A stretch of DNA of 64,000 nt from Bacteroidota bacterium (GTDB lineage: Bacteria > Bacteroidota > Bacteroidia > UKL13-3), in contig JAUXUD010000077.1 of the NCBI GenBank assembly GCA_030680835.1, positions 1 to 64,000 on the forward strand, in the 5' to 3' direction. Shown in pieces: positions 1 through 64,000 of this stretch. The translations under genes and the position numbers were made by a program. Position 1 is the stretch's first letter, and every line of letters starts with the position of its first letter. The notes beneath the pieces are model-generated. The model was not told where the DNA came from. It did not search any database and saw only the letters and a list, made by a program, of their open reading frames with translations.

Positions 1-1
1 C

Positions 2-112
2 AAATTTCTGCGCCGTTATTTAAACCTTTACGATGATATAAAAGGAGCTGTGGAGCAATATGTGGCTGATGTGAAGTCGGTTGATTTTCCAAATGAAAAA
101 GAACAATATTAA
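2..112 (+). CDS. panB: 3-methyl-2-oxobutanoate hydroxymethyltransferase, C-terminal fragment (truncated by window start)
   Basis: Frame 2 reads KFLRRYLNLYDDIKGAVEQYVADVKSVDFPNEKEQY*, resembling the PanB C-terminus (ADVKSxxFPNEKEQY). Confidence 0.75.
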   Translation, partial: KFLRRYLNLYDDIKGAVEQYVADVKSVDFPNEKEQY

Positions 113-113
113 T

Positions 114-175
114 GTACGATGTACGATGTACGATGTACAATGTACAATGTCAATTTACGATGTACAATGTATGAT
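114..175. repeat. Heptanucleotide tandem repeat GTACGAT/GTACAAT
   Basis: GTACGAT x3 (114-134), GTACAAT x2 (135-148), a degenerate spacer, then GTACAAT and GTATGAT (162-175). Confidence 0.9.
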
Positions 176-242
176 ATAAGAAGGGTAGGGTTTACAATGA
201 ACGAAGTTTGATTAAAAAAACTATTTTAGAATTTCCATTAAT

Positions 243-908
243 TTGAAGAAAAATAATCCCTTAATTATATATGAAGACAATCATTTGATTGCTGCTTATA
301 AGTTGTCGGGTCAAACGGTGCAGCCTGAACCAAACAAGCCACGGAGCCTGGAAGAGCAGGTAAAAATTTATCTAAAAGAAAAATATCAAAAGGAGGGTGC
401 TGTATTTTTAGGGGTTATACACCGGATTGATATGCCCGTGAGTGGTTTGGTTTTGTTTGCCAAAACAAGCAAGGCATTAACCCGCATGAACGAGATTTTT
501 CATGACAGATTGGTTCAAAAAATTTATTTGGCCAAAGTTGAAGGGAAACCGAAATTAAAAACCGAATTGATTACACACTGGCTCAGACGTGATGAAAATA
601 AAAATTTCACAAAGGCATTCACCAGTGAAGTTAAAGGCGCTCAAATTGCCAAATTAACTTATGAAATAATTGAATCAAATGCCCGATTTTCCTTGCTCAA
701 AATTAATCTTCATACCGGACGCAAGCATCAGGTTAGGGCGCAACTTTCAGCACTGGGTTGTCCCATAGCCGGTGATGTAAAATATGGAGCCAGTCAACCA
801 ATGGCCGATCAATCAATAGCCCTGCAATCATATAGTATAAGTTTTATACATCCGGTGAAGCTTGAACCGATTGAATTAATTTTGAATAAAAGCGTATTAA
901 AATTGTAA
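243..908 (+). CDS. RluA-family RNA pseudouridine synthase
   Basis: HRIDMPVSGLVLFAKTSKA motif (HRLDxxtSGl-like) and GRKHQVRAQLSALGCPIAGDVKYG; TTG start. Confidence 0.88.
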   Translation: MKKNNPLIIYEDNHLIAAYKLSGQTVQPEPNKPRSLEEQVKIYLKEKYQKEGAVFLGVIHRIDMPVSGLVLFAKTSKALTRMNEIFHDRLVQKIYLAKVEGKPKLKTELITHWLRRDENKNFTKAFTSEVKGAQIAKLTYEIIESNARFSLLKINLHTGRKHQVRAQLSALGCPIAGDVKYGASQPMADQSIALQSYSISFIHPVKLEPIELILNKSVLKL

Positions 909-1029
909 ATGATTTGTTTTTTATTTCTATTCAGTTCAATTCACTAAATTCGCAGCCTTTAGTTATTAAATATACATTACGGAAATCTTGAATTTAAACC
1001 AGGATGGAACGAATCAAAATCAAAAAAAA

Positions 1030-1884
1030 ATGGACAATAAATTAAGAAGTAGTTATAAAGTAATCATTGTGGTTGTTTTAACAATCATGGTATCAGGCGC
1101 CTGTAAAAAGAAAAATGCAATTGATAAGTGTGGAGGGACCGAGGGCGGACCGGGTGGTTTGGTGAGCTTGCTGGTATCTACTGATCAGGATATCACCATG
1201 GGTTTAGCCGCTGTAAAAGAGATCGAATCCAATCCATCGAAATATCAGGTACTTGATTCATCAAAAAATGTGAAAGCATATGGACATATATACAGGATTA
1301 CCAAGAACATTTTGAATTCAGGCAACGTTTTTTATAAGAATGAATTTGCCTGGAGAATACGTATTATAAAAGATGATTCTACTTTGAATGCATTTTGTAC
1401 TCCGGGTGGGTATATTTATGTTTATACCGGTCTCATCAAATTTCTGGATAATGAAACACAACTGGCAGGGGTTATGGGACATGAAATGGGACATGCCGAT
1501 CGTCGTCATGGTGCAAAACAGATGATACAGCAATATGGAATTTCAATGCTGTTAAGCATCTTAACAGACAGTACCAGCAGCAAACTTCCTGAGCTGGCGG
1601 CAAATTTATTATTGTTAAAATACAGCAGGTCAGATGAAACAGAAGCTGACAATTATTCTGTAAGATATTTATATGGAACCGAATATGATCCGCGTGGAGC
1701 TAAATATTTTTTCGAAAAATTAATCGCTGCGGGTCAAACTGGCGGTATGCCGGCTTTTTTAAGCACACATCCAAATCCGGAAGATCGTGTAGCCAATATC
1801 GATAAATTATGGGAATGTTTGGGATCAAAAGTGGGTCAAACTTTTGTTACACAGTACATGGATTTTAAGAGCAGTTTGCCTTAA
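1030..1884 (+). CDS. M48 family metalloprotease, predicted lipoprotein
   Basis: Lipobox VSGAC after a hydrophobic N-terminus; zinc motif GHEMGHADRRHG; ETEADNYSVRYL. ATG at 1030 preferred over TTG at 988. Confidence 0.87.
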   Translation: MDNKLRSSYKVIIVVVLTIMVSGACKKKNAIDKCGGTEGGPGGLVSLLVSTDQDITMGLAAVKEIESNPSKYQVLDSSKNVKAYGHIYRITKNILNSGNVFYKNEFAWRIRIIKDDSTLNAFCTPGGYIYVYTGLIKFLDNETQLAGVMGHEMGHADRRHGAKQMIQQYGISMLLSILTDSTSSKLPELAANLLLLKYSRSDETEADNYSVRYLYGTEYDPRGAKYFFEKLIAAGQTGGMPAFLSTHPNPEDRVANIDKLWECLGSKVGQTFVTQYMDFKSSLP

Positions 1885-1940
1885 AATCAATGAATTCTTT
1901 TTTTAAGTAAATTATTAATCAGCAATAAAATTTTAATACT

Positions 1941-3569
1941 ATGAATGGATTTTTTAAAGTTCCGGTGCCGGTAAATGAGCCCGTATTAAACTATGCCCCC
2001 GGCAGCAGCGAACGCAAAGCCCTTAAAGATGCAATACAAGACGCAAGAAGCAAGCAATTGGATATTCCCATGTATATTGGAGGGAATGAAATCCGGAGCG
2101 GAAAAACTTCAGAACTGCGTCCTCCTCATGATCACAGGCATGTTTTGGGTCAGTTTCATATTAGTGATGCATCGCATGTTACAGATGCCATTAATGCAGC
2201 TCTGGCAGCAAAACCTAAATGGGAGGCTTTAAACTGGGAACAACGCGCAGCTATATTTTTAAAGGCAGCCGATTTAATTGCAGGCCCTTACCGTGCTAAA
2301 TTAAACGCTGCAACCATGTTGGGTCAAAGCAAAAATGCATTCCAGGCAGAAATCGACAGTGCTTGTGAAATTATAGATTTCCTGAGGTTTAACGTATTTT
2401 TTATGAGTCAGATTTACGGAGATCAACCCCAATCGGCAAAAGGGTTATGGAACCGAATTGAATACAGGCCACTTGAGGGATTCATCTATGCGCTTACCCC
2501 ATTTAACTTTACTGCGATTGCGGGAAATCTGCCTTCATCTGCAGCCATGATGGGCAATGTGGTTGTTTGGAAACCGAGCAATACACAAGTGTATTCGGCC
2601 AATGTATTGATGGAAGTTTTTCAGCAGGCAGGCGTTCCGGCAGGAGTAATTAATTTAATTTATCCAAGTGGTCCGGTAGCAGCAGGTGTAATATTTAATC
2701 ATGCTGATTTTGCAGGGATTCATTATACAGGATCAACTGCTGTTTTTCTGGATATATGGAAGTCGATTGGAAACAATATTCATAAATTTAAAACCTATCC
2801 ACGTATTGTGGGCGAAACCGGAGGCAAAGATTTTATTATTGCCCATAATTCGGCTGATGTGGATACGCTTGTAACTGCCATGGTTCGGGGATCTTTTGAA
2901 TATCAGGGTCAAAAATGTTCGGCTGCCTCACGTGCATATGTTCCGGGAAATTTGTGGGATGAAGTAAAATCAAAAATGATAAAGGAAATGGCTTCATTTA
3001 AAGTGGGGCCGGTTGAAGATTTCAGAAATTTTGTAAATGCAGTGATTGATGAAAAATCATTTGATAAAATTGTGAAATATATTGAGGATGCCAAACAGGA
3101 CCCATCATGTGAAATCATTTCAGGGGGTACTTATGATAAATCTACCGGCTGGTTTATTACTCCAACTATAATTGTTACCAGTAACCCCAAATACACAACG
3201 ATGTGTGAAGAACTGTTTGGTCCGGTATTAACCGTTTATGTTTACGATGCCGAACAATTTGAAGAAACACTCGACCTGTTGAATTCAACATCTGATTATG
3301 CATTAACAGGAGCAGTATTATCCCAGGATCGGTATGCGATAGAACTTGCTACCTGGAAACTCAGAAATGCGGCAGGTAACTTTTATATCAATGATAAACC
3401 AACAGGAGCTGTAGTAGGTCAGCAACCATTTGGCGGTGCAAGGGCGAGTGGTACCAATGATAAAGCGGGTGCATTAATTAACCTGATGCGTTGGGTGAGT
3501 ATGCGTACGATTAAAGAAACATTTGTACCCCCAACAACTTATGCTTATGATTTTATGAAAGAGGCTTAA
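1941..3569 (+). CDS. pruA: L-glutamate gamma-semialdehyde dehydrogenase (1-pyrroline-5-carboxylate dehydrogenase)
   Basis: ALDH fold with VGETGGKDFIIAHNSAD and FEYQGQKCSAASRAYVP, characteristic of PruA. Confidence 0.93.
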   Translation: MNGFFKVPVPVNEPVLNYAPGSSERKALKDAIQDARSKQLDIPMYIGGNEIRSGKTSELRPPHDHRHVLGQFHISDASHVTDAINAALAAKPKWEALNWEQRAAIFLKAADLIAGPYRAKLNAATMLGQSKNAFQAEIDSACEIIDFLRFNVFFMSQIYGDQPQSAKGLWNRIEYRPLEGFIYALTPFNFTAIAGNLPSSAAMMGNVVVWKPSNTQVYSANVLMEVFQQAGVPAGVINLIYPSGPVAAGVIFNHADFAGIHYTGSTAVFLDIWKSIGNNIHKFKTYPRIVGETGGKDFIIAHNSADVDTLVTAMVRGSFEYQGQKCSAASRAYVPGNLWDEVKSKMIKEMASFKVGPVEDFRNFVNAVIDEKSFDKIVKYIEDAKQDPSCEIISGGTYDKSTGWFITPTIIVTSNPKYTTMCEELFGPVLTVYVYDAEQFEETLDLLNSTSDYALTGAVLSQDRYAIELATWKLRNAAGNFYINDKPTGAVVGQQPFGGARASGTNDKAGALINLMRWVSMRTIKETFVPPTTYAYDFMKEA

Positions 3570-3581
3570 GAAAAATGAAAT

Positions 3582-4637
3582 TTGAATTCTGCACATGAAA
3601 TATATATAAAGCGCTGTATCGAGATTGGCAGACTGGGGGCTGGGGCAGTTGCCCCTAACCCACTGGTAGGTTCTGTTATAGTTTATAAAAACAAAATTAT
3701 CGGAGAAGGCTGGCATCAAAAATTTGGTGAGGCACATGCGGAAGTAAATGCAATATCAGCAGTTTCATCCACTGAATTACTGCAGGAAGCAACGCTTTAT
3801 GTTAATCTGGAACCTTGTTGTCACCAGGGTAAAACACCTCCCTGTACCGATTTAATTATTGCCCATAAACTCAAGCGTGTTGTTGTGGGAATGACAGATC
3901 CGAATCCACTGGTATCGGGAAAGGGAATTGAAAGGCTAAGAGCAGCAGGAATAGAAGTAATTACAGGAGTTTTGGAAGATGCATGCAGGGAATTAAATAA
4001 GCGATTCATCACCTATATTCTGAAACACAGACCATATATCATATTAAAATGGGCTCAAACATTAAATGGGTTTATTGCTCCGGATGCCACAAAAATGAGT
4101 GCCGAACAATTTGAAAAAGAACGGCACATCACTGGTAAAGTGATACAAAAACTGGTTCATAAATGGCGGACTCAGGAAGCGGCAATTATGGTTGGTACCA
4201 ACACAGCCATGTTTGACAATCCAGCACTTAACGCGCGTGAATGGATTGGCAATTTGCCATTAAGAATCGTGCTTGACAGAGGCATCCGTCTGCCAAATCA
4301 TTTAAAGGTATTTGATAAAACACAAGCAACCTGGATAGTAAATGAAGTTGAAGACAGGGTAGAAGAAAACCTGAATTATATAAAGGTTAATTTTAAGGAA
4401 GACTGGTTTAACCAATTACTAAACCTTTTGTATGCACATAAAATTCAAAGTTTGATTATTGAAGGGGGCACACAACTATTGAACCATGTTATTAAAAATA
4501 AAAAGTGGGATGAAGCCATTGTGTTTTATGCATCAGCCGCAATAACAGATGGTATTAAAGCTCCCGCAACCGGAGGAAAAATTATTCAGCAACTTTCCAT
4601 CGATCAGGTAAAAATGATTCAATACCAAAAAGTATGA
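3582..4637 (+). CDS. ribD: Bifunctional diaminohydroxyphosphoribosylaminopyrimidine deaminase / 5-amino-6-(5-phosphoribosylamino)uracil reductase
   Basis: HAEVNAI...LEPCCHQGKTPPCTDLI deaminase signature plus a RibD C-terminal reductase region. Only a TTG start is available (in-frame TGA at 3576). Confidence 0.92.
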   Translation: MNSAHEIYIKRCIEIGRLGAGAVAPNPLVGSVIVYKNKIIGEGWHQKFGEAHAEVNAISAVSSTELLQEATLYVNLEPCCHQGKTPPCTDLIIAHKLKRVVVGMTDPNPLVSGKGIERLRAAGIEVITGVLEDACRELNKRFITYILKHRPYIILKWAQTLNGFIAPDATKMSAEQFEKERHITGKVIQKLVHKWRTQEAAIMVGTNTAMFDNPALNAREWIGNLPLRIVLDRGIRLPNHLKVFDKTQATWIVNEVEDRVEENLNYIKVNFKEDWFNQLLNLLYAHKIQSLIIEGGTQLLNHVIKNKKWDEAIVFYASAAITDGIKAPATGGKIIQQLSIDQVKMIQYQKV

Positions 4638-5509
4638 TTTACCTGCTGGCGAGTATCTTTTTTTCAACAATAACAGTATGTCTGTTTATGGTATTTGAAA
4701 AAAAAGGAGTCGATACATTTCAAGCTATTGTATTCAATTATCTTACCTGTGCAATTCTGGGGAATGCATTGGCGTCTCAAACCATTTTATCCGGAGAAGT
4801 ATGGTTAACAGGCTGGTTTCCCTATGCATTGGTTTTGGGATTCTTATTTATAATTGTCTTTAATTTTATAGCCCAAACAGCACAGAAATTAGGTGTTTCT
4901 ACAAGTATGGTTGCAGCAAAATTATCGGTAGTAATACCCGTTATTGCTACAGTTATTCTTTATAATGAACCGCTGAATTTTATGAAAATAAGCGGAATTT
5001 TAATTTCATTAATTGCTGTTTACCTGATCAGTAAAAAGGAAAATGAAGAAACACACAGCGCCATTAAACTTTTTTATTTACCCATCCTTGTTTTTATCGG
5101 AAGCGGATGTATTGACACCTTATTGAACTATACTGAACAAAATTATATTCCCCCTTTTGATGTAGATTCAATTATTACTACAATATTTTGTGTTGCATTT
5201 TTAGTGGGTGCAATCTACCTTTTGTTATTACTGGTGATAAGAAAGAAAACTTTTGCGTTTAAGAATTTAGGATGGGGTATTTTATTGGGTTTGCCGAATT
5301 ATTTCAGCATGTTTTTTCTGTTAAAAACCCTGGGTCAGTTTCAGGGGAGTTATATATTTCCACTCAATAACATTGGAATTGTTGCTGCATCAACTTTAGC
5401 GGGAGTACTTGTTTTTAAAGAAAAACTTTCACCTCAAAATAAGTTTGGATTGATTTTGGCAATATTGTCCATATTAATAATTTCGATTTCAGATGCTTTT
5501 TTCAGATAG
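4634..5509 (+). CDS. EamA/DMT family transporter
   Basis: About 10 hydrophobic segments in a DMT arrangement; ATGA overlap with ribD. Confidence 0.75.
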   Translation: MIYLLASIFFSTITVCLFMVFEKKGVDTFQAIVFNYLTCAILGNALASQTILSGEVWLTGWFPYALVLGFLFIIVFNFIAQTAQKLGVSTSMVAAKLSVVIPVIATVILYNEPLNFMKISGILISLIAVYLISKKENEETHSAIKLFYLPILVFIGSGCIDTLLNYTEQNYIPPFDVDSIITTIFCVAFLVGAIYLLLLLVIRKKTFAFKNLGWGILLGLPNYFSMFFLLKTLGQFQGSYIFPLNNIGIVAASTLAGVLVFKEKLSPQNKFGLILAILSILIISISDAFFR

Positions 5510-6122
5510 CTTTAAAACACTTACACAACCTGCAGAGGGTGAATTTAAAGACCGGGGTAGCAGATTTATTGGTTTACTTTTTCCTGTAAAAACAGAAGAT
5601 GAAGCCAAAGAACTCATTAAAAAAATAAAGAAAGAACACCATGCTGCAGCCCATCATTGCTGGGCATTGGTTTTAGGCAGTGATCAATCATTTCAAAAAA
5701 GTTCGGACGACAGAGAACCGGCCGGAACCGCAGGCAAACCTATTTTAAGAGTATTGTTGTCGGTGGGTGTTACCAATGTTTTGGCAGTTGTGGTAAGATA
5801 CTTTGGAGGAAAGTTGTTAGGAGTTCCCGGTTTGATTCATGCGTACGGAGAAGCGGTAAAGGAGGCATTAAATTCAACGGAAATAGTTGAAATGACCCTT
5901 TATGATGTATATTTTGTTCCCTGCAACTATCAAAATCAACACGAATTAATCAGAATTTTAAAACAATTTTTGGTAAAATTTCATCCTTCAACAAAAGATA
6001 ATGAGCCAGGTATTATATTTGAAGTAAAGCCATCACAAATAAATCAGTTGGAAAAACAAATTTTAGCCAATGCATTTTCAGGCATAAAATGGGTTCAGCA
6101 AATAAGCAGTAAAAAAAAATAA
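5493..6122 (+). CDS. YigZ/IMPACT family protein
   Basis: SRFIGLLFPVKTEDEAKELI...HHAAAHHCWALVLG...DREPAGTAGKPIL and RYFGGKLLGVPGLIHAYGEA signatures. Confidence 0.9.
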   Translation: MLFSDSFKTLTQPAEGEFKDRGSRFIGLLFPVKTEDEAKELIKKIKKEHHAAAHHCWALVLGSDQSFQKSSDDREPAGTAGKPILRVLLSVGVTNVLAVVVRYFGGKLLGVPGLIHAYGEAVKEALNSTEIVEMTLYDVYFVPCNYQNQHELIRILKQFLVKFHPSTKDNEPGIIFEVKPSQINQLEKQILANAFSGIKWVQQISSKKK

Positions 6123-6129
6123 TTCAGGC

Positions 6130-7887
6130 ATGAAAAAATGGATTTCAATAGGAGTGTTGTTTACAGTTACGTTAGGTGCTATTTATGCCCAAATTCCTGA
6201 AAGGACTGCCCGGCTCATAGAATTAAATCAAACAATTCCGCTTGTAAATATTGAAGTTGAAACCAAACAATTTTTAATCGGTTTATATCCCTGGTTGAAC
6301 ACAAATCAAAATGAACTTATTTTGATAAGTAAACGCCAAAGTTTGGTAGGCTGGCATTTGCTATATGAACATTTACACCGAGGGACAAGTGTATATTCGA
6401 GCAATATAAAAGTAAACATTTCAAATAATGGAGCCATTTTGTCAATAGCCGACAATCTGATAGAAATTACTGCGCTTGTACAACAACACAATACATCACT
6501 TAAAAATGACGGTTTAAAACCGGTTTATGCAAATGCTTTGAACCGCTTAGAACCCTTATACGTAAAAAAAGTAAAAAACGATGCAGGTGAGTATGAAGAG
6601 TTTTTGATAAATGCAAATGGAGAAATCCTATCCAGAAGGTCTCTGGATTTATATAATGGAAGAAAGGATACCATGGTTATTACGAAAGTATTTAATCCGG
6701 ATCCGTTAACAACTGCCAAAAAACTATACGGTGATGATGGCGGGTTGTGGGTTAACAAAAATGGTCAGGATTATGTTGAATTAAATGCGCAACGTGTTCC
6801 CGTAAACGTAACAATTGCATTTGAAAATGACACGTTTTATACCGCCAACAAGTTTGCAAAAATTGTAGATTCAGAAAGTCCGGTTCAGATTCCATACCAA
6901 AGCAAAATAAACAATTTCGATTTTAACCGAAGCCATCCTGCTTTCCGGGAAATGATGTCGTTATACCATATTGAGCAGTACAGAGGATATCTGAAAAGCA
7001 TCGGTTTACCTTTCGATTCCATGTTTGTGATCAATGTAGATGTTTCGGCATATCAGGGGCAGGATCAGTCCAGATTTTCTTCGCAAAATGGCAATCCCAG
7101 CCTGTTCTTTGGCACAGGTGGCGTACCCGATGCAGAAGATGCGGATGTGATTATACATGAATATACCCATGGCATCACATATTTTATTGCGCCACACACA
7201 ACAAGCGGAACTGAGCGGCTGGCATTTGAAGAAGCAAACTGCGATTTTATGGCCTGTCAGTATTCAAAAGCACTCAGTGATTTTAACTGGCGCCTGGTGT
7301 TTAACTGGGATGGACATAATGTGTATTGGGAAGGTCGTGATGCCAATAGTCCAAATAAATACCCTAAAGATTTAGATCCTGATTTTTATAAATCATCGGT
7401 TATCTGGAGCAGCATGCTTAATGATATGAGCCTGGATATGGGAAGAGCGGTTACTACCCGGATATTGATCGCATCCATGTATAGCTATACAGAAAATATG
7501 AGCATGCAACAGGCCGCCGAATTATTAGTAGAAGCGGATAGTTTGCTGTATGGGAAAATGCATTTTTGGGCTTTAAAAAACCGGCTGATTGAAAGAGGAT
7601 TTGATATTCCTTTAGGGATGAACCCAGAAACTGAATTGCAGAACAATGTGTCCATTATAAACAGTTCAGGTTTTGCAACCTCAAATGGTAACCTGCAAAT
7701 ACAAACAAACCTGAAAAATGGATTTCGGATTGAATTGTTCAATCTGGAAGGAAAATCAATAATTAAAACAGAAAGTCAGCAGTCAGAAATTTCAATCTCT
7801 CCGCAATCGGTTCCGGTAGGCATGTATGTGTTAAAAATTTCGTCAGGAAATCAAAATTTTGTTAGCAAAGTTGTACGAGTGCAATAA
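6130..7887 (+). CDS. Secreted M36/M4-like zinc metallopeptidase with T9SS type A sorting domain
   Basis: Signal peptide; VIIHEYTHGITY zinc motif; downstream EANCDFMA; C-terminal GFRIELFNLEGKSI...VGMYVLKISSGNQNFVSKVVRVQ sorting-like tail. Confidence 0.82.
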   Translation: MKKWISIGVLFTVTLGAIYAQIPERTARLIELNQTIPLVNIEVETKQFLIGLYPWLNTNQNELILISKRQSLVGWHLLYEHLHRGTSVYSSNIKVNISNNGAILSIADNLIEITALVQQHNTSLKNDGLKPVYANALNRLEPLYVKKVKNDAGEYEEFLINANGEILSRRSLDLYNGRKDTMVITKVFNPDPLTTAKKLYGDDGGLWVNKNGQDYVELNAQRVPVNVTIAFENDTFYTANKFAKIVDSESPVQIPYQSKINNFDFNRSHPAFREMMSLYHIEQYRGYLKSIGLPFDSMFVINVDVSAYQGQDQSRFSSQNGNPSLFFGTGGVPDAEDADVIIHEYTHGITYFIAPHTTSGTERLAFEEANCDFMACQYSKALSDFNWRLVFNWDGHNVYWEGRDANSPNKYPKDLDPDFYKSSVIWSSMLNDMSLDMGRAVTTRILIASMYSYTENMSMQQAAELLVEADSLLYGKMHFWALKNRLIERGFDIPLGMNPETELQNNVSIINSSGFATSNGNLQIQTNLKNGFRIELFNLEGKSIIKTESQQSEISISPQSVPVGMYVLKISSGNQNFVSKVVRVQ

Positions 7888-7907
7888 TTTTAATGAGCCT
7901 TTGTAAA

Positions 7908-8972
7908 TCAACTTACAATCGCTTCCTCATGTTTTTTATTGGCTAATTGTCCGCAGGCAGCGTCTATATCTTTACCCCTGCTGCGCCTAACCCTGGCCAC
8001 GATTCCATTGCGTTCGAGATAGGCACAAAAATTATCTATTTTTGCTGTATCGGCTTTTTCAAACTGATTGTCACCGGTTGGATTGTATTCGATGATATTT
8101 ACTTTACAGGGTACTTTTTTACAGAAGTCCAATAACTCTTTTGCATCTTTCAGGCTTTCATTAAAATTGTTGAATGCAATATATTCAAAGGTAATCCGCT
8201 TTTTGGTTTTAGAATGAAAGTAGCGCAATGCTTCAGCAACAGCATGCAGGTTGTTGCTTTCATTGATGGGCATTATCTGATTTCGTTTGGTATCATTGGC
8301 AGCGTGCAAACTCAGGGCAAGGTTAAATTTAACATTGTCGTCGGCAAGCTTTACAATCATTTTGGCTATCCCTGCAGTAGAAACGGTTATCCTATCGCTG
8401 CTCATTCCCAAACCTTCAGGAGAAGTTATTTTTTCAATACCACCCAATACATTGCTATAGTTTAATAAAGGCTCACCCATTCCCATAAAAACAATATTGG
8501 TAAGAGGTTTTTGATAATGGGTCTGAGCCCAGTTTCTGATTAAAACCACCTGATCATAAATTTCGCCCGGCGTTAAGTTACGTTCGCGGTTTAAGGTACC
8601 GGTAGCGCAAAATTTGCAGGTTAAACTGCAACCAACCTGCGAGGAAACACAGGCTGTCATTCTGTCATCGGCAGGTATCAATACCCCTTCCACCAAAAGT
8701 CCGTCATGTAATCTGAACCCACTTTTAATCGTTCCATCACTGCTAATCTGTTTGTCTTCAACTTTAACCGCATGAATAATAAAGTTTGAATTCAGCCAGT
8801 TTCTGGTTTCTGCATTCAGATTGCTCATTTCTTCAAAACGGATACATGATTTTTTCCACAGCCATTCGTAAACCTGCTGGCCTCTGAAAGCCTTATCGCC
8901 CCGTTGTGTAAAGGCGGTTTTGATTTCATCAAGGCTCATGGAGCGAATATCCTTTTTTACAATCTCATTCAT
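7908..8972 (-). CDS. rlmN: 23S rRNA (adenine(2503)-C(2))-methyltransferase
   Basis: Radical SAM CKFCATG, NIVFMGMGEPLLNY, RRSRGKDIDAACGQLA. Confidence 0.95.
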   Translation of the reverse strand: MNEIVKKDIRSMSLDEIKTAFTQRGDKAFRGQQVYEWLWKKSCIRFEEMSNLNAETRNWLNSNFIIHAVKVEDKQISSDGTIKSGFRLHDGLLVEGVLIPADDRMTACVSSQVGCSLTCKFCATGTLNRERNLTPGEIYDQVVLIRNWAQTHYQKPLTNIVFMGMGEPLLNYSNVLGGIEKITSPEGLGMSSDRITVSTAGIAKMIVKLADDNVKFNLALSLHAANDTKRNQIMPINESNNLHAVAEALRYFHSKTKKRITFEYIAFNNFNESLKDAKELLDFCKKVPCKVNIIEYNPTGDNQFEKADTAKIDNFCAYLERNGIVARVRRSRGKDIDAACGQLANKKHEEAIVS

Positions 8973-9104
8973 TTTGTGGCAAATATAACGCTTAACTGTT
9001 CAAGATGGATATTCAATGTTTCGTAAAATAAATACGAGAAATGGGATTTATTTTTTTAAAAACTATTTTGGCTTGAAGCCTGTAAATGCTGGATTTATTT
9101 TTTT

Positions 9105-9149
9105 TTATCCTTGAAAATCCAAAATGCCATTTTGGATTTTCAAGGATAA
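9105..9149. repeat. 45-bp palindrome (22-bp perfect arms, 1-nt centre) upstream of DUF4143 ATPase
   Basis: TTATCCTTGAAAATCCAAAATG-C-CATTTTGGATTTTCAAGGATAA; ends 17 nt before the ATG at 9167. Confidence 0.95.
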
Positions 9150-9166
9150 TTATCTAAAATTGAACT

Positions 9167-10336
9167 ATGATAAAGCGTTTACTTACTCCTGATTTAAAGC
9201 GTTTACTTGGTAAATTTCCGGCAGTTGCAATTTTGGGTCCACGTCAGGTTGGAAAAACTACAATAGCCAGATATCTGAGTAAACAGATAAAATCAAAGAC
9301 AATTTATCTTGATTTAGAGAACCCAATCGACCGTGCTAAGCTGGCAGATGCGTACTCGTTTTTTTTAGCATATAGCAATTACTGTGTAGTTTTAGATGAA
9401 ATACAGGTAATGCCGAAACTTTTTTCTGTTTTACGGTCTGCCATTGATAATAAGAGGAAAAACGGGCGGTTTATTTTATTGGGTTCAGCATCACCGGAAC
9501 TGGTAAAGGGGGCATCAGAATCTTTGGCAGGACGTATTTATTTTACTGAGTTAAGTCCAATACATCTCAATGAATTAACAACAGCCTCTCACATCAAAAA
9601 ACACTGGTTTCGGGGTGGATTCCCAAAGGCATTGCTTCCGGCTTCCAACAAAGATTATATAGATTGGATGGACTCTTTTATCAAGAGTTATATCGAGCGG
9701 GATTTAAACGCATTATTTGGGGTAACTTTTTCGGTTTCAACAATGCGAAATTTTTGGAGCATGCTGGCACACACACAGGGAGGTATTTTTAACGCTGAAA
9801 GTTTTGCCCGTTCATTGGGGGTAACTGCCCCAACTATTAATCGTTATCTTGATTTTTTAGAGGGTGCGTTTATAATATACAAATTGCCTGCATTTTTCGT
9901 AAATACAAAAAAACGTCTGGTTAAATCCCCTAAAGTGTATATCCGGGATACCGGCATTCTGCATCGTTTACACATGATTGGCAAGGCAGAAGATTTAAAC
10001 GGGCATATTGTCGTAGGGTCATCATGGGAATCATACGTGGTTGAACAAATCAGGCTCAATTTGAATAATGGATTACAACTTTTTTTTTATCGGACACATG
10101 CAGGCGCTGAATGCGATTTGCTCATTGTGAAAGGCCACCTTCCAATAGCATGTATAGAAATTAAGTTGTCTAATTTGCCGGTCATTAAAAGGGGCTTTTA
10201 TGAATCGGCGCTCGATTTGAAAGTAAAAAGACTGTTTGTATTAACACCCGGATCGGATGATTATTTGTTAAAATCAGGAATGCGGGTTTGTAACCTGACT
10301 GATTTTTTAAAAAAACATCTCAAAAAAATAAAATAG
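9167..10336 (+). CDS. AAA family ATPase (AAA_14-like) with DUF4143 and PD-(D/E)XK-like C-terminus
   Basis: Walker A ILGPRQVGKTTIAR, Walker B CVVLDEIQ, HTH-like FARSLGVTAPTINRYLDFLEG, C-terminal GAECDLLIVKGHLPIACIEIKLS. Confidence 0.88.
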   Translation: MIKRLLTPDLKRLLGKFPAVAILGPRQVGKTTIARYLSKQIKSKTIYLDLENPIDRAKLADAYSFFLAYSNYCVVLDEIQVMPKLFSVLRSAIDNKRKNGRFILLGSASPELVKGASESLAGRIYFTELSPIHLNELTTASHIKKHWFRGGFPKALLPASNKDYIDWMDSFIKSYIERDLNALFGVTFSVSTMRNFWSMLAHTQGGIFNAESFARSLGVTAPTINRYLDFLEGAFIIYKLPAFFVNTKKRLVKSPKVYIRDTGILHRLHMIGKAEDLNGHIVVGSSWESYVVEQIRLNLNNGLQLFFYRTHAGAECDLLIVKGHLPIACIEIKLSNLPVIKRGFYESALDLKVKRLFVLTPGSDDYLLKSGMRVCNLTDFLKKHLKKIK

Positions 10337-10338
10337 CA

Positions 10339-10565
10339 ACCTTGAAAATCAAAAGTAGCATATTGGATTTTCAAGGTAAAATAACTAACGTAAAGAGAAT
10401 ACTATTCAAAAAAAATAAAAATAATAACCTTGAAAATCAAAAGTGTCATTTTGGATTTTCAAGGTAAAATTACTAACAAACAGAGAATACTGTTCTAAAA
10501 AAAATAAAAATAATAACCTTGAAAATCAATAGTTACATATTGGATTTTCAAGGTAAAAAAACAAC
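10339..10565. repeat. Tandem array (about 88-89 bp unit, third unit partial), each unit containing a hairpin ACCTTGAAAATC-N15-GATTTTCAAGGT
   Basis: Hairpins at 10339-10377, 10427-10465 and 10516-10554. The inter-hairpin sequence is also repeated (ACTAAC...AGAGAATACTRTTC...AAAAATAAAAATAATA). Confidence 0.93.
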
Positions 10566-10567
10566 AC

Positions 10568-11152
10568 ATGATTATAATTGGAAATACACTGGTTTCTGAA
10601 GACCTGTTTGATTACAACTTTATTTGCAACTTAACAGCTTGTAAGGGGGCCTGTTGCATAGAAGGAGAAATGGGCGCTCCGGTTCAAACTGAAGAGAAGG
10701 AAAAAATAGAAAAGGAACTCGGTTTAATCAAACCCTTTTTAACAGAACTTTCAAAAGAAGCAATTGAAACAAATGGTTTTTGTGAAAAAGATGAAGATGA
10801 TGAATGGGTGACAACCTGCCTGCCAAGCGGAGAATGTAATTTTGTAAAAAGAAATGAAGCCGGTATTTTGATGTGTGGAATGGAGCAGGCATTTTTAGCA
10901 GGAGCAACCACATTAAGAAAACCAATATCCTGTTATTTGTATCCAATCAGGTTAAGCAAAGTAGGCGATTATGAAGCCTTAAATTACAGCCGCTGGGATA
11001 TTTGCAGCGCAGCCTGTGTTCTGGGCAATCATGAGAAAGTAGCCATTTATCAGTTTTTGAAAGATCCCCTGATCTCTAAATACGGACAGGAATGGTATGC
11101 CGAACTGGAAGCGGTTGCTGAAGCCTATTATCAGGCGAAGCATAAAGATTAA
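10568..11152 (+). CDS. DUF3109 family protein
   Basis: MIIIGNTLVSEDLFDYNFICNLTACKGACCIEGEMGAPVQ, Cys-rich N-terminus typical of DUF3109. Confidence 0.85.
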   Translation: MIIIGNTLVSEDLFDYNFICNLTACKGACCIEGEMGAPVQTEEKEKIEKELGLIKPFLTELSKEAIETNGFCEKDEDDEWVTTCLPSGECNFVKRNEAGILMCGMEQAFLAGATTLRKPISCYLYPIRLSKVGDYEALNYSRWDICSAACVLGNHEKVAIYQFLKDPLISKYGQEWYAELEAVAEAYYQAKHKD

Positions 11153-11254
11153 AGCGGTAACTTAATTATTCCTTAATAATTGGTTTATTAATAAAACTTA
11201 AAGTTTAGGGATAGCGTTCTAAACATAAATTTGAATTAATAAATCAAACAGATT

Positions 11255-14161
11255 ATGAACATATTTTCAAATCTTGTGTTTAGATATAATCGCATTTTAT
11301 TTCTAATTGTTTTTGCCTCTCTTTTTTATATTAACGCTTCGGCATCGCATCTTGAAGGAAACGAAATTTCTTATACCTGTACGAGTCCAGGAATATACTT
11401 GCTTAAATTGAAGTTATATCGTAGTTGTAGCGGGTGGGAAGTTTGTCCAAACTGTCCTTCAAATTTGAACTCTTGTAGTAATACAATAAATGTTTTAGGG
11501 AAATCGGGCATTTATAATGGAGTTAGTTTCGGAAATGTTCCTTTGCTTATAGTTCCCAATACTCCGGTATTAGATGCGATTCAATTATGTTCGGGATTAA
11601 AATCAATTTGCAATAATTGTGGTACCCGAACTCCTGGAACTTTTAGTCCGGGAATAGAAATATATACGTTTCAGGGTTATTTTTCGGTATCGTCAATACC
11701 AGCGGCTTGTTGTGAGATTGCTTTTGTAAACTACAGTTGTTGTAAAAATATTGTAATAACCACATTAGCTAATCCTTCAGCTTTAAATGTTTATACTGAG
11801 GCAGTATTAAACCGTTGTGATACTGCAGGTAATTCTTCTCCGGTTTTCTCAAGCCCACCTGTTATTTATAGCTGTTCAGGACAAGACTTTTCTTATAATA
11901 TGGGGGCCACTGATCCGGATGGAGATTCATTAAGTTATGGTTTGGGAACAGCTTTAGAATCATTTAATGTACCCGCACCTTATGCTCCTGGTTTTAGTCC
12001 TACCGCTCCTTTTCAATATTTTGGTTTCCCATTTCAAGGTAATGGAAATTCATTTTTTGGTATGTATATAGATGCAATTACCGGAGATGTAAGATTCAGA
12101 CCCATTGGAAATTTTGTAGCTGTATTTATTCTTGAAATAAAACAATGGCGAAAAATTAATAATATACTAACTCTTGTAGGAACCACACGCCGTGATGTTG
12201 ATTTCTTTAGTTCTTTCTGTTCCCCAAACAACCCTCCCGAATTTAAAACATATAATGATAGTGTATCGGCACCCACATCAAATTATAATTTTAGTTTTTG
12301 TGCAGGGGAAAGGACCTGCAAAATAATAACTGTGCGTGATGTTGATCAGGACAGTACAGTAATAAGCTGGAACTCTCCTGGTTCTTTGATACAAAAAGGC
12401 GCCACTTTTTTACCTGCTTATAGTGGCTTAAAGCCCAGGCAGGATAGTTTTATTTTTTGCTGGACTCCATCACTTACTGATATAAATAATAACCGTCCAT
12501 ATTATTTTTTATTAACAGGGTTTGATAATAAATGTCAGGTACTCGGCCGCGTTCAAAGAACGTTTTCTGTAACTGTAAAAACGCCTGTTTTGGCTCAAAT
12601 AACGAAATTAAATTCTTCATGTAAAACCTATAGGTTTGGTTATAACAGGATTGGGCCCAAAACCGGGAACATAACATGGAATTTAGAAAATCTTCCAGGC
12701 TTAAATACTTTTTCAACATACACAGGCGATACTATTTTAAGCCATTCATTTGCACAACATGGAATTCATAAAATACGGTTAATTCTGGCCGCAACACCAA
12801 CCTCTTGTGAAACAATTATTGAAGATACAGTTATGGTACCGGATATGGGTTCAGGTTTGCTCAGCGTTTTTCCAAATGTAATAATTGGTGACAGTATAGT
12901 ATGTAAAGGAAAGATTTACTCCTATCGTTCTGATACCATAAGTTCCATTTATACCTATCAATGGCAGCTACCATACGGATGGATGTTGTATTCAGGACAA
13001 GGCACCAGTCAGATAAATGTAATAACTGGCAGCAACAGTGGGTTGGTGGGTGTAAGTATTATGGATAATTGCAATACCAGTTTAATACGAACACGTTCCG
13101 TTACTATATTTCCTGATCCCATTACTCCTGCTATTATTTATGGAAATGAAACCCCTTGCAGGGGCAGTGAACAAAGCTATTACAGCAATATTATAAGTGG
13201 TGTGCAATATTATTTATGGCAGGTCCCTTCGGGCTATACAATTGTAAGCGGACAAGGAACCAATCTGTTAAAAGTAATGATTGGTTTAAATCAGGGACCC
13301 ATTATTTTAAAAACAATTGTGGGATGCGATACAAGTGGAGCGGGGATTTTACTGATAAGACCTTTTGCTGCTATCCAACCCAATTTTATTGATGGCGACA
13401 GTGTTTATTGCCCGGGTATAAACAAGATGTATTCATTAACAGGTACTGCAAGTGGTCATTCTTATCTCTGGACATTGCCAGCAGGTTGGAGTATAGTAAG
13501 CGGTCAGGGTTATGGAAGTATCATCGCGAACACATCAGGTGCCGGTGGGATTTTAAAGGTGAAAGCAATATATGGTTGTGATACCTCTATAGCTATTGAA
13601 AAAGTGGTAAATGTTATTCCCAAACCTGTTATTGGTCAGAACATACAGGGACCCGATACAATTACAGGTGTTGGCTCAACCCATGTATTTAATATTTTGC
13701 CCGAACCCGGAGCATTGAGTTATAACTGGCAGATTCCTCCGGGATGGAGCATCAATTCGGGCCAGGGAACTCCAAATCTTACTTTGTCAAATAACAACTC
13801 GTCGGGAACCATTTGGCTTAAAATGACTTTTGACTGTGACTATAAAGATAGTCTAAGCAAATACATCATATATCAGAATTCTACTGCTTCATCTGGAAAA
13901 TTATTGTATGAGCAGGATTTTAATTTTTATCCGAATCCAAGTAATGGAATTATATTTATTAACTATAATGGCATGTATAATGGAACTTATAAAATGAGCA
14001 TTTTAACTGCTGAAGGTAAAGAAGTGTATACCAAAACCATTGATTTTGATGGCAGCAATATCCGGCAAATTAACCTGGATATGCTGGGTTCGGGAGCATT
14101 CTTTATAAAGATACAGGGTGCAAATGGACAGTGGCAAAAACCTATATTGCTCGTTAAATAA
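11255..14161 (+). CDS. Large secreted protein with repeated PKD-like/Ig-like modules and T9SS type A sorting domain
   Basis: Signal peptide; ASHLEGNEISYTC start; repeated YxWxxPxGWxxxSGQGTxxLxV modules; C-terminal FYPNPSNGIIFINYNG...PILLVK. Confidence 0.8.
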   Translation: MNIFSNLVFRYNRILFLIVFASLFYINASASHLEGNEISYTCTSPGIYLLKLKLYRSCSGWEVCPNCPSNLNSCSNTINVLGKSGIYNGVSFGNVPLLIVPNTPVLDAIQLCSGLKSICNNCGTRTPGTFSPGIEIYTFQGYFSVSSIPAACCEIAFVNYSCCKNIVITTLANPSALNVYTEAVLNRCDTAGNSSPVFSSPPVIYSCSGQDFSYNMGATDPDGDSLSYGLGTALESFNVPAPYAPGFSPTAPFQYFGFPFQGNGNSFFGMYIDAITGDVRFRPIGNFVAVFILEIKQWRKINNILTLVGTTRRDVDFFSSFCSPNNPPEFKTYNDSVSAPTSNYNFSFCAGERTCKIITVRDVDQDSTVISWNSPGSLIQKGATFLPAYSGLKPRQDSFIFCWTPSLTDINNNRPYYFLLTGFDNKCQVLGRVQRTFSVTVKTPVLAQITKLNSSCKTYRFGYNRIGPKTGNITWNLENLPGLNTFSTYTGDTILSHSFAQHGIHKIRLILAATPTSCETIIEDTVMVPDMGSGLLSVFPNVIIGDSIVCKGKIYSYRSDTISSIYTYQWQLPYGWMLYSGQGTSQINVITGSNSGLVGVSIMDNCNTSLIRTRSVTIFPDPITPAIIYGNETPCRGSEQSYYSNIISGVQYYLWQVPSGYTIVSGQGTNLLKVMIGLNQGPIILKTIVGCDTSGAGILLIRPFAAIQPNFIDGDSVYCPGINKMYSLTGTASGHSYLWTLPAGWSIVSGQGYGSIIANTSGAGGILKVKAIYGCDTSIAIEKVVNVIPKPVIGQNIQGPDTITGVGSTHVFNILPEPGALSYNWQIPPGWSINSGQGTPNLTLSNNNSSGTIWLKMTFDCDYKDSLSKYIIYQNSTASSGKLLYEQDFNFYPNPSNGIIFINYNGMYNGTYKMSILTAEGKEVYTKTIDFDGSNIRQINLDMLGSGAFFIKIQGANGQWQKPILLVK

Positions 14162-14273
14162 TTTTAAAACCTGGTGTGAATCGTTTGTAAAGGAGCCATT
14201 GTTTTACTTTAGATGGTAATTTTAAATCATGTTGTGCTTTTAACTTATCATTTTGCTACCTTTGAATCTTAAG

Positions 14274-15794
14274 ATGAAACTCCTAACAGCAAAGCAAATT
14301 CAGGATTGGGATGCTTTTACCATCAAACATGAACCCATCTCTTCTGTTGATTTAATGGAACGGGCTTCAAAAGCATTTAGCACAGTTTTTTTAAATCATC
14401 TCAATGAAGCAGGTCTGAAGTTTATTAATTCTCCGGTATTTATATTTTGCGGCTTGGGCAATAACGGGGGTGATGGGCTGGCAATTGCACGAATACTTCA
14501 TGAAGCAGGCAAGCAGCTTACTGTTTATGTTTTAAATTCAGGGGGATTGCCATCACCTGACTTTACAATAAACTTTAAGCGATTAAAGGAATTAAGGGAA
14601 ATTGAAATAATTGAAATTGATAATGAAAAAGATTTACCCAATTTACCTGAAAATGCTATTATCATTGATGCCTTGTTTGGCACAGGTTTAAACAAACCCC
14701 TTGCAGGTATTACCGCTTTGTTGGTTCAGAGATTAAATGAAACCAATGGGTATAAAGTTTCCGTGGATATACCCAGTGGCCTTTTGGCAGATTTGACTTC
14801 GTTGGAAATGATACGGGAACATACAATCTTTAAAGCACATGATACATTTACATTTCAGGTTCCCAAACAAAGCTTTATGTTCCCTGAAACAGGAGAATTT
14901 GTTGGAAATTTCAAAGTTTTAACTATTGGATTGCATCCTGATTTTTTAAAGAGTATCCGTTCAGATTCTTTTTTTATTTCTAAAGAATGGGTTCAAGCCA
15001 ATCTGAAAAGCAGAAGTAAATTCTCACATAAAGGTTCAGCAGGTCATGCCTTAATTATAGCGGGCAGTTATGGTAAAATGGGGGCTGCTTTACTGGCCTC
15101 CAAAGCTGCCCTGAGAGCGGGTTGTGGGCTTCTTACCGCTTATATTCCAAGAGTAGGTTATACCATTTTTCAAACAGCCTTCCCCGAAGCCATGGTGCAA
15201 ACCGATGAAGAACTTTATGAAATCAGAAATTTTCCATCCACAAATGAATGGGATGCTATTGGAGTGGGTCCGGGTATGGGTGTGCATCCCAATACGGTAA
15301 AGGCATTTGGTATCTGGCTGAACCAAATAAATATACCTTTATTGATTGATGCAGACGGATTAAATGCGTGTGCAGAATTAATGAAACTGCATGCAGATTT
15401 CTCTTTTCCTAATATGGCAGTTATTACACCGCATCCAAAAGAATTTGAAAGGCTGGCAGGTAAATGTACAGATAGTTTTGAAAGACTAACAAAACAAAAA
15501 GAGTTTGCCCATAAGCACAATGTGATTGTGGTTTTAAAAGGTGCGCATACTTGTATCACTTTGCCTGATGGAGAAACGTATTTTAACTTAACAGGAAATC
15601 CATTACTGGCAACGGCTGGAAGCGGGGATGTTTTGAGCGGCATCATTACTTCTTTTTTAGCCCAGGGTTATGAACCTAAAGAGGCAGCGCTGTTAGGCGT
15701 TTACCTGCATGGAACACTGGCAAACAGACTAAAAGACAAGGGTTATAAACAAGCTGTAGCCGGAGATTTAATTGAAGAATTAAAATTTATTTAA
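14274..15794 (+). CDS. nnr: Bifunctional NAD(P)H-hydrate epimerase / ADP-dependent NAD(P)H-hydrate dehydratase
   Basis: CGLGNNGGDGLAIARIL (epimerase) and GVGPGMGVHPNT...VITPHPKEFERLAG...AGSGDVLSGII (dehydratase). ATG at 14274. Confidence 0.93.
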   Translation: MKLLTAKQIQDWDAFTIKHEPISSVDLMERASKAFSTVFLNHLNEAGLKFINSPVFIFCGLGNNGGDGLAIARILHEAGKQLTVYVLNSGGLPSPDFTINFKRLKELREIEIIEIDNEKDLPNLPENAIIIDALFGTGLNKPLAGITALLVQRLNETNGYKVSVDIPSGLLADLTSLEMIREHTIFKAHDTFTFQVPKQSFMFPETGEFVGNFKVLTIGLHPDFLKSIRSDSFFISKEWVQANLKSRSKFSHKGSAGHALIIAGSYGKMGAALLASKAALRAGCGLLTAYIPRVGYTIFQTAFPEAMVQTDEELYEIRNFPSTNEWDAIGVGPGMGVHPNTVKAFGIWLNQINIPLLIDADGLNACAELMKLHADFSFPNMAVITPHPKEFERLAGKCTDSFERLTKQKEFAHKHNVIVVLKGAHTCITLPDGETYFNLTGNPLLATAGSGDVLSGIITSFLAQGYEPKEAALLGVYLHGTLANRLKDKGYKQAVAGDLIEELKFI

Positions 15795-15801
15795 AAATTT
15801 G

Positions 15802-16278
15802 TTATAGCCTTAATTTTTCAAGTTCTTTTGTATAATCATATTGTAGATCTTCATGCAGTTTACTTAAATCTTTTGCAATTTTTTCCAATAAACGTTCATA
15901 CAAATTAAAAAGGGGATTGTATTTTTTTATCTGGAGCGGAGCATCTTTTAAAAGCCTACAATAGTATAACATCAATTCTATTTCGGTTTGTTTGTTGCCC
16001 GAATATTGTATGTATTGTTTGGTAATCCGCAAAGTTTTTCTTAAATATTTGGTAGTAAAAAATAAATTATTAACCGGCATTTCTATATATCTTTCACTTA
16101 TTATTGTTTTCACTTTTTCGATATAAGCGCCTTCATCATGCGCTTCAAACAACAGGTAATTTGCCAGTTCCTTATTAACCTTTTTGAACCGGGCAATCCG
16201 CAGGCAGATTTCAATCAGACGTGGCTGGCTGAGATGAGAAAGTTCTTTTTTTATATCGGCAAGAGATGCTGATTTCAT
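15802..16278 (-). CDS. Hypothetical protein (helical, 158 aa)
   Basis: ORF overlapping the epimerase CDS by 4 nt; no recognised motif. Confidence 0.65.
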   Translation of the reverse strand: MKSASLADIKKELSHLSQPRLIEICLRIARFKKVNKELANYLLFEAHDEGAYIEKVKTIISERYIEMPVNNLFFTTKYLRKTLRITKQYIQYSGNKQTEIELMLYYCRLLKDAPLQIKKYNPLFNLYERLLEKIAKDLSKLHEDLQYDYTKELEKLRL

Positions 16279-17264
16279 GTTGTTTTGGTGAAATATCCGT
16301 TTTCTTCCTTTAATAAATTATAGGGTTCATTGGCAACAATTAAGCAGCCATCCAGATCTGCATAATTTGTGTTGGCACATAAATTCCAGGCACTACTTAT
16401 TCCTAATGTAGTTTCAACCATACACCCCACCATGGTTTCCATTTTACGTTTACGAGCCTCGTTTAAAATACGCAGGCCATTCAGGTAACCTCCTGCTTTC
16501 ATCAGTTTCATATTTATACCGTTAAATTGTTGCTGCAGCAAATCAAAATCGGGTTGATCTAATACACTTTCATCGGCCATTAATGGAAATGGACAATGTT
16601 TTTTCAGATAAAGATATTCTTCCTTCATGGAGGCTGGCAGGGGCTGTTCAATAAATGCAATATGCAGGTGTTTGAGCCTTTGTAAAAAGTTTATCAGCAA
16701 ATCTACATCTTTCCATGCTTCATTGGCATCTATCATAATGGGCACGCTGCAAATTTTATTTAGGGCATTCAAATGCTCAATGGCTCCTTCTTCACTTACT
16801 TTGATTTTTATATGCCCGAATCGGCCCAGTTGATGGGAGTTAAAAAATGTCTCAATTTCAGCAATATCCATAATGGGCAAAGTATAGCAGGAGGCTACTA
16901 TTGATGGGTTTGGCGTTTCCAATAACTCAAAAATGCTTTTATTCTCTTTTTTACAGAGCATATGAATATAGGCTGATTCGATCCCAAAACGCAATGCATT
17001 GGGGAGCTTTATTTTCCCCAATAAGTTAGTTAAATCATCCAATGATTTTACAGCCAGGGATTCTGAATTCAGAAATTTATAAAAGTTTTCTAAAACGTTT
17101 TCAGGAGTTTCATTATAACGTATATTGGGAGCTACTTCTCCAATCCCGATAAATTTTCCTTCGCAGGCTTCTACTATAAAATTTTCCTTGAAACTGCTCT
17201 CATTTCTTGAAATTTTCCAGGTATATTTAAGTTCAAGCTGAATTTTTTTGATGCTCCATTCCAT
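16275..17264 (-). CDS. Dipeptide (L-Ala-D/L-Glu) epimerase-like enolase superfamily protein
   Basis: KIKVSEE, MIDANEAW, FIEQPLP, MADESV, MKLMKAGG catalytic motifs. Confidence 0.85.
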   Translation of the reverse strand: MEWSIKKIQLELKYTWKISRNESSFKENFIVEACEGKFIGIGEVAPNIRYNETPENVLENFYKFLNSESLAVKSLDDLTNLLGKIKLPNALRFGIESAYIHMLCKKENKSIFELLETPNPSIVASCYTLPIMDIAEIETFFNSHQLGRFGHIKIKVSEEGAIEHLNALNKICSVPIMIDANEAWKDVDLLINFLQRLKHLHIAFIEQPLPASMKEEYLYLKKHCPFPLMADESVLDQPDFDLLQQQFNGINMKLMKAGGYLNGLRILNEARKRKMETMVGCMVETTLGISSAWNLCANTNYADLDGCLIVANEPYNLLKEENGYFTKTT

Positions 17265-17319
17265 ACCTGCAATTTATTGTGTGTTTGTAAATAAAAGTAA
17301 ATTTATTGTTCACCAAAAT

Positions 17320-18402
17320 TTACCGCTGACTATTAGAATAGAACAATGGAAAACGCAGAATGTCTACTTCGTCTTCCAAGGCATTTCCTTTTTCAATGTG
17401 TTCAAACAAGTGCTTGGCAAGATATGGAGCCTGCAATACCCCTTTGGTTCCCAAGCCATTAAATACATACAGGTTTTTAAGCTGAGGATGGGCTCCCAAA
17501 ATGGCTCTCCGGTCGCGGGTTGTTGGTCTGATTCCTGCATATTGATCTACCACTTCAAAAGGAATCGTTAACATATTCTTTAATTTTTCCAGCAAGAATT
17601 GTTTTCCTTTTTCATTACTTATTTCATCCAGGTCGTCCCATTCGTAAGTAGCACCTACCTTGTAATAATGATTGCCCTGATGTACCAGATATACTCCTTT
17701 TTTAACAATTTTTTCTGTATTCAGGTCAGGGCAATGAATTAACAAAATCTGGCCCTTGCTTAATTTAAAAGGCAGCCAGCTAAAATATGGATTTTTAAGG
17801 GCCTGATAGCCCTCACAACAAACAACTTTTTCAAAAATATTGTTGTTATATTGCCAACCCTTTTCAGTTTGAACCAAATCAGTATAGTTAAGTTCTTCTT
17901 TTCTGAGCAGATTCTTTCCCATTAAATATTGCCCGTAAGCATCGATATAATTCCGGGTTTCAACCCAGCCACTTTGATTTACCTCAAAACAGCCGTTAGG
18001 AGCTATTAGATAAGGCTCACAGGTTTCAGTTTCATGAATGAATTCCTTGAATGCAGAATTCTCCATGCGCGACCAAAAGTCATTGGCTTCCTTATTGTTT
18101 CCAAAAGCCTGATGCGTTGGTTCAAACCGTAAAAGTTTTATTTTTAACAGGGATTCAATTTCTGCAAAAGTATTTTTTAGCTCAGCAAGCAATTCATTAA
18201 TCTTCCAGTTAATCGTCATCCGTTTTCCGCTTATGGGATTGAACATTCCTGCAGCAACTTTACTGGAAGTATGTATTTTGATTGGATCAAAAATCAAAAA
18301 GCTTTTATTGTTTTTTTGCAATTGGTGTGCAAACAAAAAACCTGCTAAACCGCCACCAATAATCAGGTAATCAAATTTATTTACTAAAGTGTTGTGTTCC
18401 AT
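17320..18402 (-). CDS. FAD-dependent oxidoreductase (DAO family)
   Basis: N-terminal DYLIIGGGLAGFLFAHQL dinucleotide-binding motif; GIRPTTRDRRAILGAHP near C-terminus. Confidence 0.82.
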   Translation of the reverse strand: MEHNTLVNKFDYLIIGGGLAGFLFAHQLQKNNKSFLIFDPIKIHTSSKVAAGMFNPISGKRMTINWKINELLAELKNTFAEIESLLKIKLLRFEPTHQAFGNNKEANDFWSRMENSAFKEFIHETETCEPYLIAPNGCFEVNQSGWVETRNYIDAYGQYLMGKNLLRKEELNYTDLVQTEKGWQYNNNIFEKVVCCEGYQALKNPYFSWLPFKLSKGQILLIHCPDLNTEKIVKKGVYLVHQGNHYYKVGATYEWDDLDEISNEKGKQFLLEKLKNMLTIPFEVVDQYAGIRPTTRDRRAILGAHPQLKNLYVFNGLGTKGVLQAPYLAKHLFEHIEKGNALEDEVDILRFPLFYSNSQR

Positions 18403-18414
18403 AATTGTGTTAAA

Positions 18415-19092
18415 TTATTTTATTTTGTAACCCCGTACCATATGACGTTTACCGGGTGGGCCATCCAGGCGGCATACTTCAAAACCAACGTTACGCATAT
18501 TGTTTTTAATGGTTCCTTTTGCCGAATAGGTTACCAAAATCCCACCAGGATGCATTGCATCATACATTTTTTGAAAAACGGATTCTGTCCACATTTCGGG
18601 CTGTTTTTCCGGCCCGAATGCATCGAAATAAATTATATGGTATATTGAACCTGATACAAAATTTAACAGGGATTGGTTCATTTTAGTCAGGGCAAAGGTT
18701 TCGGTGATGTCAACTGTTTCATTCCAGTTTGATTGATGCATTTTGCGAAAGGCCAATTTTTCAAAATCATTCAGAGAACTTTCGTAACCGAGTTTTTTTA
18801 CAAAATCAAAAGGCAATGGATTATTTTCGAGCGCATCATATCTGATATTGTTTTTTTGAGCTTCGTTAAAGGTAAGTATGGCATTTAAACCGGTTCCAAA
18901 TCCTACTTCCAAAAGGTTCAGTGTGTCGTTTACATGTACCGGATTATGTGAAATAAAATATTGAAAGCCTTCTTTAATAAATACATGCATACTTTCTGTA
19001 CAGGCACCTTTAACTGAATGATAAGTTTCATTGAGTACTTTATTGAATAAAGTATTTGAGCCATCAGCAGTTGGAATAATTTGAGGAAGCAT
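18415..19092 (-). CDS. mnmD: tRNA (5-methylaminomethyl-2-thiouridylate) methyltransferase, MnmD-like
   Basis: LNETYHSVKGACTESMHVFIKEG, LLEVGFGTGLNAILT, YFDAFGPEKQPEMWTESVFQKM, GTIKNNMRNVGFEV. Confidence 0.87.
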   Translation of the reverse strand: MLPQIIPTADGSNTLFNKVLNETYHSVKGACTESMHVFIKEGFQYFISHNPVHVNDTLNLLEVGFGTGLNAILTFNEAQKNNIRYDALENNPLPFDFVKKLGYESSLNDFEKLAFRKMHQSNWNETVDITETFALTKMNQSLLNFVSGSIYHIIYFDAFGPEKQPEMWTESVFQKMYDAMHPGGILVTYSAKGTIKNNMRNVGFEVCRLDGPPGKRHMVRGYKIK

Positions 19093-19245
19093 TTACCCGG
19101 ATATATTTATTTTACTTTTATACTGCACCCTCAAAACAAAATGGTGTATTTAATCGTATTACATTAGATGTTTTCACTTTGCGAAAATATGCAAAAGGCA
19201 ATGGAGAATTTGTTTATTTGTAATTAATATTGAATTTTATATAGA

Positions 19246-20343
19246 ATGCAGGGACATTTTTTTAGTAAATACATTCCCGATCCGGGTGCAGGAGATCCAT
19301 TTCAAAGGTTATTGGACCTGTTTCTGCAATTGATGCAATATACCAACGGTGATGTGGCAGAAGCCCTGGATTGGCTCACTCAGTTGGATGCCCAAAACAA
19401 CTTAACGGGGGAAGCTTATGGAATGGGTAATTTTATTCAGGATCTGAAAGACAAAGGTTATATTAAGGAAAATCCCCTGAACGGAGATTTTGTTCCAACC
19501 GGAAAAACCAACCAGAGTATCAGAAAAAAAAGTCTTGAAGAAATTTTTGGGAAACTCAAAAAAAGTCCTCGCGGAAACCATAGAACCCAGGTTACAGGTC
19601 AGGGCGATGAACTGAACAGTGATACCCGAAAGTTTACTTTTGGTGACAGTATTGACCAGATAGATATGACGGCAAGCCTGCATAATGCACAGGTAAATCA
19701 TGGCATTGAGCACTTTAATCTGACAGAAAGCGATCTTGAAATTAAGGAAAGGGATTATAACGCACAAACATCAACTGTATTGATGATTGATATTTCACAC
19801 AGCATGATATTATATGGTGAGGACCGGATAACTCCGGCAAAAAAAGTTGCAATGGCACTCGCTGAGTTAATTAAAACAAAATATCCAAAAGACACTCTTG
19901 ATATCATTGTTTTTGGGAATGATGCCTGGCCCGTTGAATTGAAGGATTTGCCCTATCTGCAGGTGGGCCCATATCATACCAATACCTATTCGGGTTTGGA
20001 GCTGGCATTGGATTTATTGAGAAAACGCAGACATGCGAATAAACAAATTTTTATGATTACTGATGGTAAACCCACCTGTTTAAAAGAAGGAGCTGGTTAT
20101 TACCAAAATAGTTTTGGACTTGACAAAAAAATCATCAATAAAACACTTACCATGGCGGTGCAGGCAAGACGTGTGGGAGTATGTATTACAACATTTATGA
20201 TTGCCAGCGATCCCTACCTTCAAAAATTTGTGAGAGACTTTACAAAATTAAATAATGGAAGGGCTTATTATAGTTCATTAAATGGATTGGGAAATTATAT
20301 TTTTGAGGACTTTGAAAAAAACAGACGTAAGAATTTAAAATAA
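19246..20343 (+). CDS. VWA domain-containing protein
   Basis: VLMIDISHSMILYGEDRITPAKKVAMALAELI and IFMITDGKPTC (MIDAS-like). Confidence 0.85.
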   Translation: MQGHFFSKYIPDPGAGDPFQRLLDLFLQLMQYTNGDVAEALDWLTQLDAQNNLTGEAYGMGNFIQDLKDKGYIKENPLNGDFVPTGKTNQSIRKKSLEEIFGKLKKSPRGNHRTQVTGQGDELNSDTRKFTFGDSIDQIDMTASLHNAQVNHGIEHFNLTESDLEIKERDYNAQTSTVLMIDISHSMILYGEDRITPAKKVAMALAELIKTKYPKDTLDIIVFGNDAWPVELKDLPYLQVGPYHTNTYSGLELALDLLRKRRHANKQIFMITDGKPTCLKEGAGYYQNSFGLDKKIINKTLTMAVQARRVGVCITTFMIASDPYLQKFVRDFTKLNNGRAYYSSLNGLGNYIFEDFEKNRRKNLK

Positions 20344-20347
20344 GTAT

Positions 20348-21832
20348 ATGACAAATCAATCAATAAATACTTTATATCAACTGAAACGTTCAGGATATCA
20401 ATCCAAAACCATTAAGCAGGAAATGAGAGATAATCTGATCGGATTTTTGAAAAAAGGGGAAAACCCGTTTACGGGTATTCAGGGTTATGATGATACGGTA
20501 CTGCCTCAATTGCAAACTGCAATTTTATCAAAGCACAATATCATTTTACTGGGATTGAGAGGACAGGCCAAAACCCGGATAGCCCGTTTAATGATGAATT
20601 TACTGGATGAATATATTCCTGTTGTATCAGGCAGTGAGATTAATGACGACCCTATGCTGCCCATGAGCCGGTATGCTATTGATTTAATTGAGGAAATGGG
20701 TGATGAAACGCCGGTTGAATGGATGCATAGAAATGAACGTTATACAGAAAAACTGGCAACCCCCGACGTGTCGGTTGCAGATTTAATCGGGGACGTGGAT
20801 CCGATAAAAGCAGCCACACTTAAATTGCATTATAATGATGAACGGGTGCTTCATTTTGGGTTAATTCCCCGTAGTCACAGATGTATTTTTGTAATTAATG
20901 AATTACCCGATTTGCAGGCGAGAATTCAGGTTTCGTTGTTTAATATTTTGCAGGAAGGTGATTTACAAATTAGGGGATTCAAATTAAGACTACCCCTGGA
21001 TGTTCAGTTTATTTTCACTGCAAATCCTGAAGATTATACAAACAGGGGAAGTATTGTTACTCCGTTAAAGGACCGTATTGACAGCCAGATTTTAACACAT
21101 TACCCCAAAACGCTGGACTTATCAAAGCGTATAACCACTCAGGAAGTTCATATCAGCAAAGAACAAAGGGAAACTATTTTAGTAAGTGAAATGCTTCTCG
21201 ACCTGATAGAATACATTGCAATTGAAGCCAGAAAAAGCGATTTGGTAGATCAAAAAAGCGGAGTATCGGCAAGGCTAACCATTAGTGCCCTTGAAAATCT
21301 GTACAGCACAGCCGAGCGCCGGATGTTGCTAACCGGACAAAATAAAACCTATGCACGGATCAGTGATTTATTTGGAGTATTACCCAGTATAACCGGAAAG
21401 GTTGAACTGGTTTATGAAGGGGAACTGGAAGGTGTAAGCAACGTAGCCCAGGCTTTAACCGGGAAGGCAATCAAGGCGTTATTTAACGAAAAATTTCCGA
21501 ACCCTGAAAAAGCTAAAAAAGCAAAAAAGCCCAATCCGTTTGCTACAATATTAAACTGGTTCAATGATGGTTATACGGTAAGCGTACATAGCACTGTGAA
21601 CGATCTGGCATATCAAAAAGAATTATTAACGGTAGAGGGCCTGCCGGAGCTAATCAAAGAATCCTATCCCAAATACAGCGAACCGGAGAAAGTAATACTA
21701 ATGGAACTGGTATTGCATGGTTTGGCCGAATACAGTCAGTTAAGCAAACACAATCTCACCAAAGGTTTTGAATTTAAAGATTTAATGAGCAGTATGTTTG
21801 AAATGAAAAATAGGCATGAAGATGAGGATTAA
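20348..21832 (+). CDS. MoxR/Mg-chelatase-type AAA ATPase
   Basis: LLGLRGQAKTRIAR Walker A, FVINELPDLQARIQVSLFNILQEGDLQIRG, FTANPEDYTNRGSIVTPLKDRI. Confidence 0.85.
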   Translation: MTNQSINTLYQLKRSGYQSKTIKQEMRDNLIGFLKKGENPFTGIQGYDDTVLPQLQTAILSKHNIILLGLRGQAKTRIARLMMNLLDEYIPVVSGSEINDDPMLPMSRYAIDLIEEMGDETPVEWMHRNERYTEKLATPDVSVADLIGDVDPIKAATLKLHYNDERVLHFGLIPRSHRCIFVINELPDLQARIQVSLFNILQEGDLQIRGFKLRLPLDVQFIFTANPEDYTNRGSIVTPLKDRIDSQILTHYPKTLDLSKRITTQEVHISKEQRETILVSEMLLDLIEYIAIEARKSDLVDQKSGVSARLTISALENLYSTAERRMLLTGQNKTYARISDLFGVLPSITGKVELVYEGELEGVSNVAQALTGKAIKALFNEKFPNPEKAKKAKKPNPFATILNWFNDGYTVSVHSTVNDLAYQKELLTVEGLPELIKESYPKYSEPEKVILMELVLHGLAEYSQLSKHNLTKGFEFKDLMSSMFEMKNRHEDED

Positions 21833-21902
21833 AAATCCCATTTCTATGATTTATCTTTTTTTAATTTTTGCAGGATAGTTCCAATAATATATCTTGCCCT
21901 TT

Positions 21903-22676
21903 ATGAAAACTAAAGAAGAAATTGTAAGTGATTGGCTACCCCGCTATACCGGACGCCCATTGGAGTTATTTGGGGAGTATATTTTACTTACGAATTTTAT
22001 TAATTATATTGAGTTATTTGCCAAAAGATTTAATGTAGAGATTTTAGGTAAAGACAAACCCATGCAAACGGCTACTGCCGAAAATATAACCATTATAAAC
22101 TTTGGAATGGGAAGTGCCATGGCTGCAACCTGCATGGATTTATTAAGTGCCATTCATCCCAAGGCAGCTTTGTTTTTAGGCAAATGCGGAGGTCTCAAAA
22201 AATCGACAAAATTGGGAGATTTGATTTTACCGATAGCTGCAATCCGGGGCGAAGGGACAAGTAATGATTATATAATGAATGAAATTCCGGCATTGCCTTC
22301 ATTCAGATTGCAAAAAGCCGTTTCGGCAACCATTGTAAAACATGAAATGGATTATTGGACCGGAACCGTGTATACAACCAACCGTAGGGTTTGGGAGCAT
22401 GATGATGAATTTAAAAAATATTTGAGAAAAACCCGGGCGATGGCAATAGATATGGAAACGGCAACCATTTTTATAACCGGATTTGTGAATCAAATTCCTA
22501 AAGGAGCCTTATTGTTGGTTAGTGATAACCCAATGGTTCCGGAAGGAGTAAAAACCTCGAAAAGTGATACCGGAGTTACTGCAAAATTTGTTGCCAAACA
22601 TTTGGATATTGGAATAGATTCTCTGATTGAGTTACGGGATTCCGGTGAGTCGGTTAAGCATATGAGATTCGAGTAG
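21903..22676 (+). CDS. amn: AMP nucleosidase
   Basis: GKCGGLKKSTKLGDLILPIAAIRGEGTSNDY and AIDMETATIF phosphorylase-family motifs. ATG at 21903. Confidence 0.87.
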   Translation: MKTKEEIVSDWLPRYTGRPLELFGEYILLTNFINYIELFAKRFNVEILGKDKPMQTATAENITIINFGMGSAMAATCMDLLSAIHPKAALFLGKCGGLKKSTKLGDLILPIAAIRGEGTSNDYIMNEIPALPSFRLQKAVSATIVKHEMDYWTGTVYTTNRRVWEHDDEFKKYLRKTRAMAIDMETATIFITGFVNQIPKGALLLVSDNPMVPEGVKTSKSDTGVTAKFVAKHLDIGIDSLIELRDSGESVKHMRFE

Positions 22677-22708
22677 GATTAGAAATGAGTATTGTCGCTT
22701 TCTCATTT

Positions 22709-23137
22709 TCAGTTATTTTCGAAACTATGTAATTGCAAAAATTCTGATGGATGCAAAATTGGAATCTTTACATCAATAAAATCTTTACGGTTAAAAGTAA
22801 TAATAGCATCTGCTTTCATTCGCATAGCAGAGAAATATTGAATGCCATCTTCTATATCAATAAATTTTGATTCAAAAGCGGCCTCAACAATCGATTGGTC
22901 TTCGATAGAGATCATGAAATAAGAAAATGCCTTTAGCAAAACTTTTTTAATGTGTTTTTTATCCTTGTAAAACTTGCCTACCATGTAAAAAACAATGGCT
23001 ACAGTTGTTGGTGAAACATAAGGTCTGTTGTATAAAGATATAATTGTTGAAATACATTGAGTACAAAGTTCATTTTCCTTTGAATCGGAATTTAACCAGT
23101 CAATTATTATATTGGCATCAATAAAAATGCGTTGCAT
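22709..23137 (-). CDS. PIN domain toxin (VapC-like)
   Basis: MQRIFIDANIIIDWL ... DIEDGIQYFSAMRMKADAIITFNRKDF acidic PIN signature. Confidence 0.85.
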   Translation of the reverse strand: MQRIFIDANIIIDWLNSDSKENELCTQCISTIISLYNRPYVSPTTVAIVFYMVGKFYKDKKHIKKVLLKAFSYFMISIEDQSIVEAAFESKFIDIEDGIQYFSAMRMKADAIITFNRKDFIDVKIPILHPSEFLQLHSFENN

Positions 23138-23145
23138 TCAGGTTT

Positions 23146-23391
23146 TTATTCTTTTTTATAATCCCGGTGTGAACCTAATTTAAAAACCCCTGATAGTTTC
23201 CGGATCTCAGGTTGTTCAAATGAGAATTTGCCGGTTTCTTTGTTTTTTTTGATTTTAACATAAGCTGCTAAAAAATCTTCCACTATGGAAGAAATAGATT
23301 CTTCTTCCATCATTACGTATGCTTTGGCTTCCTTAATTATTTTTACATCACAGCTAAGCGTTAGTTTGGTTTTATTTGATTTTGATTTCAT
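23146..23391 (-). CDS. Antitoxin, DUF6364-like
   Basis: KSNKTKLTLSCDVKIIKEAKAYVMMEEESISSIVEDFL; immediately upstream of the PIN gene. ATG at 23391. Confidence 0.75.
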   Translation of the reverse strand: MKSKSNKTKLTLSCDVKIIKEAKAYVMMEEESISSIVEDFLAAYVKIKKNKETGKFSFEQPEIRKLSGVFKLGSHRDYKKE

Positions 23392-23408
23392 AATGTGATG
23401 AAGAAAAT

Positions 23409-23447
23409 TTTTTATACGTACAAAAATAAATATTATACGTATAAAAA
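23409..23447. promoter_or_regulatory. Candidate TA operator: inverted repeat TTTTTATACGTA-N15-TACGTATAAAAA
   Basis: 12-bp perfect arms (23409-23420 and 23436-23447), 17 nt upstream of the likely antitoxin start. Confidence 0.65.
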
Positions 23448-23572
23448 GCAAATATTTTTATATTTAACCTTTACAGCTTTGTTTTAATCCCTGAATTGGT
23501 TCAATTCACCAATTATAATATTTTCAGACAGAACATAGTAAAGGGCTCTTATATTTGCACCAAAATTTTAAG

Positions 23573-25447
23573 ATGGCAAAAAGCAGGTTTAGCAGCAATG
23601 GAAATTTAAAAAAGGAACCCGAAAAAGTTAAGATTAGTAAGGAGACTCTGAAAGAGGCATTTATACTTTTTTCATATCTAAAACCTTATAAAAGCAAATT
23701 TATCTTAAGCTTGGTATTTATAGCTCTTTCGGCATTTAGCACTATGATATTTCCTTTTTTGTTGGGTAAAATGATTGATGCGGCGGCTCCGGGTGCAAAC
23801 TTAAAATTACCACAAGGTGGAATAGACACAGGCATGCTTGGTTTTAATCTAAAAACAGTTCAATGGAGTTTGAACACAATACTATTACTCTTGTTTTTGC
23901 AGCTTTCAGTACAAACGATCTTTTCATTTATGCGGATTTATTTATTGACTGAAGTGGGGGAGAAGTCCTTGGCCAATATCAGAACGGATTTATATGGTAA
24001 ATTATTGAGCCAGCCAATGAGTTTTTTCAGTGATCAGCGTGTAGGAGAATTGAGCAACCGGATAAGTTCCGATTTATCGCAAATTCAGGATGCCATTTCT
24101 TTCACATTGGCCGAATTTTTAAGAGGAATTTTCACATTAATAATTGGATTAAGTTTTATTTTTTGGATTTCTACAGAACTGGCTTTGGTAATGTTATCGG
24201 TTGTGCCATTAATTGCGATAATTGCTGTTGTATTTGGCATACGGATTCGAAAAATGTCACGTAAAGCACAGGATCAGCTGGCAGAAAGTGGTACTATTGT
24301 TCAGGAAACATTTCAGGGAATTTCAATTGTAAAGGCTTTTACAAGCGAAAGTTATGAAATGAAAAGATACACTTCCAGTATTATGGGTGTAGTTGAAACC
24401 GCTATAACCAATGCAAGATATCGCGGTGCATTTGTAAGTTTTATGATTTTTGGAGTTTTTGGCGCCATTGCATTTGTGATGTGGTATGGAGCCCGAATGA
24501 TCAGTTCAGGCGAAATGAGTGCCGGCGACTTAACCATGTTTGTAATCTTTTCGGCATTTGTGGGAGGTACTTTTGCCGGTTTTGCTGATATGTTCAGTCA
24601 GTTACAAAAAACATTGGGAGCCACACAAAGGGTTCGGGAATTGTTAAGAACAGAAGGAGAGCCAGTGGAGCTAACAGATTCAATGGTTAAAATTGAGCAC
24701 CCGATTCTGGGGAATGTGAGGTTTGAAAATGTTGCATTTCGTTATCCTTCGAGGGTGGATGTTGAAGTTTTAAAAAACATAACATTATCGGTTCAGGCCG
24801 GAGAGCAAATCGCATTGGTTGGACCCAGCGGTGCCGGTAAAAGCACATTGGCCTCCCTGTTGTTGAAATTTTATGAGCCCATAGAAGGTGCTATTTACTT
24901 TGATGAAAAAAACAGTAAAGATTTTGGATTAACAGAATTACGCAAGCAGATGGCTTTTGTGCCACAGGATGTTGTACTTTTTGGTGGTTCAATAAGAGAA
25001 AATATAGCCTATGGCAAACCCGGAGCGGGTGATGCAGAAATAATAGCAGCAGCCCATAAGGCAAATGCCCATGAATTTATTAACCGCTTTCCGGAAGCAT
25101 ACGAAACCATTGTTGGTGAAAGAGGCATTAAGTTAAGCGGAGGCCAGCGCCAGCGTATTGCTATAGCTCGGGCCATATTAAAAAATCCGGCGATACTCAT
25201 TTTAGATGAAGCAACCAGTTCACTCGACAGCGAAAGTGAACAGTTGGTTCAGGAAGCTTTGGAAAACCTAATGAAAGACCGGACCAGTTTTGTGATTGCA
25301 CATCGTTTGTCAACGGTTCGTAACTCCAATAAAATTATTGTGATTGATAAAGGAACCGTTCAGGAAATTGGCACCCACGAAATTTTAATGCTTAACGAAC
25401 ATGGGCTTTATCGCAGGTTGGTGGATATGCAACTGGAGTGGAATTGA
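23573..25447 (+). CDS. ABC transporter, fused permease/ATP-binding (MsbA/lipid-multidrug exporter type)
   Basis: TM domain plus VGPSGAGKSTLASLLL, LSGGQRQRIAIARAILKNPAILILDEATSSLD. Confidence 0.93.
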   Translation: MAKSRFSSNGNLKKEPEKVKISKETLKEAFILFSYLKPYKSKFILSLVFIALSAFSTMIFPFLLGKMIDAAAPGANLKLPQGGIDTGMLGFNLKTVQWSLNTILLLLFLQLSVQTIFSFMRIYLLTEVGEKSLANIRTDLYGKLLSQPMSFFSDQRVGELSNRISSDLSQIQDAISFTLAEFLRGIFTLIIGLSFIFWISTELALVMLSVVPLIAIIAVVFGIRIRKMSRKAQDQLAESGTIVQETFQGISIVKAFTSESYEMKRYTSSIMGVVETAITNARYRGAFVSFMIFGVFGAIAFVMWYGARMISSGEMSAGDLTMFVIFSAFVGGTFAGFADMFSQLQKTLGATQRVRELLRTEGEPVELTDSMVKIEHPILGNVRFENVAFRYPSRVDVEVLKNITLSVQAGEQIALVGPSGAGKSTLASLLLKFYEPIEGAIYFDEKNSKDFGLTELRKQMAFVPQDVVLFGGSIRENIAYGKPGAGDAEIIAAAHKANAHEFINRFPEAYETIVGERGIKLSGGQRQRIAIARAILKNPAILILDEATSSLDSESEQLVQEALENLMKDRTSFVIAHRLSTVRNSNKIIVIDKGTVQEIGTHEILMLNEHGLYRRLVDMQLEWN

Positions 25448-25572
25448 GAGACTTTTATGATAAATATTTTTTCAAATGCCAAATAAAGATAAATTTGCCC
25501 TCCCATTGATTTTGTAATCTCAAATAAAAAACTGCATCTTTGGGTAAAGACTAATGACTAAAACAATCTCGC

Positions 25573-26907
25573 ATGTCTGAATTTCAATTGGTAATGCCCA
25601 AAATGGGCGAAAGTATTGCTGAGGCAACTATTATTCGATGGACAAAAAAGGAAGGTGATTCCATTGCGGTTGATGAAACGGTTATGGAAATAGCAACAGA
25701 TAAAGTTGATTCTGAAGTACCCTCACCGAAAGCCGGAATTCTTAAAAAATGTTTATACAAGGATGGGGACGTGGTTGCTGTTAATGAAACCATTGCAATT
25801 ATTGAAATAGAAGGAACTGAGGCTATATCCACATCGGTTCCTGCTGTTCCCGTTACAAAAACAGAACCCCCGGTTGTAAAACCCACCACGGTTCATGCTG
25901 CACCTGCTGTTTCAACTGAACAACAGATTCAGACTACCCATAATGACGGGAGCAATAAATTTTATTCGCCTTTGGTATTAAACATAGCCCGCACCGAAAA
26001 TATCAGTATGGCTCAATTGGAAACCATAAGCGGTACAGGAGCAGAAGGCAGGGTTACCAAAAGAGACATACTTGCCTATGTACAAAATAAAGGAAATATT
26101 TCAATTGCTCCTCAAATTGCCAAAACACAGTCGGTTCAAACCGAAAAAACCACTACCGGCGACTCTATAAGCTATAAACCAGTGGCAAGTACCAATGGGG
26201 GCGATGAAATTATCGAAATGGACCGGATGCGCCGGCTTATAGCTGATCACATGGTTATGAGTAAACATACCAGTCCGCATGTTACCTCATTTGTAGAAGC
26301 AGATGTAACCAACATGTTTGTTTGGCGCGAAAAAGCCAAAAAAGTTTACGAAAAAAGAGAAGGCGAAAAAATTACCTTTACTCCCATGTTTATTGAATGT
26401 GTTGTGAAAGCCATTAAAGATTTTCCAATGGTAAACATAACCGTTGATGGCTATAATATTATTAAACGTAAAGCCATTAATATTGGAATGGCCGCAGCAT
26501 TACCAAGCGGAAACCTGATTGTACCTGTTATTAAAAATGCAGATACCATGAATTTAATTGGTTTAACAAAAATGGTAAATGAGCTCGCAAATAAAGCCAG
26601 AGCCAATAAATTATCACCTGATGATATACAGGGAGGTACCTTTACATTAACCAATGTAGGTGGTTTTGGAAATGTTATGGGAACTCCAATAATCAATCAA
26701 CCTCAGGTAGCGATTTTGGCTACCGGAACCATCAAGAAAAAACCGGCAGTGCTCGAAACCCCGATGGGCGACGTAATTGCAATCCGGCATATGATGTTTT
26801 TGTCACTGAGTTATGATCACAGGGTGGTTGATGGTTCACTTGGCGGAAGTTTTTTACGAAGGGTAGGTGATTATATGGAGCAGTGGGATGTTAACCGCGA
26901 AATTTAA
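25573..26907 (+). CDS. 2-oxo acid dehydrogenase E2 component (dihydrolipoamide acyltransferase)
   Basis: Lipoyl motif EIATDKVDSEVPSP, E3-binding region, catalytic SYDHRVVDGSLGG. Confidence 0.92.
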   Translation: MSEFQLVMPKMGESIAEATIIRWTKKEGDSIAVDETVMEIATDKVDSEVPSPKAGILKKCLYKDGDVVAVNETIAIIEIEGTEAISTSVPAVPVTKTEPPVVKPTTVHAAPAVSTEQQIQTTHNDGSNKFYSPLVLNIARTENISMAQLETISGTGAEGRVTKRDILAYVQNKGNISIAPQIAKTQSVQTEKTTTGDSISYKPVASTNGGDEIIEMDRMRRLIADHMVMSKHTSPHVTSFVEADVTNMFVWREKAKKVYEKREGEKITFTPMFIECVVKAIKDFPMVNITVDGYNIIKRKAINIGMAAALPSGNLIVPVIKNADTMNLIGLTKMVNELANKARANKLSPDDIQGGTFTLTNVGGFGNVMGTPIINQPQVAILATGTIKKKPAVLETPMGDVIAIRHMMFLSLSYDHRVVDGSLGGSFLRRVGDYMEQWDVNREI

Positions 26908-27000
26908 ACATTTACTGATTTCTTCCTTACAGAAGTGAATTAACGGCACTTTATAATTTCAATATGTTTAAAAAATCTTAACAACCTGTTTGCATTTAGG

Positions 27001-27031
27001 TTGGCTGGGCTTTATAATTGAATTATATTTG
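27001..27031 (+). promoter_or_regulatory. Candidate Bacteroidota promoter for pyrG (TTGG-N19-TATATTTG)
   Basis: TTGG at 27001-27004 and TATATTTG at 27024-27031, matching the TTG / TAnnTTTG consensus. Confidence 0.6.
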
Positions 27032-27035
27032 CCTC

Positions 27036-27055
27036 CCGTAAGTTAACATTTACGG
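27036..27055 (+). promoter_or_regulatory. Leader hairpin 1 (CCGTAA-N8-TTACGG) upstream of pyrG
   Basis: 6-bp perfect stem just downstream of the candidate -7 element. Confidence 0.55.
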
Positions 27056-27064
27056 TTTTATTTT

Positions 27065-27109
27065 ACCAGTATAAATCAGGCCCGATCAAACAAATTTTAC
27101 TGGTTTTTT
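27065..27109 (+). terminator. Terminator-like hairpin with U-tract in pyrG leader
   Basis: ACCAGTA(T)AAAT-loop-ATTTTACTGGT followed by TTTTT, about 40 nt before the pyrG ATG. Confidence 0.6.
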
Positions 27110-27149
27110 CATGTTATTAGAACCGTATTTGGTGAACCAAAAATAAATT

Positions 27150-28760
27150 ATGACACCAAAATACATTTTTGTTACCGGAGGAGTTACATCCTCGTTGGGT
27201 AAAGGCATTATTGCAGCTTCTCTGGCAAAATTATTACAGGCCAGGGGTTATTCTGTAACCATTCAAAAACTAGATCCTTACATCAATGTAGATCCGGGAA
27301 CCCTGAATCCATATGAGCATGGCGAATGTTTTGTAACGGAAGACGGCGCTGAAACCGATCTGGATTTAGGCCATTATGAGCGTTTTTTAAACATTCCTAC
27401 TTCACAGGCAAATAATGTTACTACTGGCAGAATTTATCAATATGTAATAAACCAGGAGCGTGAAGGCGCCTATCTTGGGAAAACAGTGCAGGTGATACCG
27501 CATATTACAGACGAAATAAAGCGAAGAATAAAACTATTGGGTGAAACCGGTGAATTTGAAATCATCATAACCGAAATTGGTGGCACAGTAGGTGATATTG
27601 AATCCCTTCCTTATATTGAGGCTGTGAGACAATTATTATGGGAAATGAAAGAAGAAGATGCATTGGTAATTCATCTTACGTTATTGCCCTATTTGAGTTC
27701 AACCAAGGAATTAAAAACAAAGCCAACCCAGCATAGTGTAAAAATGTTGCTGGAAAGCGGGGTTCAACCTGACATTTTGGTTTGCCGAACCGAACACATG
27801 ATTACCAAAGAAGTACGTAAAAAAATTGCCTTGTTTTGTAATGTTGATTCCAACGCAGTTATTGAAGCGCTTGATGTACCAACAATTTACGATGTTCCTT
27901 TGATGATGCTGAAGGAAAAACTGGATAAAACAGTTTTGGCAAAAATGAAATTATCGGCTAAAAATGAGCCGGATATGGATAGCTGGAAATCGTTTTTAAC
28001 CCGGCATAAAAATCCAAAACATGAAATACGAATTGGTTTAATTGGTAAATATGTTGAATTGCCGGATGCATACAAATCGATAATTGAAGCCTTTATTCAT
28101 GCAGGCGCCGAGAATGAGTCGCGGGTGCGGGTTCAATATATTCACAGTGAACTTTTGGCTGAAGACAATATAGACAAAAAACTGGCTGACCTGGATGGAA
28201 TATTAGTAGCACCCGGTTTTGGTGACCGTGGAATTGAAGGGAAAATTACTGCCATAAAATATGCGCGCGAAAATAATGTTCCATTTTTTGGCATATGTCT
28301 GGGCATGCAAATGGCAGTTATTGAGTTTGCACGTAATGTAATTGGATGGAAAGATGCACATAGTACCGAAATGAACAGTAAAACCAAGCATGCGGTTATT
28401 GATATGATGCCGGATCAAAAGAAAATTACTGCCAAAGGGGGTACGATGCGTTTGGGGTCGTATACCTGTGAGATTGCGAAAGACAGTAAAGCCTATAAAG
28501 CATACGAAAAATCAAAAGTCAGCGAGCGCCATCGCCATCGTTACGAGTTTAACAGCCATTATCAAAAGGAATTTGAGGATAACGGAATGTTAATTACAGG
28601 AGTAAATCCAGAAACCCGGCTTGCTGAAATTGTAGAATTAAAAAATCATCCTTATTTTATTGGAGTACAATTTCATCCCGAATACAAAAGTACCGTTTTG
28701 AACCCACATCCATTGTTTATCAGGTTTATTAAAGCAGCCGTTACGTATAGCCAGCGCTAA
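27150..28760 (+). CDS. pyrG: CTP synthase
   Basis: MTPKYIFVTGGVTSSLGKGIIAASLAKLLQARGY; GMQMAVIEFARN glutaminase nucleophile region. Confidence 0.97.
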   Translation: MTPKYIFVTGGVTSSLGKGIIAASLAKLLQARGYSVTIQKLDPYINVDPGTLNPYEHGECFVTEDGAETDLDLGHYERFLNIPTSQANNVTTGRIYQYVINQEREGAYLGKTVQVIPHITDEIKRRIKLLGETGEFEIIITEIGGTVGDIESLPYIEAVRQLLWEMKEEDALVIHLTLLPYLSSTKELKTKPTQHSVKMLLESGVQPDILVCRTEHMITKEVRKKIALFCNVDSNAVIEALDVPTIYDVPLMMLKEKLDKTVLAKMKLSAKNEPDMDSWKSFLTRHKNPKHEIRIGLIGKYVELPDAYKSIIEAFIHAGAENESRVRVQYIHSELLAEDNIDKKLADLDGILVAPGFGDRGIEGKITAIKYARENNVPFFGICLGMQMAVIEFARNVIGWKDAHSTEMNSKTKHAVIDMMPDQKKITAKGGTMRLGSYTCEIAKDSKAYKAYEKSKVSERHRHRYEFNSHYQKEFEDNGMLITGVNPETRLAEIVELKNHPYFIGVQFHPEYKSTVLNPHPLFIRFIKAAVTYSQR

Positions 28761-28773
28761 AACGTTAATTCTT

Positions 28774-28896
28774 AAAAAGAGGTAAACGCGAATCGGTTAA
28801 AGCGCGTAATCAGTTAAATTACCATAGTTCGACAGGTTCACTATGAAAGCAAAATTTGTCATCCTGAGCTTGCCGAAGGGACCGCTTACCTTTTTT
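28774..28896. repeat. Intergenic stem-loop element (nested hairpins) between pyrG and yidC
   Basis: AAAAAGAGGTAA (28774-28785) pairs with TTACCTTTTTT (28886-28896); inner CATAGT...ACTATG hairpin (CATAGTTCGACAGGTTCACTATG). Confidence 0.6.
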
Positions 28897-28951
28897 GTGT
28901 AATTTATTAATCTCAATTGCCTATTTTCGCCCGGCTTTTAAAAAGAAAACA

Positions 28952-30775
28952 ATGGATAGAAATTCGATCATTGGTTTGGTTTTGATTGTGCTTATTTTTA
29001 TAACATTTGCATATATTAACCAACCCACACAAGCTGATATTGATGCAGCAAAACACCAAAATGATTCAATAAACCGGGTTCGTATGCAAAGTGACAGCCT
29101 TGCTATTAACCTTAAGATGGCTGAAGTTAAAATAGATACGCCCACAACACCCGACAGTACTTCGAAAAATAATGCGTTTGGCAGCTTTGCACAATTTACA
29201 GAAGGAAAAGAAGAATTTGTAAGCTTGGAAAATGAAGAGCTAAAAGTTAGTTTTACCAATAAAGGGGGCAGAATTTATAAAGTAGTACTTAAAAAATATA
29301 AAAGAGCCGATGGCTCTCCTTTGGTAATAGTTGATGGAGCCGATAATGATTTTTCTTATGGTTTTGCAACACGTGATGCCAAAGCGATTTCTACAAAGGA
29401 TTTGTTTTTTACTCCGGTAATTGGTGAAGACGGCAAAAGCCTTTCGATGTTTGTTAAATTAGGAGATCAACAATATATTGAGCATCGGTTTGGTTTAAAT
29501 GGAAACAAAAACCTGGTAAATGTTAAGTTAAACCTGGTGGGTATGGATGCATATATTGCACCCAACAATAACTTTTTGGACTTAAACTGGAAGCACCAGG
29601 TTTTACAACAGGAAAAGACCCATGAGGCAGAAAAAATAACTTCCACGGTTTATTACAGGTATACAAATGAAGAACCCGAATACCTGTCTGAAACCAAAGA
29701 TTTAAAAGAAGAGTTAAAAACCCCGGTTCAATGGGTTTCCTTTAAACAACAATATTTTAATGTTTCATTAATCTCTGATCTGGCTTTTGAAAATGGTGCC
29801 GTTGAATCAAAATCAGATGAAAGCCTGAAAACAATAAAAACACTTACCGCAAATTTGGGATTGGCATATAATCATGGGGCAAGCGAAACATATGGAATGA
29901 AGTTTTATTTTGGTCCGAACCATTATAAAACGCTGGCAACTCTGGATAATAAACTTGAGAAAGTGGTTCCCATGGGTTGGGGGATTTTTGGATGGGTTAA
30001 TAAATACCTTACGGTTAATGTATTTTTCTTTTTAGGTCAGTATATTGCCAGTTTCGGTTTAATTATACTGCTGTTAACCGTTATTGTTAAAACCATTTTA
30101 TTCCCTTTGGTTTATAAATCTTATCTGTCATCGGCAAAAATGCGGGTATTAAAACCCGAGATAGACGAAGTAAAGGCAAAATATGGCAATGATATGGCCA
30201 AGGTGCAGCAGGAAAACATGAAAATTTATCGCAAAGCCGGAGTAAATCCAATGGGAGGGTGCTTGCCGGTATTGCTGCAAATGCCTATTTTAATTGCAAT
30301 GTTTCAGTTTTTCCCCAGTGCATTTGAATTGCGTCAACAGGCATTTTTATGGACCAGTGATTTATCAAGCTATGATAGCATTTATAATCTGCCATTCAGC
30401 ATTCCGTTTTATGGTGACCATATAAGCTTGTTTACTATATTAATGACGATTTCGACATTGGTTTATACCATTTATAATAATCAAATGACTGGCGTTACAG
30501 GTCAGATGAAATACATCAGTTACTTTATGCCGATCGCATTTTTGGGATTTTTTAATAACTACGCATCAGGTTTAACTTACTATTATTTCCTTTCTAACTT
30601 ATTTACCATTGGACAGCAACTTATCATCCGCACTTTTGTTGACGATAAAGCATTGCATGCGCAAATTCAGGAACATAAAAAGAAGCCTGTAGTAAAATCG
30701 AGATTCCAGGCCAAACTTGAAGAAATGGCTAAAAAACGAGGAATAGATACAGATAAACTAACCGGGAAAAAGTAA
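28952..30775 (+). CDS. yidC: Membrane protein insertase
   Basis: MDRNSIIGLVLIVLIFITF; NPMGGCLPVLLQMPILIAMFQFFPSAFELRQQ. Confidence 0.95.
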   Translation: MDRNSIIGLVLIVLIFITFAYINQPTQADIDAAKHQNDSINRVRMQSDSLAINLKMAEVKIDTPTTPDSTSKNNAFGSFAQFTEGKEEFVSLENEELKVSFTNKGGRIYKVVLKKYKRADGSPLVIVDGADNDFSYGFATRDAKAISTKDLFFTPVIGEDGKSLSMFVKLGDQQYIEHRFGLNGNKNLVNVKLNLVGMDAYIAPNNNFLDLNWKHQVLQQEKTHEAEKITSTVYYRYTNEEPEYLSETKDLKEELKTPVQWVSFKQQYFNVSLISDLAFENGAVESKSDESLKTIKTLTANLGLAYNHGASETYGMKFYFGPNHYKTLATLDNKLEKVVPMGWGIFGWVNKYLTVNVFFFLGQYIASFGLIILLLTVIVKTILFPLVYKSYLSSAKMRVLKPEIDEVKAKYGNDMAKVQQENMKIYRKAGVNPMGGCLPVLLQMPILIAMFQFFPSAFELRQQAFLWTSDLSSYDSIYNLPFSIPFYGDHISLFTILMTISTLVYTIYNNQMTGVTGQMKYISYFMPIAFLGFFNNYASGLTYYYFLSNLFTIGQQLIIRTFVDDKALHAQIQEHKKKPVVKSRFQAKLEEMAKKRGIDTDKLTGKK

Positions 30776-30803
30776 TCAGTTATTTGTTGAGGACCTATTA
30801 AGT

Positions 30804-30841
30804 AAGAAACCCAACCTGCTATTATGCAAATTGGGTTTCTT
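30804..30841 (+). terminator. Rho-independent-like terminator downstream of yidC
   Basis: AAGAAACCCAA / TTGGGTTTCTT, 11-bp perfect stem, 16-nt loop. Confidence 0.7.
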
Positions 30842-31032
30842 TGTATCAAGTAAAATGATTTTTAGATGTTTGATATACTGGCAAAATAGTGCCAAAGGAT
30901 AAATTTTATTTTTTTATTAAAATCAAATAATTGATAATCAATTAAATAAATATTTTTATTGCAACTAATTATTCAATTTAACCTTAAAAGTGACTAATTT
31001 ATTGGATACTATGTGTGTTATTTAGAACAATT

Positions 31033-31920
31033 TTAACTTAATAAAACCTTCCAGGCCTCAGTAACTTTATTTTCAAATAACAATTGTTGAGCCAATTTGT
31101 GCAAGGCATCTTTTTTTTCATCTGGAATTAAATTCTGGTTCAAAATTGTCATCAATTGTTTATTGATATGCTTATATATTGCAATACTATCTGAATCAGG
31201 CAATTGTTCAACATTTGCCAGCATACCCAAATTATTGGCTGTTAAATAATTGCTTTGCCGAATCATTTCGGGCATTGCATCGTAGCCGATACCCAAATTA
31301 CGTGATGGTTTCGGTACTTCAAAAAGAGCGTTTCCACTGGCTCTTACATACCAATCACTTCCCATCCGGCCCACCAAATCCATTTTTTGTTGGTCAATTT
31401 TACCCTCGGCAGTTAAAACGTCTGGTGAGATATGCATCAACAGCATTTCGGCAATTATTAAATTACCGGCACCTCCTTCTTTACCTGTTTCAATTATATC
31501 AATTACTTTACATTCAAATTGTACCGGACTTTCTTTAACCCTGAATGGTTTTACTTTAATGGAAGGAACTTGTGTAAATCCTGATTTTGTGAATTCATTT
31601 ACTCCTTTTGGATATTCGCAACTGGCTAAATTCATTTGCTGAACCATGGCATAACTTACCACATTTATTACCACTTCTTTTGTTTCATAAACATTTTCAA
31701 GAGTATGTTTTATGGATTGATCTCTAACCCGCTTGGCCGGAGAGAAAATAAAAGTTGTGGGGTTTGACCCGAAAACGTTAAAGAAACTAAATGGGCTTAA
31801 ATTGGGATTTCCTTCTTTATCAATGGTACTGGCAAAACAAATGGGGCGCGGGGCAACAGCAGTTAATAAAGCGTTGTGAAATTCGGCAAGCGGTAAATCT
31901 TTAGGGCCAATGGTTTTCAT
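31033..31920 (-). CDS. Flavin reductase family protein
   Basis: APRPICFASTIDKEGNPNLSPFSFFNVFGSNPTTFIFSP signature. Confidence 0.85.
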   Translation of the reverse strand: MKTIGPKDLPLAEFHNALLTAVAPRPICFASTIDKEGNPNLSPFSFFNVFGSNPTTFIFSPAKRVRDQSIKHTLENVYETKEVVINVVSYAMVQQMNLASCEYPKGVNEFTKSGFTQVPSIKVKPFRVKESPVQFECKVIDIIETGKEGGAGNLIIAEMLLMHISPDVLTAEGKIDQQKMDLVGRMGSDWYVRASGNALFEVPKPSRNLGIGYDAMPEMIRQSNYLTANNLGMLANVEQLPDSDSIAIYKHINKQLMTILNQNLIPDEKKDALHKLAQQLLFENKVTEAWKVLLS

Positions 31921-31935
31921 GAGTTGGGTTCCGGT

Positions 31936-33219
31936 TTATTCTGCTATAATCAGATAGTAATTCTTTTTGCCTTTTTGGGCGATTATATATTTGTTATTTA
32001 TTAAAACATTTGATTGAACCTGAAGATTAACATCCTCAACTTTTTGTTTGTTTAAACTCACCCCGCCTCCTTGCAACATTTTACGTGCTTCTCCTTTTGA
32101 AGGGAAAATCTGTGTATGTTCAGCCAACAAATCTATAATGGGCAATCCGGTTTCAATAATTGATTTAGCAATTGAAAACTGAGGCACACCTTCAAAAATA
32201 TCGAGAAAAGTTTCCTCGCTGAGTTTTGCTAAAGCATCGGATGTGGAGTTGCCAAAAAGTATGTTGGAAGCTTCAACGGCAGCAGCATATTCATGTTCGC
32301 CATGCACCCTGATAGTGATGTCTTTTGCAAGCGCTTTTTGAAGAATTCTTAAATGCGGGGCTGGATTATGTTCAGCCTCCAGTGCTTCAATTTCGTTTTG
32401 AGAAAATAAGGTGAATATTCTAATCCAGGCAAGCACATCTGCATCGCTTGCATTGAGCCAAAACTGGTAGAATTTATAGGGTGAAGTACGTTTTGGGTCA
32501 AGCCAGATTGCTCCACTTTCGGTTTTACCAAATTTTGAGCCGTCGGTTTTTTTAATTAACGAAGTAGTTAATGCATAAGCTTCGCCACCTTCTTTTCTTC
32601 TGATGAGTTCGGTTCCGGTTACAATATTGCCCCATTGGTCACTGCCTCCCATTTGAATTTTACAATTGTGGTTTTTCCATAAATAATAAAAGTCGTAACC
32701 CTGAACCAACTGGTATGTAAATTCTGTAAAGCTCATGCCGGCATCTTCCAAACGTTTTTTTACCGAATCTTTGGCCATCATGTAGTTTACTGTGATATGC
32801 TTTCCCACATCCCTGATAAAATCCAAAAAGGTAATCCTCTTGAACCAATCGTAATTATTTACCATAACCGCACTTTGCGGGCCGCAATTAAAATCCAGAA
32901 ATTTGTTTAATTGTTTTTCTATGCATTCCAGATTGTGTTGCAATATTTCTTCCGAAAGTAAATTTCTTTCCTGCGATTTTCCTGAGGGATCACCCACCAT
33001 TCCGGTTGCTCCGCCTACCAACGCATAAGGTTTATGTCCGGCTTTTTGAAAGTGTATTAAGGTCATTATCTGGGTTAAGTGCCCAACGTGTAAACTATCA
33101 GCAGTAGGATCAAAACCAATATAACCTGATGTCATTTCTTTATTCAGTTGTTGTTCGGTCTCCGGCATAATATCATGCAACATGCCTCTCCATTTTAATT
33201 CTTCTACAAAATTACTCAT
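31936..33219 (-). CDS. tyrS: Tyrosine--tRNA ligase
   Basis: [14 protein letters not shown] (HIGH) and KFGKTESG (KMSKS-like). ATG at 33219 preferred over the ORF start at 33252. Confidence 0.95.
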
Positions 33220-33279
33220 GCCACGAAAATAGGGAATATCACCCATTTTCATTTACTTCGTAAAGGATAATTTTACGAT

Positions 33280-33939
33280 TTGAATTACCTCTCACACTTT
33301 TATATACACCAAAAAGCGAATGCGCCTTATTTTAACACAGGCCTGATACTTCCAGACCTGGCAAGGGGGTTTGTGAAGTCTTTTAAACCCAGAATGTTTG
33401 AAAAAAGCGAGGAAATGGAATCCTTATACCAGGGATGTATGCAACATTATGAAGCCGATAAAATTTTTCATTCTTCCGAATTTTTTAATTGGGGCACACA
33501 AATTTGTATTGAGGAATTAAAGCAGGCAAAATTTCAGTCGGCGGTTGAAAGACGCTGGTTTATTGGACATGTAATGTTTGAGATGTTTCTGGATAGGGTT
33601 TTAGTTAATCATAAAAAGCAGGTATCACATGACTTCTATGATTCACTGCAATTGGTTAATGACCAGATTTTGAATGACTTTCTAAAAATGAATCATGCAA
33701 GAGAAAGTGAAAAATTATTGCATTATTTTAACCACTTTCGCAGGGTCCGGTACATCATCAATTATTCTGATAATAACTTATTTGTATTTTCGTTAAGCAG
33801 GGTATTGGTGAGAGCCGGCTTGGAAGGCTTGTCGTTTTACGATAAATTGATATTGGAAGAAAGTATGAGTAAACTGGAAAATGGAGTGTTTAAAGATATT
33901 TATAGTTTGCTGTTACGATTAAAACAGGTGTTTAAATGA
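33280..33939 (+). CDS. Acyl carrier protein phosphodiesterase-like protein
   Basis: MNYLSHFYIHQ...GLILPDLARGF and conserved His/Asp pattern resembling AcpH-like proteins; TTG start. Confidence 0.55.
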   Translation: MNYLSHFYIHQKANAPYFNTGLILPDLARGFVKSFKPRMFEKSEEMESLYQGCMQHYEADKIFHSSEFFNWGTQICIEELKQAKFQSAVERRWFIGHVMFEMFLDRVLVNHKKQVSHDFYDSLQLVNDQILNDFLKMNHARESEKLLHYFNHFRRVRYIINYSDNNLFVFSLSRVLVRAGLEGLSFYDKLILEESMSKLENGVFKDIYSLLLRLKQVFK

Positions 33940-35006
33940 AGAAATTTTTTATAGGTTTTATCACAGGCTGTTTGTTTTTACCAGCTTATACGCAAACGCT
34001 TAAATACAGCAATGAGTTTTTGGCAATTGGTGTTGGGGGGCGTGCCATGGCAATGGGCGGAGCAGTAATTGCAAGCACCGGGGATGTTACTGCTACGTAT
34101 TGGAATCCGGCAGGATTAATGGGAATAGAAGATGACATACAAATGTCGGTAATGCATAATGAACAATTTGCCGGAATAACCAAACATGATTATGGCAGCA
34201 TTAGTTTTAATTTAAACAACAGAAGCAAAGCTGCAATAAGCATGATCCGTTTGGGTGTTGATGGAATTCCCAATACATTATATTTAATGCAGGAAGGTCA
34301 GATAAACTATGCATTGATACGTTCTTTTTCAGCTGTTGATTATGCATTTATGGGATCATATGCAACCGAAACCAAAATTAAAGATTTAACCGTGGGTGGA
34401 AATGTAAAAATAATCAGAAGGGTTATCGGGAGTTTTGGCGGAGCCTGGGGTTTTGGACTGGATGCAGCGGCAAATTACAAACTCAACAATTGGAGATTTG
34501 CATTTGTTGCCAGAGATGTTACAAGTACCTTTAATGCATGGAACTATACTTTAAGTGAAGAAGATAAAAAGCAATTAATCGCGAGCGGAAACAAGATTCC
34601 AGAAGGTGGATTAGAAATTACATTGCCAAAATTTACGTTTGGGACTGCACGAAAATTTGAGCTGGGCAAAGGAAAATATACAATTTTACCGGAGTTAAAT
34701 ATGGATTTTACAACTGATGGTCAGCGAAATGTTTTGATAAGCAGCAAATACATCAATCTTGATCCGAGGATTGGTATTGAACTGGGTTATAATAACTTTC
34801 TCTTTTTACGGGGTGGTTTCAGTACCTTGCAGCGTATTACTGATTTTGCAGGTAAAAAAACACTTAATGGAATGCCAAGTTTAGGGGTAGGCATTCAGTT
34901 AAAAAGTATTGCAATTGATTATGCTCTGGGAAATGCATTTAATCAGGGTCTGATGGGAATGAGCAATATTATCAGCTTAAGGCTTAGCATCAATAAGAAA
35001 AGTTAA
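33936..35006 (+). CDS. PorV/PorQ family outer membrane protein (T9SS-associated type)
   Basis: FLAIGVGGRAMAMGGAVIASTGDVTATYWNPAGLMGI signature. Confidence 0.82.
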   Translation: MKKFFIGFITGCLFLPAYTQTLKYSNEFLAIGVGGRAMAMGGAVIASTGDVTATYWNPAGLMGIEDDIQMSVMHNEQFAGITKHDYGSISFNLNNRSKAAISMIRLGVDGIPNTLYLMQEGQINYALIRSFSAVDYAFMGSYATETKIKDLTVGGNVKIIRRVIGSFGGAWGFGLDAAANYKLNNWRFAFVARDVTSTFNAWNYTLSEEDKKQLIASGNKIPEGGLEITLPKFTFGTARKFELGKGKYTILPELNMDFTTDGQRNVLISSKYINLDPRIGIELGYNNFLFLRGGFSTLQRITDFAGKKTLNGMPSLGVGIQLKSIAIDYALGNAFNQGLMGMSNIISLRLSINKKS

Positions 35007-35066
35007 ATTGCAGAAAATATAAATTGAGAAATATTGATGCTTAACAAATATTTCTTTAATTTGTAA

Positions 35067-35789
35067 ATGGACTTAAAACAATTGATTCGCCTGGTATTAA
35101 ATTTTCTGCATTTAGATATTACAAAAAATTTAGAGTACGACCGGCTAACCAAATTAATTATGAAAAAAGTAATTAATACCGGTTCCAACTGTATTGATGT
35201 CGGTTGTCATAAAGGAGAAATTCTGGATACAATTATTAAGCAATCGCCAAAAGGGAAGCATTTTGCATTTGAACCCATCCCATATTTATACGACCATCTG
35301 ATGACAAAATATAGTTTGCAGGCTAGTATTTATCCTTACGCGTTATCCGACAGCAGTGGAACCACCACATTTCAATTGGTAAAGAATGCGCCTGCATACA
35401 GTGGAATAAAAAGGAGAAGTTATCAGGTTGAAACTCCCGATGTAGAAGAAATTACCGTGGTATTAAAAACTTTGGATGAAGTAATTCCTCAGGATATAAA
35501 AATTGATCTGATTAAAATTGATGTTGAAGGCGGGGAGTATGGGGTTTTGAAAGGTGCGAAGAATTTATTGAAACAATCGAAGCCTGTTATCATTTTTGAA
35601 AGTGGGCTGGGTGCAAGCGATTATTATGGTACAAAACCTGCCGACCTATATAACTATATTACCCTTGACATCGGCCTAAAAATTTCTACCCTTAAGTCGT
35701 TTATAAAACAGGGGAAAGCACTATCGCTGGCTGAATATGAAAAGGATTTCAATACAAATAGTGAATATTATTTTATTGCACATCCATAG
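35067..35789 (+). CDS. FkbM family methyltransferase
   Basis: CIDVGCHKGEILD...AFEPIPYLYDHL...LIKIDVEGGEYGVLKGAKN. Confidence 0.87.
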   Translation: MDLKQLIRLVLNFLHLDITKNLEYDRLTKLIMKKVINTGSNCIDVGCHKGEILDTIIKQSPKGKHFAFEPIPYLYDHLMTKYSLQASIYPYALSDSSGTTTFQLVKNAPAYSGIKRRSYQVETPDVEEITVVLKTLDEVIPQDIKIDLIKIDVEGGEYGVLKGAKNLLKQSKPVIIFESGLGASDYYGTKPADLYNYITLDIGLKISTLKSFIKQGKALSLAEYEKDFNTNSEYYFIAHP

Positions 35790-35887
35790 TTGGCAAGCCG
35801 ATTTGAACCGGGAATTGGATTTGAATTGGAATTTTTTCAGCCTTTAAATATAAAGCAATTGCCAGGCTCACCACATGCACTCAATCA

Positions 35888-37336
35888 TTAAGCCAAATCG
35901 CTTTCACCATCTTCGTTTTGTTGATGGTATAAATCAAGGGCAGTAATCATAGCTAGAAAGCCCCATAAAATAACGGCAATTTTATCCTGTTCGCTGTAAC
36001 TGTTTAATAATCCATGGGAAAGATAGGTAACCAAACCTAAAATAATTGCTGCACTGTATACCCGTATTTGAATATTTCGGCCTTTGTAAACCAGGTTCAG
36101 CCCAACCTTAAAGCTAAAAAAAATGATTGCCAAAAAGCTGATTAATCCCGGCCATCCACTTTCTGCCAGAGGATTTAAATACTCGGAATGTGCATGTCCC
36201 TGATCGCCAAAAGCAGTTGTTATGGGTGTTTTAAATTCTGGATTTTGATAGGGAGCATATGTAAAGGAATAGGCACCCGGGCCAAATCCCACGATGGGTT
36301 TTTCCTCCGCCATGTTAATGGCAGCCATCCATCTGTTAACCCGTTCCAGATTTGAAACATCATTACGTACATTTGAAACGGATTCAAGGTGTTTCTCAAA
36401 ACCTTCTGCCGAATTTTGTTTATTCTGATACAGTTGGTAAAAAATATCATCAAAATTTACAATCACAAATGAGGCGATGATGGCAATAACACCCAACATT
36501 TGCCACAAACGAACGCGAAGTATTAATATAACAGCAAACCCTGCAGCAACAGCCATGCTGATCCACCCGGCTCTGGTAAAGCTTAATATCAGTCCTACAG
36601 AAAATAAACCCAGAAAAAACAAAGCAATAAAAACTGTAATAATATTCAACTTTAGTTTGAATCCAAAAAGAACCCAGCAACATAAAACAGGAATAAAAAA
36701 AGCAATGGCAGCGGCATAAATTCCGTGTGCACCAAAAAAAGGAGCCATGATTTCGAATGATGTTATTTGCGAAAAATTATCATTACTGTGTTTTATAAGC
36801 GTAACAATAATTACAAAACCCAAAGGAATTATATATGCCCATAAATAATTCCGGATATGCTCAAACTTCTTGAATAATACAGTTGCCAGAAAATAAAACA
36901 AGGCAAGAAACCAGGTGCGTGACAGAAAGAATTTAAGGGAAACAATTTTTTCCTGGCTGGTAAATGAGGTAATCAGTATCCATGCCAGATTCACCAGAAT
37001 GGCAATACTGATTGGATGTTTAAGCACCCTGAAATCATACTCACCGTCGATGATGTATTTAAAAATAATCAATAAAAAAATACCAATAATCAAAGGTTCA
37101 TCAGGAAGGCTGATTCCAAGTCCCAAACCAATATTTTCGATGCCAATGGAGAGCGGAACCAAAAACACCAAAAGCAACATGAGTACATCAAGCTTAAGCA
37201 TAGCAAGAAGGGCAACAACTGCCAATGCAGGAATTAGGGGTAGCCAATAAAATTCAAATGCTATACCAATACAGTTGAGCAAAATAAAAATAATGCCCGA
37301 CCCATACAGCCATTTTTGTTTCGCTATGTGATCCAA
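35888..37336 (-). CDS. O-antigen ligase / Wzy-like polymerase family protein
   Basis: Polytopic membrane protein; GFGPGAYSF...HAHSEYLNPLAESGWPGL motif. Confidence 0.83.
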   Translation of the reverse strand: MDHIAKQKWLYGSGIIFILLNCIGIAFEFYWLPLIPALAVVALLAMLKLDVLMLLLVFLVPLSIGIENIGLGLGISLPDEPLIIGIFLLIIFKYIIDGEYDFRVLKHPISIAILVNLAWILITSFTSQEKIVSLKFFLSRTWFLALFYFLATVLFKKFEHIRNYLWAYIIPLGFVIIVTLIKHSNDNFSQITSFEIMAPFFGAHGIYAAAIAFFIPVLCCWVLFGFKLKLNIITVFIALFFLGLFSVGLILSFTRAGWISMAVAAGFAVILILRVRLWQMLGVIAIIASFVIVNFDDIFYQLYQNKQNSAEGFEKHLESVSNVRNDVSNLERVNRWMAAINMAEEKPIVGFGPGAYSFTYAPYQNPEFKTPITTAFGDQGHAHSEYLNPLAESGWPGLISFLAIIFFSFKVGLNLVYKGRNIQIRVYSAAIILGLVTYLSHGLLNSYSEQDKIAVILWGFLAMITALDLYHQQNEDGESDLA

Positions 37337-37341
37337 AATAA

Positions 37342-38358
37342 TTAGGCGATTAAAGAATCCTTCTGATTCTGAAATTTCTCAACAAAGAGCAGCACAATAC
37401 AACCCAGAAGGAATGAACCCAGTATAGAACCCAAAACAATTAATGAGCGTATGGGGTATGTTTTACGTTCGGCAGGAGTTGCATTTTGAAGTATAAATAC
37501 ATTACTCAGGCGTCCATCCACATCTATCCGGGCCTGGTCCAGTTTCTTTTTCAATTCATTCATCTGCTCAACCTGCAATTCAAGGGTATTGTATAATTCC
37601 TGTGATTCGGCACCGTATAATGCCAGACTATTTTGTTGTGAACGTACATACTCCGACATGCCGTTTTTGCCAACCAGTTCGGTGAGTGCTTTCGATTGTT
37701 CTTCAACATTATATACACCTTTGGAACCCAGTTCCTGCATTCTTTTTTTGATCGTATTAATTTCTTCTTCCTTACGCTTAAACTCATTTTCAATAATAGA
37801 TAATGCCTGTAAGGCAATTCTGCGCTGTACCTCGGTTTTAACACTATCCAGAATCATTACAATCCCATTGGCTATGAGTGCTGCTGTATCCGGGTTTTCA
37901 TCCAAAACATTTATTTCAATGGATGCATAAGGAGTCTTTTTTGATGAAATGTTTTTATTGTAGAGTTTGCCTAGTTTGTAATTTTTTTCGCGATCGTCTT
38001 TGCTGATTCTGTAATGGGCAAGTAAATTAAACCGGGTTATTACTTTACTTTTCAGGTAATCTGATTCCAAAATCTGCACATATTGTTGCGCTGCAACCTG
38101 TTCTCCAAACTCAAGCGGGTCTTTTTGTTTAACGCGTGTATCGGTTAACAAGGCACTTGAAATTGAGTTATTGGTTGAAGGGTAAAAAACGGCTGTTGAG
38201 AGGAATTTAGGTTTAATAATCCAGGGACTTGAAATAAGTATTGAAAGTATAGCCGATACTCCTGAAATAATAATCAGCGGTTTTTTCCATTTTATTATGA
38301 ATTGAAATACATCAATCAGTTCAAAATAGTATTGTTTCTTTTTCTTATTCATATTCAT
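37342..38358 (-). CDS. Wzz-like polysaccharide chain-length determinant / tyrosine-kinase-adaptor-like protein
   Basis: N- and C-terminal TM segments flanking a coiled-coil; NATPAERKTYPIRSLIVLGSILGSFLLG. Confidence 0.78.
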   Translation of the reverse strand: MNMNKKKKQYYFELIDVFQFIIKWKKPLIIISGVSAILSILISSPWIIKPKFLSTAVFYPSTNNSISSALLTDTRVKQKDPLEFGEQVAAQQYVQILESDYLKSKVITRFNLLAHYRISKDDREKNYKLGKLYNKNISSKKTPYASIEINVLDENPDTAALIANGIVMILDSVKTEVQRRIALQALSIIENEFKRKEEEINTIKKRMQELGSKGVYNVEEQSKALTELVGKNGMSEYVRSQQNSLALYGAESQELYNTLELQVEQMNELKKKLDQARIDVDGRLSNVFILQNATPAERKTYPIRSLIVLGSILGSFLLGCIVLLFVEKFQNQKDSLIA

Positions 38359-38388
38359 ATTTGCGACAAAAGTATAAAATTACCCTAA

Positions 38389-39840
38389 TTAACTGTTTTT
38401 TTCATTAAACCCCGATTTAATCAATAAAAGTCCCTGCTTCAGGTCAATTATTTTAAACACAATCATAATCAGGAGACTGGAGGTACTTAATAAAGCAATT
38501 CCCCATACCCACGAACTGATAAAATAGCTGGTTCCAACTGCTAAAATAGCAATTAGAAAGACACTTGCCCAGAATTTTTTAACAAAATCATTCTCAAACC
38601 TTACCTGTATTATTTTTTTTCCAAAATAAAAATTGCTTAATCCAATAAATCCTTGCGTACATAAGGCTGTAATAGCTGCACCTTCAGCTTTCATATTTTG
38701 GATCAAAACAAAATTTAAGGACAAATTTATTAACAAAGCCGTTGCAGCAAGAACGTTTAATGTTTTTAAACTGCCATTGGCTGTGAGTAATGTTCCGTAA
38801 ACATACATGGTACTTAATGGGATAAAACACAAAATTATGTATCCAAAAACAGCCCCCGAGTATAACGTACTCTGATAGTTTAAAAGTTCAATAATGGGTT
38901 GACGATAGATAAAACAGGCAATACTGAAAACAAAGGCAGGTATGATCATGATACCGGTACTAAACTGGACGAGGGGGCTAATGTTTTCTTTGGCTGACAG
39001 CATTTTTGAGAAAATAGGTAAGAGCAACATACTCACCAGGGCAACCATCATATTAGCCGCTTCAAGCAAACGATAAGCGGATGCATAAATCCCACTTTGG
39101 TAGTAACCGTCCACCAATAATTTCTGGATAAGAATTACATCAATCCGGGTATAAAATGTCATTATTAATGAAAGCAAGGCATAGGGAAGCATTTTTTTGA
39201 TAATCAGGAGGAACAGTGTTTTATTAATTTTCCATTCCAACCTTTGAAGGTGTGGTTTGATGACTAAAAATGAGATAAAAACAGCAGTTGCGTAAGCCAG
39301 GGTTTGTGCTATTATAAAGTGGGGGATGGTCATTTCGGCAAAACCGAACCAAAGCATCAAACTACATAACACAATCATTAAGGTTCGGTCAACAACCGAT
39401 AACAAAGCATCGGTTCTAAAGAATTGCAGTCCTCCTACAATGCTCCTGAAATAGGTATAAAAGTAGGATAGAATTTGGTTCAGTCCCAGTAACCAAAGCA
39501 ATTGAATACGATAATTGTCGAAACCATTTAGAATACCCAAACCAATCGTAATAATAATATATACAAATGAGGATATAAGTTTAAAAGTTGTGAGTGCAGC
39601 AAATTCACTTTGCAGTTTTTTTGGGTCCTGAGCTATTTGAGAAGAAGTGTATGTGTTGATTCCTAAATCGAGCAGTGTAATAAAGAGCATGGAAAAATTA
39701 AACAGAACGGTATAATTTCCGTATTCTTCAAAGCCTACCAGGTTTTGCACACCCCTGTCGATACCCAAAATCCAAAAAGGTTTGATTAACAGGTTAACAG
39801 ACATTAACAAAATGAGGTTTGAAACGAAGGTTTTTTTCAT
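38389..39840 (-). CDS. Polysaccharide flippase (Wzx/MATE-like)
   Basis: 12 to 14 predicted TM segments, oligosaccharide flippase pattern, adjacent to Wzz and Wzy. Confidence 0.8.
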   Translation of the reverse strand: MKKTFVSNLILLMSVNLLIKPFWILGIDRGVQNLVGFEEYGNYTVLFNFSMLFITLLDLGINTYTSSQIAQDPKKLQSEFAALTTFKLISSFVYIIITIGLGILNGFDNYRIQLLWLLGLNQILSYFYTYFRSIVGGLQFFRTDALLSVVDRTLMIVLCSLMLWFGFAEMTIPHFIIAQTLAYATAVFISFLVIKPHLQRLEWKINKTLFLLIIKKMLPYALLSLIMTFYTRIDVILIQKLLVDGYYQSGIYASAYRLLEAANMMVALVSMLLLPIFSKMLSAKENISPLVQFSTGIMIIPAFVFSIACFIYRQPIIELLNYQSTLYSGAVFGYIILCFIPLSTMYVYGTLLTANGSLKTLNVLAATALLINLSLNFVLIQNMKAEGAAITALCTQGFIGLSNFYFGKKIIQVRFENDFVKKFWASVFLIAILAVGTSYFISSWVWGIALLSTSSLLIMIVFKIIDLKQGLLLIKSGFNEKNS

Positions 39841-39933
39841 TTTGCAGGGTTCGGTTTAACAGGCATTATTCATTAAATTGGCTGTAAATTTATTCATTCA
39901 TTTAAACTTTGTATCATTGCGCTATAAATCTGT

Positions 39934-40980
39934 ATGAAATTAATTCCAAACAATTACGGTGAAAAACTGGTTTTTGCTGCTTCCATGGCTTTGAGCCGTT
40001 GGGTAAATGGCAGTAAAAATCTGAAAGAGAGCAATTTTCAAAATATATTGGTTTTTAAGCTGGATGAAATTGGGGATATGGTTTATTCGTTACATGTATT
40101 TGATTTGTTGAAACAAAGATATCCCGGGGCAAGGATAACATTGTTATGTAAGCCCTATTGTGTTAGTCTGGTTAATTCCCATCCTTCGATAGATCAGGTA
40201 TTCACGGATATTGATGAATTAATAGAATCGTATGATTTGATTGTTGACCTGCGTGGAAACTGGCATACAATATGGTATGCACTTAGGCATCTACCAAAGG
40301 CAAGATTAGACAGGGGAACGGTGAGATATCAAAATAAAAAATCAGGTGGACATCCACATGAAGTAATAACAAATACTCGGATAATTGCACCTTTGTTACA
40401 TGAAATCCCTGAAATACCAAAGCCCCGAATTTTTGTTTCGGGTATTGCAATTGAAAGGGTTAAACAATACCTTTCAGAAAATGGGATCAATAAATTTGCG
40501 GTACTGCATGCTGGAGCAAGAAAGGTATTGCGCCGCTGGCCAGCTTCAAATTTTGCCAACTTAGCAATTTGGCTCAAACAAACCCATCAGCTCGATTGTG
40601 TTTTAACGGGTGACACAAACGATGATGAATTGGTTCAAACCATTCAAAAACAAATTCCATTTGAGACATTTAATACCTGTAATCTATTTGATTTAACCGA
40701 GTTTGGAGCACTGGTTCAACAAGCTGCTTTATATGTGGGTAATGAAAGCGGGCCCTTATGTATAGCATCCATTTCGGGTACCCCCAGTCTGGGTTTGTTT
40801 GGCCCGGGAGAACCCGTTGTTTTCTATCCTTATGGGAAACATACCGCTTATATTCATCATGTATTGGAATGCAATCCTTGTGATCAGATTCATTGTGTGC
40901 ACCCGGATAACACGTGCATGCAAAGAATTAGTTTGGAGGAAGTGAAGATGAAAGTTAATGGCTTAATCGGTGCACTTTGA
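39934..40980 (+). CDS. Glycosyltransferase family 9 (heptosyltransferase-like) protein
   Basis: KLDEIGDMVYSLHVFDLLKQRYPGARITLL...YVGNESGPLCIASISGTPSLGLFGPGEP. Confidence 0.85.
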   Translation: MKLIPNNYGEKLVFAASMALSRWVNGSKNLKESNFQNILVFKLDEIGDMVYSLHVFDLLKQRYPGARITLLCKPYCVSLVNSHPSIDQVFTDIDELIESYDLIVDLRGNWHTIWYALRHLPKARLDRGTVRYQNKKSGGHPHEVITNTRIIAPLLHEIPEIPKPRIFVSGIAIERVKQYLSENGINKFAVLHAGARKVLRRWPASNFANLAIWLKQTHQLDCVLTGDTNDDELVQTIQKQIPFETFNTCNLFDLTEFGALVQQAALYVGNESGPLCIASISGTPSLGLFGPGEPVVFYPYGKHTAYIHHVLECNPCDQIHCVHPDNTCMQRISLEEVKMKVNGLIGAL

Positions 40981-40995
40981 TAACTCTGAAACGCA

Positions 40996-41595
40996 ATGGC
41001 ATTAAAGAAATTTTTTCAAAGGGAAGTATTGGAAGCCGGCTGTGATGAGGCGGGGCGGGGTTGTTTGGCGGGGCCGGTATTTGCAGCGGCGGTAATTTTG
41101 GATTCATCCAAAACGATTAAAGGGCTGGATGATTCGAAAAAGCTTACTGAGAAAATGAGATATGCATTACGGCCTGAAATTGAAGAGAAGGCGTTGGGCT
41201 GGGCAGTAGGGAGTTATTCGAATCTGGAAATTGATCAGGTAAATATATTGAAAGCTTCTTTTTATTCGATGCACAGGGCGCTTAACCAGTTAAAGCCTGC
41301 ACCGGGGCATTTATTAATAGATGGAAACCGGTTCATCAAATATAAAAACACGGCACATACCTGCATTGTAAAAGGGGATTCAAAATTTCAAAGCATTGCT
41401 GCTGCATCCATACTTGCAAAAACATACCGGGATGATTTTATGATGAAAATTCATGAGGAATATCCCCACTATTTTTGGGATCAAAATAAGGGCTATCCAA
41501 CTTTTAAGCATCGTGAGGGAATAAAACTTCATGGAGTTACTCCTTATCACCGTCTGACTTTTACATTATTAAATGAGCAATTCAGCTTGTTTTGA
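40996..41595 (+). CDS. rnhB: Ribonuclease HII
   Basis: EAGCDEAGRGCLAGPVFAAAVIL; AASILAKTYRDDFM. Confidence 0.95.
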   Translation: MALKKFFQREVLEAGCDEAGRGCLAGPVFAAAVILDSSKTIKGLDDSKKLTEKMRYALRPEIEEKALGWAVGSYSNLEIDQVNILKASFYSMHRALNQLKPAPGHLLIDGNRFIKYKNTAHTCIVKGDSKFQSIAAASILAKTYRDDFMMKIHEEYPHYFWDQNKGYPTFKHREGIKLHGVTPYHRLTFTLLNEQFSLF

Positions 41596-41683
41596 CAGGT
41601 TTCTTAAAATTAAGTTAATTGTAACTTTTATTTTTAAATGTTTGTAATATATTCCGCAAAATTTTTCTGCACACCAAATCCGA

Positions 41684-42481
41684 ATGAATCCATTCAATAA
41701 TAAAGTTGTCCTAATCACCGGAGCATCCTCCGGTATTGGTAAGGCACTGGCTATACAATTGGCTGATACAGGTGTAACTTTGATTCTGGCAGCACGACGA
41801 ATGGATGAGTTAAACCTTTTAAAAGAGGAGTGTGAAAAAAAAGGAGCTTCCTGCACTTGTCATTTTATAGATATGGCTGATCCAAAATCCATTGCAGGAT
41901 TTGTTGAAAAGGTTTCTTCCCAATTTTCTAAAATTGATGTTCAGATTAATAATGCGGGAATGAGCCAGCGTTCACAAGCAGAAGTAACTGCTATAGAAGT
42001 TGACCGGAAAATTATGGAGGTAAACTTTTTCGGACAAGTGCATATTACCAAATTACTATGGCCTTTACTGATAAAATCTGCCCATGCAAATATTGTATTA
42101 ATCAGCAGTGTGGTGGGAACATTTGGTTTCCCTCAACGCAGTGCCTATGCGGCTTCGAAGCATGCCCTCGAAGGTTTTTTTGAATCGTGGATGCTTGAAA
42201 ACAAAAGAGAAAATATTCATTTTACAACCATTGCCCCCGGAAGAGTTTATACACATATTTCTTATGCCGCATTAACGGCCGATGGGAGTATGCATAAACA
42301 AATGGACCAAGGTCAGATAAATGGAATTAAGGCCGAAGTGTGCGCTCAAAAAATTATTCGGGCCATTCTTAAAAACAAACGCAAGGTATATATTGTTCAA
42401 TATGAAATGATACTGATTATTTTACGCAAGTGTTTACCCTATTTATTTTTTCAATTGGTTAGAAAACTCAAATTATCATAA
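41684..42481 (+). CDS. SDR family oxidoreductase
   Basis: VLITGASSGIGKALA, NNAGMSQRS, YAASKHALEGF. Confidence 0.9.
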   Translation: MNPFNNKVVLITGASSGIGKALAIQLADTGVTLILAARRMDELNLLKEECEKKGASCTCHFIDMADPKSIAGFVEKVSSQFSKIDVQINNAGMSQRSQAEVTAIEVDRKIMEVNFFGQVHITKLLWPLLIKSAHANIVLISSVVGTFGFPQRSAYAASKHALEGFFESWMLENKRENIHFTTIAPGRVYTHISYAALTADGSMHKQMDQGQINGIKAEVCAQKIIRAILKNKRKVYIVQYEMILIILRKCLPYLFFQLVRKLKLS

Positions 42482-42489
42482 TTCGTAAT

Positions 42490-43533
42490 ATGGCATTTAT
42501 TTCAGGAATTCAGCAAATTGGTATTGGATGCATCGACGCACCTACCACCTTTACATGGCTTAGAAAAGCATTTGGATTAAACGTTAAAATTTTTGATGAT
42601 GTAGCTAAAGCTGCGCTCATGACTAAATACACGGGGGGTGAGATTCATGCAAGGAGGGCTATTTTAGCGATGAACATGAACGGCGGCGGTGGGGCAGAAA
42701 TATGGCAATATACCAGCAGGACTCCCGGAGCCGGCAAAAAAGTAAACTTTGGAGACCTGGGGATAAATGCAGTAAAATTTAAATCCAATAATATTGAAAC
42801 CTCTTTTAAAAATATAAATCTTAATACCGGTTGCACACATCCTGAAAAAAGTCCTTCAGGCAAATTTACTTTTATGCTAAGTGATGAATCCGGTAATAAA
42901 TTTCAGGTGGTAAACGATTCGTCCTGGTTTAAAAAACATGTTTTTATGCAAGGAGGTGTTTGCGGAGCTATTATTGGTGTGAGTAACATTGATTTGTCTA
43001 TTGCATTTTACCAGAATGGTTTTGGATTCAACAATATTGTTTACGATGTTAGCGGAAAATTTAATGATCTGGGTGAAGATGTGAAAGACCAAAACTTCAG
43101 AAGGGTTTTGCTCACATTTGAAAATCCAAATACAGGGCCGTTTAGCAAGTTATTGGGCAATATACAGATTGAACTGATACAGGCACTGGACCGGAAAGGG
43201 CAGAAGACATTTGAAAACCGTTACTGGGGTGATTTGGGTTTTATTCATTTGTGTTTTGATGTATCAAGCATGAACCGATTAAAGTTGAATCTTGAAAAAT
43301 ATAAATACAAGTTTACGGTTGATAGCGGCGATACTTTTGATATGGGAGAATCGGGCGGAAGGTTTGCCTATGTTGAGGACCCGGATGGTACTTTGATAGA
43401 AATGGTAGAGACCCATAAGGTTCCCATTATGAAAAAACTAGGCATTTATTTTAACCTAAAAAACCGTAAATCTCAAAAACCGCTGCCGAATTGGATGGTT
43501 GGTTTGCTGGGATTGAATAAGGTGAATGATTAG
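42490..43533 (+). CDS. VOC family (two-domain, HPPD/glyoxalase-like) protein
   Basis: Duplicated VOC pattern IGCIDAPTTFTWLRKAFG... and IGVSNIDLSIAFYQNGFGF...YVEDPDGTLIEMVE. Confidence 0.75.
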   Translation: MAFISGIQQIGIGCIDAPTTFTWLRKAFGLNVKIFDDVAKAALMTKYTGGEIHARRAILAMNMNGGGGAEIWQYTSRTPGAGKKVNFGDLGINAVKFKSNNIETSFKNINLNTGCTHPEKSPSGKFTFMLSDESGNKFQVVNDSSWFKKHVFMQGGVCGAIIGVSNIDLSIAFYQNGFGFNNIVYDVSGKFNDLGEDVKDQNFRRVLLTFENPNTGPFSKLLGNIQIELIQALDRKGQKTFENRYWGDLGFIHLCFDVSSMNRLKLNLEKYKYKFTVDSGDTFDMGESGGRFAYVEDPDGTLIEMVETHKVPIMKKLGIYFNLKNRKSQKPLPNWMVGLLGLNKVND

Positions 43534-43658
43534 AAGAATGGCAGGCATGCTATAATTGCATCCTGAGTGATGACATTTGTCAGGTAAGTGGGTCTTGGCT
43601 AATAAATAAAATATTTTTCAACCATTTAATATATACATTCGAATATATATAACCCCAC

Positions 43659-46433
43659 ATGAAAACAAAATACCTGTTCATTGCATTTTTATTTTTCAGC
43701 GACATAATTTCTGCATCCGAAGTTAAACAACCTGTTCATTCTCAATTCGGCTTCATCGAAAATAAGGGGCAGATTATTGACCAGGACAATAAGCCAAACC
43801 CTGCCTGCTTGTTTTTATACAACGGCAGTGGACTGCATGTGCAGTTAAAACAAAACAGCTTCAGCTATGAGGTTTGGCAGAATACAAAGCGTAGAGCGGA
43901 GAGCGATGCCTCGACTAAGCCTGTGCTGAGCGGAGTAGTAGGGCTCGGGGTGACAAATGACACTTCATACATTCACCGAGTTGATGTTTCTTTTTTGAAT
44001 GCCAATAAAAATCCAATTATTGTTGCAAGTGACATTGCCTCAGATTATCTCAATTATTATACTACCAGCACACCGGAGACGGGTGTGACTCATGTGCGGC
44101 ACTTCAAAAAAGTTTTGTATCAAAATATTTATCCGCACATTGATGTAGAATTTATATTGAATGATCAGCAACAAAATGGGAGTCCGATAGCTAACGGATT
44201 TAAATACAATTTCATCATTCATCCGGGCGGCAACCACCAGGTCATACAAATAAAATTTGACGGCGCAACAAACGCTTCGTTAAATGCCGAAGGGAATATT
44301 CTTATTGAAACTGCTTATGGCAATATTGAAGAAAGCATTCCTGAAAGTTATCAAACCGATAACGACAATTCGAAACTAAAAGTAGCAGCATCCTATTACA
44401 CATTTCAGGCTTCACCTTTCACTTTTGGAATTAGTGTTGGCAATTACGATGCAAGCAAAACGCTAGTCATTGACCCCTGGGCAACCTACTATGGTGGCAG
44501 CGGGTATGATTATGGTAGGGGAATTGCTTTTGATAGCATCGGAAATGTTGTTAGTATAGGCTATTCTACTTCCACATCCGGCATTGCCACAAGCGGCGCG
44601 TATCAGACAAGCAAAGGAGGAGGTGGTGATGCATTTATAGTAAAATTCAATGCATCGGGAGCGCGTCAATGGGCAACATACTATGGAGGCAGCGGGGATG
44701 AATATGGTCAAGGAATTGCAGTTGATGGTGGCGGAAATATTGTTATTACAGGCCATACTTATTCCACTTCCGGTATTGCCACAAGTGGTGCGCATCAAAC
44801 AAGCAATGGAGGAAATGGTGATGCATTTATAGCAAAATTCAATGCATCGGGAGCGCGCCAATGGGCCACTTACTATGGTGGCAGCTGGACTGATTGGGGT
44901 TACGGAATTGCTGTTGACGGCAGCGGGAATATTGCGATTACAGGCTATACTTATTCCACTTCCGGCATTGCCACAAGTGGTGCATATCAGACAAGCTTTG
45001 CCGGAACTTATGATGCTTTTATAGCGAAATTCAATGCATCGGGAGCGCGTCAATGGGCCACTTACTATGGTGGCGGCGGGAATGAATCGGGTAACGGAAT
45101 TGCTGTTGACAGCAGTGGAAGTATTGTGATTACAGGCAAAACTGAATCCACATCCGGCATTGCCACAAGTGGCGCTTACCAGACAAGCTATGGAGGTGGA
45201 GGTTGGGATGCTTTTATAGCGAAATTCAATGCATCGGGAGCGCGTCAATGGGCAACCTACTATGGTGGCAGCGGTTATGATTTTGGTTACGGAATTGCTG
45301 CTGATGGCAGCGGAAATATTGTGATAACAGGCAATACTGCTTCCACATCCGGCATTGCCACAAGCGGTGCGTATCAGTCAAGTTTTGGAGGAGGTAATGA
45401 TGCTTTTATAGCGAAATTCAATGCGTCGGGAGTGCGCGGGTGGGCAACATACTGTGGTGGCAGCGTGAGTGAATATGGTTACGGAATAGCTGTTGACAAC
45501 AATGGTAATATTGCGATAACAGGCTATACTTCTTCCACATACGGATTTGCAACAAGCGGCGCGTATCAGACAAGCTATGGAGGAAATGATGATGCTTTAA
45601 TAGCTAAATTCAATGCATCGGGAGCCCGTCAATGGGCAACTTACTATGGTGGCAGCGAGTTTGATTATGGTTACGGAATTGCTGCTGACGGCAGCGGAAA
45701 TATTGTGATAACAGGCAATACTGCTTCCACATCCGGCATCGCCACAAGCGGCGCGTACCAGACAAGCTATGGGGGCGGATTTTATGATGCCTTTGTTGCC
45801 TCATTTACACCCAGTGGAGGCTTGCCGGTGAAATTAATTTCGTTTAATGCGAAATTATTAAGCAATAAAGAAGTTTTGCTAAGCTGGCAAACCGCAAGCG
45901 AAACGAATAATGATTTTTTTGAAGTGGAAAGAAGAGTGAATCCTGAATTGCCTGGGACACCGGGGACAACTGGGACATCTGAGGACAATTGGGACATAGT
46001 TGGTAAGGTTAAAGGCGCAGGAAATTCCAACTTACTGCGCAGTTACAAGTTTGTTGATGATATAAAAACCTATGCCCAATCGTGGCCATTGTCCCCATTG
46101 TCCCATATTACTTTATATTACCGGCTCAAACAAGTAGATTACGATGGTAGCTTTTCTTATTCAAATGTAGTGACTGTGAAACTTGATAAAGCATTGCAAA
46201 ATGAACCCATCATCTTTCCGAACCCGGGCAATGGAAATTTTAGCATCAGCACAAATCAATTCATACTTGAGCTGGAATTGTTTGATCCCAAGGGGCAATC
46301 GCTGTTGAAAATGTTTGATGTTTCGGGAACACAGCAAATACATTTAAGCAATGATGTGAAGGCTGGAATTTATTTTCTGAAAATTATAACCGATGATGGA
46401 ATTGTGGTGAAGAAGATTGAGGTGCTAAGGTGA
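43659..46433 (+). CDS. SBBP repeat-containing secreted protein with T9SS type A sorting domain (paralog 1)
   Basis: QFGFIENKGQIIDQ N-terminal domain, seven SBBP-type ATYYGGSG..YGxGIAVDGSGNIVITG repeats, C-terminal IIFPNPGNGNFSIS...KKIEVLR. Confidence 0.87.
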   Translation: MKTKYLFIAFLFFSDIISASEVKQPVHSQFGFIENKGQIIDQDNKPNPACLFLYNGSGLHVQLKQNSFSYEVWQNTKRRAESDASTKPVLSGVVGLGVTNDTSYIHRVDVSFLNANKNPIIVASDIASDYLNYYTTSTPETGVTHVRHFKKVLYQNIYPHIDVEFILNDQQQNGSPIANGFKYNFIIHPGGNHQVIQIKFDGATNASLNAEGNILIETAYGNIEESIPESYQTDNDNSKLKVAASYYTFQASPFTFGISVGNYDASKTLVIDPWATYYGGSGYDYGRGIAFDSIGNVVSIGYSTSTSGIATSGAYQTSKGGGGDAFIVKFNASGARQWATYYGGSGDEYGQGIAVDGGGNIVITGHTYSTSGIATSGAHQTSNGGNGDAFIAKFNASGARQWATYYGGSWTDWGYGIAVDGSGNIAITGYTYSTSGIATSGAYQTSFAGTYDAFIAKFNASGARQWATYYGGGGNESGNGIAVDSSGSIVITGKTESTSGIATSGAYQTSYGGGGWDAFIAKFNASGARQWATYYGGSGYDFGYGIAADGSGNIVITGNTASTSGIATSGAYQSSFGGGNDAFIAKFNASGVRGWATYCGGSVSEYGYGIAVDNNGNIAITGYTSSTYGFATSGAYQTSYGGNDDALIAKFNASGARQWATYYGGSEFDYGYGIAADGSGNIVITGNTASTSGIATSGAYQTSYGGGFYDAFVASFTPSGGLPVKLISFNAKLLSNKEVLLSWQTASETNNDFFEVERRVNPELPGTPGTTGTSEDNWDIVGKVKGAGNSNLLRSYKFVDDIKTYAQSWPLSPLSHITLYYRLKQVDYDGSFSYSNVVTVKLDKALQNEPIIFPNPGNGNFSISTNQFILELELFDPKGQSLLKMFDVSGTQQIHLSNDVKAGIYFLKIITDDGIVVKKIEVLR
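44480..45800 (+). repeat. In-gene tandem repeat array (about 7 units, roughly 185-198 bp) encoding SBBP modules
   Basis: Recurring TACTATGGTGGCAGCGG near 44488, 44671, 44872, 45065, 45258, 45447 and 45645; GCGAAATTCAATGCATCGGGAGCGCGTCAATGGGC recurs nearly verbatim. Confidence 0.85.
45953..45996 (+). repeat. GGGACA-type minisatellite inside the paralog 1 coding sequence
   Basis: TGGGACACCGGGGACAACTGGGACATCTGAGGACAATTGGGACAT; complement CCATTGTCCCCATTGTCCCAT at 46086-46106. Confidence 0.8.
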
Positions 46434-46527
46434 ATCGCGGGTCCTGGCCGTTAGCTATTAGTGAGAAGCTATTAGCCCTTAGCTTATTTGGATGTAATGA
46501 TTACATTTGAATTATTATTTAGCCTTT

Positions 46528-49302
46528 ATGAAAAGAACTTATCTATTCATTGCAATTTTATTTCTCAGCGAAATAATTTCTGCATCCGGTATTAAACAAC
46601 CTGTTCATTCTCAATTTGGATTTATTGAGAACAAAGGACAGATTATGGATCAGAACAATATTCCCAATTCTACCTGTTTATATTTATTCAATGGTGGAGG
46701 TTTGCATGTGCAGTTGAAGCAGAATAGTTTTAGCTATGAGGTATGGAAGAGACCAGAGCGGAGCGCGGCCTGCCTCCGCTCTGGCTACGGCAGGCAAGGA
46801 GCGGAGAGCGGAATACAAGATTCAATTTCACTGGGTATTCACCGGGTTGATGTGACTTTTTTGAATGCCAATAAAAATCCTAATATCATCCCAAGCGATG
46901 TTGCCTCGGATTATATCAACTATTACACCACTGGGACACCGGAGACGGGTGTGACTCATGTGAGGCATTTCAAAAAAGTTTTGTATCAAAATATATATCC
47001 TAATATTGATGTTGAATTTGTATTGAATGATCAGCAACAAAAAGGGACCCCGATAGCTATCGGGGTCAAATACAATTTTATCATTCATCCGGGAGGCAAC
47101 TCCAAAGACATACAAATTAAATTTAACGGTGCAACAAGTACTTCGTTAAACGCCGAAGGGAATATTCTCATTGAAACCGCTTATGGCAATATTGAAGAAA
47201 GCATTCCTGAAAGTTATCAAATGGGTAGCGACAATTCAAAACAAAAAGTAACTGCTTCATTTTACACTTTTCACTCTTCACTTTTCACTTTTGGAATATG
47301 CGTTGGCAATTACGATGCAAGCAAAACGCTAATCATTGACCCTTGGGCAACTTACTTTGGTGGCAGTGGGGGTGATTACAGTAACGGAATCGCTATTGAC
47401 GGCAGTGGAAATTGTATTATTACAGGCTATACTGGTTCCGCTTCCGGCATTGCCACAAGTGGCGCATATCAGACAAGCCATGGCGGTGGTAATGATGACG
47501 CTTTCATAGCAAAATTCAGTACATACGGAGTACGCCAGTGGGCAAGTTATTATGGTGGCAGCTGGAATGATAATGGTAACGGAATTGTTATTGACAGCAG
47601 CGAAAACATTGTTATTACAGGCCATACTGGTTCCTTATCAGGCATTGCCACAAGCGGCGCGTATCAGACAAGCTTTGGAGGAAGTGTTGATGCTTTTATA
47701 GCGAAATTCAATGCTTCGGGAGTGCGACTATGGGCTACCTACTATGGTGGCAGCGGGACTGATTATGGTTACGGAATTGCTATCGACGGCAGCGGAAATA
47801 TTCATATTTCAGGCTATACTTCTTCGACGTCCGGCATTGCCACAAGCGGCGTTTATCAGTCAAGCTACGGCGGAAGTTATGATGCTTATATAGCGAAATT
47901 CAATGCATCGGGGGTGCGTCAATGGGCAACTTACTATGGTTTCAGCGGGGATGATTTTGGTTATGGAATTGCTGTTGACAGTTTGGGAAATATGGTGATT
48001 ACAGGACATACTTATTCCATATCCGGCTTCGCAACAAGCGGCGCGTATCAGACAAGCCTGGTAGGAAATAATGATGCTTTTATAGCGAAATTCAATGCCG
48101 TGGGAGCAAGACTATGGGCAACCTACTATGGAGGCAACGGAGGGGAAAATGGTTTGGGAATTGCTGTTGACGACAGCGGAAATATGGTGATAACAGGAAA
48201 TACCTCTTCCACATTCGGCATTGCCACAAGCGGCGCGTATCAGACGAGCACTGGAGGAGGATTTTATGATGCTTATATAGTGAAATTCAATGCATCGGGA
48301 GCGCGTCAATGGGCAACTTACTTTGGTGGTAGCGGGAGTGATAATGTTCGCGGAATTGCTGCTGACGGCAGCGGAAATATTGTTATTACAGGCACTACTG
48401 AATCCACATCCGGCATTGCCACAAGTGGTGCTTATAAAACAAGCCATGGGGGCGGAACTAATGATGCTTTTATAGCAAAATTCAATGCATCGGGAGTGCG
48501 CCAATGGGCTACTTACTATGGTAGCAGCGGGGTTGATTATGGTTACGGAATTGCTGTTAAAAGTATCGGAAATATTATTATTACGGGAACTACTTCTTCT
48601 ACATCCGGCATTGCTACAAGTGGTGCGTATCAGACAACCTATGTAGGAGGTTTTGATGCCTTTGTCGCTTCATTTACAAGCAGCGGCGGCTTGCCGGTGA
48701 AATTAATTTCGTTTGATGCAAAGTTGTTAAGTAATAAACAAGTTTTGCTAAGCTGGCAAACAGCAAGCGAAACGAATAATGATTTTTTTGAGGTGGAGAG
48801 AAGAGGGGATCCTGAATTGCCTGGGACACCGGGGACAACTGGGACATCTGAGGACTATTGGGACATAGTTGGGACGGTGAAGGGCGCAGGGAATTCCAAC
48901 TTACTGCGCAGTTACGCGTTTGTTGATGATATAAAAACTTATGCCCAATCGTCGCCATTGTCGCCATTGTCCCATTTTACTTTGTATTACCGGCTCAAAC
49001 AAATAGATTACGATGGCAGCTATACCTATTCAAAAGCAGTTGCAGTGAAACTTGATGAAGCAATGCAAAATGAACCCATCATCTTTCCAAATCCCGGTAA
49101 TGGTAATTTTATCATCAGCACAAATCATTTCATACATGAACTTGAATTGTTTGACCCCAACGGGCAATCGTTGTTGAAAATGTTTGATGTTACAGGAACG
49201 CAGCAAATACATTTAAGCAATGATGTGAAAGATGGGATTTATTTTCTAAGAATTATTACCGATAATGGTAATATGGTGAAGAAGATTGTGGTGCTGCGGT
49301 AA
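46528..49302 (+). CDS. SBBP repeat-containing secreted protein with T9SS type A sorting domain (paralog 2)
   Basis: End-to-end similarity to 43659-46433; same N-terminal, repeat and sorting domains. ATG at 46528. Confidence 0.87.
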   Translation: MKRTYLFIAILFLSEIISASGIKQPVHSQFGFIENKGQIMDQNNIPNSTCLYLFNGGGLHVQLKQNSFSYEVWKRPERSAACLRSGYGRQGAESGIQDSISLGIHRVDVTFLNANKNPNIIPSDVASDYINYYTTGTPETGVTHVRHFKKVLYQNIYPNIDVEFVLNDQQQKGTPIAIGVKYNFIIHPGGNSKDIQIKFNGATSTSLNAEGNILIETAYGNIEESIPESYQMGSDNSKQKVTASFYTFHSSLFTFGICVGNYDASKTLIIDPWATYFGGSGGDYSNGIAIDGSGNCIITGYTGSASGIATSGAYQTSHGGGNDDAFIAKFSTYGVRQWASYYGGSWNDNGNGIVIDSSENIVITGHTGSLSGIATSGAYQTSFGGSVDAFIAKFNASGVRLWATYYGGSGTDYGYGIAIDGSGNIHISGYTSSTSGIATSGVYQSSYGGSYDAYIAKFNASGVRQWATYYGFSGDDFGYGIAVDSLGNMVITGHTYSISGFATSGAYQTSLVGNNDAFIAKFNAVGARLWATYYGGNGGENGLGIAVDDSGNMVITGNTSSTFGIATSGAYQTSTGGGFYDAYIVKFNASGARQWATYFGGSGSDNVRGIAADGSGNIVITGTTESTSGIATSGAYKTSHGGGTNDAFIAKFNASGVRQWATYYGSSGVDYGYGIAVKSIGNIIITGTTSSTSGIATSGAYQTTYVGGFDAFVASFTSSGGLPVKLISFDAKLLSNKQVLLSWQTASETNNDFFEVERRGDPELPGTPGTTGTSEDYWDIVGTVKGAGNSNLLRSYAFVDDIKTYAQSSPLSPLSHFTLYYRLKQIDYDGSYTYSKAVAVKLDEAMQNEPIIFPNPGNGNFIISTNHFIHELELFDPNGQSLLKMFDVTGTQQIHLSNDVKDGIYFLRIITDNGNMVKKIVVLR
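46753..46795 (+). repeat. Palindromic mini-element inside the paralog 2 coding sequence
   Basis: CCAGAGCGGAG (46753-46763) / CTCCGCTCTGG (46774-46784), interleaved with GCCTGCC (46768-46774) / GGCAGGC (46789-46795). Confidence 0.85.
47046..47067 (+). repeat. 22-bp perfect palindrome inside the paralog 2 coding sequence
   Basis: GACCCCGATAGCTATCGGGGTC; paralog 1 has the degenerate version AGTCCGATAGCTAACGGATTT. Confidence 0.9.
47345..48675 (+). repeat. In-gene tandem repeat array (SBBP modules) in paralog 2
   Basis: Recurring ACTTACTATGGTGGCAGCGGG...GGAATTGCTGTTGAC...TCCGGCATTGCCACAAGCGGCGCGTATCAGACAAGC units. Confidence 0.85.
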
Positions 49303-49325
49303 TCCCGGTTTCAAAGCAAACTTCA

Positions 49326-50279
49326 TTAAATCAAATTAATAAGAATAGTTATTACCAGCACCAGATAAACCGGCCATAAAAATATAAACAAACCAAACGA
49401 AACCGAATCAAAAAACAAACCTGATTTTAGCATTCGTTTGGCTAATGAATTACAAAAGGAATAAAGCGGCCAAAATAATAATGTTTGCTTAATTAAGTTG
49501 TTGTTGGAAACAATTTGTGTAGCGCCGGGTTCATACAAACCTTTTACAATTTGCGGAGCATTTTTATATTTACCCACGAGTTGTTGTAAGTGTGCCCTGA
49601 AGCTCCAATGCATGGAAGTACCTTCAGCCATTTCCTTATTTATAAATGCAAGGTTGTGCAGTGCTTCATGTATTTTTTGGTTGAATTGTTTAACAAAAAC
49701 AGCTTCGCTATCTTTTTCGGTTATTTCACTTTCAAGTATAGGCTCGCCGATATTTATCAAAATGGTTTTACCTCCTCCCTGGTAATGTTCATAGGTTAAT
49801 CCAATAGGCAGTATCTGAAGTTTATTTGCAGGGGTATCACTTTTCCAAGCTTTCATAGCAATGCGCCCGGGTCCTTTTTTAAAGTCACGTAGTTCCCAGT
49901 TGTTCTCGCTCAAACCTTCCGGGAAAATGAGTACTACTTCTTTTTCCTCTAAAATAGCCTGACAAGAATCGAAAGTCTCTTTATTTTTATGAAGATTTTC
50001 TTTGCCTTCTGATAAACGATACACGGGCAACATGTGAAAAGCCTTTAAAAAAAAAGCAGCCTTTTTATTTTTAAAAACATCACCCCTTGCCAAAAAATGT
50101 GTGGGTCGGTTTAAATAAGTTGCCACCAAAACGGCATCTAAAAATGAATTGGGATGGTTTAATGCCAATAATACCGGTTTGTTTAAAGGCACATGCTCCA
50201 ATCCGCTTACCACAATTTTATGGTAGTAAAATTTACTGGTAAATAAGGTCAGGTATTTGCAAAATCCGTATAGGCTCAT
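49326..50279 (-). CDS. 1-acyl-sn-glycerol-3-phosphate acyltransferase family protein (PlsC domain)
   Basis: LLALNHPNSFLDAVLVA (HX4D-like) and LIFPEGLSENNWELRDFKKGPGRIA. Confidence 0.85.
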   Translation of the reverse strand: MSLYGFCKYLTLFTSKFYYHKIVVSGLEHVPLNKPVLLALNHPNSFLDAVLVATYLNRPTHFLARGDVFKNKKAAFFLKAFHMLPVYRLSEGKENLHKNKETFDSCQAILEEKEVVLIFPEGLSENNWELRDFKKGPGRIAMKAWKSDTPANKLQILPIGLTYEHYQGGGKTILINIGEPILESEITEKDSEAVFVKQFNQKIHEALHNLAFINKEMAEGTSMHWSFRAHLQQLVGKYKNAPQIVKGLYEPGATQIVSNNNLIKQTLLFWPLYSFCNSLAKRMLKSGLFFDSVSFGLFIFLWPVYLVLVITILINLI

Positions 50280-50367
50280 TGGTCACAATATTAATTTATC
50301 TGCCGGGAATATTACAGGTTCGCGCAGATTATCGCAGATTAAGTCGCAGATTTTCGCTGATTAAAAT

Positions 50368-50399
50368 CTCATACCTCATAACTCATACCTCATACCTCT
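50368..50399. repeat. Heptanucleotide tandem repeat CTCATAC/CTCATAA
   Basis: CTCATAC, CTCATAA, CTCATAC, CTCATAC, then CTCTT; preceded by CGCAGATT-type repeats at about 50322-50362. Confidence 0.85.
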
Positions 50400-50403
50400 T
50401 CTC

Positions 50404-50718
50404 CTACGCCTGGCCGGTAGGTCCGCCAAAATTCATTGGGAAGGGAGGCATTTGTTCGTTGATTACGATATCTCCGTGCAGGTCTTCAAATTTTGTTACA
50501 TTATCACCTAAGGCCATTAATAATCGCTTGGCATGATCGGGTGTTAAAACAATACGTGATTTAACCTTGGCCTTTGGTACCCCGGGCATAACCCTCACAA
50601 AGTCGATAACAAATTCTGATGTTGAATGTGTAATGATGGCTAAGTTTGAATAAATACCTTCAGCCATTTCTTCGCTTAATTCTATTTGTAACTGATTTTG
50701 ATTTTCGTTGTTTTCCAT
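50404..50718 (-). CDS. DUF3467 domain-containing protein
   Basis: QLQIELSEEMAEGIYSNLAIITHSTSEFVIDFVRVMPGVPKAKVKSRIVLTPDHAKRLL. Confidence 0.88.
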   Translation of the reverse strand: MENNENQNQLQIELSEEMAEGIYSNLAIITHSTSEFVIDFVRVMPGVPKAKVKSRIVLTPDHAKRLLMALGDNVTKFEDLHGDIVINEQMPPFPMNFGGPTGQA

Positions 50719-50757
50719 TTCTAAAATATTTAGGGCGAAAGTAGAGAAAAAATTTAC

Positions 50758-52200
50758 TTAAAGCTTAATACATACATTTTTCGATTCTGTGAAAAAGCGC
50801 AGAGCTTCCCAGCCTCCTTCGCGGCCAACACCACTTTGTTTCATTCCGCCAAAAGGAGTTCGCAAATCACGCAGGAGCCAGCAGTTGACCCAAACAAGGC
50901 CACTTTTTACATTTGCTGCAACACGGTGGGCTTTGCTTAAATTTTCGGTCCATAGGGTTGTAGCCAAACCATAGGTAGTACTGTTAGCCATCATGAGTGC
51001 TTCTTCTTCGTTATCAAAGGGCTGAAGGGTTACAACCGGACCAAAAATTTCTTCCTGGTTGGTTCGGCAATTATAGCTCAGACCTTCAATTACAGTAGGT
51101 TCAATAAAATAACCTCCTGCGCATCTCCCTTCAGGCGAAAAGGCTTTTCCACCTGTTAAAATGGTTCCGCCTTCTTGTTTTGCAAGTTCAACATAACTTA
51201 GTACTTTATCAAAGTGCATTTTACTGGCAATGGCACCTACTTTGGTTTCATTCAATAAAGGGTCACCCACTTTAAGCTTTTTTACCTCCTTAACAAATGC
51301 ATCTTTAAACTTGTCATAAATGCTGCGTTCAATTAACAAGCGTGAACCACATAAACAAATTTCACCCTGATTGGTAAAACTTGCCCTGACACTTTCTGTT
51401 ACCGCTTTTTCAAAATCGCAATCTGCAAAAACAATGTTTGGATTTTTACCCCCAAGTTCCAATGATAATTTTTTAAACATAGGAGCTGCAATGCGCGCAA
51501 TTTCAGCACCTGTTTTGGTTCCACCGGTAAAAGAAATTGCTGTTATTTTTTCATGTGCAACCAGAGCTGAACCTACTTTAGGTCCCAGGCCATGCACAAT
51601 ATTCAAAACGCCTTTGGGCAGGCCTGCTTCCATGCACAATTCACTAAATAAGAAAGCCGTCATGGGAGTGATTTCAGATGGCTTGGCTACCACGCAATTT
51701 CCTGCGGCCAGAGCAGGAGCTATTTTCCAGGTAAACAAATATAAAGGCAGGTTCCATGGACTGATACAGCCGACTACTCCAATTGGGGTGCGCAAGGTAT
51801 AGTTAAGGGCATGTGTTCCCATGGAATGGGCTTCACTTGCAAAATGTTCAATGGCTGTAGCAAAAAAATGGATATTGGCCTGAGCTCTTGGAATCTCTCC
51901 ATTTTTAGCAAGCCACAAAGGTTTCCCCTGATCTATACTTTCGGCCAGCGATAATTTGTCAATATTTTTTTCAATTAAATTTGCAATCTTCAGCATAATT
52001 TTACTTCTGCCGTTTATATTCATATTGCTCCAACCCTCAAATGCAGCTTCGGCAGCCTGGTACGCCAATTCTATATCCCGTTCATCACTGTCGGCGCAAA
52101 TACTGTATACTTCACCGGTTGAGGGATCAATATTATCGATGTATTGTTTTGAAACAGGTTCTGTTAATGCTCCATTTATATAATTTAAAATTTTTTGCAT
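50758..52200 (-). CDS. Aldehyde dehydrogenase family protein
   Basis: SLELGGKNPNIVFADCDF, NQGEICLCGSRLLIE, EEIFGPVVT. ATG at 52200. Confidence 0.9.
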   Translation of the reverse strand: MQKILNYINGALTEPVSKQYIDNIDPSTGEVYSICADSDERDIELAYQAAEAAFEGWSNMNINGRSKIMLKIANLIEKNIDKLSLAESIDQGKPLWLAKNGEIPRAQANIHFFATAIEHFASEAHSMGTHALNYTLRTPIGVVGCISPWNLPLYLFTWKIAPALAAGNCVVAKPSEITPMTAFLFSELCMEAGLPKGVLNIVHGLGPKVGSALVAHEKITAISFTGGTKTGAEIARIAAPMFKKLSLELGGKNPNIVFADCDFEKAVTESVRASFTNQGEICLCGSRLLIERSIYDKFKDAFVKEVKKLKVGDPLLNETKVGAIASKMHFDKVLSYVELAKQEGGTILTGGKAFSPEGRCAGGYFIEPTVIEGLSYNCRTNQEEIFGPVVTLQPFDNEEEALMMANSTTYGLATTLWTENLSKAHRVAANVKSGLVWVNCWLLRDLRTPFGGMKQSGVGREGGWEALRFFTESKNVCIKL

Positions 52201-52268
52201 AGTGCTATTTTGGTTCAAACCTAATGATAATGGCCTAACAAAAAAAATGAAACGGTGGTATATCCATG

Positions 52269-52332
52269 GTCATATATACGTTTCCGGTAGGGACAGGTCG
52301 CGACCTGTCCCTACCGGAAACGTATATATGAC
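52269..52332. repeat. 64-bp perfect palindrome without spacer
   Basis: GTCATATATACGTTTCCGGTAGGGACAGGTCG followed by its exact reverse complement; centre between 52300 and 52301. Confidence 0.97.
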
Positions 52333-52405
52333 GCACGAATGACAATTACAGTTTTTTAATTAAACCAATTCCCAATACCTTTATCAAACCATAAATTTAT
52401 TTACC

Positions 52406-54121
52406 ATGGAAAAAATACTACGCCGCGATTTTCTTGAACAAACTGCTAAAAGCTTGTTGGCCGAAAGGGAAACTGCACCTGTTTATCCTTATACAGATCC
52501 ATCCAACAAAACGCTTCCTGTTAATCTACGAAAAACGTCAACAGGTATAAGTCAATACGTGGGAGTCTGGACCGATGCAGAAAGAATACATCTGTTACAT
52601 AGAACCTTGTTTGGTGTTTCAAAAGCGGATATGGAATTTTTTAAAACGCTCAGCATGACGGAAACTGTGGATTATTTACTAACGGTTCCAACCACTCCAC
52701 CCAGTCCGCCGCTAAACCATTATAGCATCAATACCAATCAACCCGATGCAGAGGTGCCTTACGGACAAACATGGGTAAATGCTGCAGTTAATCCGAATAT
52801 AGAAGGAGCTCGCAGGCAATCATTAAAATATTGGTGGACCGGTTTAATGCTGAACCAGGAGCGAAACATCAGGGAAAAAATGACGCTGTTCTGGCACAAC
52901 CATTTTGCAACAGAAGGAAATACCATTCAGGATTCGCGTTTTATGTATAAGCACCATGCCCTTTTAAGAAGCATGAGTTTGGGAAATTTTAAAGAGCTTG
53001 TAAAACAAATTACTGTTGATCCGGCAATGCTGGTTTATTTAAATGGCGAATCAAATACCAAAACGGCACCTGATGAAAATTATGGCAGGGAATTACAGGA
53101 GTTATTTACGGTAGGCAAGGATCTTCCGAATCATTATACTGAAGATGATGTAAAAGCAGCAGCGCGTGTTTTAACGGGATGGAGAAACAACCGAACCGGG
53201 ATTAGTTCTTTTTTTGATTCATCAAAACATGATATTACGAATAAAACTTTTTCTTCGTTTTATAACAATACCATTATTACCGGAAGAACCGGAGTAAATG
53301 CAGGTATGGATGAGTTGAATGATTTGCTCACCATGATATTTGCCCAACAGGAAGTAGCTAAATATATAGTCAGGAAACTATATAGATATTTTGTATATTA
53401 TGTAATTGATGCATCGGTTGAAACCAATGTAATTGTGCCTTTGGCAGCTATTTTCAGAAACAACAATTATGATATCAAACCGGTATTAAACACACTTTTA
53501 AAGAGTGAACATTTTTTTGATACGCTAAACAGGGGTTGTATCATTAAACAACCTATCGACCATGTTGTGGGTTTGGCCCGTCAGATGAATCTGGTGTTTC
53601 CGGGGGCAGGCAATACCCAGCAGCAATATGGGCATTGGCAACTGGTACAAAATTATGCCCTGTTAATTGGTCAGGATATTGGAGATCCACCAAATGTTGC
53701 AGGCTGGCCGGCCTATTATGAAAATCCGCAGTACCATGAAATCTGGATCAACTCCGATTCATTGCCAAAAAGAAATCAGTTGTGCGACCTGCTTATTTAT
53801 GTGGGTTATAACCGGTTTGGGTTCAAAATAATTTTTGATTGTCTGGCATTTGCATCTCAATTTACAACACCTGGTAATCCCAATGTGTTAATAGATCAGA
53901 TCGTCGCTTTGTTTTATTCGGTTTCCATATCCTCCACATCAAAAACAACATTAAAAAATTCTTTCCTGCTCTCGGGTCAAACCTCAGACCAATACTGGAC
54001 GGATGCCTGGAATGCCTATATAGCCGCACCCACCAATACAACTGCTAAGAATACGGTAAACACAAGATTGCAGGGTTTACTTAAATACTTGATGGGGCAG
54101 GCCGAGTACCAATTGTGTTAA
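52406..54121 (+). CDS. DUF1800 domain-containing protein
   Basis: HLLHRTLFGVSKADMEFF, MTLFWHNHFATE, ENYGRELQELFTVGKD..YTEDDVKAAARVLTGW. Confidence 0.9.
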   Translation: MEKILRRDFLEQTAKSLLAERETAPVYPYTDPSNKTLPVNLRKTSTGISQYVGVWTDAERIHLLHRTLFGVSKADMEFFKTLSMTETVDYLLTVPTTPPSPPLNHYSINTNQPDAEVPYGQTWVNAAVNPNIEGARRQSLKYWWTGLMLNQERNIREKMTLFWHNHFATEGNTIQDSRFMYKHHALLRSMSLGNFKELVKQITVDPAMLVYLNGESNTKTAPDENYGRELQELFTVGKDLPNHYTEDDVKAAARVLTGWRNNRTGISSFFDSSKHDITNKTFSSFYNNTIITGRTGVNAGMDELNDLLTMIFAQQEVAKYIVRKLYRYFVYYVIDASVETNVIVPLAAIFRNNNYDIKPVLNTLLKSEHFFDTLNRGCIIKQPIDHVVGLARQMNLVFPGAGNTQQQYGHWQLVQNYALLIGQDIGDPPNVAGWPAYYENPQYHEIWINSDSLPKRNQLCDLLIYVGYNRFGFKIIFDCLAFASQFTTPGNPNVLIDQIVALFYSVSISSTSKTTLKNSFLLSGQTSDQYWTDAWNAYIAAPTNTTAKNTVNTRLQGLLKYLMGQAEYQLC

Positions 54122-54139
54122 CTTTTAACAACATTCATT

Positions 54140-55717
54140 ATGAACAGAAAAGAATTTATAGGAAACAGTATAAAAGCAGGTTTTTTACCTGTAATGCTTG
54201 GTGGATTTTCGGTAAAAACATTTGCCGATTCTCCCTTGGTGGCATTTTTAAATAAAGCCGGAAACGAAGACCGGGTACTTGTTTTGATTCAGTTAAACGG
54301 GGGTAATGATGGTTTAAATACTGTAATTCCTTTGGATCAATACAGTAAATTATATACTGCCCGGCAAAATATAATTATTGCTGAATCGAAAGTATTAAGT
54401 ATAACAGGAACTACCGCAACCGGCTTACATCCGGCACTTGCAGAAATGCGCAATTTATATAATAATGGCAAGGTTGGTATTATCCAAAGTGTGGGTTATC
54501 CGAATCCCGATTTTTCACATTTTCGTTCAACAGATATTTGGCTTACAGCAAGCGACAGCGACAAATATGTTGATACCGGCTGGATGGGCAGGTATCTGGA
54601 TACAAAGTTTCCGGGCTTTCCCTCGGGATATCCCAATGCAACATACCCCGACCCGCCGGCCATTCAGATAGGAGCTATGGTGTCCCCATCCTTTCAGGGC
54701 AATGCAGCGAGCCTGGGGATGAGTATTACTGATCCAACCTCTTTTTACCAGTTTGTGAGCGGTACGGTAGATCCGGCTCCTGCAACCCCTGCCGGACATG
54801 AGCTTACTTTTTTAAGACTTGTTGCCCAGCAAACTGAGCAGTATTCGGGAAGCATTAAAACGGCTGCAACGGCTGCAACGAACCTATCCACATTATATCC
54901 GGCAACAGGCACAAATACCCTGGCCGATCAGCTTAAAATTGTTGCCCGTTTAATTGCAGGCGGATTAAAAACCAGAGTTTATATGGTAAGTCTGGGTGGC
55001 TTTGATAACCATAGTGCACAGGTAGTTTCAGGTGCAACGGATACAGGCACACATGCTACTTTATTGCAAAAAATATCTGTAGCAGTAAACGCTTTTCAAA
55101 ATGACCTTGAGTTGTTAAATATAGATAACCGGGTTTTGGGAATGACGTTCTCTGAATTTGGGAGAAGAATTAAATCAAACGATAGTTTAGGAACCGATCA
55201 TGGAGCAGCAGCCCCATTGTTTATTTTTGGCAAAAAAGTAAACGGTGGATTATATGGTCCGAACCCAACAATACCAACCGGTGCCAGTGGAGGAGATAAT
55301 ATACCGATGGGTTACGATTTCAGGGCGATTTATGCAACCCTGTTAAAAGATTGGTTTGAAGTAAGCGATACCGATCTGAGCGGCATTATGTTAAAGCAAT
55401 TTACAACCCTGCCTTTTGTAAATTCAGGTACAACAGGCATACAATCTGCTTTTGGAAATGGAATGGGTACGCTTGATAATTATCCCAATCCTGCCAGCAC
55501 ACACACAACCATTCGGTTCACAAGTAATGGAGCGCATGTTAAAATTAAACTTTTTGACAATACCGGAAAAGAAATAATGGAACTTGTTGACGGAACTTAT
55601 TCAAGCGGGACTCACGAATTACTGATAAATACAGAAAGTTTTAAAAATGGAATGTATTATTATCAGTTGCAAAATGGCAATTTTCAAAAGACCCGTACTC
55701 TGGTGATTAACAGATAA
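54140..55717 (+). CDS. DUF1501 domain-containing protein with T9SS type A sorting domain
   Basis: VLIQLNGGNDGLNTVIPLD, SEFGRRIKSNDSLGTDHGAAAPLFIFG, C-terminal NYPNPASTHTTIRFTS...KTRTLVINR. Confidence 0.9.
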   Translation: MNRKEFIGNSIKAGFLPVMLGGFSVKTFADSPLVAFLNKAGNEDRVLVLIQLNGGNDGLNTVIPLDQYSKLYTARQNIIIAESKVLSITGTTATGLHPALAEMRNLYNNGKVGIIQSVGYPNPDFSHFRSTDIWLTASDSDKYVDTGWMGRYLDTKFPGFPSGYPNATYPDPPAIQIGAMVSPSFQGNAASLGMSITDPTSFYQFVSGTVDPAPATPAGHELTFLRLVAQQTEQYSGSIKTAATAATNLSTLYPATGTNTLADQLKIVARLIAGGLKTRVYMVSLGGFDNHSAQVVSGATDTGTHATLLQKISVAVNAFQNDLELLNIDNRVLGMTFSEFGRRIKSNDSLGTDHGAAAPLFIFGKKVNGGLYGPNPTIPTGASGGDNIPMGYDFRAIYATLLKDWFEVSDTDLSGIMLKQFTTLPFVNSGTTGIQSAFGNGMGTLDNYPNPASTHTTIRFTSNGAHVKIKLFDNTGKEIMELVDGTYSSGTHELLINTESFKNGMYYYQLQNGNFQKTRTLVINR

Positions 55718-55808
55718 TGACTTTAAAGGGTTGATAACGGCGACTTTTAATTAACCTTATTGTATTATTTATTGAGTGGGGTATTGCAGGAATTTACGAT
55801 TGTTTCTA

Positions 55809-56561
55809 CTATTTTTCTTCCCAGATTTCAAAGGATCTGTCGGCCTGAAGGTGCAGCATTTCCAATCCATTTTTGGTGTGTGCTCCCTGTCTGACCGAAG
55901 CCTTTAAAAAAGTTGACATCGCAGGCTTATAAATTAAATCGTAACAATAGTGGGAAACTCCAATGCCTTCGAAAGGAATGGGTAAAATAACCTCTTCAAT
56001 GGGGAACATACCTACTGCGGTACAATTAATTAAAAGCAAATGTGATTGTATGATTTCAACAGTAAGATCTTCATAATTAATCAAATCCGGATGGTCGGTA
56101 TTTCTGCCTGCCTGAATAAATGGAATGTTTAGTTTGTTTAAAATATAACATACCGCTTTGGATGCACCTCCGGTACCAAAAACCAATGCTTCAAAGTTTT
56201 TTAAATGGGGTTTGATAAAATTCAAAAGAGATATTTCGAAACCATAAACATCTGTATTGTACCCAACAAGAATTATATTGTCATTTTCCCTTTTAACTTG
56301 CACACAATTAACAGCTTCAACCACTTCTGCACTCCGGTCTAACTTGTCTAAGTAAGGTATAATCTTCTGTTTATAAGGAAGTGTGATATTAAACCCGCAA
56401 AGTTCGGGATGACTTTGTACGAAATCAGGCAGTTGAGAAATATCCTCTAACGGAAAATTTTCATAACTGTAGGGTAGAGACTGCAGTTTGAATTTTTGTT
56501 TAAAATATTCTTTCGAAAAACTATTATTTAAGGGGTAGCCTATCAGACCAAATAACTTCAT
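55809..56561 (-). CDS. aroE: Shikimate dehydrogenase
   Basis: LIGYPLNNSFSKEYF, FNITLPYKQKIIPYLDKLD, VFGTGGASKAVCYIL. Confidence 0.93.
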   Translation of the reverse strand: MKLFGLIGYPLNNSFSKEYFKQKFKLQSLPYSYENFPLEDISQLPDFVQSHPELCGFNITLPYKQKIIPYLDKLDRSAEVVEAVNCVQVKRENDNIILVGYNTDVYGFEISLLNFIKPHLKNFEALVFGTGGASKAVCYILNKLNIPFIQAGRNTDHPDLINYEDLTVEIIQSHLLLINCTAVGMFPIEEVILPIPFEGIGVSHYCYDLIYKPAMSTFLKASVRQGAHTKNGLEMLHLQADRSFEIWEEK

Positions 56562-56671
56562 TTTTATTTTGAATTGCGTTTCAAAGGTATATTTTTTTTT
56601 GATTTAAAGTTATTTTGCAAATCTTTATTTTTTCTTGCCAACATTAAATATAGGTTAACAAAATCAAATCA

Positions 56672-57304
56672 TTAGCGCAATTGAATATTTTTAATTTTTT
56701 GAATTTTTGCAAATTCTTTATTCAACTTAGCTATGTATTTTAAAAGTTCTTCTCTTCCCGTTTTGTCAAGCGATGAGGTTTTAAAAATTGTGGGTAATTC
56801 TTCCCAGCTTTCCATGAGTTTATTACAGAAATTATCAATATTGGCTTCCGATTCAGTGGGTTTTATTTTGTCTAACTTGGTAAAAACAATACAAAACGGA
56901 ATGGCCTTTTCACCCAGGAATGTAATAAAATCCAGATCACTTTTTTGGGGTTCGATTCTTGAATCTATTAATACAAACAGGCAAACCATCATTTCCCTTT
57001 TTTGCAGGTATGCCAATAGTGTCTTTTCCCATTCTGCGCGCAAAACCTTTGAGCGTCTGGCATATCCATATCCCGGCAAATCAACAATATACCAATCGTC
57101 GTTAACCAGAAAAAAGTTCATACTGATGGTTTTTCCCGGAGTGTTGGAAGTACGGGCGAGTTCTTTTTTCTGAACCAGCATATTAATCAGTGACGATTTG
57201 CCCACATTGCTTCTTCCGATAAACGCATATTCAGGCATTTCCTGCATTGGGCAATCTTTTAGTGCGTTGGCACTTGTTTTGTATTCTGCTGATTTGATAT
57301 CCAT
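56672..57304 (-). CDS. engB: Ribosome biogenesis GTP-binding protein YihA/EngB
   Basis: YAFIGRSNVGKSSLINML, TPGKTISMNFF, DLPGYGYARRS. ATG at 57304. Confidence 0.93.
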   Translation of the reverse strand: MDIKSAEYKTSANALKDCPMQEMPEYAFIGRSNVGKSSLINMLVQKKELARTSNTPGKTISMNFFLVNDDWYIVDLPGYGYARRSKVLRAEWEKTLLAYLQKREMMVCLFVLIDSRIEPQKSDLDFITFLGEKAIPFCIVFTKLDKIKPTESEANIDNFCNKLMESWEELPTIFKTSSLDKTGREELLKYIAKLNKEFAKIQKIKNIQLR

Positions 57305-57429
57305 GCCGCGAAGATAATGGTATTTTTGTAATCGAACTGACATCCGCTCGAACTGACATCCATTCAAACAGTCATCTAACACGCGATTGCGGTTTACTAT
57401 TTCAAAGCAGTATATTCGCGGCCATAACA

Positions 57430-58155
57430 ATGAAAGAAGTAAAACCCGATTATACCTCTGAGCTTAGCAAAAAGCAACAGGTTGAGGACATGTTTAACAG
57501 TATTGCACCGCGTTACGATTTTTTGAATCGGTTTTTATCTATGGGCATTGATAAGGGATGGCGTAAAAAGGCCATTAATAATTTAATTCCGGTTGAACCT
57601 AAACTGATACTGGATGTGGCAACCGGAACTGCAGATCTGGCCATTGAAGCCATGCGTTTAAAGCCTGAAAAAATCATTGGAATAGATATTGCCGAACAGA
57701 TGCTGGTTTGTGGCAGGGAAAAGATTGCTGCCCGGGGATGGTCGGAACAAATCAGCTTAACCAGGGCCGATAGTGAGCAATTGCCCTTTGATGACAATAT
57801 GTTTGATGCCATTACCGTTGGGTTTGGTGTGAGAAACTTTCAACATCTGGAAATAGGACTGGCAGAAATGTACCGGGTATTAAAACCCGGAGGAAGACTG
57901 GTTGTTCTTGAGTTTTCGAAACCTACAGGATTCCCTTATAAGCAGATTTATAATACTTACTTTACATATATATTGCCCTTATGGGGAAACCTGGTAAGTA
58001 AAAGCAAAAATGCCTATACCTATTTGCCCGAAAGCGTGAAACACTTCCCCGAAGGAGCTGAATTTGCAGGATATTTGAAAAATGCCGGTTATAAAGGTAT
58101 TATTGTGAAACCATTAACATTTGGAACTTGCTCCCTGTATATTGCCGACAAATAA
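57430..58155 (+). CDS. ubiE: Demethylmenaquinone/ubiquinone C-methyltransferase
   Basis: MFNSIAPRYDFLNRFLSMGIDKGWRKKAI; FGVRNFQHLEIGLAEMYRVLKPGGRLVVLEFSKP. Confidence 0.93.
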   Translation: MKEVKPDYTSELSKKQQVEDMFNSIAPRYDFLNRFLSMGIDKGWRKKAINNLIPVEPKLILDVATGTADLAIEAMRLKPEKIIGIDIAEQMLVCGREKIAARGWSEQISLTRADSEQLPFDDNMFDAITVGFGVRNFQHLEIGLAEMYRVLKPGGRLVVLEFSKPTGFPYKQIYNTYFTYILPLWGNLVSKSKNAYTYLPESVKHFPEGAEFAGYLKNAGYKGIIVKPLTFGTCSLYIADK

Positions 58156-58823
58156 TTATTTTTTGCTTCGTTATAATTAACGCGGCATCATTGCGGGCGC
58201 AAATCAACCTTCCCCAATATGACGAAAAAAGGCTGCATTTTGGTTTTACCCTGGCAACCAATTCGGGCCGCTTGTATATTGACGGCAAAACCAGTTATTT
58301 CCCGAATGATACCCTCCGAAATGTTTTGGTTAAATCGTTTCCGGGTATTGGTTTAGGTGCAATTACCAACTTACGCATAGGTCATTACCTGGATTTAAGA
58401 CTGATGGCACCGGTAATCTCTTTTGTACAAAGAAATCTGGTATATACATTCGATCTTTCACAAAAAGAGGTAAAGGTTGAATCGGCTTATTGTGATGTTT
58501 CGCTATTGCTTAAATACAAATCAGAACGCCGCAAAAATACCCGGATCTACGTAATTGGTGGTGCCCGAATGAGTTATGATTTCGCATCAACCATAAATAA
58601 AAACAGGGGAATTCAAAATCCCATCGTTTCTATTGCTCCTTTATCTTATGGTTATGAATTTGGTTTTGGAATTGATATGTATTTCGAATATTTTAAGTTT
58701 GCTCCCGAATTAAAAGTTTGTAATACCTACGGGAATGCCATGTATCGCGATGGATTTATATTTACAAATGCCATTCAAAGCATAGCTCCCCAACTGATTC
58801 AGTTTTCCCTTCATTTTGAATAA
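58128..58823 (+). CDS. porT: T9SS outer-membrane protein PorT family
   Basis: INLPQYDEKRLHFGFTLATNSGRLYI start and beta-barrel pattern; located directly after ubiE, as commonly seen for porT. Confidence 0.72.
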   Translation: MLPVYCRQIIIFCFVIINAASLRAQINLPQYDEKRLHFGFTLATNSGRLYIDGKTSYFPNDTLRNVLVKSFPGIGLGAITNLRIGHYLDLRLMAPVISFVQRNLVYTFDLSQKEVKVESAYCDVSLLLKYKSERRKNTRIYVIGGARMSYDFASTINKNRGIQNPIVSIAPLSYGYEFGFGIDMYFEYFKFAPELKVCNTYGNAMYRDGFIFTNAIQSIAPQLIQFSLHFE

Positions 58824-58832
58824 GCAGCCTTC

Positions 58833-59951
58833 ATGAAATTTACGCTATCACATAAAGATCCTGAGTCGAAGGCGCGTGCGGGTGAATTAGTAACAGACCG
58901 CGGTACAATCCAAACACCTATGTTTATGCCGGTGGGTACACAGGCATCGGTAAAGGCGGTTTCGCAGGCTGATTTGGCTCAAAGGGTAAAAGCACAGATT
59001 ATTCTTGCAAACACATACCATCTTTTTTTACGTCCGGGGTTAGAGGTAATCAGCAAAGCAGGTGGCATCCATAAGTTTATTAACTGGCAATTGCCCATGC
59101 TCACCGATAGCGGAGGTTACCAGGTATTTAGTTTGAGTGAAATCCGCAAAATAAAAGAAGAAGGCGTTTCATTCCGTTCACATCTGGATGGATCAAAAAT
59201 ATTTTTTTCGCCCGAAATTGCAACGGACATACAGCGTACAATTGGTGCCGATATCTTCATGGCCTTTGATGAATGTCCGCCTTACCCCTGCGAACATAAA
59301 TATGCTAAAGAATCCATGCATTTAACCCACCGCTGGTTAATGCGTTGTATCAATCGTTTCAACGAAACAGAACCTTTATATGGATTTGAACAAAGTTTAT
59401 TTCCGATTGTACAGGGTAGTGTGTATAAAGATTTGAGGTTAGAATCCGCCCGTTTTATTGCCGATCAGGATATGCAGGGGAATGCAATCGGTGGATTGAG
59501 TGTTGGAGAGCCTTTGGAACAAATGTATGAAATGACAGAACGCGTTTGTGAAATATTACCTGTTGAAAAACCCCGTTATTTAATGGGTGTAGGAACTCCT
59601 GCAAATATTCTGGAATGCATTGCCCTGGGAATTGATATGTTTGATTGTGTGATGCCAACCCGCAATGCACGACATGGTTTTATATTTACTTCCAGGGGTA
59701 TTATAAATATTAAAAACGAAAAGTGGAAGTTTGATAATACTCCATTGGATGATTTGTTTACACCTGAATACTCAAAAGCTTATGTAAAACATTTGATAAA
59801 ATGCAATGAAATGCTGGGTGCAACCATTGCCAGCATTCAGAATTTAAGTTTTTATCTTTGGCTGGTTAATGAAGCCCGAGCCCACATAATTGAAGGTGAT
59901 TTTATGAATTGGAAAAAGAATATATTGCCGGTAATCATGGTAAAGCTTTAA
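58833..59951 (+). CDS. tgt: tRNA-guanine transglycosylase
   Basis: TPMFMPVGTQASVKAV, LTDSGGYQVFSLS, GLSVGEP, DCVMPTRNARHG. Confidence 0.96.
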   Translation: MKFTLSHKDPESKARAGELVTDRGTIQTPMFMPVGTQASVKAVSQADLAQRVKAQIILANTYHLFLRPGLEVISKAGGIHKFINWQLPMLTDSGGYQVFSLSEIRKIKEEGVSFRSHLDGSKIFFSPEIATDIQRTIGADIFMAFDECPPYPCEHKYAKESMHLTHRWLMRCINRFNETEPLYGFEQSLFPIVQGSVYKDLRLESARFIADQDMQGNAIGGLSVGEPLEQMYEMTERVCEILPVEKPRYLMGVGTPANILECIALGIDMFDCVMPTRNARHGFIFTSRGIINIKNEKWKFDNTPLDDLFTPEYSKAYVKHLIKCNEMLGATIASIQNLSFYLWLVNEARAHIIEGDFMNWKKNILPVIMVKL

Positions 59952-59961
59952 GAAAAGTAAC

Positions 59962-61056
59962 ATGTTAGAAAAACTTGGAATATCAATCCTTGACAGGTAT
60001 ATCATTAAAAAGTATTTGCTTACTTTTTTTTATTCGGTGATGCTTTTCACGCTGATTGCAATATTTATTGACATCAGCGAAAAAATGGATGATTTTATTA
60101 AACGTAAGCCCCCCCTGAGTGTGCTTATTTTTGATTATTATATCTATTTTATTCCTTATTTCATGGGCCTGTTCAGTTCGGTATTTATATTTTTATCTAC
60201 CTTGTTTTTTAACAGCAAGCTGGCTCAGAATACCGAGATTATTGCCATCTTAAACAGCGGATTAAGTTACGGGAGATTTTTACGTCCCTATATGATTGGC
60301 GCAAGTATTTTATTTATCACCTTTATTATTTTAAACACCCGTTTAATACCCATTTGTGATCATTATCGCTTAAAATTTGAAGATGACTGGATTCATGATA
60401 TCCGGGTAACACAAAGCAATAATATTTACAATATGCTGAATGATTCCAACATTATTCACATGGAATCATTTAACTATTCCGACAGTTCGGGTTTTAATTT
60501 TAACCTCGAGGGTTTTGCCAATGGCAAACTGGTGGAGCGCACCTTTGCCAATCGCCTGTTATGGAACCGGAGTAAGCAATGCTGGACTCTGGAAACATAT
60601 ACCCGTCGCTTATTTGTAAACGACCGCGAACAGATTTTAAAAGGCTTAAAAATGGATACTGTTTTATATCTGAAACCGGATGAGTTTTTTGTGAAAACCA
60701 AATATGTTTCATCCATGACCAACCCCGAACTGAATGCCTATATCCGGAAAGAGACAGACAAAGGGAGTCCGCAGGTAAATAAATACAAGGTTGAATTATA
60801 CAAACGCACCGCAATTCCGGTTGCCTTTTTTGTACTAACCATACTGGCCGTAGCAGTATCTTCGGGTAAAAGCAGGGGTGGTGTGGGTGTTCATCTGGGT
60901 GTTGGGCTCATTATTACTTTTACCTATTTACTGGTGATACAAGTTTTTAATACCATGGGAAACACAGGTGTTTTACCTCCGTGGATTGCAGTTTGGATCC
61001 CTTCCATTGTGTTTTTTGCCATTGCATTATTTATGCTAAAGCGCAGCCCGAAATAA
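59962..61056 (+). CDS. LptF/LptG family permease
   Basis: LDRYIIKKYLLTFFYSVMLFTLIAIFIDISEKMDDFI and C-terminal TM block. Confidence 0.9.
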   Translation: MLEKLGISILDRYIIKKYLLTFFYSVMLFTLIAIFIDISEKMDDFIKRKPPLSVLIFDYYIYFIPYFMGLFSSVFIFLSTLFFNSKLAQNTEIIAILNSGLSYGRFLRPYMIGASILFITFIILNTRLIPICDHYRLKFEDDWIHDIRVTQSNNIYNMLNDSNIIHMESFNYSDSSGFNFNLEGFANGKLVERTFANRLLWNRSKQCWTLETYTRRLFVNDREQILKGLKMDTVLYLKPDEFFVKTKYVSSMTNPELNAYIRKETDKGSPQVNKYKVELYKRTAIPVAFFVLTILAVAVSSGKSRGGVGVHLGVGLIITFTYLLVIQVFNTMGNTGVLPPWIAVWIPSIVFFAIALFMLKRSPK

Positions 61057-61139
61057 TTTTTTGTATCAACTTTTAATTTTCAATTCTTATTAAAACAATC
61101 CGAACAAACAAGTATATACTTCTTCACTTTATTATTTTA

Positions 61140-61970
61140 TTGTGGGGATTTACGCCCGTATTGGGCAAGCTCATCAGTTTTAAATCGCTTGATCTGGTTT
61201 GGTGGCGCCTGCTATTTTCGGCCGTGAGTTTATTTTTATACCTGCGTTATAAAGGGGTTTCATTAAAATGTTCCCTCAAAGATTTGGGACATTTGTTTGG
61301 CTGGGGAGCAGTGGTTGGTTTGCATTGGTTTTTCTTTTATCATGGCATAAAGGTTTCAAATGTTTCGGTTACCCTGGCCGGGTTTAGCACCATTACTTTA
61401 TTCGCAAGCATCATGCAACCCATTATGCTCAAGAAGAAATTCTTTTGGGGTGATGCACTGTATGGAATTATTATTGTGATAGGAATACTGGTTATCTTAC
61501 AATTTGAAATGCGTTATGCAATGGGAATTTTGTATGGCGTTTTAGCAGCCATTACTGCGGCCATGTTTGGCATTTATAACGGCAGGCTGATCCTAAAACA
61601 CGATTCAGGTAAAATTACTTTTTATGAGTTTTTAGGGGCTTTAATAACTATTTCATTCATTCAATTATGGGATGGTAACCTCTTAAATATTCCCATACCT
61701 ACAGGAAGCGATTTAATTTATCTGTTATTTTTAAGTTTAGTGTGCACCACACTTGCATTCACCCTGGGTGTGGAGATTTTAAAAAGGATCGATCCCTTAA
61801 CGGTAATCATCACCAATAACCTTGAACCGATTTATGGAATAGTTTTTTCATTACTTATTTTTGGAGAAAGCGAAATGATGAGCGGTGGTTTTTATCTGGG
61901 TGCATCGCTGTTATTAATTGCAGTTTTCAGCTATCCGTTTTTTAAGAGGAAGTTTAGTGTGGTTGAATGA
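61140..61970 (+). CDS. EamA/DMT family transporter
   Basis: LWGFTPVLGKLI and duplicated EamA pattern. The frame is open upstream to 61077, so the true start is probably earlier and non-ATG. Confidence 0.82.
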   Translation: MWGFTPVLGKLISFKSLDLVWWRLLFSAVSLFLYLRYKGVSLKCSLKDLGHLFGWGAVVGLHWFFFYHGIKVSNVSVTLAGFSTITLFASIMQPIMLKKKFFWGDALYGIIIVIGILVILQFEMRYAMGILYGVLAAITAAMFGIYNGRLILKHDSGKITFYEFLGALITISFIQLWDGNLLNIPIPTGSDLIYLLFLSLVCTTLAFTLGVEILKRIDPLTVIITNNLEPIYGIVFSLLIFGESEMMSGGFYLGASLLLIAVFSYPFFKRKFSVVE

Positions 61971-62125
61971 GTGAAATTGTCTGAGTTATAATTCAAGTGA
62001 TATTTGTGATAATTCTAATTTTTTTATCATAATTTATCCTTAAAATTTGTTTTTTTCTACTTAAACGAATATCGAGAAGGATGATTTTGCTCAAAGTTAA
62101 ATACTTTTGGAAAAACCAAATTATT

Positions 62126-62872
62126 ATGAAACAAATAACCTTATTGACAATCCTAGGCTTATTTTATATAAATAGCTCAGCACAGGAATTAAATTTAACT
62201 CCTAATAGAAATCTTAAAATGCAAAATCAGTTTGGCTTTAATGCTACTGATTTTATCAAATCTTTTTTTAGTTTTAACAGCAATACTCCGACAGCTACAG
62301 CAAATGTTCCAGTCTATAATTTAAATTATAAGGCTTTATTCAGCAATGTAATATTACCTTCCAATTATAAATTTGGCTTAAGGTTGGGATTATCATTAGC
62401 AAGCAATGAAAATAAAAATGGTACTGATACAACATATACAAATACCAAAAATAATTCTTTATCCTGGAGAGCCGGAATTGAAGTACAACAAATGCTTAGT
62501 AACCGATTACTTATTTATTATGGAATTGATTTTTTTATAAGTAATTCTACAGACAAAAGGGATACAAGGTCAGTGTATAATGCAAGTCCTCCGGTTACTC
62601 CAAATGTTTTTTATATTCTAAACAGTAAGACTATAGTTAATCGGTCCGGTGCCGGACCGTTAATTGGAGTTCAGTTTAATATAAATAAATACTTTTCCAT
62701 TTCTACCGAAGCTGCCTTTTATTTTGTAAAAGGTACAAATTCCGTTACCAATGATTATACAATGTCTAATGGTTCGGTATACAATGGCTACAAACAAGCC
62801 TCAACTAAAGGCAGTACCAAGCAAACTGCCATTTCATTGCCGGCGTTTATCAATCTGAATTTTATGTTTTAA
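62126..62872 (+). CDS. Hypothetical secreted/outer-membrane beta-barrel-like protein
   Basis: Signal peptide MKQITLLTILGLFYINSSAQE; alternating hydrophobic/aromatic strands ending in INLNFMF. Confidence 0.6.
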   Translation: MKQITLLTILGLFYINSSAQELNLTPNRNLKMQNQFGFNATDFIKSFFSFNSNTPTATANVPVYNLNYKALFSNVILPSNYKFGLRLGLSLASNENKNGTDTTYTNTKNNSLSWRAGIEVQQMLSNRLLIYYGIDFFISNSTDKRDTRSVYNASPPVTPNVFYILNSKTIVNRSGAGPLIGVQFNINKYFSISTEAAFYFVKGTNSVTNDYTMSNGSVYNGYKQASTKGSTKQTAISLPAFINLNFMF

Positions 62873-62923
62873 GGTATTGACAAGGCATGATAGAAAAATT
62901 TATTCATATTATGAGAAGTTAAA

Positions 62924-63361
62924 ATGATAACGAAAAATTCAGGCAAAAAATTTATTTTTAAAATTTCACTTTCAATCATCTTAATGATTGGAGCATATAC
63001 CGCAGTATTATCTCAAACTAAAGCGACTCCGGAATTAACCAAATTCTTAATTTTGGTTGAAACAACTCATGATGGAGTTAAACTTACGGGTAGTCAGGGG
63101 TGTGGATTTATTGAACTTAACTTCTCTTTAAAATCAGGCAATTCTCAGTTAGTTGACCAGTTTGGAATGAGTAGTTTGAAAAGACATAAAAATATAAACG
63201 ACGGCAATCTTGCCAATTTTCTTTTCAAAGTTAAGAAGACAAAAAAAGGACTAAGTTTTGAAGGATTAGTAGGAACAAAATGGGAAAAATTAAGTTTTAG
63301 TTGTCCAAAAAATAAATGTCACCAGTTTATTGACCAAAATGGAATAACTGAAGGTAAGTAA
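62924..63361 (+). CDS. Hypothetical secreted protein
   Basis: N-terminal signal-like hydrophobic segment; no recognised family. Confidence 0.6.
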   Translation: MITKNSGKKFIFKISLSIILMIGAYTAVLSQTKATPELTKFLILVETTHDGVKLTGSQGCGFIELNFSLKSGNSQLVDQFGMSSLKRHKNINDGNLANFLFKVKKTKKGLSFEGLVGTKWEKLSFSCPKNKCHQFIDQNGITEGK

Positions 63362-63461
63362 ACTTGCACTAAAGCTCCAGAGTTGGAGTGCGTCTTTATG
63401 CTCGTTCTCAGTATGTTCATCTTCACCTACAACTCCAGATAGCTATTGCATAGGCGTCAAC

Positions 63462-63490
63462 CTAACAAAATAATACAGCGTTATTGTTAG
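63462..63490 (+). terminator. Terminator-like hairpin after the hypothetical secreted protein
   Basis: CTAACAA / TTGTTAG with internal AATAA / TTATT, followed by CTTTT. Confidence 0.4.
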
Positions 63491-63543
63491 CTTTTGGGGG
63501 TGAATTGGTTTGTCCTTAATAATTTGTTACAATTGATTGCTTT

Positions 63544-63571
63544 GTACTTTTTTCCTTGATGAAAAAAGTAC
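63544..63571. repeat. Inverted repeat GTACTTTTTTC-CTTGAT-GAAAAAAGTAC
   Basis: 11-bp perfect arms, 6-nt loop. Confidence 0.9.
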
Positions 63572-63610
63572 CAAAAAAATCAAGACTTATTTCAGCACCT
63601 TGCACTTGTA

Positions 63611-63717
63611 AAAAAGAAATGTTTTGCCACGCAGCCCAAGCCGCAAGGCCAATCGTTGCGACAGGTAGGCCTTGCTCAAGGGCCGCTTACACAGGCCTAC
63701 CGCGCACATTTCTTTTT
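63611..63717. repeat. Nested inverted-repeat element
   Basis: Outer arms AAAAAGAAATGT (63611-63622) / ACATTTCTTTTT (63706-63717); inner GGTAGGCCT (63664-63672) / AGGCCTACC (63693-63701). Confidence 0.85.
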
Positions 63718-64000
63718 AACAATTGCTAGCGGTACCGAAATAGGTCGGTCCTTTATTTCCCTTTGTTTTAGAAGGTAAAATTCAGGAAGCATTAATAGCA
63801 ATTTTCATGCAAAATTAGGCCATCAAGTAATTCAATCCATTAACTACGGTTTACATTATTTTTGGACAGTTCGCCCATAACTCTACATTTCATACAATGC
63901 ATTGATTAAAGGGAAGTGTTCAAATTTAGAATTCTTCAGGACCGACCTATTACAATAATGCCAGCAAATGTTAAAAGATTGGCCCTTAAATAATGATTCA

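Follow-up and report, generated by a model that had tools for sequence, protein, structure and literature searches.

Within the window, i.e. the whole stretch of 64,000 nucleotides of Bacteroidota DNA under study, a perfect palindrome of 64 bp without spacer occupies the region between an aldehyde dehydrogenase (ALDH) gene on the minus strand (ATG at 52200) and a DUF1800 gene on the plus strand (ATG at 52406), the latter a match to PF08811. Its coordinates and sequence are as reported in the preliminary description of this DNA. The two halves (52269–52300 and 52301–52332) comprise 32 nt each, are 100% complementary, and have 0 nt between them. The 30-bp centre of the palindrome gave a single match within the 64-kb window whereas shuffles gave none, and folding of the 64 bp as single-stranded DNA resulted in −37 kcal/mol (z = −10). 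A perfect palindrome of this size in 64 kb is unexpected by chance. Two conserved promoter-like motifs flank the element, which lies outside both (Table 1). The reverse complement of the ALDH-side motif, TTAGGTTTGAAC, fits the Bacteroidota −7 box TAnnTTTG; the promoter role of both motifs is putative.

Table 1 Features of the ALDH/DUF1800 spacer, with positions in the window
Feature	Position	Strand	Remarks
Promoter-like motif GTTCAAACCTAA, beside the ALDH start	52213–52224	−	Kept in several same-genus relatives
Whole palindrome (REP core and mirrored arms), perfect and without spacer	52269–52332		64 bp
Left arm GTCATATATACGTTTCCG, locus-specific	52269–52286		18 nt; exact mirror of right arm
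Core GTAGGGACAGGTCGCGACCTGTCCCTAC, double-foot GTAG REP	52287–52314		28 bp; dispersed copies, RAYT link
Right arm CGGAAACGTATATATGAC, locus-specific	52315–52332		18 nt; exact mirror of left arm
Promoter-like motif TTAAACC...TACCTTTATC, upstream of the DUF1800 gene	52360–52386	+	Kept in same-genus relatives

A stretch of 16 nt covering arm and foot (52273–52288, TATATACGTTTCCGGT) is identical to part of the ALDH gene of the relative G003 (L150:1289–1304; E = 0.002 in a small set). The match is absent from the ALDH gene of G000, i.e. the genome to which the window belongs, and is either coincidental or derived from the neighbouring gene by an old copying event.

The core of the palindrome is a dispersed repeat. 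A search of the genome G000 (4.3 Mb) allowing ≤3 mismatches returned 14 places, nine of them exact (0 for the reversed control), and nearly all copies are intergenic. The 14 places correspond to ~13 loci, as the starts of contigs C84 and C36 look like two sides of one locus, and the copy number is low for a REP family. Exact copies were also found in >100 foreign contigs from Nitrospinota, Bacteroidota, Fibrobacter, Spirochaetia, Patescibacteria, Methylococcales, and others. The earlier proposal that the GGTAGGGACAGGTCG... core is a dispersed repeat rather than a simple operator thus holds, except that the repeat is only 28 bp long and leaves the 18-nt arms outside. The GC-rich hairpin formed by the core carries a foot GT[AG]G at one end and the complementary C[TC]AC at the other, with GTAGGGACAGGTCG/CGACCTGTCCCTAC in the nine exact copies of G000. 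A literature search on the core sequence returned no match.

Related repeats were noted alongside. The 14-nt half REP GTAGGGACAGGTCG forms arrays with differing spacers in the relatives G003, G013 and G011 (L020, L022, L027 and L031), where L022 of G013 and L031 of G011 are apparently one locus with differing array structure. G000 harbours a second double-foot REP family, GTAGAGACGC..., at L015 (C6:75726) and L016 (C92:24195). No mirrored arm was found at the L015 copy, which suggests that the arms go with one REP family. Moreover, the window holds a second palindromic repeat family (ACCTTGAAAATC...GATTTTCAAGGT) at 9105–9149, 10339–10377, 10427–10465 and 10516–10554. The copy before the gene at 9167 has perfect 22-nt arms and a 1-nt spacer, and the three further copies follow behind that gene at a spacing of 88–89 bp. 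A hairpin loosely similar to this family is found near a RAYT gene in G001 (L197:288–328).

Reading of the open reading frames between two core copies of G000 (C56:21013 and C56:21656) revealed a RAYT-like protein of 183 aa, P0001. Its translation contains the signatures PNHIH, WQ and YIKNNP, and it matches Pfam Y1_Tnp with 28.2 bits (E 2.2e-6), above the cut-off of 23. Against NF047646 (REP-associated tyrosine transposase) it scores 64.4 bits (E 1e-17), below the curated cut-off of 80; P0001 is RAYT-like and falls short of assignment to this equivalog. Several genomes of the same genus or family also contain the core or a close variant of it; in four of them (G003, G011, G013 and G021) a homologous RAYT gene lies beside the core or encloses it, the REP of G021 being inside its RAYT gene. 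P0001 is the predicted cognate transposase of the core REP. The three IS200-like genes identified by Pfam at L017–L019 were considered for this role and rejected, as none of these loci holds a core copy. The IS200-like gene on C45 is flanked by repeats encoding RGVAPIWYATAFQA / RGAAPGYDAAGFQPE (L017:1282–2150).

Published work (PMC6006769) assigns double-foot REPs to TnpAREP subclass 2.4, a class common in Bacteroidetes and Cyanobacteria whose transposases carry the signatures NH[IFV]H, WQ and YIxNNP. The element of G000 shares with this description GTAG at one end, CTAC at the other, and a REP-flanked transposase with NHIH, WQ and YIxNNP. Its assignment as a double-foot GTAG REP, subclass 2.4-like, is well supported on these sequence features. 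The element class is thus already known, and what is new are the locus-specific mirrored arms.

The genome-wide count of copies and arms suggested by the preliminary description gave, for the 14 places in G000, mirrored arms at 11 of the 12 testable loci, and the flank sequence differs at every locus. The arms extend 17–22 nt outside the core (31–36 nt in total), contain ≤1 mismatch, and show no unpaired base at the core edge. The single armless testable locus, L013, has a degenerate core; L007 was left out of the arm count as it runs to the contig end. For the 18-nt arm of the window, no other copy was found in G000 above control level. Capture of the arms from elsewhere in the genome was rejected, since no copy exceeds background, and so was the whole 64 bp as a mobile repeat unit, the arms being private to each locus. 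At two loci the arms run into coding sequence, comprising the last codons of the left gene with a stop codon provided by the core (L014) or the last codons of the RAYT gene (L006). Several arms, at L002, L005, L007, L011 and L054, are short tandem repeats, i.e. (CCCGTT)n, (CACGGT)n, (CGT)n, (CGCAAY)n and (GTAATAAC)n, which hints at slippage during arm growth.

Mirrored arms of this kind could be produced in silico if a read that was chimeric or inverted had been joined at the REP during assembly. Several core copies are located at contig ends (C36, C84, C78, C86 and C58), indicating that the assembler had trouble there. However, the window copy is interior, the adjacency of the ALDH and DUF1800 genes is kept in relatives, and mirror arms are found in unrelated assemblies too (e.g., L034, L066, L089, G005 and G010). 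An assembly artefact is therefore very improbable.

In 457 kb of G000, seven spacer-free palindromes were found, all with arms of 31–36 nt and one common centre, the foot of which varies in a single case. Spacer-free palindromes with arms ≥13 nt contain the core in 7/7 cases, and none without the core was detected in these 457 kb. The hairpins without the core are few and have loops of 1–7 nt, and no loop remnant is present in any core-bearing palindrome.

At the window locus, the spacer is ordinary and non-palindromic in every relative examined. The preliminary description had named such a spacer as evidence against the palindrome; it was indeed observed, and it shows lineage-specificity, not artefact. 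By this comparison, the window palindrome is lineage-specific. Spacer length varies: 138 nt was compared to 49–67 nt in four relatives, and G018 has a longer spacer than these four. Removal of 28, 46 or 64 bp pointed to 64 bp as new, a weak comparison given that in G018, a closer relative, the spacer is itself long. The nearest relatives are ~65–90% identical in the compared proteins, and the spacer is therefore too diverged to align or to tell which flank was copied.

The comparison also bears on function as a regulatory palindrome. The position between two promoter-like motifs would suit an operator selected for the divergent ALDH and DUF1800 promoters. Conversely, the core is a genome-wide REP, relatives that share the gene pair do so without the palindrome, and a perfect symmetry of 64 bp is far beyond operator needs. 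With a dispersed core and no palindrome in relatives, the operator reading was rejected, and we assign it a very low probability.

The direction of copying can be read from a related REP in three same-genus species. G005, G008 and G010 share an identical coding tail (DFEKNRRKNVR*). In G005, this tail is followed by the related double-foot REP GTAGAAACGCACAATTGTGCGTTTCTAC and then by 15 nt (CGGACATTTTTGCGT) that are exactly reverse-complementary to the coding tail ACGCAAAAATGTCCG, which results in a perfect palindrome of 58 bp. G010 has the same REP in the same position without mirror arm and with a RAYT cassette behind it, while G008 has neither REP nor arm and has kept a 5′ remnant of RAYT; the G008 site may represent loss rather than a site never occupied. 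The left arm in G005 is conserved coding sequence, so only the right arm can be the copy. At this REP, native flank thus occurs as an inverted copy that the relatives lack.

Foreign cores provide a wider frame. Among 141 double-foot REPs on foreign contigs, 100 (~70%) have no mirrored base beyond the foot, and a contiguous mirror extension of ≥5 nt is seen in 13 (9%), as compared to 0.4% for randomly paired flanks. A REP with a different core in G010 has 16-nt arms. The mirror-arm process occurs in several lineages, with G000 as an extreme. Together with the comparison of G005, G008 and G010, these data show that recent formation or homogenisation, as initially suspected, is involved.

We consider it probable that the REP hairpin seeded fold-back (template-switch) copying of its flank. 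In this sequence of events, the REP would be dispersed by RAYT/TnpAREP, the single-strand HUH transposase of G000. During or after its arrival in the ALDH/DUF1800 spacer, the hairpin in the growing strand would fold back, synthesis would copy the immediate flank of the REP onto the opposite side, and would then return to the normal template. The outcome would be a perfect palindrome with a shared core and locus-private arms. That template switching generates perfect stems is established (PMC8794818). We infer that a REP can seed such a switch, that the window locus arose like the arm in G005, and that replication, not RAYT itself, does the copying.

The opposite order of events is an unlikely alternative: REPs would insert at the tip of existing hairpins, the arms being the old stem, perfected by quasipalindrome correction. 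T-runs of 5–8 on both strands give 6 of the 11 armed copies a terminator-like appearance. Only the desaturase–Tig spacer regularly holds a terminator in relatives: nearly all those examined have an ordinary terminator hairpin there, and in several its outer stem resembles AAAAAATCCCC. The copy at this locus may therefore sit inside an older hairpin. Palindromes that enclose REPs have also been described in A. variabilis, T. roseum and H. neapolitanus (PMC3733652). However, the core-free hairpins in 457 kb of G000 are few and looped, whereas core-bearing palindromes lack a loop remnant; with no spacer-free palindrome without core in this sequence, pre-existing targets are unlikely. Moreover, relatives lack a hairpin both at the window locus and at the RAYT insertion site. 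In most relatives the latter is occupied by two genes with a 4-nt overlap, which leaves no place for an earlier hairpin. Finally, the G005 stem is coding sequence, the inverted partner of which is absent in G008 and G010.

Likewise, it appears rather doubtful that RAYT itself makes the arms, by nicking beside the REP (at CT, also contained in the 3′ foot CTAC), with the freed 3′ end of the hairpin priming flank synthesis before the strand is rejoined. Cleavage by TnpAREP takes place at CT on the 5′ or 3′ side of the REP, and the resulting 3′-OH has been proposed as a primer (PMC8266576). G000 has a RAYT of the matching type, and total arm lengths are fairly uniform (31–36 nt). On the other hand, simple rejoining would leave a foot remnant (TAC) after the arms, and none is present. 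The event in G005 coincides with loss of the RAYT cassette, which a replication template switch fits better.

Fold-back copying would have consequences for gene expression. The armed loci with both neighbours known comprise five convergent, four co-directional and one divergent arrangement, the latter being the window copy. The six copies with T-runs look like putative bidirectional terminators. Where an A-rich flank is copied through the GC-rich hairpin, the form of a bidirectional terminator arises automatically, and the terminator-like copies may be kept for that role. The window copy does not qualify as an intrinsic terminator, since its genes are divergent and the longest T-run in its arms is 1. 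It is probably close to neutral baggage, with an effect on the two putative promoters being possible. A more general scheme, to which we give a low probability, is that REP and RAYT routinely extend the hairpin into the flank. Every insertion would thus create a long perfect palindrome of its own and, next to an A-rich flank, a bidirectional terminator. The REP would then act as a mobile terminator seed.

The instability through SbcCD cleavage anticipated for a palindrome of this size finds no support in G000, where at least 11 palindromes of ~62–72 bp are kept. The genome encodes SbcD (177 bits, above the curated cut-off) and, adjoining it, an SbcC-like gene whose match (E 2.6e-40) stays under the curated cut-off. 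Apparently, the palindromes persist with a predicted SbcCD nuclease present. The SbcD search gave matches in G000, G008 and G018 and none in the same-genus genomes G001, G003, G004, G013 and G014; SbcCD is thus patchy within the genus.

Several known systems resemble the arrangement in part. Within the part of PMC6006769 drawn on here, subclass 2.4 REPs are described up to the foot, whereas nearly every copy in G000 has 17–22 nt of locus-specific mirrored sequence on both sides. In the GTAG-tagged REP families of Di Nocera et al. 2013 (PMC3733652), the REP also lies within a larger palindrome, but the outer palindrome is one consensus common to all copies, as opposed to the private arms of each copy observed here. 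As in template-switch or quasipalindrome mutation (PMC8794818, PMC3820800, PMC7202029), an inverted copy of a neighbouring stretch yields a perfect stem; the difference is that here a single mobile hairpin has apparently seeded the process time and again, at many loci of one genome. REPINs (PMC3116915) are likewise RAYT-linked and consist of paired inverted REP units. The element of G000 has the REP as its middle and varies on the outside. In a REPIN, the arms are the REPs themselves and the middle is variable.

In summary, at least 11 loci in one genome form a natural series in which a mobile hairpin has apparently been lengthened by copying its neighbour. Such a series allows tests of how perfect stems and new terminators originate. 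It also implies that a long perfect palindrome in a bacterium need not mean an operator, an artefact, or missing SbcCD.
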